From Moorella sp. Hama-1 (lineage in GTDB: Bacteria > Bacillota > DSM-521 > Neomoorellales > Neomoorellaceae), in NCBI RefSeq assembly GCF_023734095.1, contig NZ_AP024620.1, positions 1,174,501 through 1,238,500 of the forward strand: a stretch of DNA of 64,000 nucleotides. The letters are read 5' to 3'. The notes under the pieces are model-generated. The model was not told the DNA's origin. It made no database searches and saw only the letters and a program-made list of their open reading frames with translations. A program made the position numbers and the translations under genes. Below, piece after piece: positions 1 to 64,000 of this stretch. Position 1 is the stretch's first letter; each line of letters begins with the position of its first letter.

Positions 1-912
1 AGCGGCGATGTAATTATAGCAGGGCAGGTTGAAGAAGGGATGGCTATTGAGGCGGGAGGGAATGTGTATGTGGGGGATACCATATCCAGGGCTATGGTCC
101 GGGCAGGAGGTTCCATTGAGGTGGCCGGCAATGTCTTTGTCTCGGTACTGGCTGCCGGGGGTACTACCGCCTTCCAGCAGAGGTTGAGCCCGCTCCTGGC
201 AAGGATTGCTGATGACCTGGAACGATTGATTGCCGCTATTAAGCAGCTACTAAGACACCCTTCCCTTAAGAAAGATGACCTTAAGGGCGGGATTGGCCCC
301 TTGGTACTTTTACTTATGGAAAAGAAGTTTCAAGACCTTGCTTCTACCGTAGAATTGTTGCAGAAAGAGGCGCAAAGACTGCCTTCAATACCCTTGGGTG
401 CGCCGGAAGGACTCATAAACGATTTAGAATATCTGGCCCGTTCGCCTTTGGCCATTAAGAGGATGGGATACCTGGAAGCGATGCTCAAAAAGGTTACAAC
501 CTGGCGGGAGGATATTGGTGCAACTCCCCAGGTCGAGGCCGATGTTACCATTAATTACGCAGTTAATTCTACCATTGTGGCTACCGGCAATATAAAGGTA
601 GTGGGAGATGGCTGTTACCACTCCCGACTGCAAGCCGGGAAGTCAGTAACCATAAACGGTGTTTTTCGCGGCGGCGAGCTCCAGGCCCAGGGTGATATTT
701 ATATCAGGGAACTTGGTTCCCGCAGCGGCACAGAAACTAGGGTTGTCACCCGGGCCGGAGCCAGGGTGACGGCAGGTCATGTTTTCGAAAATACATCCAT
801 TCAAATAGGGCCGCGCCTGCATTCTTTTAACCAGGAGGAACGGGGAGTCAGCTTATGGCTTGACAGGGAAGGGGAGATTATTAAACATTATTTCACAACG
901 CCCGTGTTGTAG
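1..912 (+). CDS. FapA/DUF342 family protein, 3' part (5' end outside window)
   Basis: The frame is open from the first base, so only the C-terminal 303 residues are here. The start of the segment is a run of Gly/Val/Ile-rich turns (AGGNVYVGD, AGGSIEVAGNVFV) typical of the right-handed beta-helix of FapA/DUF342 proteins. A charged helical stretch follows (about residues 60-165, with heptad-like Leu/Lys), then a second set of beta-helix turns (VVGDGCYHSRLQAGKSVTING, in two pieces). Members are polymerising or scaffold-like proteins of poorly defined role in Firmicutes; no catalytic motif is visible. A 105-bp gap separates it from the next gene. Confidence 0.7.
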   Translation, partial: SGDVIIAGQVEEGMAIEAGGNVYVGDTISRAMVRAGGSIEVAGNVFVSVLAAGGTTAFQQRLSPLLARIADDLERLIAAIKQLLRHPSLKKDDLKGGIGPLVLLLMEKKFQDLASTVELLQKEAQRLPSIPLGAPEGLINDLEYLARSPLAIKRMGYLEAMLKKVTTWREDIGATPQVEADVTINYAVNSTIVATGNIKVVGDGCYHSRLQAGKSVTINGVFRGGELQAQGDIYIRELGSRSGTETRVVTRAGARVTAGHVFENTSIQIGPRLHSFNQEERGVSLWLDREGEIIKHYFTTPVL

Positions 913-1017
913 ATCATCTGGCAGCTGGGTTAATGTCTGAACCGGAACTGGACGTTCCGATCTCCATAGCATTTATAAAGGCTGGATGGAAATAATAGAA
1001 TACCGGGGCGATGTCCA

Positions 1018-1440
1018 TTGCGGGCAACCTGGCTCTACCTGGTGGGGTTAATGGTATCCCTGGTAATTTTCGCTATGGCTATCTTTATTTCTATCCGGCC
1101 AGTAGCCCGGGAACCCTGGCCACCGGCAGCCGCAGCCGGGAAAAGGGTCTGGCAGGCCAGGGGCTGCGTTGAATGCCATACCCTCCTGGGTAACGGGGGT
1201 TATGCGGCCGGTGATCTCACCAGGGTCACGACTACAACCAGCCGGCAGGAACTCTTAACCTTTTTGACCCAGCCGCCGGTCATGCGGCCGTCCCGGCGCC
1301 AGCTCCACCCGGCCCTGACCATGGAAGAGGCGGAAAGGCTTTTAGATTTCCTGGAACAGGTGGCCAGGATAAATACCGGTAGCTGGCCGCCGCCACCGCT
1401 CCGGCCCGCCGCACCTACAGGGGGTAAGGGAACGCCTTGA
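1018..1440 (+). CDS. norC: membrane-anchored c-type cytochrome, NorC-like subunit
   Basis: 140 residues. An N-terminal membrane anchor (about residues 5-27) is followed by a single cytochrome c domain with the haem-attachment motif CVECH (Cys50, Cys53, His54); Met89 is a candidate distal ligand. The size and the anchor-plus-monohaem layout match NorC, the electron-entry subunit of cytochrome-c-type nitric oxide reductase, and the next gene is NorB-like and overlaps the stop codon (TTGA). Translation must start at TTG 1018, because the nearby ATGs (986, 1011) are in other frames. The haem faces outside the membrane if topology follows the family. It could serve another haem-copper-like reductase, but the pairing favours NO reduction. 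Confidence 0.75.
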   Translation: MRATWLYLVGLMVSLVIFAMAIFISIRPVAREPWPPAAAAGKRVWQARGCVECHTLLGNGGYAAGDLTRVTTTTSRQELLTFLTQPPVMRPSRRQLHPALTMEEAERLLDFLEQVARINTGSWPPPPLRPAAPTGGKGTP

Positions 1441-2903
1441 TTGCTTTCTTAATCGCCAGGATACTTTTTCCCCGCCGGCGGCAGAAGAAGGGGGAGCAGG
1501 GGGACACTCCATCCCAGCAGGCGGTTTACCCCTATGCCCTGGCTGTCTTTCTTTTCCTGGGGTTCCAGGGCATCCTGGCCACTGGTGGCTCCCTGCACCT
1601 GGTCTTTCCCGATCTCCCCACGCCCATCACCTTTGCCAGCGGCCGGGCCATGCACCTGAACCTGAGTATCCTGTGGCCCCTCCTGGGTACCCTGGGCAGT
1701 GTCTATTATTTTCTGGTCGAACTTACCGGCCGAGAATTGTATAGCCCGCCTCTAGCCAGGTGGGGTTTCTGGTATCTCCTGGGGGTGGCCTTGGTTATCC
1801 TGGGGTATCTCGCCTCCGGCCGGACCGACGGCCGGGAATACCTGGAGGCCCCATTGATGCTTAAGATAGCCCTGCTTACGGGCCTTTTGCTCTTTGCCTT
1901 CAACCTGCTGGCTACTGCTATTAAAACCCGGGCCCTCTGGCGACCGGAGGTTGTCATTATTTTAAGCGGGGCCTTTTTATCGCCTTTACTCTACCTGCCG
2001 ACCATTTTCTTTATCGCCAATCCTACTATTGACGATGTTTTTCGCTTTTTGGTTGTCCACCTCTGGGAAGAAGGAAGTCTGGAATTAATGGCGACCACCA
2101 TCGGGGCTGCCCTCCTGGCGAGTCTCGGGGTTGTTAGCCGGTCCCGGGCCAGAAGTTTGGCCTTCTGGGAGGCCGGCCTGGTCCTCTTATCCGGTCTTTT
2201 TGCTACCGGCCACCACTACTACTGGATTGGCACCCCGCCTTTCTGGCAATTGTTCGGCGCTATGGCCAGCGGGGTGCAGGTCATACCCGTTATCCTCCTG
2301 GCCAAAACAGCCTGGCAGAGTATTTCCTCCCGCGGGAGCCCCGCTCCCACCGGTAGTAGCCACCGGCGGCCCGGATACTCCACCCGCCGGCAGCCCGGAA
2401 AGGAAGTAAATCCGGCCCTCTATTTCTTCTATGCCAGCGTTTTCTGGAACGTGGCCGGGGCGGGTATCTTAGGATTCCTGCTGGCCCTGCCACCCCTTAA
2501 CCCCTACGCCCACGGGACCTATCTTACCTCGGCCCATGCCCACATGGCCCTCTTCGGTTTCTTTGGTTTCCTGGTCCTGGCCAGCAGCTATTATATCCTC
2601 ACCCGCCGGGTGGAACTCCAAAGTACCCACATCCGGCGAGTCAAACTTTGCCTGATTCTTCTCAATGCCGGCCTGGCTGTCATGGCCGGAGCCCTCTTTG
2701 GCGCCGGTCTCTTCCAGAGCTACCTCTGGCGGGGGCTGGGAAGGGATTTTACTGTTGTCCATTTGCAGTTAACTCCCTACCTCCTGGCCCGTTCTGCCGG
2801 CGGGGTCCTTTTTGCCTCCGGGGCCGTTCTCCTGGCCTGGGAAATGGTCTCCCTGGTCTACAGCCCCTGGCTGGCCCTCCTGCAGCCGGCGGAAGGTGAT
2901 TAA
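1437..2903 (+). CDS. norB: NorB-like nitric oxide reductase catalytic subunit
   Basis: 488-residue polytopic membrane protein of the haem-copper oxidase superfamily. Ligands expected of NorB are visible: His73 (low-spin haem, in GRAMHLN), the HLWEEGSLE segment with His208 and Glu212/Glu216 (FeB histidine and the NOR-specific glutamates), the His259-His260 pair (GHHYYWIG), and His367/His369 (SAHAHM, high-spin and low-spin haem ligands). The glutamates and the lack of a Tyr cross-link motif argue for NO reductase rather than oxygen reductase. The TTG start overlaps the norC stop, so the two are probably translationally coupled. A hydrophilic, Ser/Pro/Arg-rich loop (about residues 294-325) interrupts the helices. 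Likely role: 2 NO to N2O detoxification in an anaerobe. Confidence 0.78.
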   Translation: MIAFLIARILFPRRRQKKGEQGDTPSQQAVYPYALAVFLFLGFQGILATGGSLHLVFPDLPTPITFASGRAMHLNLSILWPLLGTLGSVYYFLVELTGRELYSPPLARWGFWYLLGVALVILGYLASGRTDGREYLEAPLMLKIALLTGLLLFAFNLLATAIKTRALWRPEVVIILSGAFLSPLLYLPTIFFIANPTIDDVFRFLVVHLWEEGSLELMATTIGAALLASLGVVSRSRARSLAFWEAGLVLLSGLFATGHHYYWIGTPPFWQLFGAMASGVQVIPVILLAKTAWQSISSRGSPAPTGSSHRRPGYSTRRQPGKEVNPALYFFYASVFWNVAGAGILGFLLALPPLNPYAHGTYLTSAHAHMALFGFFGFLVLASSYYILTRRVELQSTHIRRVKLCLILLNAGLAVMAGALFGAGLFQSYLWRGLGRDFTVVHLQLTPYLLARSAGGVLFASGAVLLAWEMVSLVYSPWLALLQPAEGD

Positions 2904-2931
2904 GGGGGGGGGATCTTTTTTTACCACCCCG

Positions 2932-2958
2932 GCAGGAACTCCCATTCTGGTGGCGAAT
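2932..2958 (+). promoter_or_regulatory. sigma-H-type promoter, copy 1 (truncated comM leader)
   Basis: GCAGGAACT, an 11-nt gap, then GGCGAAT fits the Firmicute sigma-H consensus (RnAGGAwWW, 11-12 nt, RnnGAAT). The same block precedes the other two comM 5' ends in this window. The call rests on consensus matching and on its conservation in three copies. Confidence 0.55.
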
Positions 2959-2989
2959 AGCAAATATTGGACATAAAACGGGGTCAGAC

Positions 2990-3130
2990 ATGTTAGCCAT
3001 CATAAATTCCATCGTACTCGTTGGCCTGGAAGGGCAAAGTGTACGGGTAGAAGTTGATATTAGTAGCGGACTCCCGGTTTTTGAGATTGTTGGTCAAATT
3101 GTACAGATGAAAAGTCTAAAAAATAGGTAG
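2990..3130 (+). pseudogene. comM: truncated comM 5' end, copy 1
   Basis: Starts MLAIINSIVLVGLEGQSVRV and follows the N-terminus of the intact ComM at 11882 to about residue 34 (EIVG), then diverges into 12 unrelated residues and stops after 46. At DNA level it is almost identical to the copy at 9745 but clearly different at synonymous positions from the intact gene, so it is not a recent copy of the resident comM. It has its own start, leader and sigma-H-type promoter. A hairpin terminator follows three bases after the stop, so a short transcript could still be made. Confidence 0.75.
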
Positions 3131-3132
3131 GA

Positions 3133-3168
3133 GGGGTGACGCTAGTATTTGCGTCCCCCTTATTTTTT
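3133..3168 (+). terminator. rho-independent terminator after comM fragment 1
   Basis: A stem GGGG(T)GACGC pairing with GCGTCCCC around an 8-nt loop is followed by a T-rich tract. It lies immediately after the truncated comM frame and before mazE, isolating the toxin-antitoxin genes. Confidence 0.65.
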
Positions 3169-3230
3169 ACTTGTATTTAGGGTATTAAAAGTATATACTA
3201 TGTATAAACAAAGAAGGGGTGAAAATCTTT

Positions 3231-3464
3231 ATGCAACCTCATGTGCAAAAATGGGGCAATAGTTTAGGGATTCGTATCCCTTTAGCGCTGGCCCAAAAAA
3301 CCGGCCTGAGGGAAGGCACACCGGTTGACTTGCTGGTAGATGAGGACGCAATAATTATCCGTCGTAAACATTATAGCCTGGAACAATTGCTGGCACAGGT
3401 TACACCCGGTAATACTCATGGTGAAATAGATACTGGGCCTCAGGTGGGGCGGGAAGTATGGTAA
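3231..3464 (+). CDS. mazE: MazE-like antitoxin (AbrB/SpoVT fold)
   Basis: 77 residues. The N-terminal swapped-hairpin DNA-binding domain shows the family signature VQKWGNSLGIRIP near the start, followed by a short acidic tail that would wrap the toxin. It neutralises MazF and, by family precedent, autorepresses the operon. The ATG at 3231 is preferred: it is about 11 nt after AGAAGGGG and gives the usual MQPHVQKWGN start; an in-frame GTG at 3219 lies inside that ribosome site. The stop overlaps the start of mazF by 7 nt. A possible promoter with TATACTATG-like bases lies about 3192-3202. Confidence 0.85.
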   Translation: MQPHVQKWGNSLGIRIPLALAQKTGLREGTPVDLLVDEDAIIIRRKHYSLEQLLAQVTPGNTHGEIDTGPQVGREVW

Positions 3465-3805
3465 ACGAGATGGAAACCTATATTCCCGAACGTGGTGATA
3501 TCGTCTGGCTCCAGTTCGATCCCCGGGCAGGACATGAGCAAGCCGGCAGGCGACTGGCGCTGGTAGTTTCCCCGCAACTTTATAACGGCAAAGTAGGGCT
3601 AGCCCTTTTTTGCCCTGTTACTACAAAGGCGAAGGGTTATCCCTTTGAAGTAAAGATACCCGCTGGTTTAAAGATTACTGGAGTAATCCTGGCCGACCAG
3701 CTAAAAAGCCTTGACTGGCGGGCAAGGGAGGCGCAATTTGCTTGTAAGGTCCCGGTCGGGGTAGTAGCAGAAGTCCAGGCTAAAGTTCAGGTATTGATTT
3801 CCTAA
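3458..3805 (+). CDS. mazF: MazF/PemK-family mRNA interferase toxin
   Basis: 115 residues, the full length for the family. Visible signatures are GDIVWLQFDPRAGHEQAGRR at the N-terminus (beta-barrel and RNA-binding loop), the VVSP segment, CPVTTKAKGYPFEV and ADQLKSLDWRAR, all close to the E. coli MazF/ChpB type. It is expected to cleave single-stranded mRNA at short motifs and arrest growth when MazE is lost. It is the second gene of an overlapping antitoxin-first operon. The pair sits in the mosaic island between a comM fragment and an IS-split gene, so horizontal acquisition is likely. Confidence 0.88.
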   Translation: MVNEMETYIPERGDIVWLQFDPRAGHEQAGRRLALVVSPQLYNGKVGLALFCPVTTKAKGYPFEVKIPAGLKITGVILADQLKSLDWRAREAQFACKVPVGVVAEVQAKVQVLIS

Positions 3806-5244
3806 AGAGGCCAGGGAAACAACGACGACGGTAACGCCCCTGAAGAATAGAGGATACCCCATGTTTCAACGAAATTCCTCTTTTGGTTTAACCGTCCATT
3901 TTCCCCTGATAAGGGTTCTCCCGCAGCTTCACGTCGACTTGGGCAGTACCACTGTGGGAGGATATTTGTGGGATCTAGGTTCAGGTAAACTTCTCGCTGC
4001 TGATGGTGTGACTAATGCACAGACGAGGCTTGGAGAAGATATCCTGACTCGTATTCATTACGCAGCTACTCCTCAGGGACTAGCAGAACTGCAGCAGTTA
4101 GCAATCATGAGTATAAACAGGATAATTGATTTGGTGACCAAGCAGGCTAACATAGTACCGCAGGATATTACCGCAGGGGTTATCAGTGGTAATACAACTA
4201 TGGTGCATCTATTACTGGGTCTACCAACAGCAAATATCTGCAGGAGTCCTTATGTACCTGTAGTTAACGCTCCTGGGTTTTTCCCGGCAGCAATGATAGG
4301 TCTGGACCTCCACCCGCGAGCTCTCGTTTACCTTTTACCCAGCGTAGGTAGTTATGTAGGAGGAGACATCCTGGCGGGTATTTTAGCGAGTGGTATGCAC
4401 CGGCAAAAAGAGGTCAGCCTTTTGGCAGACATTGGTACCAACGGAGAAATGGTCTTAGGCAATCGAGATTGGTTGGTGGTAGCTGCTGGAGCAGCCGGTC
4501 CAGCCTTGGAAGGTGGGGTAGTAACTTGTGGCATGCGGGCTGAACCTGGCGCAGTTTGTCAGGTTCGTATAGATGCGGATACAGGCAAGGTGACTTACAG
4601 CACTATTGGAGATGTACCCGCGCGCGGTATTTGTGGTTCAGGCCTTGTGGATGCAATTGCTCAAGCGTTACTAGCAGGGATTATTAATCAGCGAGGAGAA
4701 TTACGTGAACCGCTTACTTCTCTAGTGGTTGTGCCGGCAGAGGAAAGCGCTACTGGCCAGCCCATCGAGCTCACTCCCGTAGACATCCAGCGACTGTTGC
4801 GCACCAAAGCTGCAGTTAACGCGATCATAGCTACGCTGCTAGAGAGTGTTGGGTGTACTTTTGCCGATCTTAAGTACTTTTATGCTGCTGGTGCATTTGG
4901 CGATCACCTAGATATTGAATCAGCTATTACCCTTGGGCTATACCCCGACCTGCGGCGGGAAAATATCATACGAGCCACTGCCAAAAATCCAAAACTCATT
5001 GATATACCTTGTAGTTAGACTACCAAAGGAAAAGTTTTTGATGTATGAGCTTTTCTGAGAACGAAAGATTTACTTTTGTCAAGCGGCAAATCAGGCCAAT
5101 TTGGACGATTAAAGACAGTTATCAATAACGTTATTCCAAATATAACCAGGGATAAATTGTCACTTGTAAAATTCCTGAAAAAGGATTCCCTTCTCCTCTC
5201 TTTTATGGCATCATAATACTAGCCATGTTGGGGAGGAAAAGGAA

Positions 5245-6658
5245 ATGATGTATCCTTATCAGCCAAGTTTGTTCGTCGATGACGGCCAGGGCTTGTTCTA
5301 TTGGAAAATTGCCCACAACTATCCCTGGGAAGTATTTAATGATATTGCCCAGGAGTTTAAGGAAATACGTTATAAACAGCTCAAACAACAATCACCCCAA
5401 TCATTACAGTCAAACAGGGACCAGGAAACCTTCTTTGAGGACTTTGAGGAAGGGGAAGTTGACCTGGTCGACCCCTTAAAAGTAGAAGGCCGTAGTCCTC
5501 GGGGGCGAAAGGGTATACCCTTCTGGCCCTTGTTGCGAGCCTTCGTCATGGCTCGTTTAATGCGGGTTGAAGACTCGGTCAAGGATGTTCACTTTTTGTT
5601 ACATACAAACCCTACTTTTGCCCGGGCTCTGGGTTTCGAGGAACTCCCTTCTTACCATACGGTGGCCCGCTTTGATCAGATCATGAGCGAAAATGGGCTC
5701 TGGGAGAAGGCCAGGATCAAATCCGTCAAATTTAATATCGATAACAAGGTCTTTTTCCCCCTCCACGGAAATCGCCGTGGATACTACCCACATCGAAGCC
5801 GAGGCCAAAGCACCACCGAAAGAAAAGAAGGACGACCCTACCTATAAACACAGTGATGATAATGTAGGCATCATGAGAAAATCCAATACTGTAACCTACA
5901 TTGCCCATAAAGGCACCCTTATAGTTGACCCTGTGAGCGAACTGCCATATACCCATTACACAGCTAAAGGCGGGGAGGCTGACAACCTTACCCTTAAACC
6001 GGCATTATTAAAGTTTAAGGCTGAATTTCCCGAAATAGCTGCCGGTGTTACCATTGTAGAAGCCGACGGCATCTTTGATACCGATGATTGCAAACAAGAA
6101 ACCCGTACCGTACTACCTAAAGCACAGTTATATACACCTATCAATCCTCGTCGCCGTAAAAGTACCCCGGTGGAGGGTGTTGCCGGTATCAAAGAAATTG
6201 ATCCCTATGGCCGGCCGGTATGCCTTAGCGGCCACCCCCTGGTGCTTATCGGCAGGGATATTAAAAGAGGAGAATATATCTGGGGTTGCCCCTGCTACCA
6301 TCCCCGTTATGGTGATGAAACCCTGCCCTGCTCCGAGGCCAATCATGTGGCCTGCTGCAACAAAGCCCGATATGGCCGCTGTTACCGTATTAAACGGGAG
6401 ATGACGCCGCAAATAAACTGGGAGAACCCCCAGTTCGCCAGGAGATTTATCAATATATATAACCACCGCTCAGCCATAGAAAGGGTATATAGCAATCTCA
6501 AAGAGGGTTACGGTTATCGTCGGGTACACAAACGTAACCGCATTAATGTTGATGCCCACAGTGACCGTTGCATCCTGGCTATGCATATGCTTGCTTACTT
6601 TGCCTGCCAGGAAGGTAAACGCGAACTGATGCGTAGCTGGAGCAGGATGGCTGCCTGA
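5245..6658 (+). pseudogene. DDE transposase, frameshifted
   Basis: The N-terminal part (5245 to about 5755) has a DUF772-like segment (FWPLLRAFVMARLM, LPSYHTVARFDQIM). The C-terminal part (about 5755-6658) carries the catalytic DDE residues: Asp in AVDTTHIEA, Asp in VEADGIFD, and Glu in YNHRSAIERVYSNLKEG. Cys pairs in CPCYHP/CSEANHVACC suggest a metal site in the insertion domain. The two halves are in different frames, joined at a run of five T and five C (5754-5763). The shift needed is +1, not the -1 slippage used by many IS, so an inactivating indel or a sequence error is more likely than programmed frameshifting. An ATG with GGGGAGGAAAAGG upstream gives a good start. Confidence 0.85.
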
Positions 6659-6659
6659 T

Positions 6660-6719
6660 AAGCTGATAAGCTAATTTTTTTAATCTCAGATATCCTCAAG
6701 GGGATATTATCAGCTTTTT
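6660..6719 (+). terminator. terminator hairpin behind the transposase
   Basis: AAGCTGATAA (6660-6669) pairs perfectly with TTATCAGCTT (6707-6716), with an inner stem ATATCC/GGATAT, and a short T-run follows. It lies two bases after the transposase stop. Confidence 0.65.
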
Positions 6720-7370
6720 AAATCCAATTATTTCCATGCCACCATTTTACCTCTGATGGAGTAAAAAATAGTTAACTTTAATTCGGAATGCAGTTATTTG
6801 GCTGCCTAATATCTACCAGCTAATTTTCTGGGTATTAATTTTGGCAGAGGCTCTACGCTTAGGAAACAGTTCTGGTACAGGTGCCAGCCTGGTCCTTACT
6901 GACATTAATAAGGCACAGGAGTTAGAAGAAATAGCCCGGCGCGTTACGTATCTGGAGATGAACAATAGCCTGCAATTTATGGCCCATTTTACCGCAGGTT
7001 TGTTTTTCCCCCACACCGACCTTGACCTTTTCCCTACTGTTAAAGCTCGCCTAAAACACTAGTAGGTCGTGTCCTGAACCAGTTTTCGCCACAGAAAAAC
7101 TTTATATCGTGTATAAGATAAACTGATTGGACGTACAATCTCTTCTATGTTACATTCTTTTTATAGGTTACACCCTTAATGAAGTAAAGTAAGGAGAAGA
7201 GCAATTATGATAAAAAGTACGCCAACAAGGGTTTTATACAACAGCTGGATGGTACTTACGCTGTCTTAATTCATCCTCTCAACGGATATCTGGAACCCGA
7301 ACAGCTAGAGACCATACGTAGGCTGACCCAACAATACGGAAAGGCAAAGCTCACGGTTACCGAGGCTATC

Positions 7371-8135
7371 ATGATTTACGGGATAAAACCCGAGGACCTT
7401 GACCAGGTGGCCGCAGAGTTAGAAAAGGTGCGCCTACCTTTGGCTGATATCGGTCCGGTGGTGCGAAATGTCAAAGTATGTGCCAGTCAGTATTGTAAGC
7501 ATGTTATCCGCGATGTTACTCCTCTGGCAGCACAAATCAATCAGCGCCTCGCAGGGATGGCGACGCCGAAAAAATTTAAGATGGCCCTGAATGGCTGCCC
7601 CAATTCATGCGTGGAGGCGCAACTAAACGACCTGGGTATCATTGCTGTCCAGGACGGGTACTGGCTTTACCTTGGAGGCAAAGGAGGACGTCAACCCCAA
7701 TTGGGTACTCGGCTGGACATGGTTATCAAGGAAGAGTATCTAGTCGAAACTGTCGAACGGATAGTTAAGGGCTATCTTCAGGTTGCCCAGAACGAGCGAC
7801 TGGCTGAAGTTATTAACCGGATGGGCCTTCTGCCATTCCTTAAGGTAGCACTGGCATGGAGTAGCGAAGGAATCAAGACGTGCATAGGCGCGCGGTATTG
7901 TAAAAACGGTGTTGGTGATGTCCATGCTATGGCGGAGCGCCTAGTGTCCTCCGGCAATTTACAAGGAAATCTCACTATCAGCGGCTGTGGCAATGCATGT
8001 GCTATGGACAAGGAAGCGGATTATAATGTTGTTATTTTGAAAGACAGGTTATGGGTATATAAAAATGGCGATATGGATGTTGCTAATACGGATCAGTTGC
8101 CTGAGTATCTTAAAAGGAAGGGTATTTTAAAATAA
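7371..8135 (+). CDS. nitrite/sulfite reductase-like protein with two Cys-quartet (4Fe-4S/sirohaem) repeats; 5' end frameshifted
   Basis: 254 residues from ATG 7371. Cys37-x4-Cys42 with Cys76-x3-Cys80 (GCPNSC), and Cys171-x5-Cys177 with Cys206-x3-Cys210 (GCGNAC), form two copies of the Cys pattern that binds the coupled 4Fe-4S/sirohaem centre in NiR/SiR proteins; each is followed by a similar strand (GIIAVQDGYWLYLGG, NVVILKDRLWVYKNG). The coding frame extends upstream to about 7188 and encodes the usual ferredoxin-like half-domain (GTYAVLIHPLNGYLEP), but it has no start codon; ATG 7207, well placed after AAGGAGA, is one base out of frame. A one-base deletion just after that ATG would explain this. 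Substrate unknown; the DsrE-like neighbour suggests sulfur chemistry. Confidence 0.72.
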   Translation: MIYGIKPEDLDQVAAELEKVRLPLADIGPVVRNVKVCASQYCKHVIRDVTPLAAQINQRLAGMATPKKFKMALNGCPNSCVEAQLNDLGIIAVQDGYWLYLGGKGGRQPQLGTRLDMVIKEEYLVETVERIVKGYLQVAQNERLAEVINRMGLLPFLKVALAWSSEGIKTCIGARYCKNGVGDVHAMAERLVSSGNLQGNLTISGCGNACAMDKEADYNVVILKDRLWVYKNGDMDVANTDQLPEYLKRKGILK

Positions 8136-8170
8136 CTCCAATCTGAGTTTAACAGAGAAGGGGTGTTGAG

Positions 8171-8563
8171 ATGAATAGGTTGAAAGTCCTTTTCCATGTT
8201 AACGAATCTGGCAGATGGCAAAGGGTTCTCGTGAACATCAGTAATTTTTTAAATGATGTTGGGCAAGGAAATGCTGACATCGAAGTAGTGGCCAACGGTG
8301 AGGCGGTTTCTATTTTCGGGAACAGGTGCCTCCTTGCCGGAGGTGACGGTCAGGGGGCAAGCTGCGGGACAGCTAATGGATCGCTGGTGGAGCAGATGAA
8401 GAAGTTATCGGAGATGGGAGTAAACTTTGTAGCGTGCCGGAACGCTCTCAAAGGCCAGTCTATCGATGAGGACAGCCTCCCCAACTTTCTGACAGTTGTA
8501 CCAGCCGGCATAACAGAAATTGCCAGGAAACAGGCTGAAGGGTATGCCTACATCAAGCCCTGA
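8171..8563 (+). CDS. DsrE/DsrF-like family protein
   Basis: 130 residues, the single-domain size of DsrE-like proteins. It begins LKVLFHVNESGRWQRVLVNISNFLND and contains DIEVVANGEAVSIF, the Rossmann-like layout of the family, with a Cys in NFVACRNALKG at the position where sulfur carriers of the family often have one, and LPNFLTVVPAGITEIARKQAEGYAYIKP at the end. Family members bind and relay persulfide sulfur or have unknown roles. A good ribosome site (AGAAGGGG) precedes ATG 8171. It lies 35 bp after the NiR/SiR-like gene and 41 bp before the TatD-like gene, so the three probably form one operon. Confidence 0.75.
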   Translation: MNRLKVLFHVNESGRWQRVLVNISNFLNDVGQGNADIEVVANGEAVSIFGNRCLLAGGDGQGASCGTANGSLVEQMKKLSEMGVNFVACRNALKGQSIDEDSLPNFLTVVPAGITEIARKQAEGYAYIKP

Positions 8564-8604
8564 TAAGGGCTCGATCCAGCACAATAAGGAGGTAGTAAAA
8601 TCGT

Positions 8605-9366
8605 ATGGAAGGAATTGTAGACTCTCATACACATGTTTCATTACTTCCGTTTGAAGGGCTGGAGAGTATGGCCCTGGCCGGGGTAAGGAAGATTATTGGC
8701 TGCTCCATGTTTTTCGGGGCCACATATGCGGAAACACTCTTTGATCACTTCCACCAGATGTTAACCCTTTCCACGAGCAATGCCGCCCAAAATGGTATCA
8801 AGCTTTTCGTTACAGTTGGCATCCACCCCATGGGAACGCCGGAAGACTGGCCGAGGGTACTCGACGCCCTTCCATCCTATCTTAATATGAGCGATGTTGT
8901 CGGTTTGGGCGAAATCGGCCTGCATGAGGGGAATAAGCGGGAACAAGACGTCCTCCGGGAGCAATTGAAGATAGCCAAGGAATACGGGGTTCCGGTGATC
9001 ATTCATACTCCGCCCCAGCACAGGGTGGAAATTACCGAAAAAACGATTGAAATTGCCGCCGCTGTGGAGATGGAACCCGGAAAAATGATCATCGATCACG
9101 CTAATTTGGACATCATTAACTTAATCGAAGACTTTGGGGCCGTTCCCGGGCTCACCATCCGCCAGGAGGGGCTCACTCCCCATTTATTGCTTAATCACCT
9201 GGAACGCTTCCCACGAGGTGTTCTGAACAGCGATTACAGCAATCTTAAACCCAATGATCCCCTGGGCGTCCCCAGGGCCATACGGTACCTGGAACTGAAC
9301 GGAGTTTCCCCGGAAATCATTGCTCGGATCGCGAGGTACAACGCTGAGGAACTTTTTGGTATCTAA
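8605..9366 (+). CDS. TatD-family metal-dependent hydrolase
   Basis: 253 residues, a complete TIM-barrel amidohydrolase of the TatD type. Metal ligands are visible in order: DSHTH (His8, His10), the Glu in VVGLGEIGLHE, His in VIIHTPP, His in IIDHANLD and Asp in VLNSDYSN. Family members are metal-dependent DNases or phosphodiesterases, but this sequence is divergent from core TatD and its pairing with sulfur/iron-sulfur genes leaves the substrate open. AAGGAGGT (8586-8593) lies 11 nt before the ATG. It is the last gene of the cluster, and hairpins follow. Confidence 0.75.
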   Translation: MEGIVDSHTHVSLLPFEGLESMALAGVRKIIGCSMFFGATYAETLFDHFHQMLTLSTSNAAQNGIKLFVTVGIHPMGTPEDWPRVLDALPSYLNMSDVVGLGEIGLHEGNKREQDVLREQLKIAKEYGVPVIIHTPPQHRVEITEKTIEIAAAVEMEPGKMIIDHANLDIINLIEDFGAVPGLTIRQEGLTPHLLLNHLERFPRGVLNSDYSNLKPNDPLGVPRAIRYLELNGVSPEIIARIARYNAEELFGI

Positions 9367-9369
9367 CGA

Positions 9370-9432
9370 CCAGGGGGGCTAACCCCCTGATATGGAAGGG
9401 CTGTCAAGCCCCTCCGAAAAATTTTTTCGAAA
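9370..9432 (+). terminator. tandem hairpins, probable terminator of the NiR-DsrE-TatD cluster
   Basis: AGGGGG-CTAA-CCCCCT-type pairing just after the TatD-like stop is followed by a GGGCT/AGCCC hairpin and an A/T palindrome (CGAAAAA TTTTTTCG). The last provides the U-rich tract. Confidence 0.5.
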
Positions 9433-9682
9433 CCTGTTTTTGGGACAGAAGTATCCTCCTACTACTTTAAGGCAGTACTATTTCTGGGCAGTATATGGTG
9501 GCTGTAACAAGATTGCCTAACAGGACTGAGAAAAAGAAATAAGTAAAGCCTTTTTTAAGGTGGGGAAGAAACTCTAGACTTGTTATGGAAGATTATACTA
9601 ACGAACTTTTGCGCCAGGCCAATATTCGTATAAAAGACAAGGACTTTGAAATTATTTATGATTAGTCTTTTTCACCTCCTTA
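9433..9682. other. gene-poor stretch between the TatD-like gene and comM fragment 2
   Basis: No supported gene. A 26-codon frame (9585-9665, MEDYTNELLRQ...) has no convincing ribosome site. A short block around 9486-9504 (AGTATATGGTGG..GTAAC) recurs at 10364-10382, flanking the second comM fragment. Confidence 0.4.
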
Positions 9683-9709
9683 GCAGGAACTCCCGTTCTG
9701 GTGGCGAAT
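9683..9709 (+). promoter_or_regulatory. sigma-H-type promoter, copy 2 (truncated comM leader)
   Basis: GCAGGAACT, an 11-nt gap, and GGCGAAT repeat the block at 2932 almost base for base. The surrounding leader down to the ATG is also shared. Confidence 0.55.
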
Positions 9710-9744
9710 AGCAAATATTGGACATAAAACCCCAGGGGTCAGTC

Positions 9745-9954
9745 ATGTTAGCCATCATAAATTCCATCGTACTCGTTGGCCTGGAAGGGCAAAGTGTACG
9801 GGTAGATGTTGATATTAGTAGCGGACTCCCGGTTTTTGAGATTGTTGATATGATTGTATATACGATATATGCATGTTTGGACGCAAAATTAAACCTGAAA
9901 TCGGTAAGTGAGGGGTCCCCCTGCCTTTGCCTAGGGGCCTTAGAAATTACCTGA
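9745..9954 (+). pseudogene. comM: truncated comM 5' end, copy 2
   Basis: Begins with the same 34-residue ComM N-terminus as copy 1 (one conservative change, Glu to Asp, in RVDVDISSG) and leaves comM homology at the same codon (GAGATTGTTG), after which 35 unrelated residues follow before the stop. The common 3' breakpoint with copy 1 and the shared divergence from the intact gene indicate that both came from one truncated ancestor, not from two independent deletions. Confidence 0.75.
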
Positions 9955-10383
9955 CAGAATACCGCCGGTAGCGTTGCCCAGGTCTGATAGTCACCGGCTT
10001 CCTTCCCGGCAAAATTCCAGGGAGCAGGAAACAACCGACCTCTCATGTAAGCCCTTAACGGGCGAACGGGATCTTAAAGGATCCACGTTATCTAGGGGAA
10101 GCCACTGGCTGGTCTAGCCCAAGCCTGCCATTTTCTGGCCTGTAGATAACCCGTAATGGTTGCCCGAGCGGGCTTTCAGAGTCAGCTTCTTTTAAACAGC
10201 CTTTCAGGGGTAAAGGGCCGTGGAGGCAGGTCGCAAGCCGGGATAACTTTGACGGCGGGCTAAAAAAACAAATTCCTGTTGGGGGAGGCTCCTATATTTC
10301 CTTCCCTTTCGACCGGCGTGCCAGTCAATTTTTGGACACCATAATTTGCCTACTTGAGGTGAGTATATGGTGGGAGTAACAGT
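9955..10383. other. unassigned intergenic stretch
   Basis: GC-rich sequence with stop codons in all frames at short distances. No gene, RNA motif or known repeat was recognised here apart from the AGTATATGGTGG block near its right end. Confidence 0.4.
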
Positions 10384-10419
10384 AAAAGCCATTTCATATT
10401 TATAACGAAAGTGGCTTTT
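10384..10419 (-). terminator. bidirectional terminator downstream of the PIN toxin gene
   Basis: AAAAGCCA and TGGCTTTT pair, with an inner TTTC/GAAA stem. The stem ends in T-tracts on either strand, and it lies 20 bp past the toxin stop on the minus strand. Confidence 0.6.
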
Positions 10420-10438
10420 AGTATGTATACCTTTTAAT

Positions 10439-10867
10439 TCAAGGTAATAATTGAAATCCCATCCCCACCTTTAGAAAATGCTCATCCTCAGTTAGAACTT
10501 GCATTATTTGCAGATCCCGCATAACCACTATTGAACTCAAATCAGTGAAAGAAATCAGTGGTTTATCCGTGAAACGCCGTCGTAGGTCCCAGGCCTCGGC
10601 AAAGTACTCCGGGGTAATTCGTACCAAAGAAAGGTACCCCTGGTTTGCTGAGTCTAGTATAGCCTGAAAGAATTGCACGGCCTCCTTGAAGGATTCTCGT
10701 CTAAATAAGAGGGTAATCACTTCGTCCAAAATATAATCGCTCGTATATACTGGTATATGGCGAGCCCGAAGTGACTGATAGAGTTCCTTTACTTCCTTGT
10801 GGCGAGGCTCCTTCCGGTATCCCATAGCGATCCAGCCCCATGTATCTATAAAAACGGGTTCAAACAT
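10439..10867 (-). CDS. PIN-domain (VapC-like) ribonuclease toxin
   Basis: 142 residues from the preferred start. The PIN acidic residues are visible: Asp in VFIDTWGW near the N-terminus, Glu in LDEVITLL, Asp in SFTDLSSIVVM and Asp/Glu in LTEDEHFLKVG. PIN toxins are Mg-dependent endoribonucleases, usually of tRNA or rRNA. The start at 10867 (MFEPVFIDT) overlaps the antitoxin stop by 8 nt; in-frame ATGs at 10876 and 10894 are possible and would add 3 or 12 residues. The antitoxin-first, overlapping layout is that of a type II module. Confidence 0.78.
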   Translation of the reverse strand: MFEPVFIDTWGWIAMGYRKEPRHKEVKELYQSLRARHIPVYTSDYILDEVITLLFRRESFKEAVQFFQAILDSANQGYLSLVRITPEYFAEAWDLRRRFTDKPLISFTDLSSIVVMRDLQIMQVLTEDEHFLKVGMGFQLLP

Positions 10868-11099
10868 GGGGATCATTGCTCCCATAAAGTTCATCTTCGA
10901 TTTGTCGGGAAGTCAAAGGTTCCCCCGAGAGACGACCAAGAACGTTCAAGATGGGGTCCTTTTTATTGCTAGAATGGAAGGGTTCGCTTCCGAAGAGGCT
11001 CGACTTTTGCAGCATCCTCATGTACCTCTGCAAAATGGCTAGTTTTTCTTCCGGCAACATATCCACGGCCCTTTTCAGTTCCTCACGATCAATGCTCAT
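10860..11099 (-). CDS. antitoxin partner of the PIN toxin (hypothetical)
   Basis: 79 residues, mostly charged and helical (DREELKRAVDMLPEEKLAILQRYMRMLQ), with a C-terminal acidic tail (LTSRQIEDELYGSNDP) suited to toxin binding. No DNA-binding fold is recognised with certainty. The start at 11099 is set by AGGAGG eight bases upstream; ATGs at 11105, 11123 and 11126 lie in or before that site. The role is inferred from overlap with the PIN gene and from size. Confidence 0.65.
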   Translation of the reverse strand: MSIDREELKRAVDMLPEEKLAILQRYMRMLQKSSLFGSEPFHSSNKKDPILNVLGRLSGEPLTSRQIEDELYGSNDPHV

Positions 11100-11188
11100 T
11101 ACCATCGCCTCCTGTTCTAACATCATTAAAATATCTTGCTTTTGTCTTCATTATACCACTTTCGAGGACTGCTGCCACTGCCGCGCGA

Positions 11189-11255
11189 TCACTCAGTTTA
11201 AAATATAACCGAAGGGGGATCGGCTCACTCACGGCGAAATATAACCAAGGGGGAT
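11189..11255. repeat. two direct repeats with 36-bp period
   Basis: TCACTCA-N5-AAATATAACC(G)AAGGGGGAT occurs at 11189-11220 and 11225-11255. Such tandem blocks resemble the terminal repeats of some insertion sequences (for example IS21-type ends), but no transposase is nearby, so this may be a remnant or an operator pair upstream of the divergent PIN module. Confidence 0.5.
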
Positions 11256-11507
11256 GATCATTGAGGATGTCTCTTAAAAGCTGCCGTGAGTATTTAGACT
11301 CTATACACCAGCGCTAGCGCTAGGCCAATTCCCGGGCTGAAAAAGGTAACCAGGGCTGGAAAAAAGGTGATATGGCTGCTCCGGCGAAGGCGGCCGGAAA
11401 AATAGGGCGGGTACTTTAATACAGCTTTATGGTTGTTGTGTTCATTAAAGGGAGTGGGTACGGCGATGGTATGGTGATGTTCGTCTGAACCGGTTAAGTG
11501 CAATTTA

Positions 11508-11542
11508 AAGAGCCGGGTATTAGACCTCAGGGCCCGGCTTTC
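11508..11542. terminator. hairpin with terminator character
   Basis: AAAGAGCCGGG and CCCGGCTTT pair around a 15-nt loop. The surrounding stretch 11256-11596 holds no supported gene. Confidence 0.4.
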
Positions 11543-11596
11543 ATACTTTGGCGAGGTACGGCCGGGTACGGTGGTCCGTAAACATGCCTACTATTA

Positions 11597-11716
11597 TTAT
11601 GATTGTAGCCGATAAGAGAAGTGTTCACCATCGACAGGTACCAGGTTTACCGGAATGTTGGCCAGCGCAATTGCTTCTTTTAAGCAGCAACTGTCTCCGC
11701 GGATGATGATTGCCAT
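11597..11716 (-). CDS. possible small protein, hypothetical
   Basis: A minus-strand frame of 39 codons from ATG 11716 (MAIIIRGDSCCLKEAIALANIP..), extending in frame to a TTG at 11770 (57 codons, MEVFRYPLSGYAIVDSLS..). Residue use looks protein-like, with hydrophobic strand and helix alternation and a CC pair, and the frame ends in two consecutive stop codons. There is no strong ribosome site and no family was recognised. It lies divergent to comM and could be a decayed gene. Confidence 0.3.
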   Translation of the reverse strand: MAIIIRGDSCCLKEAIALANIPVNLVPVDGEHFSYRLQS

Positions 11717-11799
11717 GGAAAGGCTATCGACTATAGCATAGCCAGAAAGGGGATAACGGAAGACCTCCAAACGGGGCCTTTTCTTTTTTCATCACCTTA

Positions 11800-11827
11800 G
11801 CAGGAACTCCCTATCTTTGCGGCGAAT
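11800..11827 (+). promoter_or_regulatory. sigma-H-type promoter of the intact comM
   Basis: GCAGGAACT, a 12-nt gap, and GGCGAAT fit the sigma-H consensus and align with the promoters of both truncated copies, whereas the bases between are less conserved. Sigma-H control would tie comM to early stationary phase or competence. Confidence 0.6.
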
Positions 11828-11881
11828 AGCAAATGTTGGGCAGAAAACCACCATATTTGCAATCCCATCAGGGGGTTAAAC

Positions 11882-13426
11882 ATGTTAGCCATTGTCAATT
11901 CCGTCGTCCTTGTCGGTCTGGAGGGCCAGAGTGTACGGGTAGAGGTGGATATTAGCAATGGTTTGCCTGTTTGTGATATCGTCGGCCTCCCGGACCCCTC
12001 TGTCCGCGAGGCCCGGGAGCGGGTGCGGGCGGCCATTAAAAATTCGGGTTTCGAGTTCCCCCTGCGCCGCATTATTGTCAACCTGGCCCCCGGTGATATT
12101 AAAAAAGAAGGCCCCATCTACGACCTGCCCATTGCCCTGGGCATCCTGATGGCGGCGGAAGAGATTGGCAACGGGCCGGAAGGAACAATTTACGCCGCCG
12201 GGGAGCTTTCCCTGGAGGGAAGCCTCAGGCCCGTTCCCGGGGTTCTACCCATGGCCCTGGCCTTACAGGAAATCCAGCCCGGCGCCACCTTTATTGTCCC
12301 GGCGGCCAACGCTAACGAGGCTGCCCTGGCCACCCGGCTAAAGGTACTGGCTGCCGAAAGCCTGGGCCAGGTAGTTGCTTACTGGCGTGGTGAGGGTTCC
12401 CTGCCAGAAGTCAAGGAAACAGAAGGCCAGGGCCCATCACCGGCCACTCCAGGGGTGAACCTGGCCGACATCAAGGGCCAGGCAGCCGCCAAACGGGGAC
12501 TGGAGATAGCTGCTGCCGGGGGTCATAATATCCTTTTGATTGGTAGCCCTGGTGCGGGTAAAACCATGCTCGCCCGGGCTTTACCGGCCATTTTGCCTTC
12601 GCTGACCTACGAGGAAGCCCTGACTGTGACCAAGATTTACAGCGCCGCCGGGTTGCTATCACCCGGCCAGGGATTAGTTACGGAACGCCCCTTCCGCACT
12701 CCCCACCATACGGCCTCTTCTGCCAGTATCATCGGCGGCGGCCGGGTGCCGAAACCGGGGGAAGTAAGCCTGGCCACCCACGGCGTTCTTTTTCTGGATG
12801 AGATAGCTGAATACCGCCGTGACGTCCTGGAGGCACTGCGCCAGCCCCTGGAAGATCGCGTCGTCACCGTCTCCCGGGTGGCGGCGGCTATTACCTATCC
12901 CGCGGATTTTCTTTTGATCGGGAGCATGAATCCCTGTCCGTGCGGGTACTACGGTGACCCAGTCAAGGAATGCCTGTGTACCCCGCACCAGGTCGCCCAG
13001 TACCGCAAGAGGCTCTCCGGCCCCTTGCTGGATCGCATTGACCTGCACCTGGAAGTCCCCCGCCTGACCTATGGGGAAGTCGAGGACAGCACCAGGCCGG
13101 AGGATTCACTCACTGTAGGGGAACGGGTCCGGGCTGCCCGGGAAAGGCAGTTGGTGCGGTTCAGGGGTACCGGAGTTACCTGCAATGCAGCCATGTCCGC
13201 CCGGCAGGTTCATCAGTACTGCCGCCCAGCTCCTCAGGCGCGTAGTCTTTTGCGGGAAGCGTTTAACAAGCTGAGTCTTTCCATGCGGGCCCATGACCGC
13301 CTGCTGAAGGTAGCCCGGACCATCGCCGACCTGGAAGGAAGCGAGGAGATTACTGCCGCCCATCTGGCCGAAGCTATCCAGTACCGCAGCCTGGATTGGG
13401 GTGAGGCCAAGGAGGCCATGGGGTAA
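11882..13426 (+). CDS. comM: ComM/YifB family Mg-chelatase-like AAA+ ATPase
   Basis: 514 residues, full length. A Lon-substrate-like N-terminal domain (about 1-170) is followed by a Mg-chelatase AAA+ module with Walker A GSPGAGKT (about residue 222), Walker B VLFLDEIAEY, the SMNPCPCGYYGD Cys-rich loop and a C-terminal lid with SMRAHDRLLKVARTIADLEG. In naturally competent bacteria ComM is a hexameric helicase driving branch migration of incoming DNA; dprA, which loads RecA on the same DNA, lies 2.2 kb downstream. The first 34 codons exist twice more upstream as truncated copies. The next gene starts 105 bp later. Confidence 0.92.
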   Translation: MLAIVNSVVLVGLEGQSVRVEVDISNGLPVCDIVGLPDPSVREARERVRAAIKNSGFEFPLRRIIVNLAPGDIKKEGPIYDLPIALGILMAAEEIGNGPEGTIYAAGELSLEGSLRPVPGVLPMALALQEIQPGATFIVPAANANEAALATRLKVLAAESLGQVVAYWRGEGSLPEVKETEGQGPSPATPGVNLADIKGQAAAKRGLEIAAAGGHNILLIGSPGAGKTMLARALPAILPSLTYEEALTVTKIYSAAGLLSPGQGLVTERPFRTPHHTASSASIIGGGRVPKPGEVSLATHGVLFLDEIAEYRRDVLEALRQPLEDRVVTVSRVAAAITYPADFLLIGSMNPCPCGYYGDPVKECLCTPHQVAQYRKRLSGPLLDRIDLHLEVPRLTYGEVEDSTRPEDSLTVGERVRAARERQLVRFRGTGVTCNAAMSARQVHQYCRPAPQARSLLREAFNKLSLSMRAHDRLLKVARTIADLEGSEEITAAHLAEAIQYRSLDWGEAKEAMG

Positions 13427-13530
13427 GGTAGAAGCCAATTCGTCGCCACCTCTGGCCAGCCCGGGGTAAGGTGAAGGGCAATTAGCGAATGATGCAATCA
13501 AGACACCATACAAAGGAGGATGACCTCTAC

Positions 13531-14055
13531 ATGTCTGAATTTCAAGCTATGGGTGTAATCGCCGAGTTAATGGCCATTGCCGCCCGGACGGCCCCCAAGG
13601 CGGGTGGTAAAGATTTCATCGAGCTGAAGATCCTCCAGGGAGATGCCCTGGAGCAACTGGCCCGGGCTATGACCAGTTACGGGCGGACAAGCGGCAAGAA
13701 AAACTTTGATCGCGACGGCGACAATGTCCGCCGTTCCGACGCCGTCCTGCTGGTGGGGCTGAAAAAGGCGGCCAAAGCCGGGTTGGATTGCGGTGCCTGT
13801 GGTGCGGCCCGCTGCGCCGATCTTGAAGAACCCCATAATGGCCCAGAGTTTGCCGGTCCCATTTGCGCCTGGCGCCTCATGGATCTGGGTATCGCCCTGG
13901 GTTCGGCCGCCAAAACGGCGGGGATTCTCAATGTCGACAACCGCATTATGTACCGGATCGGCGTCGTGGCCCGGCAAGAAGGCCTAATGGAGGCCGAGGT
14001 TATCGCCGGCATTCCCATTTCCGCTACGGGGAAAAATATCTATTTTGACCGTTAA
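13531..14055 (+). CDS. DUF2148 (ferredoxin-like) domain protein
   Basis: 174 residues. The C-terminal half has the Cys cluster LDCGACGAARCADLEEP plus a later Cys in FAGPICAWRLMDLGIALGSA, the signature of DUF2148 proteins, presumed iron-sulfur proteins of unknown function common in anaerobes. The N-terminus (GVIAELMAIAARTAPKAGGKDFIELKIL) matches the family's helical lead. ATG 13531 is chosen because AGGAGG lies 11 nt upstream; the frame is open 14 codons earlier without a ribosome site. A strong hairpin follows 23 bp after the stop. Confidence 0.8.
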   Translation: MSEFQAMGVIAELMAIAARTAPKAGGKDFIELKILQGDALEQLARAMTSYGRTSGKKNFDRDGDNVRRSDAVLLVGLKKAAKAGLDCGACGAARCADLEEPHNGPEFAGPICAWRLMDLGIALGSAAKTAGILNVDNRIMYRIGVVARQEGLMEAEVIAGIPISATGKNIYFDR

Positions 14056-14078
14056 TAGCATATAGTAGATACGTATTA

Positions 14079-14103
14079 ATGCCCAGGGTGCCTCCCTGGG
14101 CAT
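14079..14103 (+). terminator. hairpin after the DUF2148 gene
   Basis: ATGCCCAGGG and CCCTGGGCAT form a perfect 10-bp stem with a 5-nt loop. No T-tract follows, so it may be a processing or weak termination signal. Confidence 0.45.
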
Positions 14104-14187
14104 ACCTGCATCCAGGTGATAATGTAAGGGGCGCGTTGACTGCGCTAGCGGGGATAAGCTTAAACTTCTCAATGGAGGGATGAAGCC

Positions 14188-15288
14188 ATGTCCTTCAGTT
14201 TTTACCTGCCGACCAGGATCTTTTTCGGCGAAGGTGTTTTAAATAAACACGGCGCTCTTCTTAAGGATATGGGCCGCCGGGCCCTGGTCATTACCGGGCG
14301 GCACAGCGCCGTTACCAGCGGTGCCATGGCTGATTTGACCCACCTGGCCCGGCAACTGGATATCAGCCTGGCAACCTACAACCGGGTCCCGGCCAACCCC
14401 ACCCTGGCTATAGTAGCGGAAGCCGTTGCCCTGGCCCGTAGCGAAGGGGTGGAATTCGTTGTAGGTATCGGTGGCGGTTCCCCTCTGGACACGGCTAAGG
14501 CTGTTGCCCTCCTGGTGCCCAACGCAGCCCCGGCCACTGAACTATATCAAGCCAGCCTGCCGCAGCCGCCCCTGCCCCTGGTGGCTATACCAACCACAGC
14601 CGGTACGGGGAGCGAGGTTACCCAGCACGCCGTCTTTACCCTGCCGGAGCAGCAGCTTAAAAAGGGTTTCAGCGACGACCGCTGTTTTCCCCAGGTAGCC
14701 CTGGTGGACCCCCGTTATACTGCCTCGCTGCCCTTAGAGGTGACCATTGACACGGCTCTCGACGCCTTAACCCATGCCATCGAAGGCTACCTATCTAAAC
14801 TTTCCACGTCCCTGAGCGATACCCTGGCCCTGGAAGCTATCCGCCTCTTCGCCGCCCGGCGGGAGGAGTTGGTGAACAGCAACCTGAGCCCGGAGGGCCG
14901 GGCGGATCTCCTGTATGCCTCCACCCTGGGGGGCATGGTCATTGCTCAGACCAGGACGACTCTGCTCCATACCCTGGGGTATCCCCTGACCTTCAGTTAT
15001 GGCCTTCCCCACGGCCGGGCCAACGGCCTTTTACTGGCGGCCTACCTGGAGTTTATTCAACCGGCTGCTCCAGCCAAGGTGGCCTCTATCCTGGCGGCAC
15101 TGGGGATGACCGCGATAAAGGATGTGCAGGGGCTTATTCGGCGGCTTTTGCCGGCACCGGAAAAATACCCGACCGCAGAGCTGCAACGTATGGCCGGCCT
15201 GGTGGTTGGTGCCGGCAGCCTGGCCTGGACCGCCCGCTCGGCGAGCCGCGAAGACCTGGTGGAGATATTGCGCCAGAGCCTAGGTTAG
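14188..15288 (+). CDS. iron-containing alcohol dehydrogenase
   Basis: 366 residues, a complete group III (Fe-type) dehydrogenase. The NAD-binding loop GIGGGSPLDTAK is at 93-104, and metal ligands are Asp192, His196 (DALTHAIEGY), His261 (HTLGYPL) and His275 (YGLPHGRANG). It is expected to interconvert an alcohol and aldehyde with NAD(P)H; the substrate cannot be read from sequence. A ribosome site AATGGAGGGATG precedes the ATG. Flanks of 132 and 289 bp suggest a monocistronic gene. Confidence 0.88.
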   Translation: MSFSFYLPTRIFFGEGVLNKHGALLKDMGRRALVITGRHSAVTSGAMADLTHLARQLDISLATYNRVPANPTLAIVAEAVALARSEGVEFVVGIGGGSPLDTAKAVALLVPNAAPATELYQASLPQPPLPLVAIPTTAGTGSEVTQHAVFTLPEQQLKKGFSDDRCFPQVALVDPRYTASLPLEVTIDTALDALTHAIEGYLSKLSTSLSDTLALEAIRLFAARREELVNSNLSPEGRADLLYASTLGGMVIAQTRTTLLHTLGYPLTFSYGLPHGRANGLLLAAYLEFIQPAAPAKVASILAALGMTAIKDVQGLIRRLLPAPEKYPTAELQRMAGLVVGAGSLAWTARSASREDLVEILRQSLG

Positions 15289-15577
15289 TATGAAGGGGCC
15301 GCCGGCGGGCCAGAATACTGTCAAGGGCGGCGGGGTAGAAAAAAAGATTACCTACACAGCTACGCAACAACAGGGTCAAGGGTTAGGAGAGAGTTATGTT
15401 TAATGCCCTTGACGGTCAGGCAAAAAATAGCTATGCTTTTAGGAAACCGCACCCAATAATCCCGGCCGGGATAATAATGCCGGGATAACAATATAAACTG
15501 AAGTAGAGCTGCGGTTCCAGATAACGGATGGGAAAAATAGTTAAAATAAAATATAGATAAAGAACAGGGGAGAAACC
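15289..15577. other. intergenic region before dprA
   Basis: No gene seen. It contains a perfect 14-bp palindrome ATCCCGGCCGGGAT (about 15460-15473) followed by a further GCCGGGATAAC copy, a possible protein-binding site. Confidence 0.35.
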
Positions 15578-16663
15578 ATGGAGGAAAAACCGTTCTGGGT
15601 AGCCCTGCAGCAGACTCCCGGCCTGGGGGCCCGGCGGTTCCTGCAGCTGATCAAATTCTTTGGCAGTGCCCGGACAGTGTGGGAGGCACCAGAAAGGGAA
15701 CTCCTGGCCCTGGAAGGCCTGAGTAGGGTGGCGGTTTCCCTGGTGGGCTGGCGCCGCCAGGTGGAACCGGCTCGGATGATGGCTTCCCTGGCGGCCGCTG
15801 GCATTAAGGTTTTAACCCTGGCAGAAGAGGACTACCCACTGGAACTAAAGCGCATCTACGACCCGCCCCCGGTTCTCTACTGGCGGGGGAGCCGGCTGCC
15901 TGGGGAGGGCTTGAAGATAGCCATTGTCGGTACCCGCCGGGCCACTGCCTACGGCCTCAAAGTAGCCGGGGAACTGGCGGCCGACCTGGCTGCCGCCGGT
16001 GCCGGCGTGGTCAGCGGCCTGGCCCGGGGGATTGACGCCGCCGCCCACCGGGGAGCCCTCAAGGGCGGGGGCCTGACCTGGGGTATCCTGGGCTGCGGGG
16101 TCGACGTCGTTTACCCGCGCGAGCACCGGGAGCTTTACCGCCAGGTAATGGAGCACGGAGCCGTCATCTCGGAGTTTCCCCCCGGAACACCGCCGGAGGC
16201 CGGGCATTTCCCGGCCCGGAACCGCATTATCAGCGGGCTGGCAGCCGGGACGGTGGTGGTAGAAGCGGCGGCCAGGAGCGGTGCCCTGATTACCGCCGAC
16301 CTGGCCCTGGAGCAAAACCGCGACGTTTTTGCCGTCCCCGGTCCCATTACCAGCCGTTACAGCCAGGGCCCCCATGATTTAATCAAACAGGGAGCCAAAC
16401 TGGTCACCGGGGTGGCAGATATTTTGGAAGAATATGAGCCCCAGTCCCTGTTGACTTTATCCCCGGGCGAGGAGCGGGCTGCTATCGCCCTGAACGCCAC
16501 GGAGGAGAAGGTGCTGCATGGCTTGCAAGTGACCCCCACCCACCTGGATACCCTGATGGCGGCGACAGGTTTAGCCCCGGGGGAACTCAATACAGCCCTG
16601 CTCCAGCTCGAAATGCAGCAATTAATCCGGCGGTTGCCGGGGGGCTTTTACGTGCGTTGTTAA
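15578..16663 (+). CDS. dprA: DNA-processing protein DprA
   Basis: 361 residues. An N-terminal helix-hairpin-helix region (LQQTPGLGARRFLQLIKFFGSAR) is followed by the Rossmann DprA core with IVGTRRATAYG, SGLARGIDAAAHRGAL, GILGCGVDVVYPREH and FPARNRIISGLAAGTVVVEA, and a C-terminal winged-helix (DTLMAATGLAPGELNTALLQLEM). It binds single-stranded DNA and loads RecA during transformation. The ATG has GGGGAG upstream. It ends 12 bp before topA, so dprA and topA are likely cotranscribed. Confidence 0.93.
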   Translation: MEEKPFWVALQQTPGLGARRFLQLIKFFGSARTVWEAPERELLALEGLSRVAVSLVGWRRQVEPARMMASLAAAGIKVLTLAEEDYPLELKRIYDPPPVLYWRGSRLPGEGLKIAIVGTRRATAYGLKVAGELAADLAAAGAGVVSGLARGIDAAAHRGALKGGGLTWGILGCGVDVVYPREHRELYRQVMEHGAVISEFPPGTPPEAGHFPARNRIISGLAAGTVVVEAAARSGALITADLALEQNRDVFAVPGPITSRYSQGPHDLIKQGAKLVTGVADILEEYEPQSLLTLSPGEERAAIALNATEEKVLHGLQVTPTHLDTLMAATGLAPGELNTALLQLEMQQLIRRLPGGFYVRC

Positions 16664-16675
16664 GGAGGGTAAATA

Positions 16676-18769
16676 TTGGCCAAGACCCTGGTTATCGTAG
16701 AATCTCCGGCCAAGGCAAAAACCATCGGTAAATTTCTGGGCAAGAATTATATTATCAAGCCATCCATGGGGCATGTTCGGGACCTGCCGAAAAGCCAGTT
16801 CGGCGTTGATGTGGAAAACAATTTTGAGCCCCGTTATATAACCATCCGGGGTAAGGGGGAAATCGTTAAAGAGCTACGGGCGGCCGCTCAAAAGGCCGGG
16901 CGGGTATTACTGGCCCCGGACCCGGACCGGGAAGGGGAGGCCATCGCCTGGCACCTGCAGCACCTCCTCGACCTGCCCGCTGCACCCATCCGGATCGAAT
17001 TCAATGAAATCACCCGTAATGCCATCCAGGAGGCCGTCAAAAAACCCCGGAAAATCGATCAGGACCGGGTCGATGCCCAGCAGGCGCGGCGGATTCTGGA
17101 CCGGGTGGTCGGCTACCGCCTGAGCCCCCTCCTCTGGCGCAAGGTTCGTAAAGGCTTGAGCGCCGGCCGCGTGCAGTCAGTAGCCGTTCGTTTGATTGTC
17201 GACCGGGAACAGGAGATTGCAGCCTTCCAACCGGAGGAGTACTGGAGCCTGACGGCCTGGTTGTTACCGGAGCAGGAAAAGAGTGATGCTTTTCCGGCCA
17301 GGCTCTTAAAGTATGCCGGCAGCGACCTCAATATTAAAAGCAAGGAAGAGATGGAGTCCATCCTGCAGGCCCTGGATGGCGCTGCCTATACTGTTACAGA
17401 GGTCAAGCAGCGGGAGCGACGCAAAAACCCGGCGGCTCCCTTTACCACCAGTACCCTGCAGCAGGAGGCCTATCGCAAATTAAACTTCACCTCCCGGCGG
17501 ACCATGCAGGTAGCCCAGCAGCTCTACGAAGGGATAGACCTGGGCGGGGGCCAGGGACCAGTAGGCTTGATTACCTATATCCGTACCGATTCCACCCGAG
17601 TGGCCAACGTGGCCCAGCTGGAAGCCCGCGATTTTTTAATGGAACGCTTCGGCCCGGAGTATGTTCCGGAAAGTTTACGGCAGTTTAAAGGTCGCAAGGA
17701 TATCCAGGACGCCCATGAGGCTATCCGGCCGACGTCAGTCTGGCGGGAGCCGGCGGCTTTGAAGAATTCCCTCACCCGGGACCAGTACCGCCTCTATAAT
17801 CTCATCTGGGAGCGCTTTGTGGCCAGCCAGATGCAAGCAGCAGTAATGGACACGGTGACGGTGGATATCACTGCCGGGCCCGGTCTCTTCCGGGCGACGG
17901 GCTCGGTAATCAAGTTTCCGGGTTACTTAAAGGTCTACCAGGAAGGCCGGGATGGCGAGGATAAAGAGCAGGAGCAGCGGCTGCCTCCCCTGGCCACCGG
18001 TCAGTCCCTGGAGTTGCAATCCCTGGAACCCAAGCAGCACTTTACCCAGCCCCCGCCCCGCTATACCGAGGCCACCCTGGTCAAGACCATGGAGGAATTG
18101 GGCATCGGCAGGCCCAGCACCTATGCGCCGACCATTGAGACCATCATCCAGCGGGGTTATGTGGCCAGGGAGCAGAAACAGTTCATGCCCACGGAACTGG
18201 GCCGGGTGGTTGTTGATTTATTAAAGCAGCACTTCCCGCAGATAATCGACGTAGAATTTACGGCCCACATGGAAGAGCAGCTGGATGCCGTCGAGGCCGG
18301 CAAAGTATCCTGGCGCCAGGTCCTGGCGGAGTTTTACGGTCCCTTTGCCGAGGTGCTGAAAAAGGCCGAAGAGGAGATCGGCACCGTCGAACTGCCGGAG
18401 GAGGTCAGCGAAGAAAAGTGTGAACTCTGCGGTCGTAACCTGGTGGTCAAGATGGGCCGTTACGGTAAATTCCTGGCCTGCCCTGGTTTTCCGGAGTGCC
18501 GCTTTACCAAACCCCTGCTGGAGACCATCGGCGTCAATTGTCCCGAGTGCGGGGGGCAGATCGTCGCCCGGAGGACCAAAAAGGGCCGGCGCTTTTACGG
18601 TTGCCAGAATTACCCGAGGTGCACCTATGTATCCTGGGATAAACCGACCAATCAAACTTGCCCCCGCTGCGGTACCCGCCTGGTGGAAAAAACCACCCGC
18701 CAGGGCAGCCGCCTGATCTGCCCCAATAAGGAATGCGGCTACGCGGAAGAGGTCCGGCAGGCGAAGTGA
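16676..18769 (+). CDS. topA: DNA topoisomerase I
   Basis: 697 residues. The N-terminal TOPRIM domain (LVIVESPAKAKTIGKFLG; DPDREGEAIAWH) is followed by the topoisomerase IA core with catalytic Tyr301 in LITYIRTDSTR, and the C-terminus has three Cys4 zinc ribbons (CELCGRNL..CPGFPEC, CPECGGQI..CQNYPRC, CPRCGTRL..CPNKEC). It relaxes negative supercoils by single-strand passage. The TTG start at 16676 is set by AAGGAGGG upstream and by the family N-terminus. It heads the conserved order topA-trmFO-xerC-hslV-hslU-codY. Confidence 0.95.
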   Translation: MAKTLVIVESPAKAKTIGKFLGKNYIIKPSMGHVRDLPKSQFGVDVENNFEPRYITIRGKGEIVKELRAAAQKAGRVLLAPDPDREGEAIAWHLQHLLDLPAAPIRIEFNEITRNAIQEAVKKPRKIDQDRVDAQQARRILDRVVGYRLSPLLWRKVRKGLSAGRVQSVAVRLIVDREQEIAAFQPEEYWSLTAWLLPEQEKSDAFPARLLKYAGSDLNIKSKEEMESILQALDGAAYTVTEVKQRERRKNPAAPFTTSTLQQEAYRKLNFTSRRTMQVAQQLYEGIDLGGGQGPVGLITYIRTDSTRVANVAQLEARDFLMERFGPEYVPESLRQFKGRKDIQDAHEAIRPTSVWREPAALKNSLTRDQYRLYNLIWERFVASQMQAAVMDTVTVDITAGPGLFRATGSVIKFPGYLKVYQEGRDGEDKEQEQRLPPLATGQSLELQSLEPKQHFTQPPPRYTEATLVKTMEELGIGRPSTYAPTIETIIQRGYVAREQKQFMPTELGRVVVDLLKQHFPQIIDVEFTAHMEEQLDAVEAGKVSWRQVLAEFYGPFAEVLKKAEEEIGTVELPEEVSEEKCELCGRNLVVKMGRYGKFLACPGFPECRFTKPLLETIGVNCPECGGQIVARRTKKGRRFYGCQNYPRCTYVSWDKPTNQTCPRCGTRLVEKTTRQGSRLICPNKECGYAEEVRQAK

Positions 18770-18784
18770 ACCCTATCTACGGAG

Positions 18785-18802
18785 GAGCCCCTCATGGGGG
18801 CA
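18785..18802 (+). terminator. short hairpin after topA
   Basis: GCCCC and GGGGC pair around a small loop, just after the topA stop. The lack of a T-tract makes true termination uncertain. Confidence 0.3.
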
Positions 18803-18840
18803 AATTCCACCAGCGAACGGGAGAAATGAGAGTTCGGTAA

Positions 18841-18915
18841 GCTTTAATCTGAAACTGGCGCAGCCAGTTTCTACGAGCCTCTCACATCTCACATCCCACA
18901 TCTCACATCTCATTT
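18841..18915. repeat. dispersed hairpin repeat, copy A, with CTCACATC tandem units
   Basis: A 33-bp block (18841-18873) centred on the stem GAAACTGGC-GCA-GCCAGTTTC is present in inverted orientation at 60168-60200 with 32 of 33 bases identical. To its right lie four or five imperfect CTCACATC units running to the trmFO ribosome site. Confidence 0.75.
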
Positions 18916-18933
18916 CGGAGGAACAAAAAGAAG

Positions 18934-20244
18934 TTGCCTGACAAAGTGACCATTATCGGCGGCGGCCTGGCTGGCAGCGAGGCGGCCTGGCAGGCCGCCC
19001 GGCGGGGGGTTGCAGTCGAACTGTGGGAGATGCGGCCTGAGAAACTCACCCCCGCCCACAGCACCGGGTACCTGGCCGAACTCGTCTGCTCCAACTCCCT
19101 GCGGGCTGACTCCCTGGAAAACGCCGCCGGCCTGCTGAAAGCAGAGATGCGCCAGGCCGGTTCCTTGATTATGGCAGTAGCGGCCACCTGCCGCGTCCCG
19201 GCAGGTAAGGCCCTGGCCGTGGACCGGGAGGAATTCGCGGCCCGGGTGACGGCAGCTATAGAAAGTCACCCGGGAATTACCCTGGTCCGGGAAGAGATGC
19301 AGGTTATCCCCGGCGACGGCGTTGTTATTATCGCCACCGGGCCGTTGACTTCACCGGCCATGACCCGGGCCCTGCAGGAATTTGCCGGTGCCGAATACCT
19401 TTACTTTTACGACGCGGCAGCCCCCATTGTTACGGCGGAATCCCTGGACTACAGCCGCATTTTCCGGGCTTCCCGTTATGGCAGGGGAGAGGACTACCTC
19501 AACTGCCCCTTTAACCAGGAAGAATACGAGGCTTTTTACCAGGCCCTGGTGGCAGCTGAACGGCACGCCGGGCATGAGTTCGAAGCGGAAGTAGTCTTTG
19601 AGGGGTGTATGCCGGTGGAGGTCATGGCCGCCAGGGGAAAGGATACCCTGCGTTTCGGCCCCCTGCGTCCCGTGGGCTTAATTGATCCGGCAACGGGGCA
19701 GGAGCCTTATGCCGTGGTCCAGTTACGCCAGGATAATGCTGCCGGCACCCTGTATAACCTGGTGGGTTTCCAGACCAGCCTCAGGTGGGGGGAGCAAGAG
19801 CGGGTTTTTCGCCTGATACCCGGCCTCCAGGAGGCCGAATTTGTACGCTTCGGGGTAATGCACCGCAATACCTACATTAATTCACCCCTCCTGCTGCAAC
19901 CAACCCTGCAATTAAAAGCCGAGCCCCGGATTTTCCTGGCCGGCCAGTTGACCGGGGTAGAGGGCTATATAGAATCGGCCGCCTGCGGCCTGGTAGCCGG
20001 GATTAATGCCGCCCGTTACGTCCGGGGAGAAGAACCCCTGGTCCCGTCAACCTTTACAGCCCACGGGGCCCTCCTGCATTACATTACCGATCCCACCCAT
20101 ACTCCTTTTCAACCCATGCATATCAATTACGGCCTTCTGCCCCCCCTGGAAAAGCGCATCAGGAATCGGGCCGAACGCAACCGCGACCTGGCCGACCGGG
20201 CTTTAAAAATTTGGGCCGGCAGCGGTGAATTTTCCGGCAATTAA
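18934..20244 (+). CDS. trmFO: methylenetetrahydrofolate-tRNA uracil-5-methyltransferase TrmFO
   Basis: 436 residues. The FAD-binding motif [21 protein letters not shown] is at the N-terminus, followed by [11 protein letters not shown], the conserved Cys of [11 protein letters not shown]-type (here [14 protein letters not shown]), and [27 protein letters not shown] near the end. It makes ribothymidine-54 in the tRNA T-loop using methylene-THF and reduced FAD, the Firmicute alternative to SAM-dependent TrmA. TTG 18934 is the start (CGGAGGAAC upstream). It lies between topA and xerC as in Bacillus. Confidence 0.94.
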
Positions 20245-20298
20245 CTTGCACTTTAAAAGCGAATATGATAGCATATATGCCGTCCGGGGGTGAACTGA

Positions 20299-21240
20299 AT
20301 GCCCGGGGATCCCTTTGCCGAGGCTCTGGAGGGGTTTATCACCTACCTGCAGGGCGAGAAACAGGCCTCACCGGCCACCATTGACGCCTACCGGGTGGAT
20401 ATTGAACAATTTGCCGCCTTTGTCACTAAGCGGTTGGACGCTAAAGCCGGCCCGGCAAAAGTGGATATCTGGCTGGTGCGGCGTTACCTGGGCTGGCTCA
20501 ACCAGCTCGGCCGCCAGAGAGCGAGCATAAACCGCAAACTGGCTGCCCTGCGCGCCTTTTATCGTTTCCTGCTCCGGACGGAGCAGATTACAAGCAATCC
20601 CATAGTCCTGCTGAGTGGACTACGCAAGGAAAAAAAACTACCCCGCTACCTTGGCCATGGGGAGATCGATAAACTTTTAAGCATACCAGCAACTACTGCG
20701 TTAGGGTTAAGGGACCGGGCCATCCTGGAAACCCTTTACTCGTCGGGCATCAGGGTGGCCGAACTGGTAGGCCTGGACCAGGAAGATTTGGACCTGGAGG
20801 CCGGATACGCCCGGGTCCTGGGTAAAGGCCGGCGGGAAAGGATAGTACCCCTAGGCCGTTATGCCGTCAAAACCCTGCAGGATTACCTGCACCGGGGCCG
20901 GCCGCAGTTGGCCATTCGGCGTAATCCCCCGGAAGCTGAAGCCCTCTTTTTAAACCACCTGGGCGGGCGGCTGACAGTCCGGGGCGTCCGGGAACGCCTG
21001 CATCACTATGTAGAAAAAGCGGCCCTGACGGCAGGTATCTCCCCCCACACCCTTCGCCATACCTTTGCTACCCACCTCCTGGAGGGTGGGGCTGACCTCC
21101 GGGTGGTCCAGGAACTCCTGGGTCACGTCCGGCTGGCCACAACCCAGATTTACACCCACGTCAGCCAGGCCAGGTTACGGGAAGTTTACCAGCAGTTTCA
21201 CCCGCGAGCTACTTGTACAAATCCCGACAGGGAGGGATGA
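20299..21240 (+). CDS. xerC: tyrosine recombinase XerC
   Basis: 313 residues. An N-terminal SAM-like core-binding domain (about 8-95) is followed by the catalytic domain with Arg152, Lys in [10 protein letters not shown], His250-x-x-Arg253 (HTLRH), His276 (LLGH) and nucleophile Tyr285. It resolves chromosome dimers at dif with a partner recombinase. The position inside topA-trmFO-xerC-hslUV identifies the housekeeping enzyme and not a phage integrase. Its stop abuts the hslV ribosome site. Confidence 0.92.
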
Positions 21241-21242
21241 GG

Positions 21243-21773
21243 GTGAATATAGAAGGTACCACCATTATTGCCGTCCGCCACCAAGGGCGAGTTGCCCTGG
21301 CCGGTGACGGCCAGGTGACCTTTGGTAATACCATTATGAAACATAAAGCCCGTAAGGTCCGGCGCCTTTACCAGGACCGGGTCCTGGCCGGGTTCGCCGG
21401 GAGTGTCGCCGATGCCTTTACCCTTTTCGAAAAGTTTGAGGCCAAGCTGGAAGCCTTTCACGGGAACTTGCAGCGGGCCGCCGTCGAGTTAGGGAAAGAC
21501 TGGCGCACGGACCGGTTTCTGCGGCGCCTGGAAGCCATGCTGGTGGTAGCTGATAAAGAACACCTGCTGATTATTTCCGGCAGTGGCGAGATTGTCGAAC
21601 CCGATGATGGTATCGCGGCCATTGGCTCCGGCGGGCCCTATGCCCTGGCGGCAGCCCGGGCTCTGGTAGCCCATACCAGCCTGGGTGCCGGGGAAATTGC
21701 CCGGGAAGCCATGAACATCGCCGCCGCCATCTGCATCTATACTAATAACAACATTATCGTCGAAGAGCTTTAA
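21243..21773 (+). CDS. hslV: ATP-dependent protease subunit HslV (ClpQ)
   Basis: 176 residues. It has the proteasome-like N-terminal-nucleophile fold with [22 protein letters not shown]; a Thr of that TT pair becomes the catalytic N-terminus after processing. [14 protein letters not shown] and [17 protein letters not shown] close the fold. GTG 21243 is preferred because GGAGGG lies six bases upstream, whereas ATG 21237 directly abuts it. It forms a dodecamer capped by HslU hexamers, encoded 19 bp downstream. Confidence 0.93.
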
Positions 21774-21792
21774 TCCTGGGGAGGGAAGTTAG

Positions 21793-23175
21793 TTGGAGTT
21801 TACGCCCCGGCAGATCGTAGCAGAGCTGGATCGCTATATTATCGGCCAGGAAGAGGCCAAGAAATGCGTGGCTGTAGCCCTGCGCAATCGTTACCGCCGG
21901 CAAAAATTAAGCCCGGAGCTGCGGGATGAGGTTTTACCTAAAAATATCATCATGATTGGACCAACGGGCGTCGGCAAAACAGAGATTGCCCGCCGCCTGG
22001 CCAAAATGGTCGGAGCCCCCTTTTTAAAGGTCGAAGCCACCCGTTTCACTGAAGTGGGTTATGTAGGCCGCGATGTGGAATCAATGATTCGCGAACTGGT
22101 AGAAAATGCCGTCAGAATGGTTAAAATAGAGAAGCGGGCTGAAGTTGAAGACCGGGCTGCCAAACTGGCGGAGAAACGCCTGCTGGACCTGGTTCTTCCC
22201 GGCCAAGGTAAGGATAAGGTGACCCACAATCCCTGGGAGGTCCTCTTCGGAGGTTCGAGAGCAGGTGAAGAGACACCAGGGGAAGAAGACAACCTTAGGG
22301 AGAAAAGGGCGATCCTCAAAGAAAAGCTTAAGCGCCGGGAACTGGAAGATATGATGGTCGAGATTGAAGTAGAAGATACCGCCGGTCCGGGAGGAGTGGT
22401 CCTGGGCGGCCTGGGGCTGGAGGAGTTGGGCATCAATCTCCAGGATATGCTGGGTAATATGCTGCCCCGGCGCAAGCGCAAGCGCCTGGTAACAGTAGCC
22501 GAAGCCCGGCGCATTCTGACACAGCAGGAAGCCGATAAATTAATTGATATGGACGATGTCACGGCCGTCGCCGTCCAGCGGGTCGAACAGGAAGGCATTA
22601 TCTTCCTGGATGAGATCGATAAAATAGCCGGCCGGGAGAGCAGTCACGGCCCGGATGTTTCCCGGGAAGGGGTCCAGCGGGACATCCTGCCCATTGTTGA
22701 AGGCACAACGGTCCAGACCAAATATGGCCCGGTGAAAACCGATCACATCCTGTTTATCGCCGCCGGTGCCTTCCATGTGGCCAAACCAGCGGATCTGATC
22801 CCCGAACTCCAGGGACGCTTTCCCCTGCGGGTAGAACTCCAGAGCCTGGACCGGGAAGACTTTCAGCGGATTTTAACAGAACCCAAGAATTCCCTGTTAA
22901 AACAGTACAAGGCACTATTGGCAGTTGATGGCATCGAATTACAATTTTCAACCGATGCTATTGCGGAAATTGCCGATATTGCTTATACTGTAAATACTCA
23001 AGGCGAAGACATCGGCGCTCGGCGCCTGCACACTATCCTGGAAAAGATACTGCAGGATCTCCTTTTTAACGCCCCGAATGTGCAGGAGCGCCAGGTGGTT
23101 ATCGATCGCACCTATGTCCGCCGGCAATTAGGTGACATCATGCAGCGCTCCGATGTGCAAGCATATATACTGTAA
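21793..23175 (+). CDS. hslU: ATPase subunit HslU (ClpY)
   Basis: 460 residues. The AAA+ protein starts [21 protein letters not shown], with Walker [10 protein letters not shown], the pore segment GYVGRDVES, a charged intermediate domain (about 110-240) and Walker [14 protein letters not shown], and ends with the conserved AYIL tail that activates HslV. It unfolds substrates for HslV. The start is TTG 21793 after GGGGAGGGAAG. Confidence 0.95.
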
Positions 23176-23195
23176 AGAAAGGAAGATGCTAATCT

Positions 23196-23978
23196 ATGGA
23201 AAACCTCCTTGAGCGATCAAGAAAAATCAACCGTCTCCTCCAGCGGGCGGCCGGTAACCCGGTGGACTTTCAAGAAATGGCCAGTGTCATGCGCGATGTG
23301 CTGGGGGCCAACACCTATATCGTCGGCCGCCATGCCCGCGTTTTGGGCTACGCCTTTATTGAAGGTTTCACCTGCGACATCATGGAAGAGATTGTCTTCC
23401 AGTCCGAGAGGTTCCCGGAACAATACAATGAGCAGTTGTTGCGCATTGATGAAACCCAGGCCAACTTCTGCCAGGTGGGTAATGGCTGCGTTTTTGATAT
23501 GGACAAAAAATGCGTCTTTAACAACAAGCTGACGACAGTCGTACCCATTATCGGCGGTGGCCAGCGCCTGGGAACCCTGGTCCTGTCCAAATTCAATGTC
23601 CGCTTTGATGATGAAGACCTGGTCCTGGCCGAGTACGGGGCTACAGTAGTTGGTATGGAGATCCTGCGGGCTAAAGCCGATAAAATCGAGGATGAGGCGC
23701 GGAAACGGGCTGCCGTCCATGTAGCCCTGGCCACCCTGTCCTATTCCGAACTGGAGGCCGTGGAGCATATCTTTGCCGAACTGGACGGCGATGAAGGTAT
23801 CCTGGTGGCCAGTAAGATCGCCGATCGGGCGGGCATTACCCGTTCGGTCATTGTCAACGCTCTGCGTAAATTTGAGAGCGCCGGGGTTATCGAGTCCAAG
23901 TCTCTGGGTATGAAGGGCACCTATATCCGTGTCCTCAATGATCACCTGCTAGAAGAACTGGAAAAGCTGCGCCATTAA
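23196..23978 (+). CDS. codY: global transcriptional regulator CodY
   Basis: 260 residues, the standard length. The N-terminal GAF domain that senses branched-chain amino acids ([19 protein letters not shown]) is followed by a C-terminal winged helix-turn-helix with the strongly conserved recognition segment [29 protein letters not shown] and Ile/Leu/Val raise its DNA affinity, repressing starvation genes and sporulation entry. It closes the xerC-hslUV-codY operon, as in Bacillus. GAAAGGAAG precedes the ATG. Confidence 0.96.
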
Positions 23979-24026
23979 TACCTGCGGTCGCGGCCTGTTA
24001 CTATGGTAGCCATTACTGCCTTAGAC

Positions 24027-24065
24027 TTGCCGGCACCAGAGGTTTATGCTATACTAACCTCTGGT
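24027..24065 (+). promoter_or_regulatory. rpsB promoter overlapped by a 10-bp inverted repeat
   Basis: TTGCCG (24027-24032), 17 bp, TATACT (24050-24055) is a sigma-A promoter. ACCAGAGGTT (24035-24044) and AACCTCTGGT (24056-24065) form a perfect inverted repeat bracketing the -10, either an operator or a hairpin marking the codY 3' end. A roughly 100-nt leader before rpsB follows. Confidence 0.65.
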
Positions 24066-24168
24066 GTTTGATTCCACACGCGCCGGACGCCGGGAGTAGT
24101 GCCGCCTAAAAGCGGTTCCCCCGGCCGGATGAAGGTGGCGGCGGTATAAACTAAAGGAGGTGTATTTC

Positions 24169-24882
24169 ATGGCGATAATCTCCATGAAACAGTTGCTGGA
24201 GGCCGGTGTCCACTTCGGCCACCAGACCAGGCGCTGGAATCCTAAAATGGCGCCCTATATCTTTACCGAGCGTAACGGGATCTATATCATTGATCTCCAG
24301 CGCACCGTCAAGAAGATCGAAGAGGCCTATAATTTTGTCCGCGATCTCTCCCGGGACGGTGGTAAAATCCTCTTCGTCGGGACCAAGAAACAGGCCCAGG
24401 AAGCCGTCAAAGAAGAAGCCGAACGCTGTGGCATGTTCTATGTCAACGTCCGCTGGTTGGGTGGGACTTTGACCAATTTCCAGACCATTCGCAAGCGGGT
24501 CGACCGCCTGAGGGAACTGGAACGGATGGAGGAAGAAGGTACCTTTGACCTCCTCCCCAAAAAAGAAGTCGCCCAACTGCGCGGCGAAAGGGAGAAGTTA
24601 GAACGTTTCCTGGGCGGGATTAAGGAAATGAAAAACCTACCCGACGCCCTCTTTATAATTGACCCGCGTAAAGAACGCATCGCCGTGGCCGAGGGCCGAC
24701 GGCTGGGCATACCCATTGTAGCCATTGTGGATACCAACTGTGACCCTGATGAAATTGATTACGTAATCCCGGGCAATGATGATGCTATCCGGGCGGTGCG
24801 CCTTCTGACCAGCAAAATGGCTGACGCTGTCATTGAAGGCCAGCAGGGCCAGGATCAACCCGAGGAAGTAGTAGGCGAATAG
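24169..24882 (+). CDS. rpsB: 30S ribosomal protein S2
   Basis: 237 residues. It begins [27 protein letters not shown] and contains [27 protein letters not shown] and the [15 protein letters not shown] block, all S2 signatures. ATG 24169 has AAAGGAGGTG six bases upstream; the in-frame GTG at 24160 is part of that site. It is cotranscribed with tsf, with a GC hairpin in the 72-bp gap. The long leader may allow autogenous control by S2, as in other bacteria. Confidence 0.96.
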
Positions 24883-24901
24883 CATTACAGGGGGTCATCA
24901 T

Positions 24902-24919
24902 GGGGGCTAACGCCCCCTT
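24902..24919 (+). terminator. hairpin between rpsB and tsf
   Basis: GGGGGC-TAAC-GCCCCC forms a compact stem-loop without a T-tract. It is likely a partial terminator or RNA-stability element setting the S2 to EF-Ts ratio. Confidence 0.45.
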
Positions 24920-24954
24920 CCCCATACCAACTTCAGATGGACAGGAGTGGAATT

Positions 24955-25566
24955 ATGATCGCGGCTGCTGATGTCAAAGAACTGCGGGAACGAACCGGGG
25001 CCGGGATGATGGATTGCAAAAAAGCCCTGGAAGAAGTCAATGGTGATATGGAAAAAGCCATTGAGTACTTACGGAAAAAGGGCCTGGCTACAGCGGCCAA
25101 ACGGGCCGGCAAGGCTACCAATGAAGGCCTGGTCCAGGCTTATATCCACGGTGGGGGCCGCATTGGTGTCTTGATTGAGGTTAACTGCGAGACTGACTTT
25201 GTGGCCAGAACTGATGATTTCCGGGAACTAGTCCACAATCTGGCCATGCAGGTGGCCGCTTCGCGGCCGGAGTATGTAGCCCGGGAAGACGTACCGGAGG
25301 AAGTTTTAGCCCGGGAAAAAGAGATCTTGAAGGCCCAGGCTTTGAACGAAGGCAAACCGGAAAAGGTAGTGGAGAAAATTGTCAGCGGGCGCCTGGAGAA
25401 GTTTTACCAGGAAAACTGCCTCCTGGAGCAGCCTTATATTAAGGACATGGACCGGACCGTCCAGGACCTGATCAATGAAAAGGTGGCCAAATTGGGCGAA
25501 AAGGTGGTAGTCCGGCGTTTTGTCAGGTATGAAGTCGGCGAGGGTATCGTCCAACCTGAAGAATAA
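24955..25566 (+). CDS. tsf: elongation factor Ts
   Basis: 203 residues, the short form of EF-Ts with a reduced C-terminal dimerisation region. The UBA-like N-terminus [19 protein letters not shown] and the TDFVAR motif that inserts into EF-Tu and displaces Mg are present, followed by a helical core ([27 protein letters not shown]). It recycles EF-Tu-GDP. ATG 24955 follows CAGGAG; an upstream in-frame ATG at 24937 lacks a site. Confidence 0.95.
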
Positions 25567-25572
25567 ACGACC

Positions 25573-25602
25573 GGAAAAAGAGCACGGGAGTGCTCTTTTT
25601 TT
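25573..25602 (+). terminator. rho-independent terminator of rpsB-tsf
   Basis: AAAAAGAGCAC-GGGA-GTGCTCTTTTT is a perfect stem with a four-base loop and a run of T, directly after tsf. Confidence 0.9.
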
Positions 25603-25636
25603 CCGCGACCAAAGAGGAATTTTACCAAACGTGTAG

Positions 25637-26954
<1,318 letters not shown>

Positions 26955-26962
26955 TCCCCAAA

Positions 26963-27359
<397 letters not shown>

Positions 27360-27371
27360 GATGGCGACAAA

Positions 27372-27399
27372 TCCCCCTCCAGAGAGGGGGTTTGTTTTA
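27372..27399 (+). terminator. rho-independent terminator after ferredoxin
   Basis: CCCCCTC and GAGGGGG pair around a four-base loop, followed by TTTGTTTT. Confidence 0.85.
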
Positions 27400-27425
27400 T
27401 AGCTATAACCCAGGGAGGCAAACTT

Positions 27426-28205
27426 GTGTTTAGTTTTCTGAAAAAACGGCCCCGCCCCCGGGCGGCGAGGGTGGATAACCGGGAGCAGGAACTCCATCGG
27501 GAGTGCCTGCCCCGGCATGTGGCCATTATCATGGATGGTAACGGTCGCTGGGCGCGGCAGCGCGGCCTGCCCCGGCTGGCCGGACACCGGGCCGGGGTAG
27601 AATCCCTGCGGGAGATCGTCCGCGCCTGTGTGGACTGGGGCATAGGCATCCTGACGGTCTATGCTTTTTCCACAGAAAACTGGAAAAGGCCCCACGAAGA
27701 AGTCGAGGGTTTAATGAACCTGCTGGTTGAGTACCTGCGCCGGGAGCTGGCGGAGCTGCAGCAGGAAGGGGTCCAGATCCGGGCCATTGGCCGCCTGGAG
27801 GACCTGCCCCGGCGGGCCCGGGAAGAACTGGAGCGGGCCATTAAGAAAACAGCCGGCAATAAGCGGTTAATCCTTAACCTGGCTTTGAATTACGGCGGCC
27901 GGAGGGAACTGGTTGATGCCTGCCGGCAGATTGCCGCACGGGTAGCCCGGGGCGAATTGAAGCCGGAAGCCATTGACGAAGAGGTAGTGAGTAACTCTTT
28001 ATATACCGCCGGCCTGCCGGATCCCGACCTGTTAATTCGCCCTTCCGGGGAGCTGCGGGTGAGTAATTTTTTGCTCTGGCAGCTGGCCTATACGGAGTTC
28101 TGGATTACCAGTACCTACTGGCCCGACTTCCGGCGTGAGGAACTACGCCAGGCCCTGCTGAACTACCAGCAAAGGGAGCGGCGTTTTGGCGGTCTCAAAA
28201 TCTAA
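27426..28205 (+). CDS. uppS: undecaprenyl diphosphate synthase
   Basis: 259 residues. The cis-prenyltransferase signature HVAIIMDGNGRWARQRG (catalytic Asp, P-loop Arg) is followed by GHRAGVESLREIV, TVYAFSTENWKRP, and the C-terminal PDLLIRPSGELRVSNFLLWQLAYTEFW. It adds isopentenyl units to make the C55 carrier lipid for wall polymers. The start is GTG 27426 after GGGAGGC. It heads uppS-cdsA-ytvI-dxr-rseP-ispG-proS, which also supplies its own isoprenoid precursors. Confidence 0.95.
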   Translation: MFSFLKKRPRPRAARVDNREQELHRECLPRHVAIIMDGNGRWARQRGLPRLAGHRAGVESLREIVRACVDWGIGILTVYAFSTENWKRPHEEVEGLMNLLVEYLRRELAELQQEGVQIRAIGRLEDLPRRAREELERAIKKTAGNKRLILNLALNYGGRRELVDACRQIAARVARGELKPEAIDEEVVSNSLYTAGLPDPDLLIRPSGELRVSNFLLWQLAYTEFWITSTYWPDFRREELRQALLNYQQRERRFGGLKI

Positions 28206-28223
28206 CCCGATGGTGGTGTGGTT

Positions 28224-29012
28224 ATGCTTGCTGCCAGGCTGGTAGTGGCCCTGGTGGGTATCCCGTTACTGCTGGGGGTAACTTTTTTAGGGGGGTGGTG
28301 GCTGAACCTGCTGGTCAGCCTTTTGACCGCAGTAGGTTTGCTGGAGTTTTTTCACCTGGCCACCCGCTGGGAAATAAAACCCCTGGTACCGTTTGGCCTT
28401 TTGGCAGGCTTGTTCTTGATTCCGGTAGCATATCTTAATAAGGGAATACCTGCCTGGGCAACAGGCGTTTTTACCACCGGCCTGCTCCTCCTTTTCCTGG
28501 CCCGGTTTCCCCGGGTTAAAGTAGTCGACCTGGCAGTTACCTTCCTGGGCATCTGGTATGTGGGCGGCTTCCTGGCTTACCTGCCCCTGCTGCGCCTGTT
28601 ACCGGGAGGGGCCGGTATTCTTACAATAACCTTCCTTTTAACCTGGGCCAACGACACGGGTGCCTATTTTTGTGGTTTGCTCTTTGGTCGCTACCATCCC
28701 TGGCCCGATTTGAGCCCCGGGAAAACTCTGGCGGGGGCCTTCGGTGGCCTGGCCGGGAGCTTAATCGTGGCCCTGGCGGTGGGACCGTTGTTCTTACCCG
28801 AACCCGGCTACTGGCTCCTGGGAGGGTTGGGTCTCCTGGCCTCCCTGGCCGCCCAGGCAGGCGATTTAATTGAATCCGGATTAAAGCGCCAGGCAGGGGT
28901 GAAGGATAGTGGCTGGCTCCTGCCAGGCCACGGCGGCATTTTAGACCGCTTTGACAGTTTGCTTCTGGTAGCTCCGGTGGTATACTATTATCTGGTCGTT
29001 TTTCTGTTCTAA
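28224..29012 (+). CDS. cdsA: phosphatidate cytidylyltransferase
   Basis: 262 residues, about seven membrane helices. The CDP-transferase signature is at the C-terminus: ESGLKRQAGVKDSGWLLPGHGG then ILDRFDSLL. It makes CDP-diacylglycerol for phospholipids. The ATG at 28224 gives the usual short hydrophobic N-terminus; a GTG two codons earlier is possible. It follows uppS by 18 bp. Confidence 0.93.
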   Translation: MLAARLVVALVGIPLLLGVTFLGGWWLNLLVSLLTAVGLLEFFHLATRWEIKPLVPFGLLAGLFLIPVAYLNKGIPAWATGVFTTGLLLLFLARFPRVKVVDLAVTFLGIWYVGGFLAYLPLLRLLPGGAGILTITFLLTWANDTGAYFCGLLFGRYHPWPDLSPGKTLAGAFGGLAGSLIVALAVGPLFLPEPGYWLLGGLGLLASLAAQAGDLIESGLKRQAGVKDSGWLLPGHGGILDRFDSLLLVAPVVYYYLVVFLF

Positions 29013-29029
29013 TATGAGGAGGGAAGTCT

Positions 29030-30130
29030 TTGGCCGGCCTTAACGGGCGTTTCCAGCAGACCTTTCAATCTTTACTGCTGGCGCTGATGGGTGCCATCCT
29101 GTTCCTGCTGCTCTTTTATTACATATTCCCGGCTGTCAGGGAGATTATCAAGGCCCTGGTACCGGTCGTCCTGCCCTTTGCCCTGGCCGGCCTTTTGGCC
29201 GCCATTATTGACCCGGTGGTCAACTTTATCGAAAAGAGGGGCAAAATCGGGCGGGGCTGGGCGGTTATAGCCACCTTGCTCCTGGTACTGGCTATTTTCA
29301 GCATAGCCCTGTTTTACCTGATAGCCAATTTAATAATCGAACTGGAAAGCCTGGTGATGACCCTGCCGGCCCAGGCGCGCAGCCTGGGAGCCATTATGCA
29401 GGATTATTTTTACCGTCTCCAGAGTTTTTATTTCGGCGGCAACCTGCCCCCGGATATCTTCAGCACGCTGCAAGCCCTCCTTAATAACGGCGTCAACGTT
29501 TTAAAGAATGTCCTGACCCAAACGGCCCAGGGTCTGGTCATACTGGTTAGTTCCCTGCCGGAGTTCTTTATTTTTGTTATTATTACCCTGGTGGCCACCT
29601 ACTTCTGCAGCCGCGACAAGGAGTTGATCCTGAAGACCCTGCTCCGGGTGATGCCGGCCGGCTGGCGGGAACGGACGAGCAGGGTCTGCAACTCCCTGGG
29701 CCGGGCTATTATCGGGTACCTGCGCGCAGAGATTCTTTTAATCAGCCTGCAGATGACCCAGAGCGTACTCGGCCTGCTCATTCTTAAAGTAGACTACGCC
29801 CTGACCCTGGCCTTTTTAATCGGAGTGGCTGATTTCCTGCCCATTGTCGGGCCGGGCACGGTCTTTATCCCCTGGATAATTATTGAATTCATCCTCGGCC
29901 ACTACGGCCTGGGCCTGGCCCTGCTGATTCTCTATGCTTTCATTATTATTCTCCGCCAGGTGTTGCAGCCCAAATTGGTGGCCGTCAACCTGGGACTGTA
30001 CCCATTAACCACCCTCATCGCCCTTTATGCCGGCTTAAAGCTCCTGGGAGTAGTGGGTCTGGCCCTGGGGCCCCTGACGATTGTAGTGCTGAAGGCTTTT
30101 TTCCGCTCCGAACAAGGGGTTGATAAATAA
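29030..30130 (+). CDS. ytvI: AI-2E family transporter, YtvI-like
   Basis: 366 residues with about eight membrane segments; the AI-2E family core AEILLISLQMTQSVLGLLIL and the LPIVGPGTVFIPWIIIEFILG helix pair are recognisable. Relatives include the sporulation membrane protein YtvI and Na+/H+ antiporter-like permeases; transport substrate unknown here. Start TTG 29030 after GAGGAGGGAAG. It is inserted between cdsA and dxr in the envelope/isoprenoid operon. Confidence 0.8.
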   Translation: MAGLNGRFQQTFQSLLLALMGAILFLLLFYYIFPAVREIIKALVPVVLPFALAGLLAAIIDPVVNFIEKRGKIGRGWAVIATLLLVLAIFSIALFYLIANLIIELESLVMTLPAQARSLGAIMQDYFYRLQSFYFGGNLPPDIFSTLQALLNNGVNVLKNVLTQTAQGLVILVSSLPEFFIFVIITLVATYFCSRDKELILKTLLRVMPAGWRERTSRVCNSLGRAIIGYLRAEILLISLQMTQSVLGLLILKVDYALTLAFLIGVADFLPIVGPGTVFIPWIIIEFILGHYGLGLALLILYAFIIILRQVLQPKLVAVNLGLYPLTTLIALYAGLKLLGVVGLALGPLTIVVLKAFFRSEQGVDK

Positions 30131-31306
30131 TTGGCTAAAGAAATAACCATCCTGGGCTCGACGGGCTCCATCGGCCGCCAGACCCTGGAGGTAGTGGCCG
30201 CCTACCCGGAGCGCTTCCGGGTTGCCGCCCTGGTGGCGGCCAGGAACGCCGAACTCCTGGCCGCCCAGGTGCGCCGGTTCCGGCCCCGCCTGGCGGTCCT
30301 CCTGGATGTTGAACGGGCCGGGGATTTGGCCGCCATGGTTCAGGACCTGGATGTCCAGGTTCTGGCCGGCGAGGAAGGCCTGAAGGCGGCCGCCTGCCTG
30401 GCGGGGGTTGAACTGGTGGTGGCAGCCATGGTCGGCATCCGCAGCCTGGCCGCCATCCTGGCAGCCCTGGAGGCCGGTAAGGATATAGCCCTGGCTAACA
30501 AAGAGGTCCTGGTAGCCGCCGGTCACCTGGTCATGGAACAGGTCCGGCGTTCAAACCGCCGTATTATCCCTGTTGACAGCGAGCACTCGGCCATCTTCCA
30601 GTGCCTGCGCCAGGGTGGCCGGGTGGTAGAGGTGCTTATTACCGCCTCCGGGGGGCCCTTAAAGGAGATGACCCCGGCGGAGATGGCTGCCGTTACCCCG
30701 GAACAAGCCCTGCAGCATCCTACCTGGGTCATGGGGCCGAAGGTGACCATCGACTCGGCGACCCTGATGAATAAGGGCCTGGAAGTAATGGAGGCCCACC
30801 ATCTTTTTAATCTTAATTACGATCAAATCAAGGTTTTAATCCACCCTCAGAGCGTGGTCCATGCCCTGGTACGTTACGGCGATGGCTCCCTCTTTGCCCA
30901 CCTGGGACCGGCGGATATGCGCCTACCCATCCAGTATGCCCTGACCTGGCCGGAGAGGTGGGACCTGGATAGCCGGTTCCTGGATCTGACCGCCCTGGGT
31001 CACCTCGATTTTGCTGAGCCGGACCGGAGGCGCTTTCCCTGCCTGGACCTGGCCCTCCAGGCTGGCCGGGAGGGAGGCACTTACCCGGCTGTCCTGAGTG
31101 CCGCCGATGAAGTAGCGGTTGAGTATTTCCTGGGCGGGAAGATACCCCTGACGGCCATCAGCCAGGTGGTGGCCAGGGTACTGGAAGAACACCGGCCTGT
31201 TGCCTCCCCAGACCTGGAACAGGTGCTGGCTGCCGACGCCTGGGCCCGGGGGCGGGCCGGGGAGGTAGCGGCCCACATCTCATCGACAGGAGCTGAGTCC
31301 CGTTGA
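30131..31306 (+). CDS. dxr: 1-deoxy-D-xylulose-5-phosphate reductoisomerase
   Basis: 391 residues. NADPH site GSTGSIGRQTLEVV at the N-terminus, ALANKEVLVAAG, metal-binding PVDSEHSAIFQCL and SGGP segment, and MGPKVTIDSATLMNKGLEVMEAHHLF are visible. It makes MEP, the first committed isoprenoid precursor; ispG of the same route is two genes on. The TTG start follows the previous stop directly. Confidence 0.96.
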   Translation: MAKEITILGSTGSIGRQTLEVVAAYPERFRVAALVAARNAELLAAQVRRFRPRLAVLLDVERAGDLAAMVQDLDVQVLAGEEGLKAAACLAGVELVVAAMVGIRSLAAILAALEAGKDIALANKEVLVAAGHLVMEQVRRSNRRIIPVDSEHSAIFQCLRQGGRVVEVLITASGGPLKEMTPAEMAAVTPEQALQHPTWVMGPKVTIDSATLMNKGLEVMEAHHLFNLNYDQIKVLIHPQSVVHALVRYGDGSLFAHLGPADMRLPIQYALTWPERWDLDSRFLDLTALGHLDFAEPDRRRFPCLDLALQAGREGGTYPAVLSAADEVAVEYFLGGKIPLTAISQVVARVLEEHRPVASPDLEQVLAADAWARGRAGEVAAHISSTGAESR

Positions 31307-32313
31307 CCATTATACTAGCCCTGATTATGTTCAGTGTCCTGGTCCTGGTCCACGAAGGGGGCCATTTCCTGGCGGCCAAGCGCGCCGGGATTAAAGTCGA
31401 AGAGTTTGCCATCGGCATGGGCCCGGCCCTCATGCAGGGCAAAAAAGGGGAGACCACTTATTCCCTACGGGCCTTCCCCCTGGGCGGGTTTAACCGCATG
31501 GCCGGCATGGAAGGCCCCGATCTGGACGACCCCCGGGGGTTTAATCGCCAGCCGGTGTATAAACGGATGGTCGTCATCGGGGCCGGTTCGGGGATGAATT
31601 TTCTCCTGGCCCTGGTCCTCTTTATCATGGTCTTCATGGTTCTGGGGATACCGGCCGACGTGAACGTTGTGGGCCGGGTAGAGCCGGGTATGCCGGCCGC
31701 CCAGGCAGGACTTAGCCCGGGGGATAGAATCCTCCAGGTCAATAATACCCCGGTGAGTACCTGGCGGGAGATGGTCGATTTGATTAATAAGCACCCGGGG
31801 GAAAAGTTAACCCTGCTGGTGGAGCGGGGGGGCCAGCAAAGGCAGGTCACCCTGACCTCAACCAGGGATCCCCAGTCGGGGGTGGGGTTGATTGGTATCG
31901 GCCCTACCTGGGAGCGGCAGGGATTATGGCGTTCCATTACCCTGGGCACCAGGCAGGCCGTGGAGATTACCAGGTTGATAATCTTGAGCCTGGTGCAGAT
32001 GGTGACAGGTAAGGTGGCAGCGGAGGTAGTTGGCCCGGTGGGCATCGTCCAGCTGGTGGGCCAGGCAGCTACTTACGGCCTGGCCAATGTCCTGAGCTTT
32101 ATGGCTGTCTTGAGCCTGGATCTGGGGATTATCAACCTTCTGCCCGTTCCCGCCCTGGACGGCAGCCGCCTGGTGTTCCTGGGCCTGGAAGCAGTACGTG
32201 GCCGGCCCATCAACCCGGAAAAGGAGAATTTTATCCATCTGATTGGTTTTGCCCTGCTTATGGGCCTGCTGATTCTGATTACCTACCAGGATTTAATCCG
32301 TATCTTCAGCTGA
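31303..32313 (+). CDS. rseP: site-2 intramembrane protease RseP
   Basis: 336 residues. The zinc motif HEGGHF is in the first membrane helix, one PDZ domain (about 120-200, VGRVEPGMPAAQAGLSPGDRI) follows, and the second catalytic motif NLLPVPALDGSRL is near the C-terminus. It cleaves membrane anti-sigma factors or signal-peptide remnants. It overlaps dxr by 4 nt and uses a TTG start. Confidence 0.94.
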   Translation: MTIILALIMFSVLVLVHEGGHFLAAKRAGIKVEEFAIGMGPALMQGKKGETTYSLRAFPLGGFNRMAGMEGPDLDDPRGFNRQPVYKRMVVIGAGSGMNFLLALVLFIMVFMVLGIPADVNVVGRVEPGMPAAQAGLSPGDRILQVNNTPVSTWREMVDLINKHPGEKLTLLVERGGQQRQVTLTSTRDPQSGVGLIGIGPTWERQGLWRSITLGTRQAVEITRLIILSLVQMVTGKVAAEVVGPVGIVQLVGQAATYGLANVLSFMAVLSLDLGIINLLPVPALDGSRLVFLGLEAVRGRPINPEKENFIHLIGFALLMGLLILITYQDLIRIFS

Positions 32314-32323
32314 GGTGAAGGCA

Positions 32324-33403
32324 ATGACCGGCAAACGCCGGCCCACCCGCCAGATCCGGGTGGGGCAGGTGGCCATCGGCGGCGGCGCTCCCATCTCCGT
32401 CCAGTCCATGACTAATACCGACACCAGGGATATTGAGGCTACCGTAGCCCAGATTGCCAGGCTGGCCGCGGCAGGCTGCGACATTGTCCGCCTGGCCGTA
32501 CCAGACCAGGAGGCGGCGGCCTCCCTGGCCCAAATCAAGGCCCGGGTGGCTCTCCCCCTGATTGCCGATATTCACTTTGATTATCGCCTGGCCCTGGCGG
32601 CCCTGGAGGCGGGGGTGGACGGCCTGCGCCTGAATCCCGGTAATATCGGCGGCCCCGAACAGGTGCGGGCGGTAGTCAAAGCGGCGGCGGCCCGCCGGGT
32701 ACCCATCCGCATCGGCGTTAACGCCGGCTCTTTAGAGAAAGAGGCCCTGGAAAGTTACGGCGGCGTGACGGCAGCGGCCATGGTCGCCAGTGCCCTTAAA
32801 CACGTGCGGATCCTGGAGGATCTGGATTACCGGGAGATTAAGATCTCCCTCAAGGCCTCCGAGGTACCCCTGATGCTGGCGGCCTACCGGCTCATGGCGG
32901 AAAAAGTCGATTACCCCCTCCACCTGGGGGTCACCGAAGCCGGCCTGGGCCTGGAGGGGGCGGTCAAATCGGCCGTGGGGATCGGTATCCTCCTTAATGA
33001 AGGCATCGGCGACACTATCCGGGTCTCCCTGACGGGGGATCCGGTGCAGGAGGTCAGAGCCGGTTTTGCCATCCTGCGTTCTTTAGGCCGGCGGCAACAG
33101 GGCATTGAGTTGATCTCCTGTCCCACCTGCGGTCGCTGCCAGGTGAACCTGGAGGCAGTAGCGGCCCGGGTCCAAGGGGAACTGCGGGATATTAAAAAGC
33201 CCCTCAAGGTGGCCGTCATGGGCTGCGCCGTCAACGGTCCCGGTGAGGCGCGCCAGGCCGATGTGGGCATCGCCGGCGGGCGTGGCTTCGGCCTCCTCTT
33301 CCGCCACGGCCAGCCGGTACGTAAGGTCAGGGAGGAAGATCTCGCCCGGGTTTTAATCGAAGAAGCGCGTCGCCTGGCAGCCGAAGACCCGGGCGAGGAA
33401 TAA
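32324..33403 (+). CDS. ispG: 4-hydroxy-3-methylbut-2-enyl-diphosphate synthase
   Basis: 359 residues. TIM-barrel N-terminus with PISVQSMTNTDTRD and ADIHFDYRLAL; the C-terminal 4Fe-4S ligands are CPTCGRC and the Cys of MGCAVNGPGEA. It reduces MEcPP to HMBPP near the end of the MEP pathway. ATG 32324 follows GAGGTGAAG; an in-frame GTG at 32315 lies within that site. Confidence 0.95.
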   Translation: MTGKRRPTRQIRVGQVAIGGGAPISVQSMTNTDTRDIEATVAQIARLAAAGCDIVRLAVPDQEAAASLAQIKARVALPLIADIHFDYRLALAALEAGVDGLRLNPGNIGGPEQVRAVVKAAAARRVPIRIGVNAGSLEKEALESYGGVTAAAMVASALKHVRILEDLDYREIKISLKASEVPLMLAAYRLMAEKVDYPLHLGVTEAGLGLEGAVKSAVGIGILLNEGIGDTIRVSLTGDPVQEVRAGFAILRSLGRRQQGIELISCPTCGRCQVNLEAVAARVQGELRDIKKPLKVAVMGCAVNGPGEARQADVGIAGGRGFGLLFRHGQPVRKVREEDLARVLIEEARRLAAEDPGEE

Positions 33404-33421
33404 TAAATGAGGAGGTTAAAA

Positions 33422-35140
33422 ATGCGCATGACAGAACTGCTGGCCCCGACCCTGCGGGAGACCCCCGCTGAGGCCGAGATTGCCAGCCACCAGCTACTCC
33501 TCCGGGGCGGCTTTATCCGCAAAGCCGCCGCCGGTATCTATACCTACCTGCCCCTGGGCCGGCGGGTGCTGGCCAAAATCGAGGCGATTGTCCGGGAAGA
33601 GATGGACCGGGCCGGCGGGCAGGAAGTAGTCTTGCCCATAATCCAGCCGGCCGAACTCTGGCAGGAGAGCGGTCGCTGGGAGGTTTACGGCGAAGAGATG
33701 TTTCGCCTCCAGGACCGGCACCAGCGCCAGTTCTGCCTGGGTCCCACCCATGAAGAGATTATCACCGCCCTGGTACGGAGTGAGGTTACTTCCTATAAAC
33801 AACTTCCCCTGCTCCTCTACCAGATCCAGAACAAATACCGGGACGAACGCCGGCCCCGCTTTGGCCTCCTGCGGGGACGGGAGTTTGTTATGAAGGACCT
33901 CTATTCCTTTGACCGGGACCAGGAAGGCCTGAACGAGAGCTACCGGAAGATGTACCAGGCTTATAGCAACGTCTTCCGGCGCTGTGGTCTGGATTGCCGC
34001 CCGGTGCAGGCCGACAGCGGCGCCATTGGCGGTAACTACAGCCACGAGTTCATGGCCCTGGCCGCCGCCGGGGAGGCCCTGCTGGTATACTGCCGGGAGT
34101 GTGATTACGCCGCCAACGTGGAAATCGCCGTAGCCAGGGCCCTGACCAAAGGGGCGGCGGAGGACCCGCTGCCGTTAAAGGAAGTAGCAACGCCGGGACA
34201 GCGGACGGTGGCGGAAATCTGCTCCTTCCTGGACGTTACCCCGGACAGGCTTATTAAAACCATTTTTTACGAAGCCGACGGGCAACTGGTGGCCGCCCTG
34301 GTCCGGGGGGACCGGGAATTAAATGAAGTCAAGCTGCAAAACCATCTCGGTTGCCGGCAACTGAGCCTGGCCGACCCCCAGAAGGTCAGGGAGGCGACCG
34401 GTGCCCCGGTGGGCTTCGTCGGCCCGGTCGGCTTAAGCGGCGTGCCCCTTTATGCCGACCTGGAGATACCCTACCTGGTCAACGGGGTAGCCGGCGCCAA
34501 CCGGGAGGATTATCACCTGGTAAATGTCAACCCGGGCCGGGATTTTAAACCGGCCGCCGTGGCCGACCTGCGCCAGGTGGAGGCCGGTGAGCCCTGTCCC
34601 CAGTGCGGCGCCCCTTTAAGCCAGGCCCGGGGTATTGAGGTCGGCCAGGTCTTCCAGCTGGGGACTAAATACAGCCAGGCCCTGGGGGCCAACTATACCG
34701 ATGCCCGGGGCGAAGAACACCCCCTGGTGATGGGGTGCTATGGCATTGGTGTCAGCCGGACCATGGCAGCGATAGTCGAACAGTACCACGACGACCGGGG
34801 TATTATCTGGCCCCTGAGCGTTGCTCCCTACCAGGTAGTGATCATCCCGGCGGCTATGAAGGATGAAAGCCAGCGGGAGGTGGCCGAGGGCCTCTACCGG
34901 GAACTGGTTGCCGCCGGGGTGGAGGTCGTGCTGGACGACCGGGATGAACGGGCCGGTCTCAAGTTTGTCGAGGCCGATCTCATTGGTTATCCCTTACGAG
35001 TCACCGTCGGCAAGCGGACAGTGACCAACGGCACTGTCGACGCCAAATGGCGCTCCCAGGATGAAGTCCCCCTGCCCCTGGAGGGCCTGGCGTCACGAAT
35101 CCAGGCTCTCCTGGCCGAAGAGATGCAAAAATATCGCTAG
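33422..35140 (+). CDS. proS: prolyl-tRNA synthetase
   Basis: 572 residues, bacterial class II type with the inserted YbaK-like editing domain (about 230-385). Class II motifs include [51 protein letters not shown] and [13 protein letters not shown]. It charges tRNA-Pro. ATG 33422 has GAGGAGGTT six bases upstream. It ends the uppS-proS run, with polC immediately after. Confidence 0.95.
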
Positions 35141-35143
35141 GGA

Positions 35144-38100
35144 TTGAAGGATATGGTTGCGGCGAAAAACCTCTGGCAGGAATTGCTGGCTGGCGGGGCC
35201 GTAAAGAAGGTGGAAATCAATCGCCGGGCCGGCAGGTGTTGTATCTGGCTCGATTCGTCCCGGCACCTGGAGCCGGATGCCCTTACAGCCTGCAGGGAGT
35301 TTCTGGCCGGGGAGTTTCCCGGCTTTACTTTTACCATTAACCAGGAAGAAGCCCCGGCCCCGGTGGACCTGGAAACCCTCATAACCGAACAGAGGGCGGC
35401 CCTCCTGGCCAAAGTGGCCCGGACCCTGGGCAACGGTAGTGCCGCCTGGCTGGCCGGGGCCAGGCTGGAAATAAAGGGGGATAAACTGCACCTTATTCTG
35501 CCGGCCCCCCTGGCCGTCGAGGCTCTAAAGGCGCGCCGGGGGGATGCGGTCCTGCAGGAAGTACTGGCCCGTTATGGCTACCAGGTAGTGGTGGAACTGA
35601 GCGTTGATGATGACTATCAGCAGGAACTCCTTTCCACCTCCCGGCAGCTTCAGGACAGGCAGCTGGAGCAGGTACGGCGGGAGGAACCGGCCGCAAGCAA
35701 ACCCCGCACCAGTACCGGTAAAGGACCGGCAGACGGCCTGCTCCATGGTAAAAAGATTACGGCCGCGCCCCGGCCCCTGAAGGACATCCAGGAAGAGGAG
35801 AAGCAGGTCACCGTCCAGGGGGAGGTGCTGAGCTTTGACACCCGCCAGTTGAAGTCAGGGCGCTGGCTGGCGAGCTTTGATCTTACCGATTATACCGACT
35901 CCATTAGCGTTAAGGCCTTCATTGACCAGGGGCCCCTGACGGAAAACGGCCTGGCGCCGGGGGACTGGGTCCTGGTCCAGGGTCCGGTCCAGTACGACCG
36001 TTACAGCCAGGAACTAGCTCTTATCGCCGATGCCGTCGCCCGGGGCGAGCGGCCGGTGCGGGAGGACCGGGAGCCGGAAAAAAGGGTGGAACTGCACCTC
36101 CATACCAAGATGAGCGCCATGGACGGCATCACCGAAGTGGCAGCAGCGGTACAGCAGGCCGCCTACTGGGGCCATGGAGCTATAGCCTTTACCGACCATG
36201 GGGTGGTCCAGGCCTTCCCGGCGGCGGCCGAGGCCGGGCGCAAGTACGGGGTGAAGATTATTTACGGCCTGGAGGGCTACCTCTTTGATCAGGATAACCA
36301 GCCTCTTGACCGCCAGCCGACCTATCATATTATCCTCCTGGTTAAAAACCAGGAGGGCCTGGCCAACCTCTACCGCCTGGTTTCCCGGGCCCACCTGGAC
36401 TACTTTTATCGTAAACCCCGCCTGCCGCGCAGTCTCCTCCAGGAGCACCGGGATGGCCTCCTCCTGGGGACAGCCTGCGAGGCCGGAGAGTTGATCCGGA
36501 GTTACCTGGCCGGGGCTGATGCCGCTCGCCTGGAGGAGATTGCTTCTTTTTATGACTTTCTGGAGATTCAACCCCTGGCCAATAACGACTTTTTAATCCG
36601 TCAGGGTCAGGTGGCGGACCGCCAGGCCCTGATGGACATGAACCGGCAGATTGTCGCCCTGGGGGAGAAACTGGGAAAGCCAGTGGTCGCCACCGGGGAC
36701 GTCCACTTCCTGAACCCGGAGGACGCCCTCTACCGCCAGGTCCTCCTGGCCGGCCAGGGCTACGCCGACGAAGTCCAGGCACCCCTGTACTACCGCACGA
36801 CGGCGGAGATGCTGGCTGAATTTGACTACCTGGATACGGAAACGGCCCGCCGGGTGGTCATCACCAATCCCAGGTTAATAGCGGACCAGGTGGAGGAGTT
36901 AAAACCCATTCCCGATGAGTTCTACCCGCCGGAGATACCGGGAGCGGAGGAAGAATTGACCCGGATCGTCATGGACCGGGCCCACGAGTGGTACGGCGAT
37001 CCCCTGCCGGAAGTGGTCCAGGCCCGCCTGGATAAAGAGATGCAGGCCATCATCGGCCATGGCTTTGCCGTCCTGTACCTTATCGCCCACAAGCTGGTGC
37101 GTAAGTCCAACGAAGACGGCTACCTGGTGGGTTCCCGGGGTTCGGTGGGCTCTTCCCTGGTGGCTACCATGGCCGGGATTACCGAGGTTAACCCCCTGCC
37201 GCCCCACTACCGCTGCCCGTCCTGCCACTACAGCGAGTTTGTCACCGGCCGCAGTGCCAGGTGCGGCGCCGACCTCCCGGCGAGGGATTGTCCTCGCTGC
37301 GGCGCTAAGCTCCTCAAGGATGGCCATGATATCCCCTTTGAGGTCTTCCTGGGCTTTAAGGGTGATAAAGTACCGGATATTGACCTCAACTTTTCGGGCG
37401 AATACCAGCCCCGGGCCCACCAGTATACCGAGACTATCTTTGGTAAAGACCATGTTTTCCGGGCCGGCACCATTGCCACCCTGGCCGAGAGGACGGCCTT
37501 CGGTTTTGTCCATAAATTCCTGGAAGAAAAGGGGCTCAAGGCCCGCCAGGCGGAAATCAATCGCCTGGTAAAGGGGATTACCGGCGTTAAAAGAACCACC
37601 GGCCAGCACCCCGGCGGGTTGATGGTCGTCCCGAAAGGGGTGGATATGCACCAGTTTACCCCCTTGCAGCACCCGGCCGATGATACCGGCAGCGGTACCA
37701 TTACCACCCATTTTGACTACCACTCCATCAGCAGCCGCCTGGTGAAGCTGGACCTCCTGGGTCATGACGATCCCACGGTAATCAAGATGCTGGAGGACCT
37801 CACCGGCGTCAATCCCCGGGAGATCCCCCTGGATGAGCCCCGGACCATGTCCCTCTTCTCCAGCGTTGAAGCCCTGGGGGTAAAGCCGGAGGACATCGGT
37901 GCCCAGGTAGGCACCCTGGGGATACCTGAATTCGGTACCCGTTTCGTCCGCCAGATGCTGGAGGATACCCGGCCCCGGACCTTTGCCGAGCTGGTACGCA
38001 TCAGCGGCTTCTCCCACGGCACCGACGTCTGGCTGAATAACGCCCAGGATTTAATCAAGAGCGGGACGGCCAAACTATATGAGGCCATTTCTACCCGGGA

Positions 38101-38797
38101 CGACATCATGAACTACCTCATGGAGCACGGCGTGGTGGCGGACATCGCCTTCCGCACCATGGAGGACGTTCGTAAGGGCAAGGGCGTGAAAAAGGAGTAC
38201 GAAGAGGCCATCCGGGCAGCCGGGATCCCGGACTGGTTCCTGCAGTCCTGTAAAAAAATCAGCTACCTCTTCCCCAAGGCCCATGCTGTGGCCTATGTGA
38301 CCATGGCCTTCCGCATTGCCTACTTCAAGGTCTATTACCCGGAAGCCTTCTACGCCTCCTTTTTCAGCATTCGCGCCGACGAATTCGACGCCGACATTGT
38401 CGCCGCCGGGTTGGCCCGGGTCCAGGAGGAGATTGCCGCCCTGGAGAAAAAGGGCAACGAAGCCACGGCCCGGGAGAAGAATATCCTGACTATCCTGGAA
38501 GTGGCGCGAGAGATGTATTACCGGGGCATTACCTTGGAGCGTATCGACCTGGAGAAATCGACCGCCAACCGTTTCCTGGTGGAACCGGGCCGGCTCCTGC
38601 CGCCCCTGGGGGCTTTGAGCGGGGTAGGCCAGGCCGCGGCTGAGGCCATCGTCCGCGCCCGGCAGGAACGGCCCTTTACCTCCATTGAGGACCTGCAGTA
38701 CCGCTCCCGGGTCAGCAAGACCGTCATCGAAGCCCTGGAAAAGCACGGCGCCCTGGCCGACCTGCCGGCCTCCGACCAGCTGGCGTTTTTTGGGTAG
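35144..38797 (+). CDS. polC: DNA polymerase III alpha subunit, PolC type, lacking the exonuclease domain
   Basis: 1217 residues, about 200 shorter than usual PolC. Order: N-terminal domains, OB-fold (VTVQGEVLSFDTRQL, about 223), PHP start ELHLHTKMSAMDG (about 315), PHP continuing KYGVKIIYGLEGYLF (about 370) directly into TYHIILLVKNQEGLANLY. In other PolC proteins the DnaQ-like proofreading exonuclease sits in exactly this gap; here only about a dozen residues separate the two. The PolC zinc module (CPSCHY..CGADLPARDCPRCGAKL), the active-site segment PDIDLNFSGEYQ (about 745), and the C-terminal helix-hairpin-helix region are intact. The start is TTG 35144 or ATG 35153. A terminator follows. 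Confidence 0.93.
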   Translation: MKDMVAAKNLWQELLAGGAVKKVEINRRAGRCCIWLDSSRHLEPDALTACREFLAGEFPGFTFTINQEEAPAPVDLETLITEQRAALLAKVARTLGNGSAAWLAGARLEIKGDKLHLILPAPLAVEALKARRGDAVLQEVLARYGYQVVVELSVDDDYQQELLSTSRQLQDRQLEQVRREEPAASKPRTSTGKGPADGLLHGKKITAAPRPLKDIQEEEKQVTVQGEVLSFDTRQLKSGRWLASFDLTDYTDSISVKAFIDQGPLTENGLAPGDWVLVQGPVQYDRYSQELALIADAVARGERPVREDREPEKRVELHLHTKMSAMDGITEVAAAVQQAAYWGHGAIAFTDHGVVQAFPAAAEAGRKYGVKIIYGLEGYLFDQDNQPLDRQPTYHIILLVKNQEGLANLYRLVSRAHLDYFYRKPRLPRSLLQEHRDGLLLGTACEAGELIRSYLAGADAARLEEIASFYDFLEIQPLANNDFLIRQGQVADRQALMDMNRQIVALGEKLGKPVVATGDVHFLNPEDALYRQVLLAGQGYADEVQAPLYYRTTAEMLAEFDYLDTETARRVVITNPRLIADQVEELKPIPDEFYPPEIPGAEEELTRIVMDRAHEWYGDPLPEVVQARLDKEMQAIIGHGFAVLYLIAHKLVRKSNEDGYLVGSRGSVGSSLVATMAGITEVNPLPPHYRCPSCHYSEFVTGRSARCGADLPARDCPRCGAKLLKDGHDIPFEVFLGFKGDKVPDIDLNFSGEYQPRAHQYTETIFGKDHVFRAGTIATLAERTAFGFVHKFLEEKGLKARQAEINRLVKGITGVKRTTGQHPGGLMVVPKGVDMHQFTPLQHPADDTGSGTITTHFDYHSISSRLVKLDLLGHDDPTVIKMLEDLTGVNPREIPLDEPRTMSLFSSVEALGVKPEDIGAQVGTLGIPEFGTRFVRQMLEDTRPRTFAELVRISGFSHGTDVWLNNAQDLIKSGTAKLYEAISTRDDIMNYLMEHGVVADIAFRTMEDVRKGKGVKKEYEEAIRAAGIPDWFLQSCKKISYLFPKAHAVAYVTMAFRIAYFKVYYPEAFYASFFSIRADEFDADIVAAGLARVQEEIAALEKKGNEATAREKNILTILEVAREMYYRGITLERIDLEKSTANRFLVEPGRLLPPLGALSGVGQAAAEAIVRARQERPFTSIEDLQYRSRVSKTVIEALEKHGALADLPASDQLAFFG

Positions 38798-38807
38798 ATG
38801 ATATTGA

Positions 38808-38845
38808 TAACACCCCTCGGAATACCGTGGGGTGTTTTTATTATT
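38808..38845 (+). terminator. rho-independent terminator of polC
   Basis: AACACCCC pairs with GGGGTGTT around a 13-nt loop, followed by TTTATTATT. Confidence 0.85.
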
Positions 38846-38911
38846 AAAACGCAAACGTTAACATAACAGTTAAGCGGGACGATATTAATGAATTCAGATG
38901 AATAGAATAAC

Positions 38912-39230
38912 AGCCGGCCACCGTAGCCCTCCACTAACCATGGGCTTTCAGGGTGGCACTGATGTAGCCATCCTGGGCATGGGCACCATCTGTTTGTTAG
39001 CCCTGCAGGGGGTACGTATGGAGCCAGGCGCCTCTTCGCCTTTGATAGAGATGACAGCAAGCTGGCAATAGCCCGGGAATACGGCGCTGATTGTTGCCTC
39101 AGTACCGGGGAACCAGACATCAACCGAAATCCTGGAGCCCGGGCCGGAGATTACGGCGGCAGAAAGTAATACCCTTATGGACCATTACAGCGGGGATTTT
39201 AGGGTAATCCAAATTGGTGGGGCGCGCTAA
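38912..39230 (+). pseudogene. decayed zinc-type (medium-chain) alcohol dehydrogenase fragment
   Basis: Fragments in shifting frames translate to PATVALH, then GGTDVAILGMGTICLLALQG (38952 on), then RLFAFDRDDSKLAIAREYGAD (39025 on) and EILEPGPEITAAE. These are consecutive pieces of the Rossmann region of a threonine/sorbitol-dehydrogenase-like protein. At least three frameshifts or deletions separate them, and both the catalytic zinc domain and the C-terminus are missing, so no product is expected. Confidence 0.65.
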
Positions 39231-39390
39231 TTTTTTGGGCAACTCATTGAGAACCACACCAGCGTATGATAAAATATGTCCACAGCGGTATATTTTATCA
39301 TACCAATTTGGCAGAGTACAATATGGGTGAAAGAACACTTCCAATTTAAGCAGGGTACAATATGGACAGGTTACCACTACCAATTTGGCA
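39209..39390 (+). repeat. 14-bp palindrome and direct repeats upstream of the Rpn gene
   Basis: GTATGATAAAATAT (39264-39277) and ATATTTTATCATAC (39290-39303) form a perfect inverted repeat with a 12-nt centre. Overlapping its right end are direct repeats: ACCAATTTGGCA-ga-GTACAATATGG (39302-39326), a variant CCAATTTaaGCAGgGTACAATATGG (39341-39365), and ACCAATTTGGCA (39379-39390); an inverted CCAAATTGGT lies at 39209-39218. The arrangement suggests operators for the following gene or the end of a mobile element. Confidence 0.75.
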
Positions 39391-39412
39391 TATTTCCGAA
39401 AGGTGAGCAACA

Positions 39413-40369
39413 ATGGACCCCAATAACGATCAACCCCACGACGCCCACGACAGAGTCATTAAAGTCCTCTTTAAAGATACAGGCGAAGCTGTGTTGCGGA
39501 GGTTTCTTAACCTGGATGTCCACTTACAGACTAAACTGCCCACGGAGCATATCAAGGTTAAAGCTATAGCCAGGAAGCTTTCCGATCTGGTCTTTTTAGC
39601 CACCATTCAAGGGAAAAAAGCGTGTATCCATATTGAAATACAAAATACCATAGACCGAAATATGTATCGGAGGATGTTGACATACGGCCTGGCGATAATG
39701 GAAGAACACGACTTACCACTTTTCCAAATGGTAATTTATGCCGGGCGCAGGAAAGCCCGTTTTCGTAACTATATTCACCATGATTTTGGCATTTATCGCT
39801 GGTTGTATCACTTTCCCGTTCTGGATCTCGGCGGTTTGTCACGCCAGGAGTTGCTGGCACTGGGGGAACCCGATTTACTTCCCCTTTTACCCCTGTGCGA
39901 AAGGGAAAAACGGCGGCAATCTCCGGAAAAATTTATCCGCGAATGTCTGGATATGTTGCTTGGACAGGTGCGTTTCCAAGGTTTATCACTGGAAGAGAAG
40001 GGTACTTTACTTTTACGCATGCAAATTTTAGCGGGTTCTGTAACCGAACCTTCTTGGGCGAAAAAATTATTCGATGAGGTGATGCAAATGTTTTTTTTAG
40101 AAGAGAACTGGGTGTATAAAGAAATAGTGGAAAAGGGCATGGAAAAGGGCATGGAAAAGGGCATGGAAAAAGGCATGGAAAAAGGAGAACTTGATACAAT
40201 CAGGGCGAATATTAAAAAGGTATTAAAGCTACGCTTTGGCCCCTTACCTTCTGAGGTTACATCCGAATTGGAAAGAGAAACTGCCAAACAAAAATTAGAT
40301 TACCTGCTGGAAAGGGCTGTCCTGGCTGCCAGCATGGAAGAGTTCAAGAGTGCGCTTTTTTCCGCTTGA
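39413..40369 (+). CDS. Rpn-family PD-(D/E)XK nuclease/putative transposase
   Basis: 318 residues. The N-terminal nuclease domain (HDRVIKVLFKDTGEAVLRRFL, then SDLVFLATIQGKKACIHIEIQN with the D..E-x-Q core) is of the Rpn/YhgA-like recombination-promoting nuclease type; a C-terminal DUF4351-like helical tail (KVLKLRFGPLPSEVTSELER) follows a KGME tetrapeptide repeated four times and then KGELD (about residues 240-258). The repeat comes from a 12-bp DNA unit (about 40131-40185). Such families are numerous, self-spreading and of uncertain function. GAAAGGTGAG precedes the ATG. Confidence 0.75.
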   Translation: MDPNNDQPHDAHDRVIKVLFKDTGEAVLRRFLNLDVHLQTKLPTEHIKVKAIARKLSDLVFLATIQGKKACIHIEIQNTIDRNMYRRMLTYGLAIMEEHDLPLFQMVIYAGRRKARFRNYIHHDFGIYRWLYHFPVLDLGGLSRQELLALGEPDLLPLLPLCEREKRRQSPEKFIRECLDMLLGQVRFQGLSLEEKGTLLLRMQILAGSVTEPSWAKKLFDEVMQMFFLEENWVYKEIVEKGMEKGMEKGMEKGMEKGELDTIRANIKKVLKLRFGPLPSEVTSELERETAKQKLDYLLERAVLAASMEEFKSALFSA

Positions 40370-40407
40370 CAACAGCTAAGATAATCCGCCCTGGCTTGAT
40401 TTTTCCC

Positions 40408-40436
40408 TTGCGAGGCGGGGAATCCTGTGCTATACT
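40408..40436 (+). promoter_or_regulatory. promoter of the rimP-nusA-infB operon
   Basis: TTGCGA (40408-40413), 17 bp, TATACT (40431-40436). Transcription would begin near 40443, about 93 nt before rimP. Confidence 0.7.
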
Positions 40437-40482
40437 ATTGCCAGGTTGTTTTCCGCCAGACATTACTTTGTTGCTTTGCTGG

Positions 40483-40511
40483 AAAAGAGTGGGTTGCTAC
40501 CCACTCTTTTA
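40483..40511 (+). terminator. leader terminator/attenuator upstream of rimP
   Basis: AAAAGAGTGGGT-TGCT-ACCCACTCTTTT lies between the promoter and rimP. The stem is perfect and ends in four T, so it can act as an intrinsic terminator within the operon's own leader. Confidence 0.7.
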
Positions 40512-40535
40512 TGTTGACGGCCGGGAGGTAAATCT

Positions 40536-41012
40536 TTGAGTAAACTGACAGCCATGATCCAGGAGCTGGTGGAACCGGTGCTTATCCCCCTGGGCTATGA
40601 ACTGGTCGATCTGCAGTACGGCCGGGAGGGGGGCCGTTATATCCTGCGTCTCTTCATCGACAGGCCGGAAGGAGTCGGCCTGGATGACTGTGAAAAGGTT
40701 AGCCGGGCTGTGGGGGAGATTCTGGACCGGGAAGACCCGATACCCAACAGCTATTACCTGGAAGTATCATCGCCGGGCCTGGAGCGCCCGTTGAAAAAAG
40801 AAGACGATTTTAAGCGCTTTACCGGGCGGAAGGTCAAGCTGCGCACCTTCGCTCCCATTGACGGGCAGCGCCACTTTCAAGGGCGGTTACTCGGTTACCA
40901 GGAGGGCATAGTCAGGATAAAATCCCCAGAAGGGCAGCAACTGGCCATCCCCCTGGATCAGGTGGCTACTGCCAGGCTGGTGTTTGACTCGGCGGATGAT
41001 GAGGAGGCCTAG
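40536..41012 (+). CDS. rimP: ribosome maturation factor RimP
   Basis: 158 residues, standard size. [45 protein letters not shown] and the [20 protein letters not shown] block identify the family (in pieces over residues 18-95). It assists 30S assembly. The TTG start follows GGGAGGTAAATC. First gene of rimP-nusA-rnpM-ylxQ-infB-rbfA, the same order as in Bacillus. Confidence 0.95.
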
Positions 41013-41018
41013 TTAAGG

Positions 41019-42107
41019 ATGAATAGCGAGTTTATCCAGGCCCTGAGAGACCTGGAGAGGGAAAAGGGCATTAATGCCGATGTCCTGCTGGAAGCCATTG
41101 AAGCGGCCCTGATTTCGGCCTATAAAAAGAATTTCGGTTCCCTGCAGAATGTCCGGGTAGATATCCAGCGGGATACCGGGGAGATTAAAGTCCTGGCCCA
41201 GCGCCAGGTGGTGGAAGAGGTTACCGACCCGCGGCAGGAGATTGCCCTGGCCGAAGCCCGGGCCCTTAACAGCAATTATGAACTCGGCGATATAGTAGAA
41301 AAGGAAGTAACCCCGCGGGATTTTGGCCGCATTGCCGCCCAAACGGCCAAACAGGTGGTCGTCCAGCGGATCCGCGAAGCCGAGCGGGGCATGATTTATG
41401 AAGAATTTATCGGCCGGGAGAATGATCTCGTTACCGGTGTAGTCCAGCGCCAGGAGGGCAAAAACGTCATCCTGGACCTGGGCCGGGCCGAGGCGATCCT
41501 GCTTCCCAGTGAACAGAGTCCCGCCGAAACCTATCGCCAGGGGGAGCGGTTAAAGGCTTATGTCCTGGAGGTCAGGAAGACCAACAAGGGCCCCCAGATT
41601 TTAGTATCCCGGACCCATCCCGGCTTGATTAAACGGCTCTTTGAACTGGAAGTCCCGGAGATCCATGACGGTATCGTTGAAGTCAAGGGCGTGGCCAGGG
41701 AACCCGGGGCGCGCTCTAAGATTGCCGTTCATTCCCGGGATGAAAAGGTCGACCCGGTTGGTTCCTGCGTGGGCCCCCGGGGTTCGCGGGTCCAGGCTGT
41801 AGTCCAGGAATTGCGGGGGGAAAAGGTAGATATTATTAAATGGAGCGATGATCCGGCTGTTTATGTGGCCAACTCCCTGAGCCCGGCCCGGGTCCTGGAT
41901 GTCACCGTCGATGAGGAGAACAAGGTCAGCCAGGTAATTGTGCCCGACAACCAGCTCTCCCTGGCTATCGGCAAGGAAGGCCAGAATGCCAGGCTGGCGG
42001 CCAGGATTACCGGCTGGAAAATCGACATTAAACCGGAATCGGAAGCCGGCGACTGGGACGACTGGGAGGCCGATTTAAATCTTGACGGTGGCCTGGAGGA
42101 GGAGTAA
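41019..42107 (+). CDS. nusA: transcription termination/antitermination factor NusA
   Basis: 362 residues, the Firmicute form without C-terminal acidic repeats. N-terminal RNAP-binding domain ([24 protein letters not shown]), S1 domain (about 130-200), then KH domains with [21 protein letters not shown] and [21 protein letters not shown]. It modulates pausing and intrinsic termination; in Bacillus NusA autoregulates its operon at a leader terminator, and one is present here at 40483. Confidence 0.95.
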
Positions 42108-42109
42108 GC

Positions 42110-42391
42110 TTGCTTAAGCCCCGCAAAATACCCGTAAGGATGTGTGTCGGTTGCCGGGCCCGCAATGACAAACGCAATTTACTTCGGGTAGTGCGGACAC
42201 CGGAACAGGAGGTAGTTGTCGATCCTACCGGTAAGAGGGCCGGGCGCGGCGCTTATCTCTGCCCGCGGGTGGAATGCCTGCGGAAAGCCGTTAAGAGCAG
42301 GGCCCTGGAGCGGGCCCTGGGGGTAGCCGTTTCTCCGGAAGTATTGGCCCGCCTGGAGGCCGGTTTTAACCAGGAAAGTAACCATGAATAG
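42110..42391 (+). CDS. rnpM: RNase P modulator RnpM (YlxR)
   Basis: 93 residues. The YlxR signature [22 protein letters not shown] and [20 protein letters not shown] are clear. In Bacillus it binds and modulates the RNase P RNA. TTG start at 42110 with GGAGGAG upstream; it overlaps ylxQ by 8 nt. Confidence 0.9.
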
Positions 42392-42692
42392 AATCTATAA
42401 TCTTCTCGGCCTGGCCTGCCGGGCCGGTAAGATCGCCTGGGGTTACCAGGCGGTGGTGGCCGCCCTTAAAGGCCATAAAGCAGAACTGGTTATACTGGCC
42501 AGGGATAGCAGTCCCCGGCTCCAGGCAAAACTGCTGCGGTCTTGCCGGGAGTACGGCAGTCAGGGGTTGATTTACGGGCAAAAAAACGAACTGGGAGCAG
42601 CAATGGGTAAACCCCCGTGTGCTGTCGTCGCCATTACTGATAGAAACTTCGCCGCCTTAATTCAAAATGGGGTACGGGAGGTTGATGTATGA
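42384..42692 (+). CDS. ylxQ: L7Ae-family ribosomal/K-turn-binding protein YlxQ
   Basis: 102 residues. IYNLLGLACRAGKIAWGYQAVVAALKGHKAELVILARDSSPR is the L7Ae fold start, with the K-turn recognition region at the C-terminus (PCAVVAITDRNFAALI). Exact RNA target is unknown in Firmicutes. Typical position between rnpM and infB. Confidence 0.9.
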   Translation: MNRIYNLLGLACRAGKIAWGYQAVVAALKGHKAELVILARDSSPRLQAKLLRSCREYGSQGLIYGQKNELGAAMGKPPCAVVAITDRNFAALIQNGVREVDV

Positions 42693-42710
42693 AAATATGG
42701 GGGTGGTTTA

Positions 42711-45524
42711 ATGGCCAAAACGCGCGTTTACGAATTAGCCAAGGAACTAAAGGTTACCAATAAAGATCTCATAGATACCATGGCCCGGTTGGGGATTTAT
42801 ACCCGTTCCCACATGAGTGTCCTGGAAAACGGGGAAGTTATAAAAGTACGCAATCATTACCGCCAGCAGTGGCGGGCCGCCAAGCTGGCCCGGATGAAAC
42901 GGGAACAGGCCGGGGTGAAGCCCGAGCAGGCGGATAACGCTGCCCGGGTACCGGCAACTACCCAGCAGGAAGAACCGCCGGTCCGGCAGGAGACTGCTCC
43001 TGAAGCCGCGCAGGCGGCACCCGAAGCCGGGGCAGCAGGGCGACAGGATACGGGGAGGGCAACTGCCCCGCTGCAACCGGCCGCAACAGCAGGTCCGGGG
43101 GCAGGTCAGACGGAAGGGCCGGGCCCCGTAACTACCAGCGAAACCAGGGGGCAGGCCCAGGAGGCTTCGACCCCGAAGGAATCCCGGTCCCGCCAGCAAG
43201 AGCAGCACCAACCGCGGCAACAGCGCCATCAGGGACAACAACAGCAGGAGCAGCCCCGGCACAGGGATAACAGGGGTTATAATCAAAGGCAGCCGGCAGG
43301 TCGAGAGCCCCAGGCCCAGGCGGGCCGGCCCCAGCATCCCCAGGCCGGCGAGGCCGTCCAGCGCCAGCGGCCCCAGGGTGGCGAATCCGGCCGTGGGCAG
43401 CAGCAATGGCGGGATAAAAGGCGCCGGGGCGAAGGCCCCCACCGCCAGGAAGAAAATAGGGGCCCATCCCGGGAGACCCCGGCGGCCCGGGCCGACACCA
43501 AAGGCCAGGGAGCCGGCCAGCGACCGGCGGCCGATAGGGGTCAACGCCGTCCAGGTCCGGCTTACAATAAACCCCTGCGGATTCCCAAACCCCCGGAGGC
43601 AGTCACTAAAGACTTGCCGGAGAAGCGTCGTGACCGGCCCAACGCCAAACCGGCTACCAAACCAGAGGCCGGGCGCAGTCGTAAAAAAGAGCTGGAACAC
43701 CAGCGGGAAGAGCGCCTGCTGCGGCGGGATAGGAATAAAGGCAAGGCTCAGAAGCATAAAGAGACACCCAAAGTGGTCTTTAAGATTACCCTGACCGGTA
43801 GCATCACCGTCCAGGAACTGGCCAAGAGGATCGGGAAAACAGCGGCCGAGGTTATCAAGTACCTCATGGGCCAGGGTATAATGGCCACCATCAACCAGGA
43901 ACTGGATATTGACACCGCGGCCCTGGCGGCCCAGGATCTGGGCGCTGTTGTGGAGATTAAACATGAGAAGCCGCTTACCGAACTGGAAGACCTGGTCGAC
44001 CCGCCGGAAACCCTGCGCGAGCGGCCGCCGGTGGTCACCGTTATGGGCCACGTCGACCACGGGAAAACCTCTTTGCTGGATGCCATCCGCCGTACCAACG
44101 TTACTGCCAGCGAAGCCGGCGGTATTACCCAGCACATCGGGGCCTACCAGGTCAGGCTGAAGAACCGGAAGATCACCTTCCTGGATACTCCTGGTCACGC
44201 GGCCTTTACCGCCATGCGCGCCCGGGGCGCCCAGGCCACCGATATAGCCATCCTGGTGGTGGCTGCGGACGACGGCGTTATGCCCCAGACTATTGAGGCC
44301 ATTAACCACGCCAAAGCTGCCGGGGTGCCCATTGTGGTGGCTATTAATAAGATCGATCGCCCCGATGCCAACCCGGACCGGGTCAAACAACAGCTGACGG
44401 AATACGGCCTTGTTCCTGAGGAATGGGGCGGTGAGACCATTATGGTCCCGGTATCGGCGGTGACGAAACAGGGCCTCAACGAACTCCTGGAGATGGTCCT
44501 GCTGACGGCCGATGTGGCCGAACTCAAGGCCAACCCGGATCGCCCCGCCCGAGGTATCGTTATTGAAGCCCAGCTTGACCGGGGCCGTGGCCCGGTGGCC
44601 ACCATGCTGGTCCAGAAGGGCACCCTGAAGGTCGGCGACAACCTGGTCGCCGGTGCGGCAAGCGGTCGCGTCCGGGCTATGGTGGATGATCGCGGCGAAC
44701 GGGTGAACAGCGCCCCCCCGTCCACCCCGGTGGAAGTCCTGGGCTTGTCCGAATTACCCGAGGCTGGCGATATCTTCCAGGTAGTCGAAGATGAGAAGCT
44801 GGCTCGCCAGATCGCTACCTCCCGCCAGGAGGAAAAACGCCAGGAAGAGATGCAGGTTGCCGGCAAGACCTCCCTGGATGATCTGTTTAAACAGATGGAA
44901 GCCGGGGAAGTTAAAGAACTGAACCTGGTAATTAAGGGGGATGTCCAGGGTTCGGTAGAAGCTTTGCGGAGCGCCCTGGAGCAACTCTCGACCAGTGAGG
45001 TCAAGGTGAATCTCCTCCACGGCGGGGTGGGGGCGATAACAGAGACCGACGTCATGCTGGCAGCGGCTTCCCGGGCCATTATCATCGGCTTCAACGTCCG
45101 TCCGGAAGCCAATGTACGCAAAGCAGCCGAGGAAGCCGGGGTGGAGATCCGGCTCTACCGGGTCATTTATGAGGTTGTTGATGACGTCCGGGCGGCCATG
45201 TCCGGCCTCCTGGAACCGGAGCAGCGCGAGGCCACCCTGGGCCGGGCCGAAGTCCGGGCTACCTTCAAGGTTCCCAAAGCTGGAACGGTAGCCGGTTGCC
45301 TGGTCACGGAAGGTAAGCTCCAGAACCATGCCCTGGCCCGGGTTATCAGGGACGGCGTCGTGGTCTTTGAGGGCCGCATCGATTCCTTGAAACGCTTTAA
45401 AGACGACGCCCGGGAAGTAGCCCAGGGCTACGAATGCGGTGTTGGCCTGGAGAAGTTCAACGACATCAAAGAGGGCGACGTCATCGAGGCCTACACCATC
45501 GAAGAGATCAAACGGGAACTTTAG
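42711..45524 (+). CDS. infB: translation initiation factor IF-2
   Basis: 937 residues. N-terminal [21 protein letters not shown] helical module, a long Gln/Arg/Pro/Gly-rich disordered linker (about 65-330) that is unusually rich in QQ and PR runs, then IF2-N domain, the G domain with GHVDHGKTS (about 446), DTPGHAAF and NKIDRP motifs, and domains II-IV that bind fMet-tRNA. It brings initiator tRNA to the 30S. ATG 42711 follows GGGGTGG. Confidence 0.96.
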
Positions 45525-45537
45525 GGAGGCGATGGCC

Positions 45538-45900
45538 GTGACCGCGAGGAACCAGCGGGTAGCTGAAGAGATGAAGAAGGAAGTCGCCCGGATTATCCGG
45601 GATGAGGTCAAAGACCCGCGCCTGGAAGCTGGCCTGGTGAGCGTTACGGGAGTGGAACTATCCAACGACCGTCACTATGCCAAGGTCTATGTCAGTATCT
45701 ATGGCGACGATGAGGTTAAAAATCAGGCCATGGAGGGGCTGACCAGGGCTACCAGCTTTATCCGGCGGGAGATCGGCCAGCGCTTGAGCCTTCGTTATAC
45801 ACCGGAGATCACCTTTAAAATAGATGCCTCCATTGAGCACGGAGATCATATCAACCGGTTGCTGGCCCGAGTGAGGGCCGGGGAACAGCCTGATGAGTGA
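45538..45900 (+). CDS. rbfA: ribosome-binding factor A
   Basis: 120 residues. RNQRVAEEMKKEVARIIRDEVKDPRLEAGLVSVTGVELSNDRHYAKVYVSI contains the KH-like RbfA signatures (in parts), ending with RLSLRYTPEITFKIDASIEHGDHI. It aids 16S 5' maturation. GTG 45538 lies eight bases after GGGAGG and is preferred; ATG 45532 is only two bases from it. The stop overlaps nrnA by 8 nt. Confidence 0.92.
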   Translation: MTARNQRVAEEMKKEVARIIRDEVKDPRLEAGLVSVTGVELSNDRHYAKVYVSIYGDDEVKNQAMEGLTRATSFIRREIGQRLSLRYTPEITFKIDASIEHGDHINRLLARVRAGEQPDE

Positions 45901-46855
45901 CATCGCCAGGATAGCGGCCACCCTGGCCACGGCCCGGGACGTGGCGGTGGCCACCCACATTATCCCGGACGGGGATTGCCTGGGCTCCATGCTCGCCCTG
46001 ACCCTGGCCCTCAGGGACCGGGGCGCCAGGGTAGTGGCTATTAATGCTGACCCGGTCCCGGAGATGTTTCAGTACCTGCCGGGGCAGGAGACCATTATAC
46101 CCCCCGCCAGGGTAACCCATGTGCCGCCGTTACTTGTAATGGTTGATTGTACGGACCTGGAACGAGCCGGTACCGGCTTTAGCGCCTGGCAGAACCGGGT
46201 CGAGGAGATAATTAACATCGATCATCACGTCAGTAATACCCGTTTCGGCCACCTGAACCTGGTGGACGGCCAGGCGGCGGCAACGGCGGAATTAATCTAC
46301 GCCATCCTTGAGGCCATGCCGGCAAACATTACCCCGGAGGTGGCGACCTGTCTTTATACAGGCCTGGCCACTGATACCGGCTCTTTTCAGTATGAGAGCT
46401 GTACGGCCAGGACCCTGCGCCTGGCCGCCAACCTCATTGAGAGGGGAGCCCGGCTGCCCCTTATCCGGGAATACCTGTGGGAAAGGAAACCCTTGAATAG
46501 TATCCGCCTCCTGGCGGCTACCCTGCCCACCCTCACCCTGGCCTATGAGGGACGGGTGGCCTGGCTGACGGTGACCAGGGCGGCCCTGGAGGCCACGGGT
46601 TCAGGGCCGGAACACGCCGAGGGCCTGGTCAATTATCCCCGCAGCATTGCCGGGGTGGAAGTCGGCCTGCTCTTCCGGGAATTACCCGAAGGCAAAATCA
46701 AGGTCAGCCTACGCTCGAAGAAAATTGTGGATGTTAACCAGGTGGCAGGCTTATTTGGCGGCGGCGGTCACCGCCGGGCCGCCGGTTGTACCATTGCCGG
46801 CGACCTGGAGAGAGTAGTCGCCCGGGTGGTAGCCGCTGTAGGTGAGGCCCTGTAG
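45893..46855 (+). CDS. nrnA: DHH-family oligoribonuclease/pAp phosphatase NrnA
   Basis: 320 residues. Metal motifs: THIIPDGDCLGSMLAL, VMVDCTDLER, INIDHHVSNTRFG (the DHH motif), and TGLATDTGSFQY; the C-terminal DHHA1 domain has the GGGGHRRAAG substrate loop (FGGGGHRRAAGC). It degrades nanoRNAs and dephosphorylates pAp. It lies between rbfA and truB as in many Firmicutes. Confidence 0.93.
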   Translation: MSDIARIAATLATARDVAVATHIIPDGDCLGSMLALTLALRDRGARVVAINADPVPEMFQYLPGQETIIPPARVTHVPPLLVMVDCTDLERAGTGFSAWQNRVEEIINIDHHVSNTRFGHLNLVDGQAAATAELIYAILEAMPANITPEVATCLYTGLATDTGSFQYESCTARTLRLAANLIERGARLPLIREYLWERKPLNSIRLLAATLPTLTLAYEGRVAWLTVTRAALEATGSGPEHAEGLVNYPRSIAGVEVGLLFRELPEGKIKVSLRSKKIVDVNQVAGLFGGGGHRRAAGCTIAGDLERVVARVVAAVGEAL

Positions 46856-46857
46856 CT

Positions 46858-47772
46858 ATGGTCACGGGTTTTATTAACGTCTTAAAGCCACCGGGGTTGA
46901 CCTCCCACGATGTCGTCCAGCAGCTGCGCCGGATTCTAAAAGAAAAGAAAATCGGCCACGCCGGTACCCTGGATCCCCTGGCAGCCGGTGTCCTGCCGGT
47001 AGCCGCCGGCAAGGCCACCCGTTTGCTGGAGTACCTTCAGGCCGGAGATAAGGCCTACCGGGCCGAATTTATCCTGGGCCTCAAGACCGACACCCAGGAC
47101 CTGGACGGCAGCGTTCTGGCCAGGACGCCCTGCCCGCCCTTTACAGAGGGGGAATTGCAGGCGGCTGCCTTACCCCTGACGGGCCCGATCTTCCAGGTAC
47201 CACCCATGGCCTCGGCGGTACACTACCAGGGTCGCCGCCTGTATGAATTGGCCTGGGAGGGCCTGGAGGTGGAACGGCCGGCGCGGCCGGTGACCGTTTA
47301 CCAATTTCAAGTCCTCAAAGCCTGGCGCGACCCTCCCTATTACCGGGCTTTAGTGGATATTACTTGTTCCCGGGGTACCTACGTTCGTACCCTGGGGGCT
47401 GATTGGGGCGACCGTCTGGGCGTAGGGGCGACCCTGGCCTTTTTGCTACGTACGGCGGCCGGGACCTTCCAGTTGACTGCTGCCTGGACCCTGGAAGAAA
47501 TCGAGGCTATGGCCAGGGCGGGCAACCTGGAGTTTATCCTCCCCCCTGCCGCCGGCCTCCAGCACCTGGCGGCGGTTACTGTACCCGGGGACTTTATTCC
47601 CGCCGTGCGTAACGGGGTAGTCCTTAAAGGTGAGGTATGCCGGTCGCTGCCGGCAGTCCGGACCGGGGATATCGTGCGCCTGGAGGATGGAGCCGGGCAG
47701 CTCCTGGCCCTGGCCAGGGTGGCGATCAATAACCAGGGGGCGTATCTTTTTAAGCCCCATAAGGTTTTGTGA
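46858..47772 (+). CDS. truB: tRNA pseudouridine-55 synthase TruB
   Basis: 304 residues. INVLKPPGLTSHDVVQQLRR and HAGTLDPLAAGVLPVAAGKAT with the catalytic Asp (GTLDPLA), then PPMASAVHYQGRRLYELA and CSRGTYVRTLGADWG. C-terminal PUA-like region. It makes pseudouridine 55 in the T-loop. The start is two bases after nrnA. Confidence 0.95.
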   Translation: MVTGFINVLKPPGLTSHDVVQQLRRILKEKKIGHAGTLDPLAAGVLPVAAGKATRLLEYLQAGDKAYRAEFILGLKTDTQDLDGSVLARTPCPPFTEGELQAAALPLTGPIFQVPPMASAVHYQGRRLYELAWEGLEVERPARPVTVYQFQVLKAWRDPPYYRALVDITCSRGTYVRTLGADWGDRLGVGATLAFLLRTAAGTFQLTAAWTLEEIEAMARAGNLEFILPPAAGLQHLAAVTVPGDFIPAVRNGVVLKGEVCRSLPAVRTGDIVRLEDGAGQLLALARVAINNQGAYLFKPHKVL

Positions 47773-47782
47773 AGGGGTAGTA

Positions 47783-48748
47783 ATGATGCAGGTATGGCAG
47801 GGATTGCCCCGGGGTTTGGATACAGGCGGCTGCTGCCTGGCCCTGGGGAACTTCGACGGGGTGCACCGGGGTCACCAGCATTTAATCAGCACCATTGTCC
47901 AGCGATCCAGGTCCGGCGAAGGACCGGCTATAGTAATTACCTTTACTCCGCATCCATCCCGGGTCCTGGGTGGTAACCCTCCCGGGCTGTTAACCACCAC
48001 TGAGCGCAAGATAGAACTCATTGCCCGGTTGGGTGTAGATCATTTATTCCTTTTGCCCTTTACCAGGGAAATGGCGGCCCTGGACCCGGAAGCCTTCAGC
48101 CGGGAGATTTTATGGTCCCATTTCCACCCCCGCCTGGTGGGGGTAGGTTTTAATTTTACCTTCGGCTACCGGGGGGCGGGCACCCCTGCCCTGTTACGCC
48201 GCCTAGGGGCGGAGCTGGGTTTTAGCGTAACTGTAATGGCGCCGGTAACCCACCGGGGTTTCATTGTCAGCAGTACGGCCATCCGCAATGCCCTGGGCCA
48301 GGGGGATATCGCCCTGGCCAGGGAGCTCCTCGGCTACTGGCCATTCCTGGCCGGGAGGGTGGTGCCGGGTGAACAGCGTGGACGTCGCCTGGGCTTTCCC
48401 ACGGCCAACCTGGCGGTACCGCCGGAATTGCAGCTGCCCGCCTATGGCGTTTATGCCTGCTTTGCCTCCTGCCGGGGACAGAACTGGAGGGCGGTAGTAA
48501 ACATCGGCCGGAGGCCGACCTTCGGCCCCTCCCTGCCGGCGACCATCGAAGCCCATCTCTTGGATTTCAGTGGGGATCTCTACCACCAGGACATGGCCCT
48601 GGAGTTCCGAGGTTTTCTACGCCCGGAGCGCAAGTTTGCCAGTCCCGGAGATTTAAAAAACCAGATGGAGGCTGACCGGCACCAGGTCCGGCTGATCCTG
48701 GATGGCGGGACAGCGTCAATAATGTCATCGCGGGACCAGCAGGCGTAA
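47783..48748 (+). CDS. ribF: bifunctional riboflavin kinase/FAD synthetase
   Basis: 321 residues. The nucleotidyltransferase half has LALGNFDGVHRGHQHLI and ISSTAIRNALGQGDI-like (VSSTAIRNAL) motifs; the kinase half has GRRLGFPTANLAVP and ARPTFG-like VVNIGRRPTFG, with the expected Glu in ATIEAHLLDF. It converts riboflavin to FMN and FAD. ATG 47783 follows GAAGGGG. Last gene of the rimP operon. Confidence 0.94.
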   Translation: MMQVWQGLPRGLDTGGCCLALGNFDGVHRGHQHLISTIVQRSRSGEGPAIVITFTPHPSRVLGGNPPGLLTTTERKIELIARLGVDHLFLLPFTREMAALDPEAFSREILWSHFHPRLVGVGFNFTFGYRGAGTPALLRRLGAELGFSVTVMAPVTHRGFIVSSTAIRNALGQGDIALARELLGYWPFLAGRVVPGEQRGRRLGFPTANLAVPPELQLPAYGVYACFASCRGQNWRAVVNIGRRPTFGPSLPATIEAHLLDFSGDLYHQDMALEFRGFLRPERKFASPGDLKNQMEADRHQVRLILDGGTASIMSSRDQQA

Positions 48749-48819
48749 CCAGCCCGGAATTCCTGGCGTAATATATACTGGTTTAATAAAATTTACCAGG
48801 GTAGATTGGGGCTGGGACG

Positions 48820-49041
48820 ATGAAAGTTATTATTACCGCCCACGCCAGGAAACGCCTGCAGGATCTACGCCAGGAGCAGATAGAAGAGGATGATATCTAT
48901 ACTGCGGCCCGGAGTATACCTGGTTATATACCCACGGCGACCCGGTTCCGGGGCTTCGTGGCTAGTAAGGGACGGCCGTTCGACCTGGTGGTGAAGGATG
49001 TTCTGGCCGGGCGACTGGTAATCACTATTATCGGGAAATAA
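48820..49041 (+). CDS. small conserved hypothetical protein, DUF4258-like
   Basis: 73 residues: VIITAHARKRLQDLRQEQIEEDDIYTAARSIPG followed by three beta strands (FRGFVAS, PFDLVVKDVL, RLVITIIGK; quoted in parts). The HARKR start and strand-rich end resemble DUF4258/RelE-like small proteins, but the match is weak and no antitoxin lies beside it. Promoter-like TAATATATACTGG and a ribosome site (TGGGAC-poor) precede ATG 48820. Confidence 0.6.
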   Translation: MKVIITAHARKRLQDLRQEQIEEDDIYTAARSIPGYIPTATRFRGFVASKGRPFDLVVKDVLAGRLVITIIGK

Positions 49042-49112
49042 TGCACGCAGGCCTGTCATCTGGCACTGTGGGCCACAGTAAATGCCGCCCAAATTACGGT
49101 TGTAAGGAACAG

Positions 49113-49141
49113 TTGCGTTCCATGCCAGGACAGCTTATAAT
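49113..49141 (+). promoter_or_regulatory. rpsO promoter and leader
   Basis: TTGCGT (49113-49118), 17 bp, TATAAT (49136-49141). The roughly 80-nt leader up to 49230 has GC-rich pairing segments (GGCGAGG, CCGACGCC, GGCCCGC), as expected for autogenous control by S15, though no specific motif was proved. Confidence 0.7.
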
Positions 49142-49230
49142 AGAGCTAATGAACCCGTGGCGAGGATTGGCGAGGCTCCGACGCCTTTCTTGGCCCGCTG
49201 GGGATATTGCTATTAAAGGAGGTGAAGTTG

Positions 49231-49500
49231 ATGGCCCTGGATACTGCTAAGAAAAAGGAAATAATAACCCGTTATCAAAAGCACGAAAATGATACGGGCT
49301 CGCCAGAAGTGCAGATTGCCATTCTGACGGAACGCATTAACCACCTGACGGAACACCTGCAGGTACATCACAAGGACCATCACTCGCGCCGGGGCCTGCT
49401 CAAGATGGTTGGTCAACGCCGGGGTTTACTCAATTACCTGCGTGACAACGATATTGAGCGTTACCGGCAGGTTATCGAGGCCCTCGGCTTGCGGCGCTAA
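49231..49500 (+). CDS. rpsO: 30S ribosomal protein S15
   Basis: 89 residues, standard. [27 protein letters not shown] and [21 protein letters not shown] are the 16S-binding helices (in parts). It nucleates the platform of the 30S. ATG 49231 has AAAGGAGGTG upstream. Terminator follows, then pnp, the usual rpsO-pnp pairing. Confidence 0.97.
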
Positions 49501-49510
49501 GTTTTTACAG

Positions 49511-49535
49511 GGAGCGGACGAACCGCTCCTTTTTT
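49511..49535 (+). terminator. rho-independent terminator of rpsO
   Basis: GGAGCGG-ACGAA-CCGCTCC followed by TTTTTT. Confidence 0.88.
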
Positions 49536-49568
49536 AATGACTTTTTAACAGTATTTAAGGGGCTGTTG

Positions 49569-49596
49569 GAAGGAAATACTATGATCAATGTCGAAT
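49569..49596 (+). promoter_or_regulatory. sigma-H-like promoter or Spo0A box before pnp
   Basis: GAAGGAAAT, 12 nt, GTCGAAT fits the sigma-H consensus; the same -10 region contains TGTCGAA (49589-49595), a perfect Spo0A box. Either reading ties pnp to the transition to stationary phase; it may be fortuitous. Confidence 0.4.
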
Positions 49597-49643
49597 GAAT
49601 TTGGGTTTATAAGGATAAGCGTAGAGGAGGCTATTTAAAAGTA

Positions 49644-51887
49644 ATGCAAGGGGTATTACGTAAAACCCTGGCTGTTGCAGGCCGGGATTTAACCCTGGAG
49701 ACAGGGCGCCTGGCCCGGCAGGCCGGGGGGGCCGTTATGGTTAATTACGGCGGCACCATGGTCCTGGTAACGGCAACAGCTTCTGCTGAACCCAGAGAGG
49801 GAATCGATTTTTTTCCCCTCACCGTTGATTATGAGGAGCGGCTCTATGCCGCCGGGAAGATCCCGGGAGGTTTTATTAAACGGGAAGGCCGGCCCAGTGA
49901 AAAGGCCATCCTTTCGGCCCGCTTAATCGACCGCCCCATCCGGCCCCTGTTCCCGAAGTCCTATCGCAACGATGTCCATGTGGTAGCCACAGTAATGTCC
50001 GTCAACCAGGACTGCCCCCCCAACATAGCCAGTATTATTGGGGCTTCGGCGGCCTTAACCATCTCGGGCATTCCCTTTGCCGGGCCCATCGGGGCGGTGA
50101 GTGTCGGTTTAATTGACAACCAACCGGTAATAAACCCCACCCTGGAAGAGGATTCCCGCAGCAGCCTCCAGCTGTCGGTAGCCGGTACCGAAACGGCCAT
50201 TATGATGGTCGAAGCCGGGGCGAAAGAAGTATCCGAGGACCTGATGCTGGAGTGCATCATGCGGGGTCATGAGGAAATCAAGAGGATTGTCGCCTTTATC
50301 AATGAATTCCGGGAGGAAGCCCTGGCCCTGGGCCTGGCCAAGGAGAAGCCGGAGGTCGTGACCCCGCACCTGGACCCGGAGTGGGAGAACAGGGTACGGG
50401 AAATAGCTACACCCAGGTTGCAGGAGGTTGTTTACCGCAGCCGCAACGAGCGATGGGCCAAGCAGGAGCGGGAAAAGCAGTTCGACGCCTGCCGGGAAGG
50501 AATTAACAGCCTGATCCTCGAGGGACAGGAAGAGGTCCTGGCAGCCAACCCCGATCTGCCTGGCCTGATCAACGAGCAGATTACTAAAATCGAGAAGGAA
50601 ATAGTCCGCCGGATGATCCTGACGGAAGGCGTACGGGTGGATGGTCGCACCCTGGAAGAGATCCGGCCCATTACCTGTGAGGTGGGAGTTTTAAGCCGTA
50701 CCCATGGTTCCGGCCTTTTCACCCGGGGGGAAACCCAGGTCCTGACGGTGACCACCCTGGGACCAATCAGCGATGAACAGATCCTCGACGACCTGGGGGT
50801 CGATGAATCGAAACGCTATATGCACCACTATAATTTTCCACCCTACAGCGTGGGTGAAGCGCGGCCTATCCGGGCCCCCGGAAGGCGGGAGATCGGCCAT
50901 GGTGCCCTGGCGGAGCGGGCCCTGGAGCCCATGATCCCTTCGGAAGAAGAATTCCCCTATGCCATCCGGCTGGTTTCGGAGGTCCTGGGGTCTAACGGTT
51001 CTACTTCCATGGGCAGTGTCTGCGGCAGCACCCTGGCCTTGATGGACGCCGGGGTACCCATTAAAGCACCGGTAGCCGGCGTGGCCATGGGCCTGGTCAA
51101 GGAAAACGATCAGGTGGCCGTCCTGACGGATATCCAGGGGCTGGAAGACGCCCTGGGGGATATGGACTTCAAGGTGGCCGGGACGAAGAATGGCATCACC
51201 GCCCTGCAGATGGATATTAAGATCGCCGGTATCGACCGGTCCATCCTGGAGCGGGCCCTGGAACAGGCCCGGCGCGGGCGCCTCTTCATCCTGGAAAAGA
51301 TCCTGGCAACCCTGCCGGGGCCGCGGCCGGAGCTGTCACCCTATGCGCCCCGGATGTTGACCACGACCATTGATCCCGATAAGATCCGTGATATCATCGG
51401 CCCCGGGGGCAAGGTCATTAAAAAGATTATCGAAGAAACCGGAGTAGATATTGACGTCGAAGATGACGGGCGCGTCTTTATTGCCTCCACCGATGCCGCC
51501 GCCGGGGAGCGGGCCCTGGAGATTATTGAAGCCCTGACCAAAGAAGTGGAGACGGGCAAGGTCTACAACGGCCGGGTGACCCGGGTAATGGACTTTGGCG
51601 CCTTTGTCGAGGTAGTGCCGGGGGTTCTGGGCATGCCCGGAAAAGAGGGCTTGGTCCATATCTCCCAGCTGGCCAATGAGCGGGTAGAAAAGGTGGAGGA
51701 TGTGGTCCACGAGGGCGATCACATCCTGGTCAAGGCCATCGGTTACGATCCCCAGGGGCGCCTGAAACTCTCCCGTAAAGAAGCCCTGGCTCCTGCGGCA
51801 GCGGGTGAGGAAGGAACCCACCGTCACTTCCGCCGGCCCGGCCGGGAAGGCGGCAACCGTGGCTTTAATAACCGGAAACCTCGTTAA
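49644..51887 (+). CDS. pnp: polyribonucleotide nucleotidyltransferase (PNPase)
   Basis: 747 residues. Two RNase PH domains (first with [26 protein letters not shown] in parts; second, catalytic, with [16 protein letters not shown] and [24 protein letters not shown]), then KH ([16 protein letters not shown]) and S1 ([20 protein letters not shown]) domains, and a basic Gly/Arg tail. It degrades RNA 3' to 5' using phosphate. The start is ATG 49644, with GAGGAGGC 14 bases away, a long spacing. Confidence 0.96.
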
Positions 51888-51972
51888 CAATATCGTGGGC
51901 ACCAGGATGCCGCCGGGTTGAAGGGTGGACCTGACCCTGTTCCTATTAGTCTGATTACGGACGGGGGGGCAT

Positions 51973-52015
51973 ATACATTGATCAGGTAAAGTTAAAGGTG
52001 GTGCGATCAATGTAT
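51973..52015 (+). promoter_or_regulatory. inverted repeat that could close over the ylxY start site
   Basis: ATACATTGATC (51973-51983) and GATCAATGTAT (52005-52015) are perfect 11-bp complements. In mRNA the loop would hold the ribosome site (AAAGGTGG) and the right arm would include the ATG at 52010, blocking initiation when folded. Confidence 0.6.
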
Positions 52016-52735
52016 GTGTTTTTCTACCCCCGGAGGGGGCTCAGGCGCTGGGGCTTACTGGTGGCCCTGGGATTACTATTGATTCTGGGTTTTACTTGCT
52101 GGCGCTGGCTGGGTGGAGCTGCGGTACCGGCCCTGAAAACCCAACCCATTTATCAGGGCGATCCGGCCCGGAAGGCAGTGGCCCTCACCTTTACCATTGA
52201 CTGGGGGGAAGAGCACCTGCCGGCTATTCTCACGGCCCTGGCCCAGGTCGGGGGCCGGGCAACCTTTTTCCCTACAGGTCAGTGGGCCGAACGCCACCCT
52301 GACCTGGTCCGCCAGATAGCTGCCGCCGGTCATGAGATCGGTAACCACGGCCAGAGTCACCCCCACCCGGATAACCTGAGCCGGGAGGAAAATCGCCAGG
52401 ATATCCTGAAGGGTGAAGCCACCCTGAAGGCGATTACCGGCAAGAAACCCGTCCTTTACTCCCCTCCCTACGGGGAGAGTAAGCCCCAGGTGATAGCCGC
52501 CGCCGGCGATCTGGGTTACCAATTTATCATGTGGACCATTAATACTGGTGATTACCTGCCCAACACCCGGCCGGAGGATATCCTGGCCACCATCCTCCCC
52601 AAATGCCAGAATGGGGCTATTGTCCTGCTGCACCCGACAGCAGTGACGGCCCGGGCCCTGCCGGAGCTGCTTAAACAGCTCAAGGAGCGGGGTTATGCCC
52701 TGGTAACAACTTCCGAGATCCTGAAGAACGGGTAA
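52010..52735 (+). CDS. ylxY: polysaccharide deacetylase, YlxY/PdaB-like
   Basis: 241 residues. N-terminal membrane anchor (about 10-30) and a NodB domain: TFTIDWGEEHLP (metal/catalytic Asp), ATFFPTGQWAERHP, HEIGNHGQSHPHPD (HxxxH-type ligands), LYSPPYGE and VLLHPT. Usual TFDDG is replaced by TIDWG, as in sporulation-type YlxY/PdaB proteins. In Bacillus ylxY also follows pnp. ATG 52010 is favoured by AAGGTGG; upstream GTG 51998 is possible. Confidence 0.88.
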   Translation: MYVFFYPRRGLRRWGLLVALGLLLILGFTCWRWLGGAAVPALKTQPIYQGDPARKAVALTFTIDWGEEHLPAILTALAQVGGRATFFPTGQWAERHPDLVRQIAAAGHEIGNHGQSHPHPDNLSREENRQDILKGEATLKAITGKKPVLYSPPYGESKPQVIAAAGDLGYQFIMWTINTGDYLPNTRPEDILATILPKCQNGAIVLLHPTAVTARALPELLKQLKERGYALVTTSEILKNG

Positions 52736-52752
52736 GCGCCCGTTTTTTTATA
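52727..52752 (+). terminator. rho-independent terminator of ylxY
   Basis: ACGGG-TAAGCG-CCCGT followed by seven T; the stem begins inside the last codons of ylxY. Confidence 0.8.
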
Positions 52753-52867
52753 AGGCATCCGCCGGGGGGATATAATAACCTGGGATTAACTGCCGGGGAG
52801 TCCGGAATCTTAGGCCTTTTTGCCGGGACTTATGCCAGGGCAGTGATATTACCAGGGAGTGATGGGC

Positions 52868-53980
52868 ATGAAGCGTTTGCCGGGGATTTTGCTGCTGGGG
52901 TGCCTGCTTTTTTGCCTGAGCACCGCGCCGGCCCGGGCGGCCGGGGAACCGGAAATTACAGCGCCGGCGGCCGTATTGATGGAAGCTGGCACGGGGCAGG
53001 TACTCTATGAGCGTGGTGCCGGGGAAGAGCGGCCCCCGGCCAGTACGACGAAGATCATGACGGCTATCCTGGCCCTGGAACTGGGCCGGCTCGATACCCC
53101 AATTACCGTGAGCGCCAATGCTGCGGCTACAGAGGGGGCCAGTATCTACTTACAAAAAGGCGAGATCCTGACCCTGGGCGATCTCGTTAAAGGCGCCCTC
53201 CTGGAGTCCGGAAATGATGCCACCGTAGCCATTGCCGAAGGCCTGGCGGGTTCTGAAGCCGGTTTCGCCTTTTTGATGAATCGGAAGGCCTGGCTTTTGG
53301 GGGCCCGCCACACCCACTTTAATAACCCCAACGGCCTCCCGGACCCGGGCCATTATACTACGGCTTACGACCTAGCCCTGATCGCCCGGTACGCCCTGGG
53401 TAACCCGGCCTTTCGCCGCCTGGTGGCCACGGTGGAGGACCAGATACCAGGACCGGCAGGGGTGCGTTATCTCTATAACACCAATCGCCTCCTGGGGAGT
53501 TACCCGGGGGCTGACGGTGTCAAAACGGGTACCACCGCAGCCGCCGGCCAGTGCCTGGTGGCTTCAGCCACCAGGGGAGGCCGCCAGTTAATCGCCGTAG
53601 TCCTGGGGAGCGCTGATCGTTATGGCGACACCAGGAACCTCCTGGATTACGGGTTTAAGGACTTTTACTATGAGGGTGTTAAAGCCGGGGAACCGGTGGG
53701 ACAGGTCTATGTCGCCAACGGGGAAACTGCCGGGGTGAGAGTGGCTCCCGCCGCCGACGCCGGCTTTACTGTTCCCCTGGCCCAGGCCGGTCTGCTGGAA
53801 AAAAGGCTGCTCTTGCCACGGGTAGTCAAAGCGCCCATCAGGAAGGGCCAGGAAGTGGGCCGGGTCCAGTTCCTCTTTCAAGGCCGGGAAGTAGCCAGTG
53901 CGGCCCTGGCGGCTACGGCCGACGTCCCGGCCGTCCCCTGGTGGTCACGGTTGTGGCAGGTTTTTGCCGCCAGGTTATAA
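52868..53980 (+). CDS. dacF: D-alanyl-D-alanine carboxypeptidase, DacF/PBP5 type
   Basis: 370 residues. Signal peptide (about 1-24, ending ARA) then the penicillin-binding motifs Ser59-x-x-Lys62 (STTK), Ser114-Gly-Asn (SGN) and Lys219-Thr-Gly (KTG), followed by a C-terminal beta domain and a short amphipathic end. It trims pentapeptides in peptidoglycan, for spore cortex if the DacF role applies. ATG 52868 has CAGGGAG nine bases upstream. Confidence 0.93.
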   Translation: MKRLPGILLLGCLLFCLSTAPARAAGEPEITAPAAVLMEAGTGQVLYERGAGEERPPASTTKIMTAILALELGRLDTPITVSANAAATEGASIYLQKGEILTLGDLVKGALLESGNDATVAIAEGLAGSEAGFAFLMNRKAWLLGARHTHFNNPNGLPDPGHYTTAYDLALIARYALGNPAFRRLVATVEDQIPGPAGVRYLYNTNRLLGSYPGADGVKTGTTAAAGQCLVASATRGGRQLIAVVLGSADRYGDTRNLLDYGFKDFYYEGVKAGEPVGQVYVANGETAGVRVAPAADAGFTVPLAQAGLLEKRLLLPRVVKAPIRKGQEVGRVQFLFQGREVASAALAATADVPAVPWWSRLWQVFAARL

Positions 53981-54024
53981 ACAGGCTTTAAATAAGTCTA
54001 TATAAAAAAGTTAGGGGGAAGGGA

Positions 54025-55290
54025 ATGTACCAGAAAGAAACCCTGGCCAACGGCATCCGGGTGGTCGCCGAGGCCATTCCCTTTGTTGATTCCGTAGCCC
54101 TGGGGGTATGGGTACGCACCGGGTCCCGCAACGAAGACGGGGAAAACCAGGGCGTTTCCCATTTTCTTGAGCATCTTCTCTTTAAAGGAACCGCCCGGCG
54201 CACCGCCAGGCAGATCGCTGAGGAACTCGAGGCCGTCGGTGGGGTGATCAACGCCTTTACAACCAAAGAGTACACCTGCTTTTACAGCCGGGTCCTGGCC
54301 GAGGACCTTGATCTGGCCATTGATGTCCTGAGTGATATGCTCTTTAATTCCCTCATGGCACCGGAGGATATTGAAAAGGAAAAACGGGTCATCCTGGAAG
54401 AAATTAAGATGTACGAGGATTCCCCGGATGAATTGATCCACGACCTCTTCGCCCGGACCGTCTGGCCGGGGCACCCCCTGGGCCGGGCCATCCTGGGGAC
54501 CTACGAGACTGTGGCTGGGCTAAACCGGGACCGTATTTACCGCTACTACCGGGAGCAGTATAACAGCGCCAATATTGTCCTGGCCGCCGCCGGCAAATTG
54601 GACAACATTGAACTAATGGCTAAACTGGAAGAAGCCTTCGGCCGGCAGGAGTGCCCGGGCGTAGAAGCCCAATTCTACCCGCCCCAGAACCAGGCCGATG
54701 TCAGGATGCAGGTCAAGGACACCGAGCAGGTACAGATTTGCCTGGGGGTGCCGGGAATGGCCCAGGACGACCCGGCCATTTATGCCGTTCAGGCCTTAAA
54801 CAATATCCTTGGGGGTGGCCTGAGTTCCCGCCTTTTCCAGCTGATCCGGGAAGAGCGCGCCCTGGCTTATTCCGTCTACTCCTACCATGCCGGTTTCGCT
54901 GACAGTGGTCTCTTTACCGTTTATGCCGGTACCAGTCCGGCCAACTACCAGCAGGTGGTGCGGCTGATCCTGGAGGAAATGGCCTCCCTCAAGGCTAAAG
55001 GGGTTACCGAGGTTGAACTGAAGCGCACCAGGGATCAGATCCGGGGTAATCTCCTCCTGGGACAGGAGAGTGTCAGCCAGCGTATGAGCCGCCTGGGGAA
55101 GACGGAGGTCTCCTTTGGCCGGGTGATTACGGCCGAAGAAATCATCGAGCGTTTGAACCAGGTCACCGCTGCTGATATCCAGGCCATGGCCCGGCGCCTT
55201 TTCCAGCCGGAATACCTGGCCCTTACCACCCTGGGACCAGAGGTCGAGACATTGGACCTGGCCGCCCTCGCCGGCGCCGCCGGGATTTAG
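54025..55290 (+). CDS. mlpA: M16-family zinc peptidase, MlpA/YmxG-like
   Basis: 421 residues. Inverted zinc motif His46-x-x-Glu49-His50 (HFLEH) in the active half, with the distal Glu in the following helix (AIDVLSDML.. region), and an inactive C-terminal half with GGGLSSRLFQLIREERALAYSVYSYHA (in parts). Full length for the processing-peptidase-like branch. In Bacillus mlpA follows ylxY and pnp, matching this order; a regulatory role on aprE was reported there. Confidence 0.92.
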   Translation: MYQKETLANGIRVVAEAIPFVDSVALGVWVRTGSRNEDGENQGVSHFLEHLLFKGTARRTARQIAEELEAVGGVINAFTTKEYTCFYSRVLAEDLDLAIDVLSDMLFNSLMAPEDIEKEKRVILEEIKMYEDSPDELIHDLFARTVWPGHPLGRAILGTYETVAGLNRDRIYRYYREQYNSANIVLAAAGKLDNIELMAKLEEAFGRQECPGVEAQFYPPQNQADVRMQVKDTEQVQICLGVPGMAQDDPAIYAVQALNNILGGGLSSRLFQLIREERALAYSVYSYHAGFADSGLFTVYAGTSPANYQQVVRLILEEMASLKAKGVTEVELKRTRDQIRGNLLLGQESVSQRMSRLGKTEVSFGRVITAEEIIERLNQVTAADIQAMARRLFQPEYLALTTLGPEVETLDLAALAGAAGI

Positions 55291-55305
55291 GAGAAGCCCC
55301 GCAGC

Positions 55306-55332
55306 GGTTACTGTAAGTTGTAACCATTTTTG
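55306..55332 (+). terminator. weak rho-independent terminator after the M16 peptidase gene
   Basis: GGTTAC and GTAACC pair, followed by ATTTTT. Confidence 0.55.
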
Positions 55333-55361
55333 GTAGAAGTCTATTTTCGGAGGGGAAACCT

Positions 55362-55739
55362 GTGGACCGTTTAGAGCATATCTTTGAGCTCCAGGAACGT
55401 TTTGACCGGGACCTGGCCCGGCGGCGGCGGCTACCGGAATACAGCCCTGCCGAGTGGGTCCAGAAGGAGGTCCTGGCCATGGTGGCCGAGCTGGGGGAAC
55501 TCCTGGATGAGGTCAACTTTAAATGGTGGAAGAACCCCCACCCCCTGGACCACGAGGCTATCAAAGGCGAGCTGGTGGACATCCTGCACTTCCTCGTCAG
55601 CATGTGCCTGAAGACCGGGATCACCGCCGAAGAGTTTTACCAGGGTTACCTGGCCAAAAACCAGGAGAACTTTCGCCGCCAGGAGGGTCTGACGGACCAG
55701 CAAGAATATGTCGCTGTGGCCAGGGACAGGGAGGAATAA
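55362..55739 (+). CDS. MazG-like / dimeric dUTPase-family pyrophosphatase
   Basis: 125 residues. All-alpha NTP-pyrophosphatase motifs E-x-x-E (AELGELLDEVNFKWW) and E-x-x-D (GELVDILHFLVSMC) bind Mg; the KWWKNP segment is typical of dimeric dUTPases (dUTP to dUMP). Start is GTG 55362 after CGGAGGGG. Sits between the M16 peptidase and a small membrane protein. Confidence 0.85.
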   Translation: MDRLEHIFELQERFDRDLARRRRLPEYSPAEWVQKEVLAMVAELGELLDEVNFKWWKNPHPLDHEAIKGELVDILHFLVSMCLKTGITAEEFYQGYLAKNQENFRRQEGLTDQQEYVAVARDREE

Positions 55740-55784
55740 AGGGCCCATCGCCCCTCATAGGCTTTAGGGAGGGGTGATGGCAGC

Positions 55785-56099
55785 ATGGAATTACTAATCT
55801 TTCTGGTATCCCTGTTCCTTCTTTTTCTCCTGGCCGTGCGACTCAAAACCCGTTCTTACCGGAGCAGTAACGTGGAAGCAATAGCCAGTCCCGCCTCCCG
55901 GGCCCTGGCCGAGCTGGTAGCCGTAGCCGGGGGTATCTACCTTTCCCTGGTTCTCCTGGTGAGCTTCTTAAAGATTGAACTACCGGAAGCGGTGGCCATC
56001 GGCCCGGTCCGGGTTGACCCCCTGGCCATTGTTGCCCTCCTGGTAGCCCTCTTCCAACCACTGTTTTTTAGCCTCTGGCCGCGGATTAAGGGACGGTAG
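55785..56099 (+). CDS. small membrane protein, hypothetical
   Basis: 104 residues with three predicted membrane segments (about 2-20, 43-65, 78-98) and a short basic loop (RLKTRSYRSSNVEA). No family recognised with confidence. Start ATG 55785 follows GGGAGGGGTGATGG. It ends at the base before ymxH's frame, so the two are probably cotranscribed. Confidence 0.65.
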   Translation: MELLIFLVSLFLLFLLAVRLKTRSYRSSNVEAIASPASRALAELVAVAGGIYLSLVLLVSFLKIELPEAVAIGPVRVDPLAIVALLVALFQPLFFSLWPRIKGR

Positions 56100-56108
56100 G
56101 TGAGGGGG

Positions 56109-56372
56109 ATGCGGTTTACCGAGCTGATGGGTAAAGAGATAATCAACCTCTACGACGGCTCCCGCCTGGGGAGCTTCGCCGATGCCGACCTGGTCCTGGA
56201 CGCCGAAGAGGGTAAGGTAGCAGCTATAATTTTGCCGCCCCGGGGAGGCTGGCGCGCCCTGTTCGGTAGCCGCCAGGAGCTGGTAATACCCTGGGAGGCG
56301 GTGCACAAAGTAGGCAGCGAGGTGGTAGTGGTCAACCTGGATCCTACTTACAGCCGGCGGCAGAAAGATTGA
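56109..56372 (+). CDS. ymxH: YlmC/YmxH-family sporulation protein (PRC-barrel)
   Basis: 87 residues. MRFTELMGKEIINLYDGSRLG and the LVLDAEEGKVAAIILP strand are the PRC-barrel signature of the YlmC/YmxH family, small sporulation-associated proteins. ATG 56109 gives the canonical start; the reading frame is open to a GTG at 56100. In Bacillus ymxH likewise precedes the spoVF (dpaAB) operon. Its stop codon overlaps the -35 of the dapB riboswitch promoter. Confidence 0.88.
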   Translation: MRFTELMGKEIINLYDGSRLGSFADADLVLDAEEGKVAAIILPPRGGWRALFGSRQELVIPWEAVHKVGSEVVVVNLDPTYSRRQKD

Positions 56373-56397
56373 CACTTCTTAACCCTAGTGGTATCAT
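56369..56397 (+). promoter_or_regulatory. promoter of the dapB-dapA operon
   Basis: TTGACA (56369-56374, a perfect -35), 17 bp, TATCAT (56392-56397). It starts the lysine-riboswitch leader. Confidence 0.8.
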
Positions 56398-56421
56398 AAG
56401 GGCAACAATATTAAAAAACCT

Positions 56422-56636
56422 CATCTCGTGTGCAGTGGGGTAGAGGTGCAACTGGCAAGAGTATTACTGGTGAGGGGGGCCCCAATGAACCAGTAGGAAA
56501 GGGCCTGTTGCCGAAGGGAGAGGCCTGACCCGGGCTGTCTTCCTGGGCCGGTCTTGAATAAGGGCCGGACTGTCACCTGGCGGCCAGCGCTGGCCGCGAC
56601 GGTGGAGCGCTCCTCACACGATGGACCGGCGAGATG
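56422..56636 (+). ncRNA. lysine riboswitch (L-box)
   Basis: Conserved blocks are visible in order: TAGAGGTGC, AAGAGTATTA, GGAAAGGG..GTTGCCGAAG, GGACTGTCAC and GGTGGAG. The P1 helix is formed by TCGTGTG (56426-56432) with CACACGA (56615-56621), and can extend with CATCTCG (56422-56428) to CGAGATG (56630-56636). Lysine binding should stabilise P1 and allow the downstream terminator, shutting off the diaminopimelate operon. Confidence 0.9.
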
Positions 56637-56654
56637 GGTATTCTGGTAATCCGG

Positions 56655-56697
56655 GAGAAAACCGGGGCGGGATGCTCATGGTTTTCTCTTTATTTTT
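56655..56697 (+). terminator. riboswitch-controlled terminator before dapB
   Basis: GAGAAAACC (56655-56663) pairs with GGTTTTCTC (56680-56688), followed by TTTATTTTT. It ends 10 nt before dapB. Confidence 0.88.
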
Positions 56698-56706
56698 AAA
56701 GGGGTG

Positions 56707-57507
56707 ATGGTCACGATCAGGGTTATCGTAACTGGAGCGGCCGGCCGCATGGGCCGGGAGATGACCCGGGGGTTACTGCAGGCGGAGGATATTGCCGTGG
56801 TGGGCGCCGTCGACCGCCAGCAGGCAGGGGCGGATATAGGTACGCTAAACGGGCTGCCGCCGGCGGGAGTAACTATTACGACCGACCTGGCAGAAGTAAT
56901 TGCCGCCACCAGGCCCCAGGTCATGGTCGATTTCACCGTGGCTGCGGCGGCCCTGGCCAACGCCAGGATAGCCGTGGAGAGGGGTGTGAGCCCGGTAATC
57001 GGTACTACCGGCATCAGCCTGGACCAGCTGGACGAGCTGCACCAGCTTTGTGAAGACCGCCAGGTGGGAGCAGTGGTGGCACCCAATTTTTCCCTGGGGG
57101 CAGTTTTAATGATGCATTTCGCCGGGGAAGCGGCGCGTTATTTTCCCCGGGCGGAGATTATTGAGATGCACCACGACCAGAAGATCGACGCTCCTTCGGG
57201 AACGGCTTTGAAGACGGCGGAGTTAATGGCCGCCAGGATAAAGGAGACCCCGAAACTTTTGCCGGTGGAAGAAAAGGTGGCCGGCGCCAGGGGGGCCACA
57301 TACCAGGGCCTGGCCGTCCACAGCGTCCGCCTGCCCGGGGCGGTGGCCCACCAGGAGGTAATCTTCGGCGGCCAGGGGCAGCTTTTGACCATCCGCCATG
57401 ATACTACCAGCCGGGAGGCCTTTTTACCCGGTTTGCTCCTGGCCATGAGGAAGGTTAACCAGTGCAGGGGGGTGGTCTACGGGCTGGAAAACCTGCTGGA
57501 ATTATAG
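56707..57507 (+). CDS. dapB: 4-hydroxy-tetrahydrodipicolinate reductase
   Basis: 266 residues. NAD(P) site VTGAAGRMGREM, GTTGIS, and the catalytic block EMHHDQKIDAPSGTAL (His pair, Lys). It reduces the DapA product toward diaminopimelate. ATG 56707 (or GTG 56704) follows AAAGGGG directly. First gene behind the lysine riboswitch. Confidence 0.95.
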   Translation: MVTIRVIVTGAAGRMGREMTRGLLQAEDIAVVGAVDRQQAGADIGTLNGLPPAGVTITTDLAEVIAATRPQVMVDFTVAAAALANARIAVERGVSPVIGTTGISLDQLDELHQLCEDRQVGAVVAPNFSLGAVLMMHFAGEAARYFPRAEIIEMHHDQKIDAPSGTALKTAELMAARIKETPKLLPVEEKVAGARGATYQGLAVHSVRLPGAVAHQEVIFGGQGQLLTIRHDTTSREAFLPGLLLAMRKVNQCRGVVYGLENLLEL

Positions 57508-57544
57508 ACCTGGCACCTCCCGGAAGGCTTCCACATATATTGCA

Positions 57545-57565
57545 AGTAGTACAGGTGTACTAAGT
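57545..57565 (+). promoter_or_regulatory. inverted repeat upstream of dpaA
   Basis: TAGTAC (57547-57552) and GTACTA (57557-57562) form an inverted repeat just before the ribosome site; CATATATT (about 57533) resembles a mother-cell sigma -10. A second, sporulation-specific promoter here would let dpaAB be expressed apart from dapB. Confidence 0.35.
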
Positions 57566-57585
57566 TTGCAGGAGGTCGTTCCGGC

Positions 57586-58479
57586 ATGGGTGGGAGGTTG
57601 ACAGGTATCAGGGTGGCGATGCTGGGGGGCGATGCCCGGGAGATAGTTCTCCTGGAGGAATTGCTACGCCAGGGGGCCCTGATCCAGGTGGGCGGCTTAC
57701 CGGCCCTGCCTGCACGGGATGGTTGTACCTGGTATGACGATCCCCTGGCAGCCGTCCGGGGCGTACAGGTGGTCATCCTGCCGGTACCGGGGGTCAACTC
57801 CGAAGGCCGCATTTATGCCCCGCGGAGCGAACAACCCCTTTACTTCAGTCAGGAACTGGCCGCTGCCATCCCCGGGGGAACCCCCGTCCTGGTGGGAGTG
57901 GCCCGGCCCTTCCTCAAGGATATGGCAGCCGCCCGGGGCTGGCACCTGGTGGAGACGGCAGATATGGATGAAATGGCCATTTTAAACTCTATCCCTACTG
58001 CCGAAGGGGCTCTAATGCTGGCCATGCAGGAGCTGCCCATTACCCTCCACGGCAGCCAGGCCTTCGTCCTGGGGCTGGGCCGGACCGGCTTTACCCTGGC
58101 CCGCATGCTGGCCGGGGTAGGGGCCCGGGTCACGGTAGTCGACCGTGGTGCCGCCGACAGGGCCCGGGCCCTGGTCGAGGGGTGGCGGGCGGTGGCCTTT
58201 GCTGACCTGGCCGGAGTAATCGGGGAGGCCCAGGTTATTTTTAATACAGTACCTGACATGGTTCTAACGGCGGCGATCCTGGCCGCAACCAGTCCAGAGG
58301 TGTTAATTATCGACCTGGCGTCGGCTCCCGGGGGAACGGATTTTGAGGCCGCTACGGCCCTGAAACGCCGCGCGATGCTGGCCCCGGGGCTGCCGGGGAA
58401 GGTTGCTCCCCGGACGGCGGGGCTGATCCTGGCCCGTATCTATCCCGCCCTGATTTTAAATTGCCTGGAACGGCATTAA
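57586..58479 (+). CDS. dpaA: dipicolinate synthase subunit A
   Basis: 297 residues. N-terminal catalytic-like region with GGDAREIVLLEELLRQG and a C-terminal NAD(P) domain starting VLGLGRTGFTLARMLAGVGARVTVVDR (in parts). With DpaB it oxidises dihydrodipicolinate (from DapA) to dipicolinic acid, which fills the spore core with calcium. AGGAGGT lies about ten bases before ATG 57586. Its place inside a dap operon links spore and wall/lysine metabolism. Confidence 0.93.
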   Translation: MGGRLTGIRVAMLGGDAREIVLLEELLRQGALIQVGGLPALPARDGCTWYDDPLAAVRGVQVVILPVPGVNSEGRIYAPRSEQPLYFSQELAAAIPGGTPVLVGVARPFLKDMAAARGWHLVETADMDEMAILNSIPTAEGALMLAMQELPITLHGSQAFVLGLGRTGFTLARMLAGVGARVTVVDRGAADRARALVEGWRAVAFADLAGVIGEAQVIFNTVPDMVLTAAILAATSPEVLIIDLASAPGGTDFEAATALKRRAMLAPGLPGKVAPRTAGLILARIYPALILNCLERH

Positions 58480-58500
58480 ACCCTACGGAGGTGCTTGAAG

Positions 58501-59112
58501 ATGAAGCTGCAGGGTAAAAGAGTAGGGTTTGCCGTCACCGGTTCCCACTGCACTCTAGCCGCGGTCATGCCTGAACTGGCCCGGATGGTAGCCGAGGGAG
58601 CGCAGGTTATCCCCATTATCTCCCCGGCTGTAAGGGATAGCGATACCCGTTTCGGCACCAGCAGTTTCTGGCGGTCCGAGATGGAACGGATTACCGGCCA
58701 CCAGGCTATTGATACCATTGTCACGGCCGAACCCATCGGCCCGAAAAAACTCTTTGATGTCCTGGTTATTGCCCCCTGCACCGGTAATACCCTGGCCAAA
58801 CTGGCCAATGGTATTACCGATACGCCGGTACTAATGGCCGCCAAGGCCCAATTACGCAACCAGCGGCCGGTGGTGCTGGCCATCGCCAGTAATGACGGCC
58901 TGGGAGCCAACGCTGCCAACCTGGGCCGGGTTATGAACACTAAAAATATCTACCTGGTCCCCTTTGGCCAGGATGACCCGCAAAATAAACCCTGTTCCCT
59001 GATGGCCCGTATGGGTTTAATTGTTGATGCCATCCTGGCGGCCCTGGAAGGACGGCAAATCCAGCCGCTTTTACTGGTCCTTCCGGAAAAGGGGCAGGTG
59101 ACAGGAGGATAG
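58501..59112 (+). CDS. dpaB: dipicolinate synthase subunit B
   Basis: 203 residues, flavoprotein (Dfp-like) fold with GKRVGFAVTGSHCTL at the N-terminus, PIISPAVRDSDTRFG, and IAPCTGNTLAKLANGITDTPVLMAAKAQLRN. It is the partner of DpaA. ATG 58501 follows CGGAGGTG by eight bases. Confidence 0.93.
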   Translation: MKLQGKRVGFAVTGSHCTLAAVMPELARMVAEGAQVIPIISPAVRDSDTRFGTSSFWRSEMERITGHQAIDTIVTAEPIGPKKLFDVLVIAPCTGNTLAKLANGITDTPVLMAAKAQLRNQRPVVLAIASNDGLGANAANLGRVMNTKNIYLVPFGQDDPQNKPCSLMARMGLIVDAILAALEGRQIQPLLLVLPEKGQVTGG

Positions 59113-59123
59113 TTTAAGGGCAC

Positions 59124-60131
59124 ATGGCTGATTTAAATGTTGCCGTAGTAGGTACCGGGGCCGTAGGCCAGACGATGCTCAAGGTCCTGGAAGAAAGGAA
59201 TTTTCCTGTAGGCCGGTTAAAGGTCCTGGCCACCAGCCGTTCCGCCGGCAAGAAGGTGACCTTTAGAGGTGAGGAGTATTCCATCGAGGAAACAACGCCG
59301 GAATCCTTTGCGGGGATCGACGTTGCCCTCTTTGCCGGCGGTGCGGCCAGCAAGATCTTTGGCCGGGCGGCTATAGAGGCCGGGGCGGTGGTCATCGACA
59401 ACAGCAATAATTTCCGCATGGACCCGGAAGTCCCCCTGGTAGTACCGGAGGTCAACCCCCAGGACGTACGCTGGCATAAGGGTTTGCTTGCCAACCCCAA
59501 CTGTTCCACCATCCAGATGGTGGTCGCCTTAAAACCCCTATACGACGCCGCCGGTATCAAAAGAATCGTCGTCTCCACCTACCAGGCCGTCTCCGGCGCC
59601 GGCCAGGAAGCCATTGATGAATTGCGGGAGCAGAGCCGGCAGGTGCTGGCGGGTGCAGAGGTGACCGGTACGGTCTTCCCCTGGCAGATAGCCTTTAACT
59701 GCCTGCCCCATATTGATGTCTTCCTGGAGAACGGGTATAGCAAAGAAGAGATGAAGATGGTCAACGAGACCAGGAAGATCATGGGCGATGATACGATCCA
59801 GGTGACGGCCACTACCGTTCGGGTACCGGTCTTTAACAGCCACTCGGAAGCTGTTAATATCGAGACCAGGGAGAAGCTGACGGCTGACCAGGCCCGGGAG
59901 CTCCTGCGCCAGGCCCCGGGGGTGGTCGTGGTGGACGACCTGGAAAACAAAGCCTATCCCCTGGCCGTCCAGGCCGACGGGCGCGATGAGGTTTTCGTGG
60001 GCCGGATCCGGGAAGACTTCTCCATTGCCAACGGCCTGAACCTGTGGGTGGTGGCCGATAACCTGCGCAAAGGCGCAGCGACCAACGCCATTCAGATTGC
60101 CGAGGTGCTGTTGCAGGAGGGCCTTATATGA
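59124..60131 (+). CDS. asd: aspartate-semialdehyde dehydrogenase
   Basis: 335 residues. NADP site VAVVGTGAVGQTMLKVLEERNFP, nucleophile Cys in NPNCSTIQMV, and the C-terminal RVPVFNSHSEAVN block with active His. It makes aspartate semialdehyde, the DapA substrate. It lies 11 bp after dpaB. A hairpin repeat and 270-bp gap follow. Confidence 0.95.
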   Translation: MADLNVAVVGTGAVGQTMLKVLEERNFPVGRLKVLATSRSAGKKVTFRGEEYSIEETTPESFAGIDVALFAGGAASKIFGRAAIEAGAVVIDNSNNFRMDPEVPLVVPEVNPQDVRWHKGLLANPNCSTIQMVVALKPLYDAAGIKRIVVSTYQAVSGAGQEAIDELREQSRQVLAGAEVTGTVFPWQIAFNCLPHIDVFLENGYSKEEMKMVNETRKIMGDDTIQVTATTVRVPVFNSHSEAVNIETREKLTADQARELLRQAPGVVVVDDLENKAYPLAVQADGRDEVFVGRIREDFSIANGLNLWVVADNLRKGAATNAIQIAEVLLQEGLI

Positions 60132-60167
60132 GATGGGGGAAGTTGGAGGTGAGAGGTGGGATGCCTA

Positions 60168-60200
60168 TAGAAACTGGCTCCGCCAGTTTCAGATTAAAGC
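60168..60200. repeat. dispersed hairpin repeat, copy B (inverted)
   Basis: Reverse complement of the block at 18841-18873, 32 of 33 identical, with the same GAAACTGGC stem. The rest of 60132-60401 contains further GC hairpins (CCGCCG/CGGCGG; GCGCAAA/TTTGCGC) and no supported gene. Confidence 0.75.
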
Positions 60201-60401
60201 CTGTTTACCTCTAATTTCTCGCGGTCGCTGTTCACCGCCGCCTCCCGGCGGCTTCGCGCAAAGTTTTGCGCCTCGAACCAAGTCGCCCCCCGCCTGTAAC
60301 CTCCAGCCCCTGCTAGCCCACATTTTTCATAGCTCGCTGGTGGAGGCTTGTCGCCACAAGGGGCTCCTGCAAGAATAGGGTTTAGGGATGAGGTGACGAT
60401 C

Positions 60402-61643
60402 ATGAAGGTCCTGGTGCAGAAATTTGGCGGTTCATCGGTGGCCAGCCCCGAACAACGACTGGTGGTGGCCGGGCATATTGAAAGGGCCTACCGGGCCGGT
60501 TACCAGGTGGTCGTCGTTGTTTCGGCCATGGGCCGCCGGGGAGCGCCCTACGCCACTGATACCCTGTTGGAACTCCTGGACACCAACGGAGTGAACCCCC
60601 GAGAGCGGGACCTCCTCCTGTCCTGCGGGGAGATTATCTCCGGGGTGGTCCTGGCTGGGGTGCTGGAAAACCGGGGTTTGCCGGCCGTCTTTCTAACCGG
60701 CGGCCAGGCCGGCATTATTACCGATGCTCAATTTGGTGATGCCCGCATCCTGCAGGTGGAACCGCGCCGGATCCAATCTTATCTGGACCAGGGCCGGATG
60801 GTGGTAGTGGCCGGTTTCCAGGGAGTGACGGAAAACGGCGAAGTGACCACCCTGGGGCGGGGCGGCAGTGACACCACGGCCGCGGCCCTGGGAGTAGCCC
60901 TGGGCGCCGAGGCCGTGGAGATTTTTACCGACGTCGACGGCGTGAAAACCGCTGACCCCCGCATCGTCAGCGACGCCCGGACCCTGGATACCATCACCTA
61001 TAATGAGGTTTGCCAGATGGCCTATGAAGGGGCGAAGGTCATCCATCCCCGGGCTGTGGAGATAGCCCGGGAAAAGAATATTCCTTTGCGGATCAAATCT
61101 ACCTTTAACGACGGGCCGGGAACCCTGGTGGTGGCCTGGCAGCCGGGGGCTACCGGGGTTCATATCAGCCGGGACAGGGTCATTACCGGCATTACCCATA
61201 TGGACGGCCTGACCCAATTACGGGTTCCCCTCACCGTCGGGGAGGGAGGGGAGGCTGTTTTCACCCTCCTGGCGCAAAATAATATCAGCGTTGATTTTAT
61301 TAATGTCTTTCCCTGGGAATTGGTCTTTACCGTTAAAAGTGAGGTTGCCCCTCAGGCCATCGAGCTGATCAAAGGGCTGGGCCTGGAAGTGAGCGCCCGC
61401 TCTGGATGTGCCAAGGTGGCCACAGTAGGGGCCGGCATGCGTGGGATTCCCGGGGTTATGGCGACCATTGTCACGGCCCTGGGCCGCGAAGGGATTAAAA
61501 TTCTCCAGTCGGCCGATTCTTATACCTCTATCTGGTGCCTGGTGGACAGCAAGGATATGGAGCGGGCCGTGCAGGTTCTCCACCGGGAATTTAAACTCAA
61601 CAACGGCGAAACGAACGAGGTGAAAGCTTATGCAGTGGGGTAG
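60402..61643 (+). CDS. dapG: aspartate kinase, DapG type
   Basis: 413 residues. Kinase start VQKFGGSSVASPEQR, GFQGVTENGEVTTLGRGGSDTTA (in parts), then two ACT domains in the C-terminus (HMDGLTQLRVPLT; VATVGAGMRGIPGVMATIV). The DapG isoform in Bacillus is feedback-inhibited by diaminopimelate. ATG 60402 has GAGGTGA six bases upstream; an in-frame extension to 60348 has none. Confidence 0.94.
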   Translation: MKVLVQKFGGSSVASPEQRLVVAGHIERAYRAGYQVVVVVSAMGRRGAPYATDTLLELLDTNGVNPRERDLLLSCGEIISGVVLAGVLENRGLPAVFLTGGQAGIITDAQFGDARILQVEPRRIQSYLDQGRMVVVAGFQGVTENGEVTTLGRGGSDTTAAALGVALGAEAVEIFTDVDGVKTADPRIVSDARTLDTITYNEVCQMAYEGAKVIHPRAVEIAREKNIPLRIKSTFNDGPGTLVVAWQPGATGVHISRDRVITGITHMDGLTQLRVPLTVGEGGEAVFTLLAQNNISVDFINVFPWELVFTVKSEVAPQAIELIKGLGLEVSARSGCAKVATVGAGMRGIPGVMATIVTALGREGIKILQSADSYTSIWCLVDSKDMERAVQVLHREFKLNNGETNEVKAYAVG

Positions 61644-62508
61644 GATCCTCACGGCCATGGTGACCCCCTTTACAGCCGAGGGGAAATTGGATATCGACGG
61701 CGCCCGGAAACTGGCCGTCCATCTGGTGGAACACGGCAGCGATGGGCTGGTGGTGGCCGGTACCACCGGGGAATCCCCGGCCCTGACCCATGAAGAAAAG
61801 ATTGAACTCTTCCGGGCCGTTAAAGAAGCAGTGGGCGACAGGGCGGCAGTAATCGCCGGTACCGGGAGTAATTCGACAGCCGCCAGTATTGAACTCTCCC
61901 GGGAAGCCGCGGCCCTGGGGGTCGACGGCCTGATGCTGGTGGTACCCTATTACAACCGCCCTTCCCAGGAGGGCCTGTACCGGCACTTTGAGGCCATAGC
62001 CGCGGCCACCAGCCTGCCCATTATCCTGTATAATATTCCTTCCCGTACCGGCCGCAATATGGAAGCAGCCACGACCCTGCGCCTGGCAGCTATCAAGAAT
62101 ATCGTGGCCGTCAAAGAGGCCAGCGGCGACCTGGACCAGGCGACGGCCATTATCCGGCAGGCGCCGGCTGATTTCCTTCTGTACAGCGGCGACGACTCTC
62201 TGACCCTGCCCTTGATGGCTGTAGGCGGTTACGGCATTATCAGCGTGGCTGCCCACGTAGCCGGGGAGAAGATGCAGGCTATGGTTAGCGCCTTTACTGC
62301 CGGTGACACCCGGAAGGCGGCAGCCCTCCACCGGGAACTCTTCCCCCTCTTCAAGGGCCTCTTTATCACCAGCAACCCGGTCCCTGTCAAGGAAGCCCTG
62401 AATATGCTGGGGCTGCCGGCCGGGCCGGTGCGTTTGCCCCTGGTGGGCGCCTCAAAGGAGGAAAAGGAAAAAATCGCCGCCGCACTGCGGGAAACGGGCT
62501 TATTATAG
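61630..62508 (+). CDS. dapA: 4-hydroxy-tetrahydrodipicolinate synthase
   Basis: 292 residues, class I aldolase barrel. TAMVTPFTAEGKLDIDGARKL, VAGTTGESPALTHEEK, Tyr in LPIILYNIPSRTGRN and the Schiff-base Lys in IVAVKEASGDL. It condenses pyruvate and aspartate semialdehyde; its product feeds DapB (wall, lysine) and, in sporulation, DpaAB. It overlaps dapG by 14 nt. Confidence 0.96.
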   Translation: MQWGRILTAMVTPFTAEGKLDIDGARKLAVHLVEHGSDGLVVAGTTGESPALTHEEKIELFRAVKEAVGDRAAVIAGTGSNSTAASIELSREAAALGVDGLMLVVPYYNRPSQEGLYRHFEAIAAATSLPIILYNIPSRTGRNMEAATTLRLAAIKNIVAVKEASGDLDQATAIIRQAPADFLLYSGDDSLTLPLMAVGGYGIISVAAHVAGEKMQAMVSAFTAGDTRKAAALHRELFPLFKGLFITSNPVPVKEALNMLGLPAGPVRLPLVGASKEEKEKIAAALRETGLL

Positions 62509-62520
62509 ACCCGGGAAATG

Positions 62521-62549
62521 TTGCAAGCCGGGGCGAGATGGGTTATAAT
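62521..62549 (+). promoter_or_regulatory. promoter of the RNase J gene
   Basis: TTGCAA (62521-62526), 17 bp, TATAAT (62544-62549). Confidence 0.75.
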
Positions 62550-62578
62550 AAATACAGCTGGTTTAGAACGTGGATAAG

Positions 62579-62613
62579 TACCGGGCCGGCGTCAAGCAGG
62601 CCCGGTATTTAAT
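62579..62613 (+). terminator. leader hairpin upstream of RNase J
   Basis: TACCGGGCC (62579-62587) pairs with GGCCCGGTA (62599-62607) followed by TTTAATT. It sits inside the leader of the promoter at 62521, so it may attenuate or stabilise the RNase J mRNA; it may also serve as the dap operon's terminator. Confidence 0.55.
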
Positions 62614-62661
62614 TGGCGCCGCAAGTTAGTATCTTTGGAAACTGAAAATGGAGGTGGATTA

Positions 62662-64000
62662 ATGGGAGAAAATGAGCGTAAGGTTTCCCTGATCCCCCTG
62701 GGCGGCCTCGGCGAAATCGGCAAGAACATGATGGCGATCAGGTACGGAAATAGCATACTGGTCATCGATTGTGGCTTGACCTTTCCCGAGGATGAATTGC
62801 TGGGCGTCGATGTGGTCATCCCGGACTACACCTATCTCCTGGAAAACCGGCAGATGGTTAAGGGGATTATTGTTACCCACGGTCATGAAGACCATATTGG
62901 TGCCCTGCCCTACGTTCTCAAGGATTTAAATGTGCCCGTTTATGGTACCAAGCTGACCCTGGCCCTGATCCAGGCCAAGCTCAAGGAACAGGGTAACCTC
63001 AATGGCGTTCGTTTGCAACAGGTGAAGCCCAGGGACACTTTAAGAATCGGTCCTTTCAGAGTGGAGTTTATCCACGTCAGCCATTCTATTGCCGACACTG
63101 TGGCCCTGGCTATTCACACGCCGGTAGGGACCATCGTCCATACCAGCGACTTTAAAATTGATTATACACCCATTGATGGGGAAGTCTTTGATTTCTACAA
63201 GTTCGCCGAGCTAGGGGAAAAGGGCGTTCTGGTGCTCATGGCGGACAGCACCAACGTCGAGCGACCGGGCTTTACCATGTCCGAACGCGTCGTCGGCGCC
63301 ACCTTTGATGAGGTTTTTCGCCGGGCGCAGGAAAGGATTATTATTGCCAGCTTTGCTTCCAATATTCATCGCGTTCAGCAGATAATCTCAACGGCCTATA
63401 AATACAACCGCAAGGTGGCGGTGGTAGGCCGCAGCATGGTAAATGTGGTGAATATTGCCCAGGAGATCGGCTACCTGGATGTCCCGGAAGGGACCCTGGT
63501 GGAGCTGAGCGAGCTGGCCCATCTGCCGAAAAACCAGACGGTGATTATCTCGACGGGTAGCCAGGGAGAGCCCATGTCGGCCCTGACCCGGATCGCCCGT
63601 AATGATCACCGCCAGATAGAGATTGTCCCCGGGGATACGGTAATTATCTCGGCTTTACCGATTCCCGGCAACGAAAAACTGGTGGCGCGAACGGTAGACC
63701 AGCTATTTAAACAGGGTGCCGACGTCTATCACGAAGCTGTGGAAGGAGTTCACGTTTCCGGCCACGCCAGCCAGGAGGAATTAAAACTGGTCCTCAGCCT
63801 GGTCAAACCCAGATTTTTCGTGCCCGTCCACGGTGAATACCGCATGCTTATTAAGCATGCCCGTTTGGCGGAGGATCTGGGGATACCGCCGGAAAACATC
63901 TTTGTGGCCGAGAACGGCCAGGTAATGGAGTTTACCGGCGAAACCGGCAGCTTTAACGGTCGCGTCACCGCCGGCCGCCTGTTGATTGACGGCTTGGGGG
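62662..64000 (+). CDS. rnjA: ribonuclease J, 5' part (runs off the window)
   Basis: The first 446 codons of a gene usually near 555. LIPLGGLGEIGKNMMAI at the N-terminus, metallo-beta-lactamase motif THGHEDHIGALPYV, HTSDFKIDYTPIDG, MADSTNVERPGFTMSE, then the beta-CASP domain with STGSQGEPMSALTRIA and HVSGHASQEELKL. RNase J is the 5'-3' exonuclease and endonuclease of Firmicute RNA decay. ATG 62662 has GGAGGTGG upstream. Beside dapA, as in Bacillus (ymfA/rnjB). Confidence 0.95.
   Translation, partial: MGENERKVSLIPLGGLGEIGKNMMAIRYGNSILVIDCGLTFPEDELLGVDVVIPDYTYLLENRQMVKGIIVTHGHEDHIGALPYVLKDLNVPVYGTKLTLALIQAKLKEQGNLNGVRLQQVKPRDTLRIGPFRVEFIHVSHSIADTVALAIHTPVGTIVHTSDFKIDYTPIDGEVFDFYKFAELGEKGVLVLMADSTNVERPGFTMSERVVGATFDEVFRRAQERIIIASFASNIHRVQQIISTAYKYNRKVAVVGRSMVNVVNIAQEIGYLDVPEGTLVELSELAHLPKNQTVIISTGSQGEPMSALTRIARNDHRQIEIVPGDTVIISALPIPGNEKLVARTVDQLFKQGADVYHEAVEGVHVSGHASQEELKLVLSLVKPRFFVPVHGEYRMLIKHARLAEDLGIPPENIFVAENGQVMEFTGETGSFNGRVTAGRLLIDGLG

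Follow-up and report, generated by a model that had tools for sequence, protein, structure and literature searches.

On balance we favour the view that SiR2C, a NIR/SIR-family protein with two cysteine quartets, forms a mobile accessory cassette of anaerobic sirohaem-dependent sulfite reduction together with a DsrE-like protein and a TatD-like protein, joined in several lineages by a RACo-like ATPase. This reading is drawn from sequence comparison and gene order. The genes were studied in a 64-kb stretch of DNA (the window) from a closed 3.32-Mb genome (G000) of a genus that includes Moorella stamsii and M. sulfitireducens. A first-pass annotation had proposed an undescribed sulfur or redox system here, a proposal that gains support since the second cysteine quartet is invariant and the genes recur together. 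No published description of the SiR2C gene set was found in the part of the literature that was covered.

The gene set in the window

The SiR2C gene lies at 7207-8135 on the forward strand and its frame is broken at codon 2 in this genome. The frame stays open over 7188-8135 without a start codon: no ATG, GTG or TTG precedes 7371, where the first in-frame ATG lies. The true start is the ATG at 7207, and the protein is 309 amino acids long in relatives, where its N-terminus reads MIKKYANKGF. Compared with the Moorella orthologues (L036, L040, L041, L042 and L071), a single T has been lost within 7207-7217 (forward strand): the codon 2 region is ATGATAAAAAG in the window and ATGATTAAAAAG in the orthologues, so that the ATG at 7207 is out of frame. 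The gene that had been annotated from 7188 is thus present, but 7188 marks only the opening of the frame. The window copy is either a dead gene or the product of a sequencing error.

Downstream on the same strand are the DsrE-like gene (8171-8563) and the TatD-like gene (8605-9366), as the first-pass annotation had stated; both frames are intact and have Pfam matches. Upstream, also on the forward strand, a RACo-like ATPase gene is split into a middle fragment (3861-5018, residues 103-451 of 518, the N-terminal part being gone) and a C-terminal fragment (6841-7062, residues 450-518). The insertion that separates them spans about 4974-6852 and carries a transposase in two overlapping frames (5245-6658, forward strand). 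The RACo-like gene of the window is, by its sequence, a pseudogene, and the cassette as a whole is in decay in this genome and probably inactive.

Domain architecture and cysteine quartets of SiR2C

In the accepted view, sulfite reductases go back to a single NIR/SIR unit that was duplicated and of whose cysteine quartets one was retained. Pfam places SiR2C in this superfamily, with NIR_SIR_ferr (Pfam: PF03460, 47.0 bits, cut-off 24) and NIR_SIR (Pfam: PF01077, 103.2 bits, cut-off 27) annotated within the first ~220 residues, and recognises no domain in the last ~100 residues. A match to the DGC domain (Pfam: PF08859) scored below its cut-off and was set aside. An hhalign comparison of the profile of the C-terminal 101 amino acids gave a match to the first unit of SiR2C itself (E 2.4e-8, probability 95) and one to further NIR_SIR proteins (E 3.7e-6). 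The C-terminal ~100 amino acids are thus a genuine second NIR_SIR unit, though a truncated one. As this unit has no ferredoxin-like half-domain of its own, SiR2C consists of about 1.5 repeats and not of two.

The first quartet, C-x4-C...C-x3-C, is encoded at 7479-7610 on the forward strand (codons 7479, 7494, 7596 and 7608), and the KFK sulfite-binding pair precedes its third cysteine. The second quartet, C-x5-C...C-x3-C, lies in the truncated unit at 7881-8000 on the same strand (codons 7881, 7899, 7986 and 7998); this unit has no KFK pair in the aligned orthologues. The C-x4-C motif of the first cluster is non-canonical, and the C-x5-C motif of the second is canonical. All eight cysteines are invariant in 12 of 12 aligned orthologues (73-97% identity), so the conservation of the second quartet, on which the first-pass annotation had made its claim depend, is borne out. 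Its description of two repeats that each keep a quartet holds for the quartets, but just a part of the second repeat is present. In about 35 further NIR/SIR relatives, including AsrC, DsrA/B, DUF1858-type fusions and ~240-amino-acid proteins, the chain stops short of the second quartet, and each has a single quartet of this kind.

Pairwise dN/dS ratios (Nei-Gojobori, pairs with measurable dS) are 0.02-0.30 for the first part of SiR2C and 0.06-0.27 for its tail, and both units are under purifying selection. Together with the profile matches and the invariant cysteines, the selection on the tail makes the second quartet more than a coincidence. In the phylogenetic tree SiR2C is a monophyletic clade (95/96) on a long stem, sister to the ~240-amino-acid group, a placement that is possibly a long-branch effect. 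A viral scan gave no hits.

The sulfite ligands of the F420-dependent sulfite reductase MjFsr are Arg355, Arg423, Lys460 and Lys462 (PMC10229431). In a phmmer alignment to the Fsr structures, equivalents of Arg423, Lys460 and Lys462 are present in every aligned SiR2C orthologue, and the position of Arg355 is occupied by Leu or Val, so that three of the four sulfite-binding residues are retained. The retained residues, the selection on both units and the monophyly of the clade speak for a role in sulfite reduction as part of an accessory cassette; the lost Arg355 equivalent and the C-x4-C in place of C-x5-C in the first motif speak against it. So does the structure prediction, as the model that AlphaFold2 built from a five-sequence SiR2C alignment is meaningless (pLDDT 35.5, pTM 0.25).

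The same residues allow another reading, in which SiR2C would be a minimal assimilatory sulfite reductase whose N-terminal unit supplies the anion-binding Arg/Lys and whose C-terminal C-x5-C...C-x3-C is the catalytic cluster, comparable to the halves of CysI. We regard this as possible, if rather unlikely: the order of anion residues first and canonical cluster second is that of the two-half enzymes, with C-x5-C in the second unit and KFK and the Arg423 equivalent retained, but both the second ferredoxin-like half-domain and the Arg355 equivalent are missing, and SiR2C genomes possess other sulfite reductases too.

Comparison with known NIR/SIR proteins

Group I of the Dsr-LP proteins, which includes the Desulfovibrio alSir (PMC3448663), likewise comprises small single-unit NIR/SIR proteins without a ferredoxin insert. 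Of the features of this group, SiR2C has the three or four sulfite Arg/Lys and departs from the absence of a further cluster site; sirohaem binding, a further feature of the group, is predicted for SiR2C. Group I members that have no first sulfite residue were named Ia (Susanti & Mukhopadhyay 2012, PMC3448663), and SiR2C shares the Ia pattern of cluster cysteines plus three of the four sulfite Arg/Lys with the first one missing. It differs from group I in adding a truncated second NIR_SIR unit with a cysteine quartet of its own, and in the C-x4-C of its first cluster compared with C-x5-C-xn-C-x3-C in group I, a C-x5-C being found in the second SiR2C unit. A group II, predicted and at that time unseen, would carry a ferredoxin-type peripheral cluster (PMC3448663), whereas in SiR2C the cluster site was added through partial duplication.

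AsrC (TIGR02912) belongs to the same superfamily, is of similar length and is an operon neighbour of SiR2C in one genus. However, AsrC has an inserted two-cluster ferredoxin, while SiR2C has no Fer4 domain and, at 60.6 bits, falls short of the TIGR02912 cut-off of 324.1. Its scores against the DsrA and DsrB models (TIGR02064 and TIGR02066) are 48.1 and 24.7 bits, below the respective cut-offs of 392.9 and 341.5. By sequence, the closest solved relatives are Fsr structures (7np8, 7npa and 9tn7; E 2.8e-24). The C-terminal unit of Fsr has, like SiR2C, the cluster and KFK; unlike SiR2C, Fsr has fused F420H2 oxidase and ferredoxin modules and all four sulfite residues. The two-repeat sulfite and nitrite reductases (CysI, NirA and plant SiR) consist of two complete repeats, whereas the second unit of SiR2C is truncated and has no NIR_SIR_ferr.

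Occurrence of the gene set

Besides the window genome, 13 genomes have an intact SiR2C (G001, G002, G004, G010, G014, G023, G129, G139, G219, G353, G404, G405 and Desulfovirgula thermocuniculi); the carriers are thermophilic bacteria. SiR2C, DsrE and TatD occur together at nine intact loci, namely those of G001, G004, G010, G129, G219, G353, G404, G405 and Desulfovirgula. SiR2C is found with DsrE in G002, G014 and G139, with an additional TatD remnant in G014, and with TatD and a DsrE remnant in G023. The co-occurrence of the three genes outside the window, raised in the first-pass annotation as a point to check, is hence found at these nine loci, with pairs elsewhere. DsrE-TatD pairs without SiR2C are present in G017, G068, G106, G140, G288 and G311. 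At least six genomes with such a pair and no SiR2C (those of L161, L162, L163, L165, L166 and L167) all hold other sulfite-reductase-family genes.

In a draw of 398 genomes of the phylum, the TatD-like gene was found in 8 of the 10 SiR2C genomes (Fisher p 2e-11, relatedness ignored). Its overlap with AsrC in the same draw is weak (4 of 15 genomes, p 0.03, relatedness ignored), which tells against a cassette serving sulfite reduction.

Mobility of the cassette

SiR2C is 94% identical between different classes (G000 versus G023 and G129), and the synonymous divergence between G010 and G129 is only 0.17-0.22. That the set is spread over several classes, with identities of up to 94%, implies horizontal transfer. 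In the window, direct repeats of ~190 bp (2917-3103 and 9668-9858, neither assigned to a strand) bracket the block that starts with a MazEF-like pair and ends with the TatD gene. The right copy is 91.6% identical to the left copy; both derive from the 5' end of a ChlI/YifB-type gene and are similar to that part of the intact ChlI/YifB-type gene located at 11882-13426. G010 (L040, 12950-13123) and M. sulfitireducens (L036, 521-778) likewise have similar partial copies next to the module. The repeats would fit an insertion of the island near the ChlI/YifB-type gene.

The MazE/PemK-type toxin-antitoxin pair (3219-3805) lies within the bracketed block, immediately 5' of the RACo-like fragment. Upstream of the island, at 1437-2903, this anaerobe's genome has a COX1-family gene (heme-copper oxidase subunit I type).

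The bracketing repeats and the movement of the block between lineages are also what would be expected of unrelated small genes that are chance neighbours on one mobile island. This was already disfavoured and is hardly plausible, because the set recurs with varied orders and flanks across many genera and the co-occurrence of SiR2C with the TatD-like gene is far above expectation.

Sulfite and sirohaem context

The first-pass annotation had seen no sirohaem or dissimilatory reductase genes nearby. This is correct for the window, in whose 64 kb no homologue of sirohaem, asr or apr genes is present, but in relatives such genes are direct neighbours of the set. Four genomes of one genus (G219, G353, G404 and G405) have the order asrA-asrB-asrC-SiR2C-DsrE-TatD-DUF2250, followed by hemA, a precorrin-2-dehydrogenase-like (sirC-like) gene, hemC, cobA/hemD, hemB and hemL; on the other flank are a divergent LysR gene and cysN, cysD and aprA. 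The set thus lies within the gene cluster for sulfate assimilation in these genomes. The genes asrA, asrB, asrC, cysD, aprA, hemA and cobA score above the curated NCBIfam cut-offs, and cysN above that of TIGR02034, whereas hemB, hemC and hemL were named from sequence inspection and position only. At L072 and L073 the neighbours are a gamma-lyase-type gene and CysN/CysD. This arrangement argues for an accessory cassette of sulfite reduction, but an intact SiR2C among asr and sirohaem genes is known only from this genus. The DUF2250 gene directly after the TatD-like gene recurs (L072, 7553-7879; L163, 10307-10633; L164, 10342-10668) and could be a local regulator.

Further support comes from remnants. 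SiR2C remnants follow asrC in G350, G414 and G417; G350 has sirohaem genes and asrABC, then the SiR2C remnant and then intact DsrE, TatD and DUF2250 genes, and G414 and G417 have asrABC and the remnants. In G408 asrABC is lost and SiR2C contains stop codons. SiR2C is the part of the cassette lost most often, and it has been lost repeatedly while DsrE/TatD or asrABC remain. At L115, L116, L118 and L164 it is decayed next to intact asrABC or DsrE/TatD genes. Several genomes keep asrABC and have no intact SiR2C, so that SiR2C is not required for Asr, a point against tying the cassette to this system.

All 13 of the carriers tested by PF01077 search (the count being made in carriers alone) hold another NIR_SIR protein, and 11 of the 13 have an adjacent pair of NIR_SIR frames of 350-500 amino acids, the size and arrangement of dsrAB. 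In the PH28_bin88 genome the gene order is LysR-YeiH-SiR2C-DsrE-TatD-RACo, with YeiH a Cons_hypoth698 (YeiH-family) gene. In Salmonella, YeiE is a sulfite sensor and YeiH leads to sulfite resistance (PMC12880088). The other NIR_SIR proteins of the carriers and the gene order in PH28_bin88 both favour the accessory cassette.

The position of SiR2C between asrC and the sirohaem synthesis genes, and the other sulfite reductases of the carriers, would also suit a non-catalytic protein that delivers or repairs the sirohaem or Fe-S cofactor of AsrC or DsrAB. We consider this unlikely, as the retained substrate-binding Arg/Lys would be needless in a carrier and genomes in which SiR2C is decayed or never found still have asrABC.

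Partner proteins

The DsrE-like protein has a Pfam DsrE domain and MTH1491 (1l1s) as its closest solved structure; the Cys of its CRNAL motif is conserved across the aligned orthologues. The TatD-like metal hydrolase is a TatD-type protein by its TatD_DNase domain (67 bits, cut-off 27), closest to AF_1765 (3guw), and its candidate ligands HxH, E, H, H and D are present, by inspection, in all nine aligned sequences. Both solved structures were deposited without an assigned function. No described pairing of an MTH1491-type DsrE or AF_1765-type TatD-like protein with SiR2C was found in the literature covered.

An intact RACo-like partner is present in G001, G004, G010, G014, G017 and G129, every time in the same cluster as DsrE, and is absent at the Asr-linked loci. 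It shares the linker, middle and C-terminal ASKHA domains of RACo/AcsV (3zyy and 4c1n), but does not have the ~120 N-terminal residues that include the [2Fe-2S] domain: the alignment with 3zyy begins at residue 123 and the intact copies have no Fer2 match. Its context is also sulfite and not corrinoid metabolism. The gene has a 51% relative in G023, where it stands beside LysR, YeiH-family and AprA-like genes.

From the position of the three-gene set after a RACo-like gene, the first-pass annotation had suspected a link to corrinoid or methyl chemistry. A corrinoid/methyl-transfer system in which RACo genuinely activates a corrinoid protein would explain why the RACo-like gene adjoins the set in six genomes and, in broken form, in G000. 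We judge it very unlikely, and the suggested link finds no support beyond the RACo-like gene: the RACo subtype has no [2Fe-2S] domain, is a pseudogene in the window and is missing from the Asr-linked loci, its relative in G023 keeps the company just described, and neither a corrinoid protein nor a methyltransferase was seen among the module's neighbours. The placement among asrABC and sirohaem genes and the other sulfite reductases of the carriers point instead to sirohaem-dependent sulfite reduction.

Proposed role

In the accessory cassette that we favour, the N-terminal unit of SiR2C would bind a sirohaem-[4Fe-4S] centre and the oxyanion, and the truncated second unit would hold a further [4Fe-4S] cluster that feeds electrons in, standing in for the ferredoxin inserts of AsrC and Fsr. 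The DsrE-like protein may receive or relay the sulfur product, and the RACo-like ATPase, having no [2Fe-2S] domain of its own, may help to maintain the reduced centre. From its residues and neighbours, SiR2C itself is possibly a catalyst, an accessory reductase or a cofactor-handling protein.

ATP-driven reductive activation is known for corrinoid proteins. An analogous activation by the RACo-type ATPase without ferredoxin domain, keeping a sirohaem-[4Fe-4S] or cobalt-isobacteriochlorin centre on SiR2C in its low-potential active state, is conceivable, and we offer it as an improbable speculation.

With its about 1.5 units and both quartets retained, SiR2C shows an arrangement that is new to the NIR/SIR family. 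The cassette would moreover give three poorly understood families, the MTH1491-type DsrE, the AF_1765-type TatD-like and the RACo-like proteins without [2Fe-2S] domain, a shared and testable setting in the sulfite metabolism of thermophilic anaerobes.
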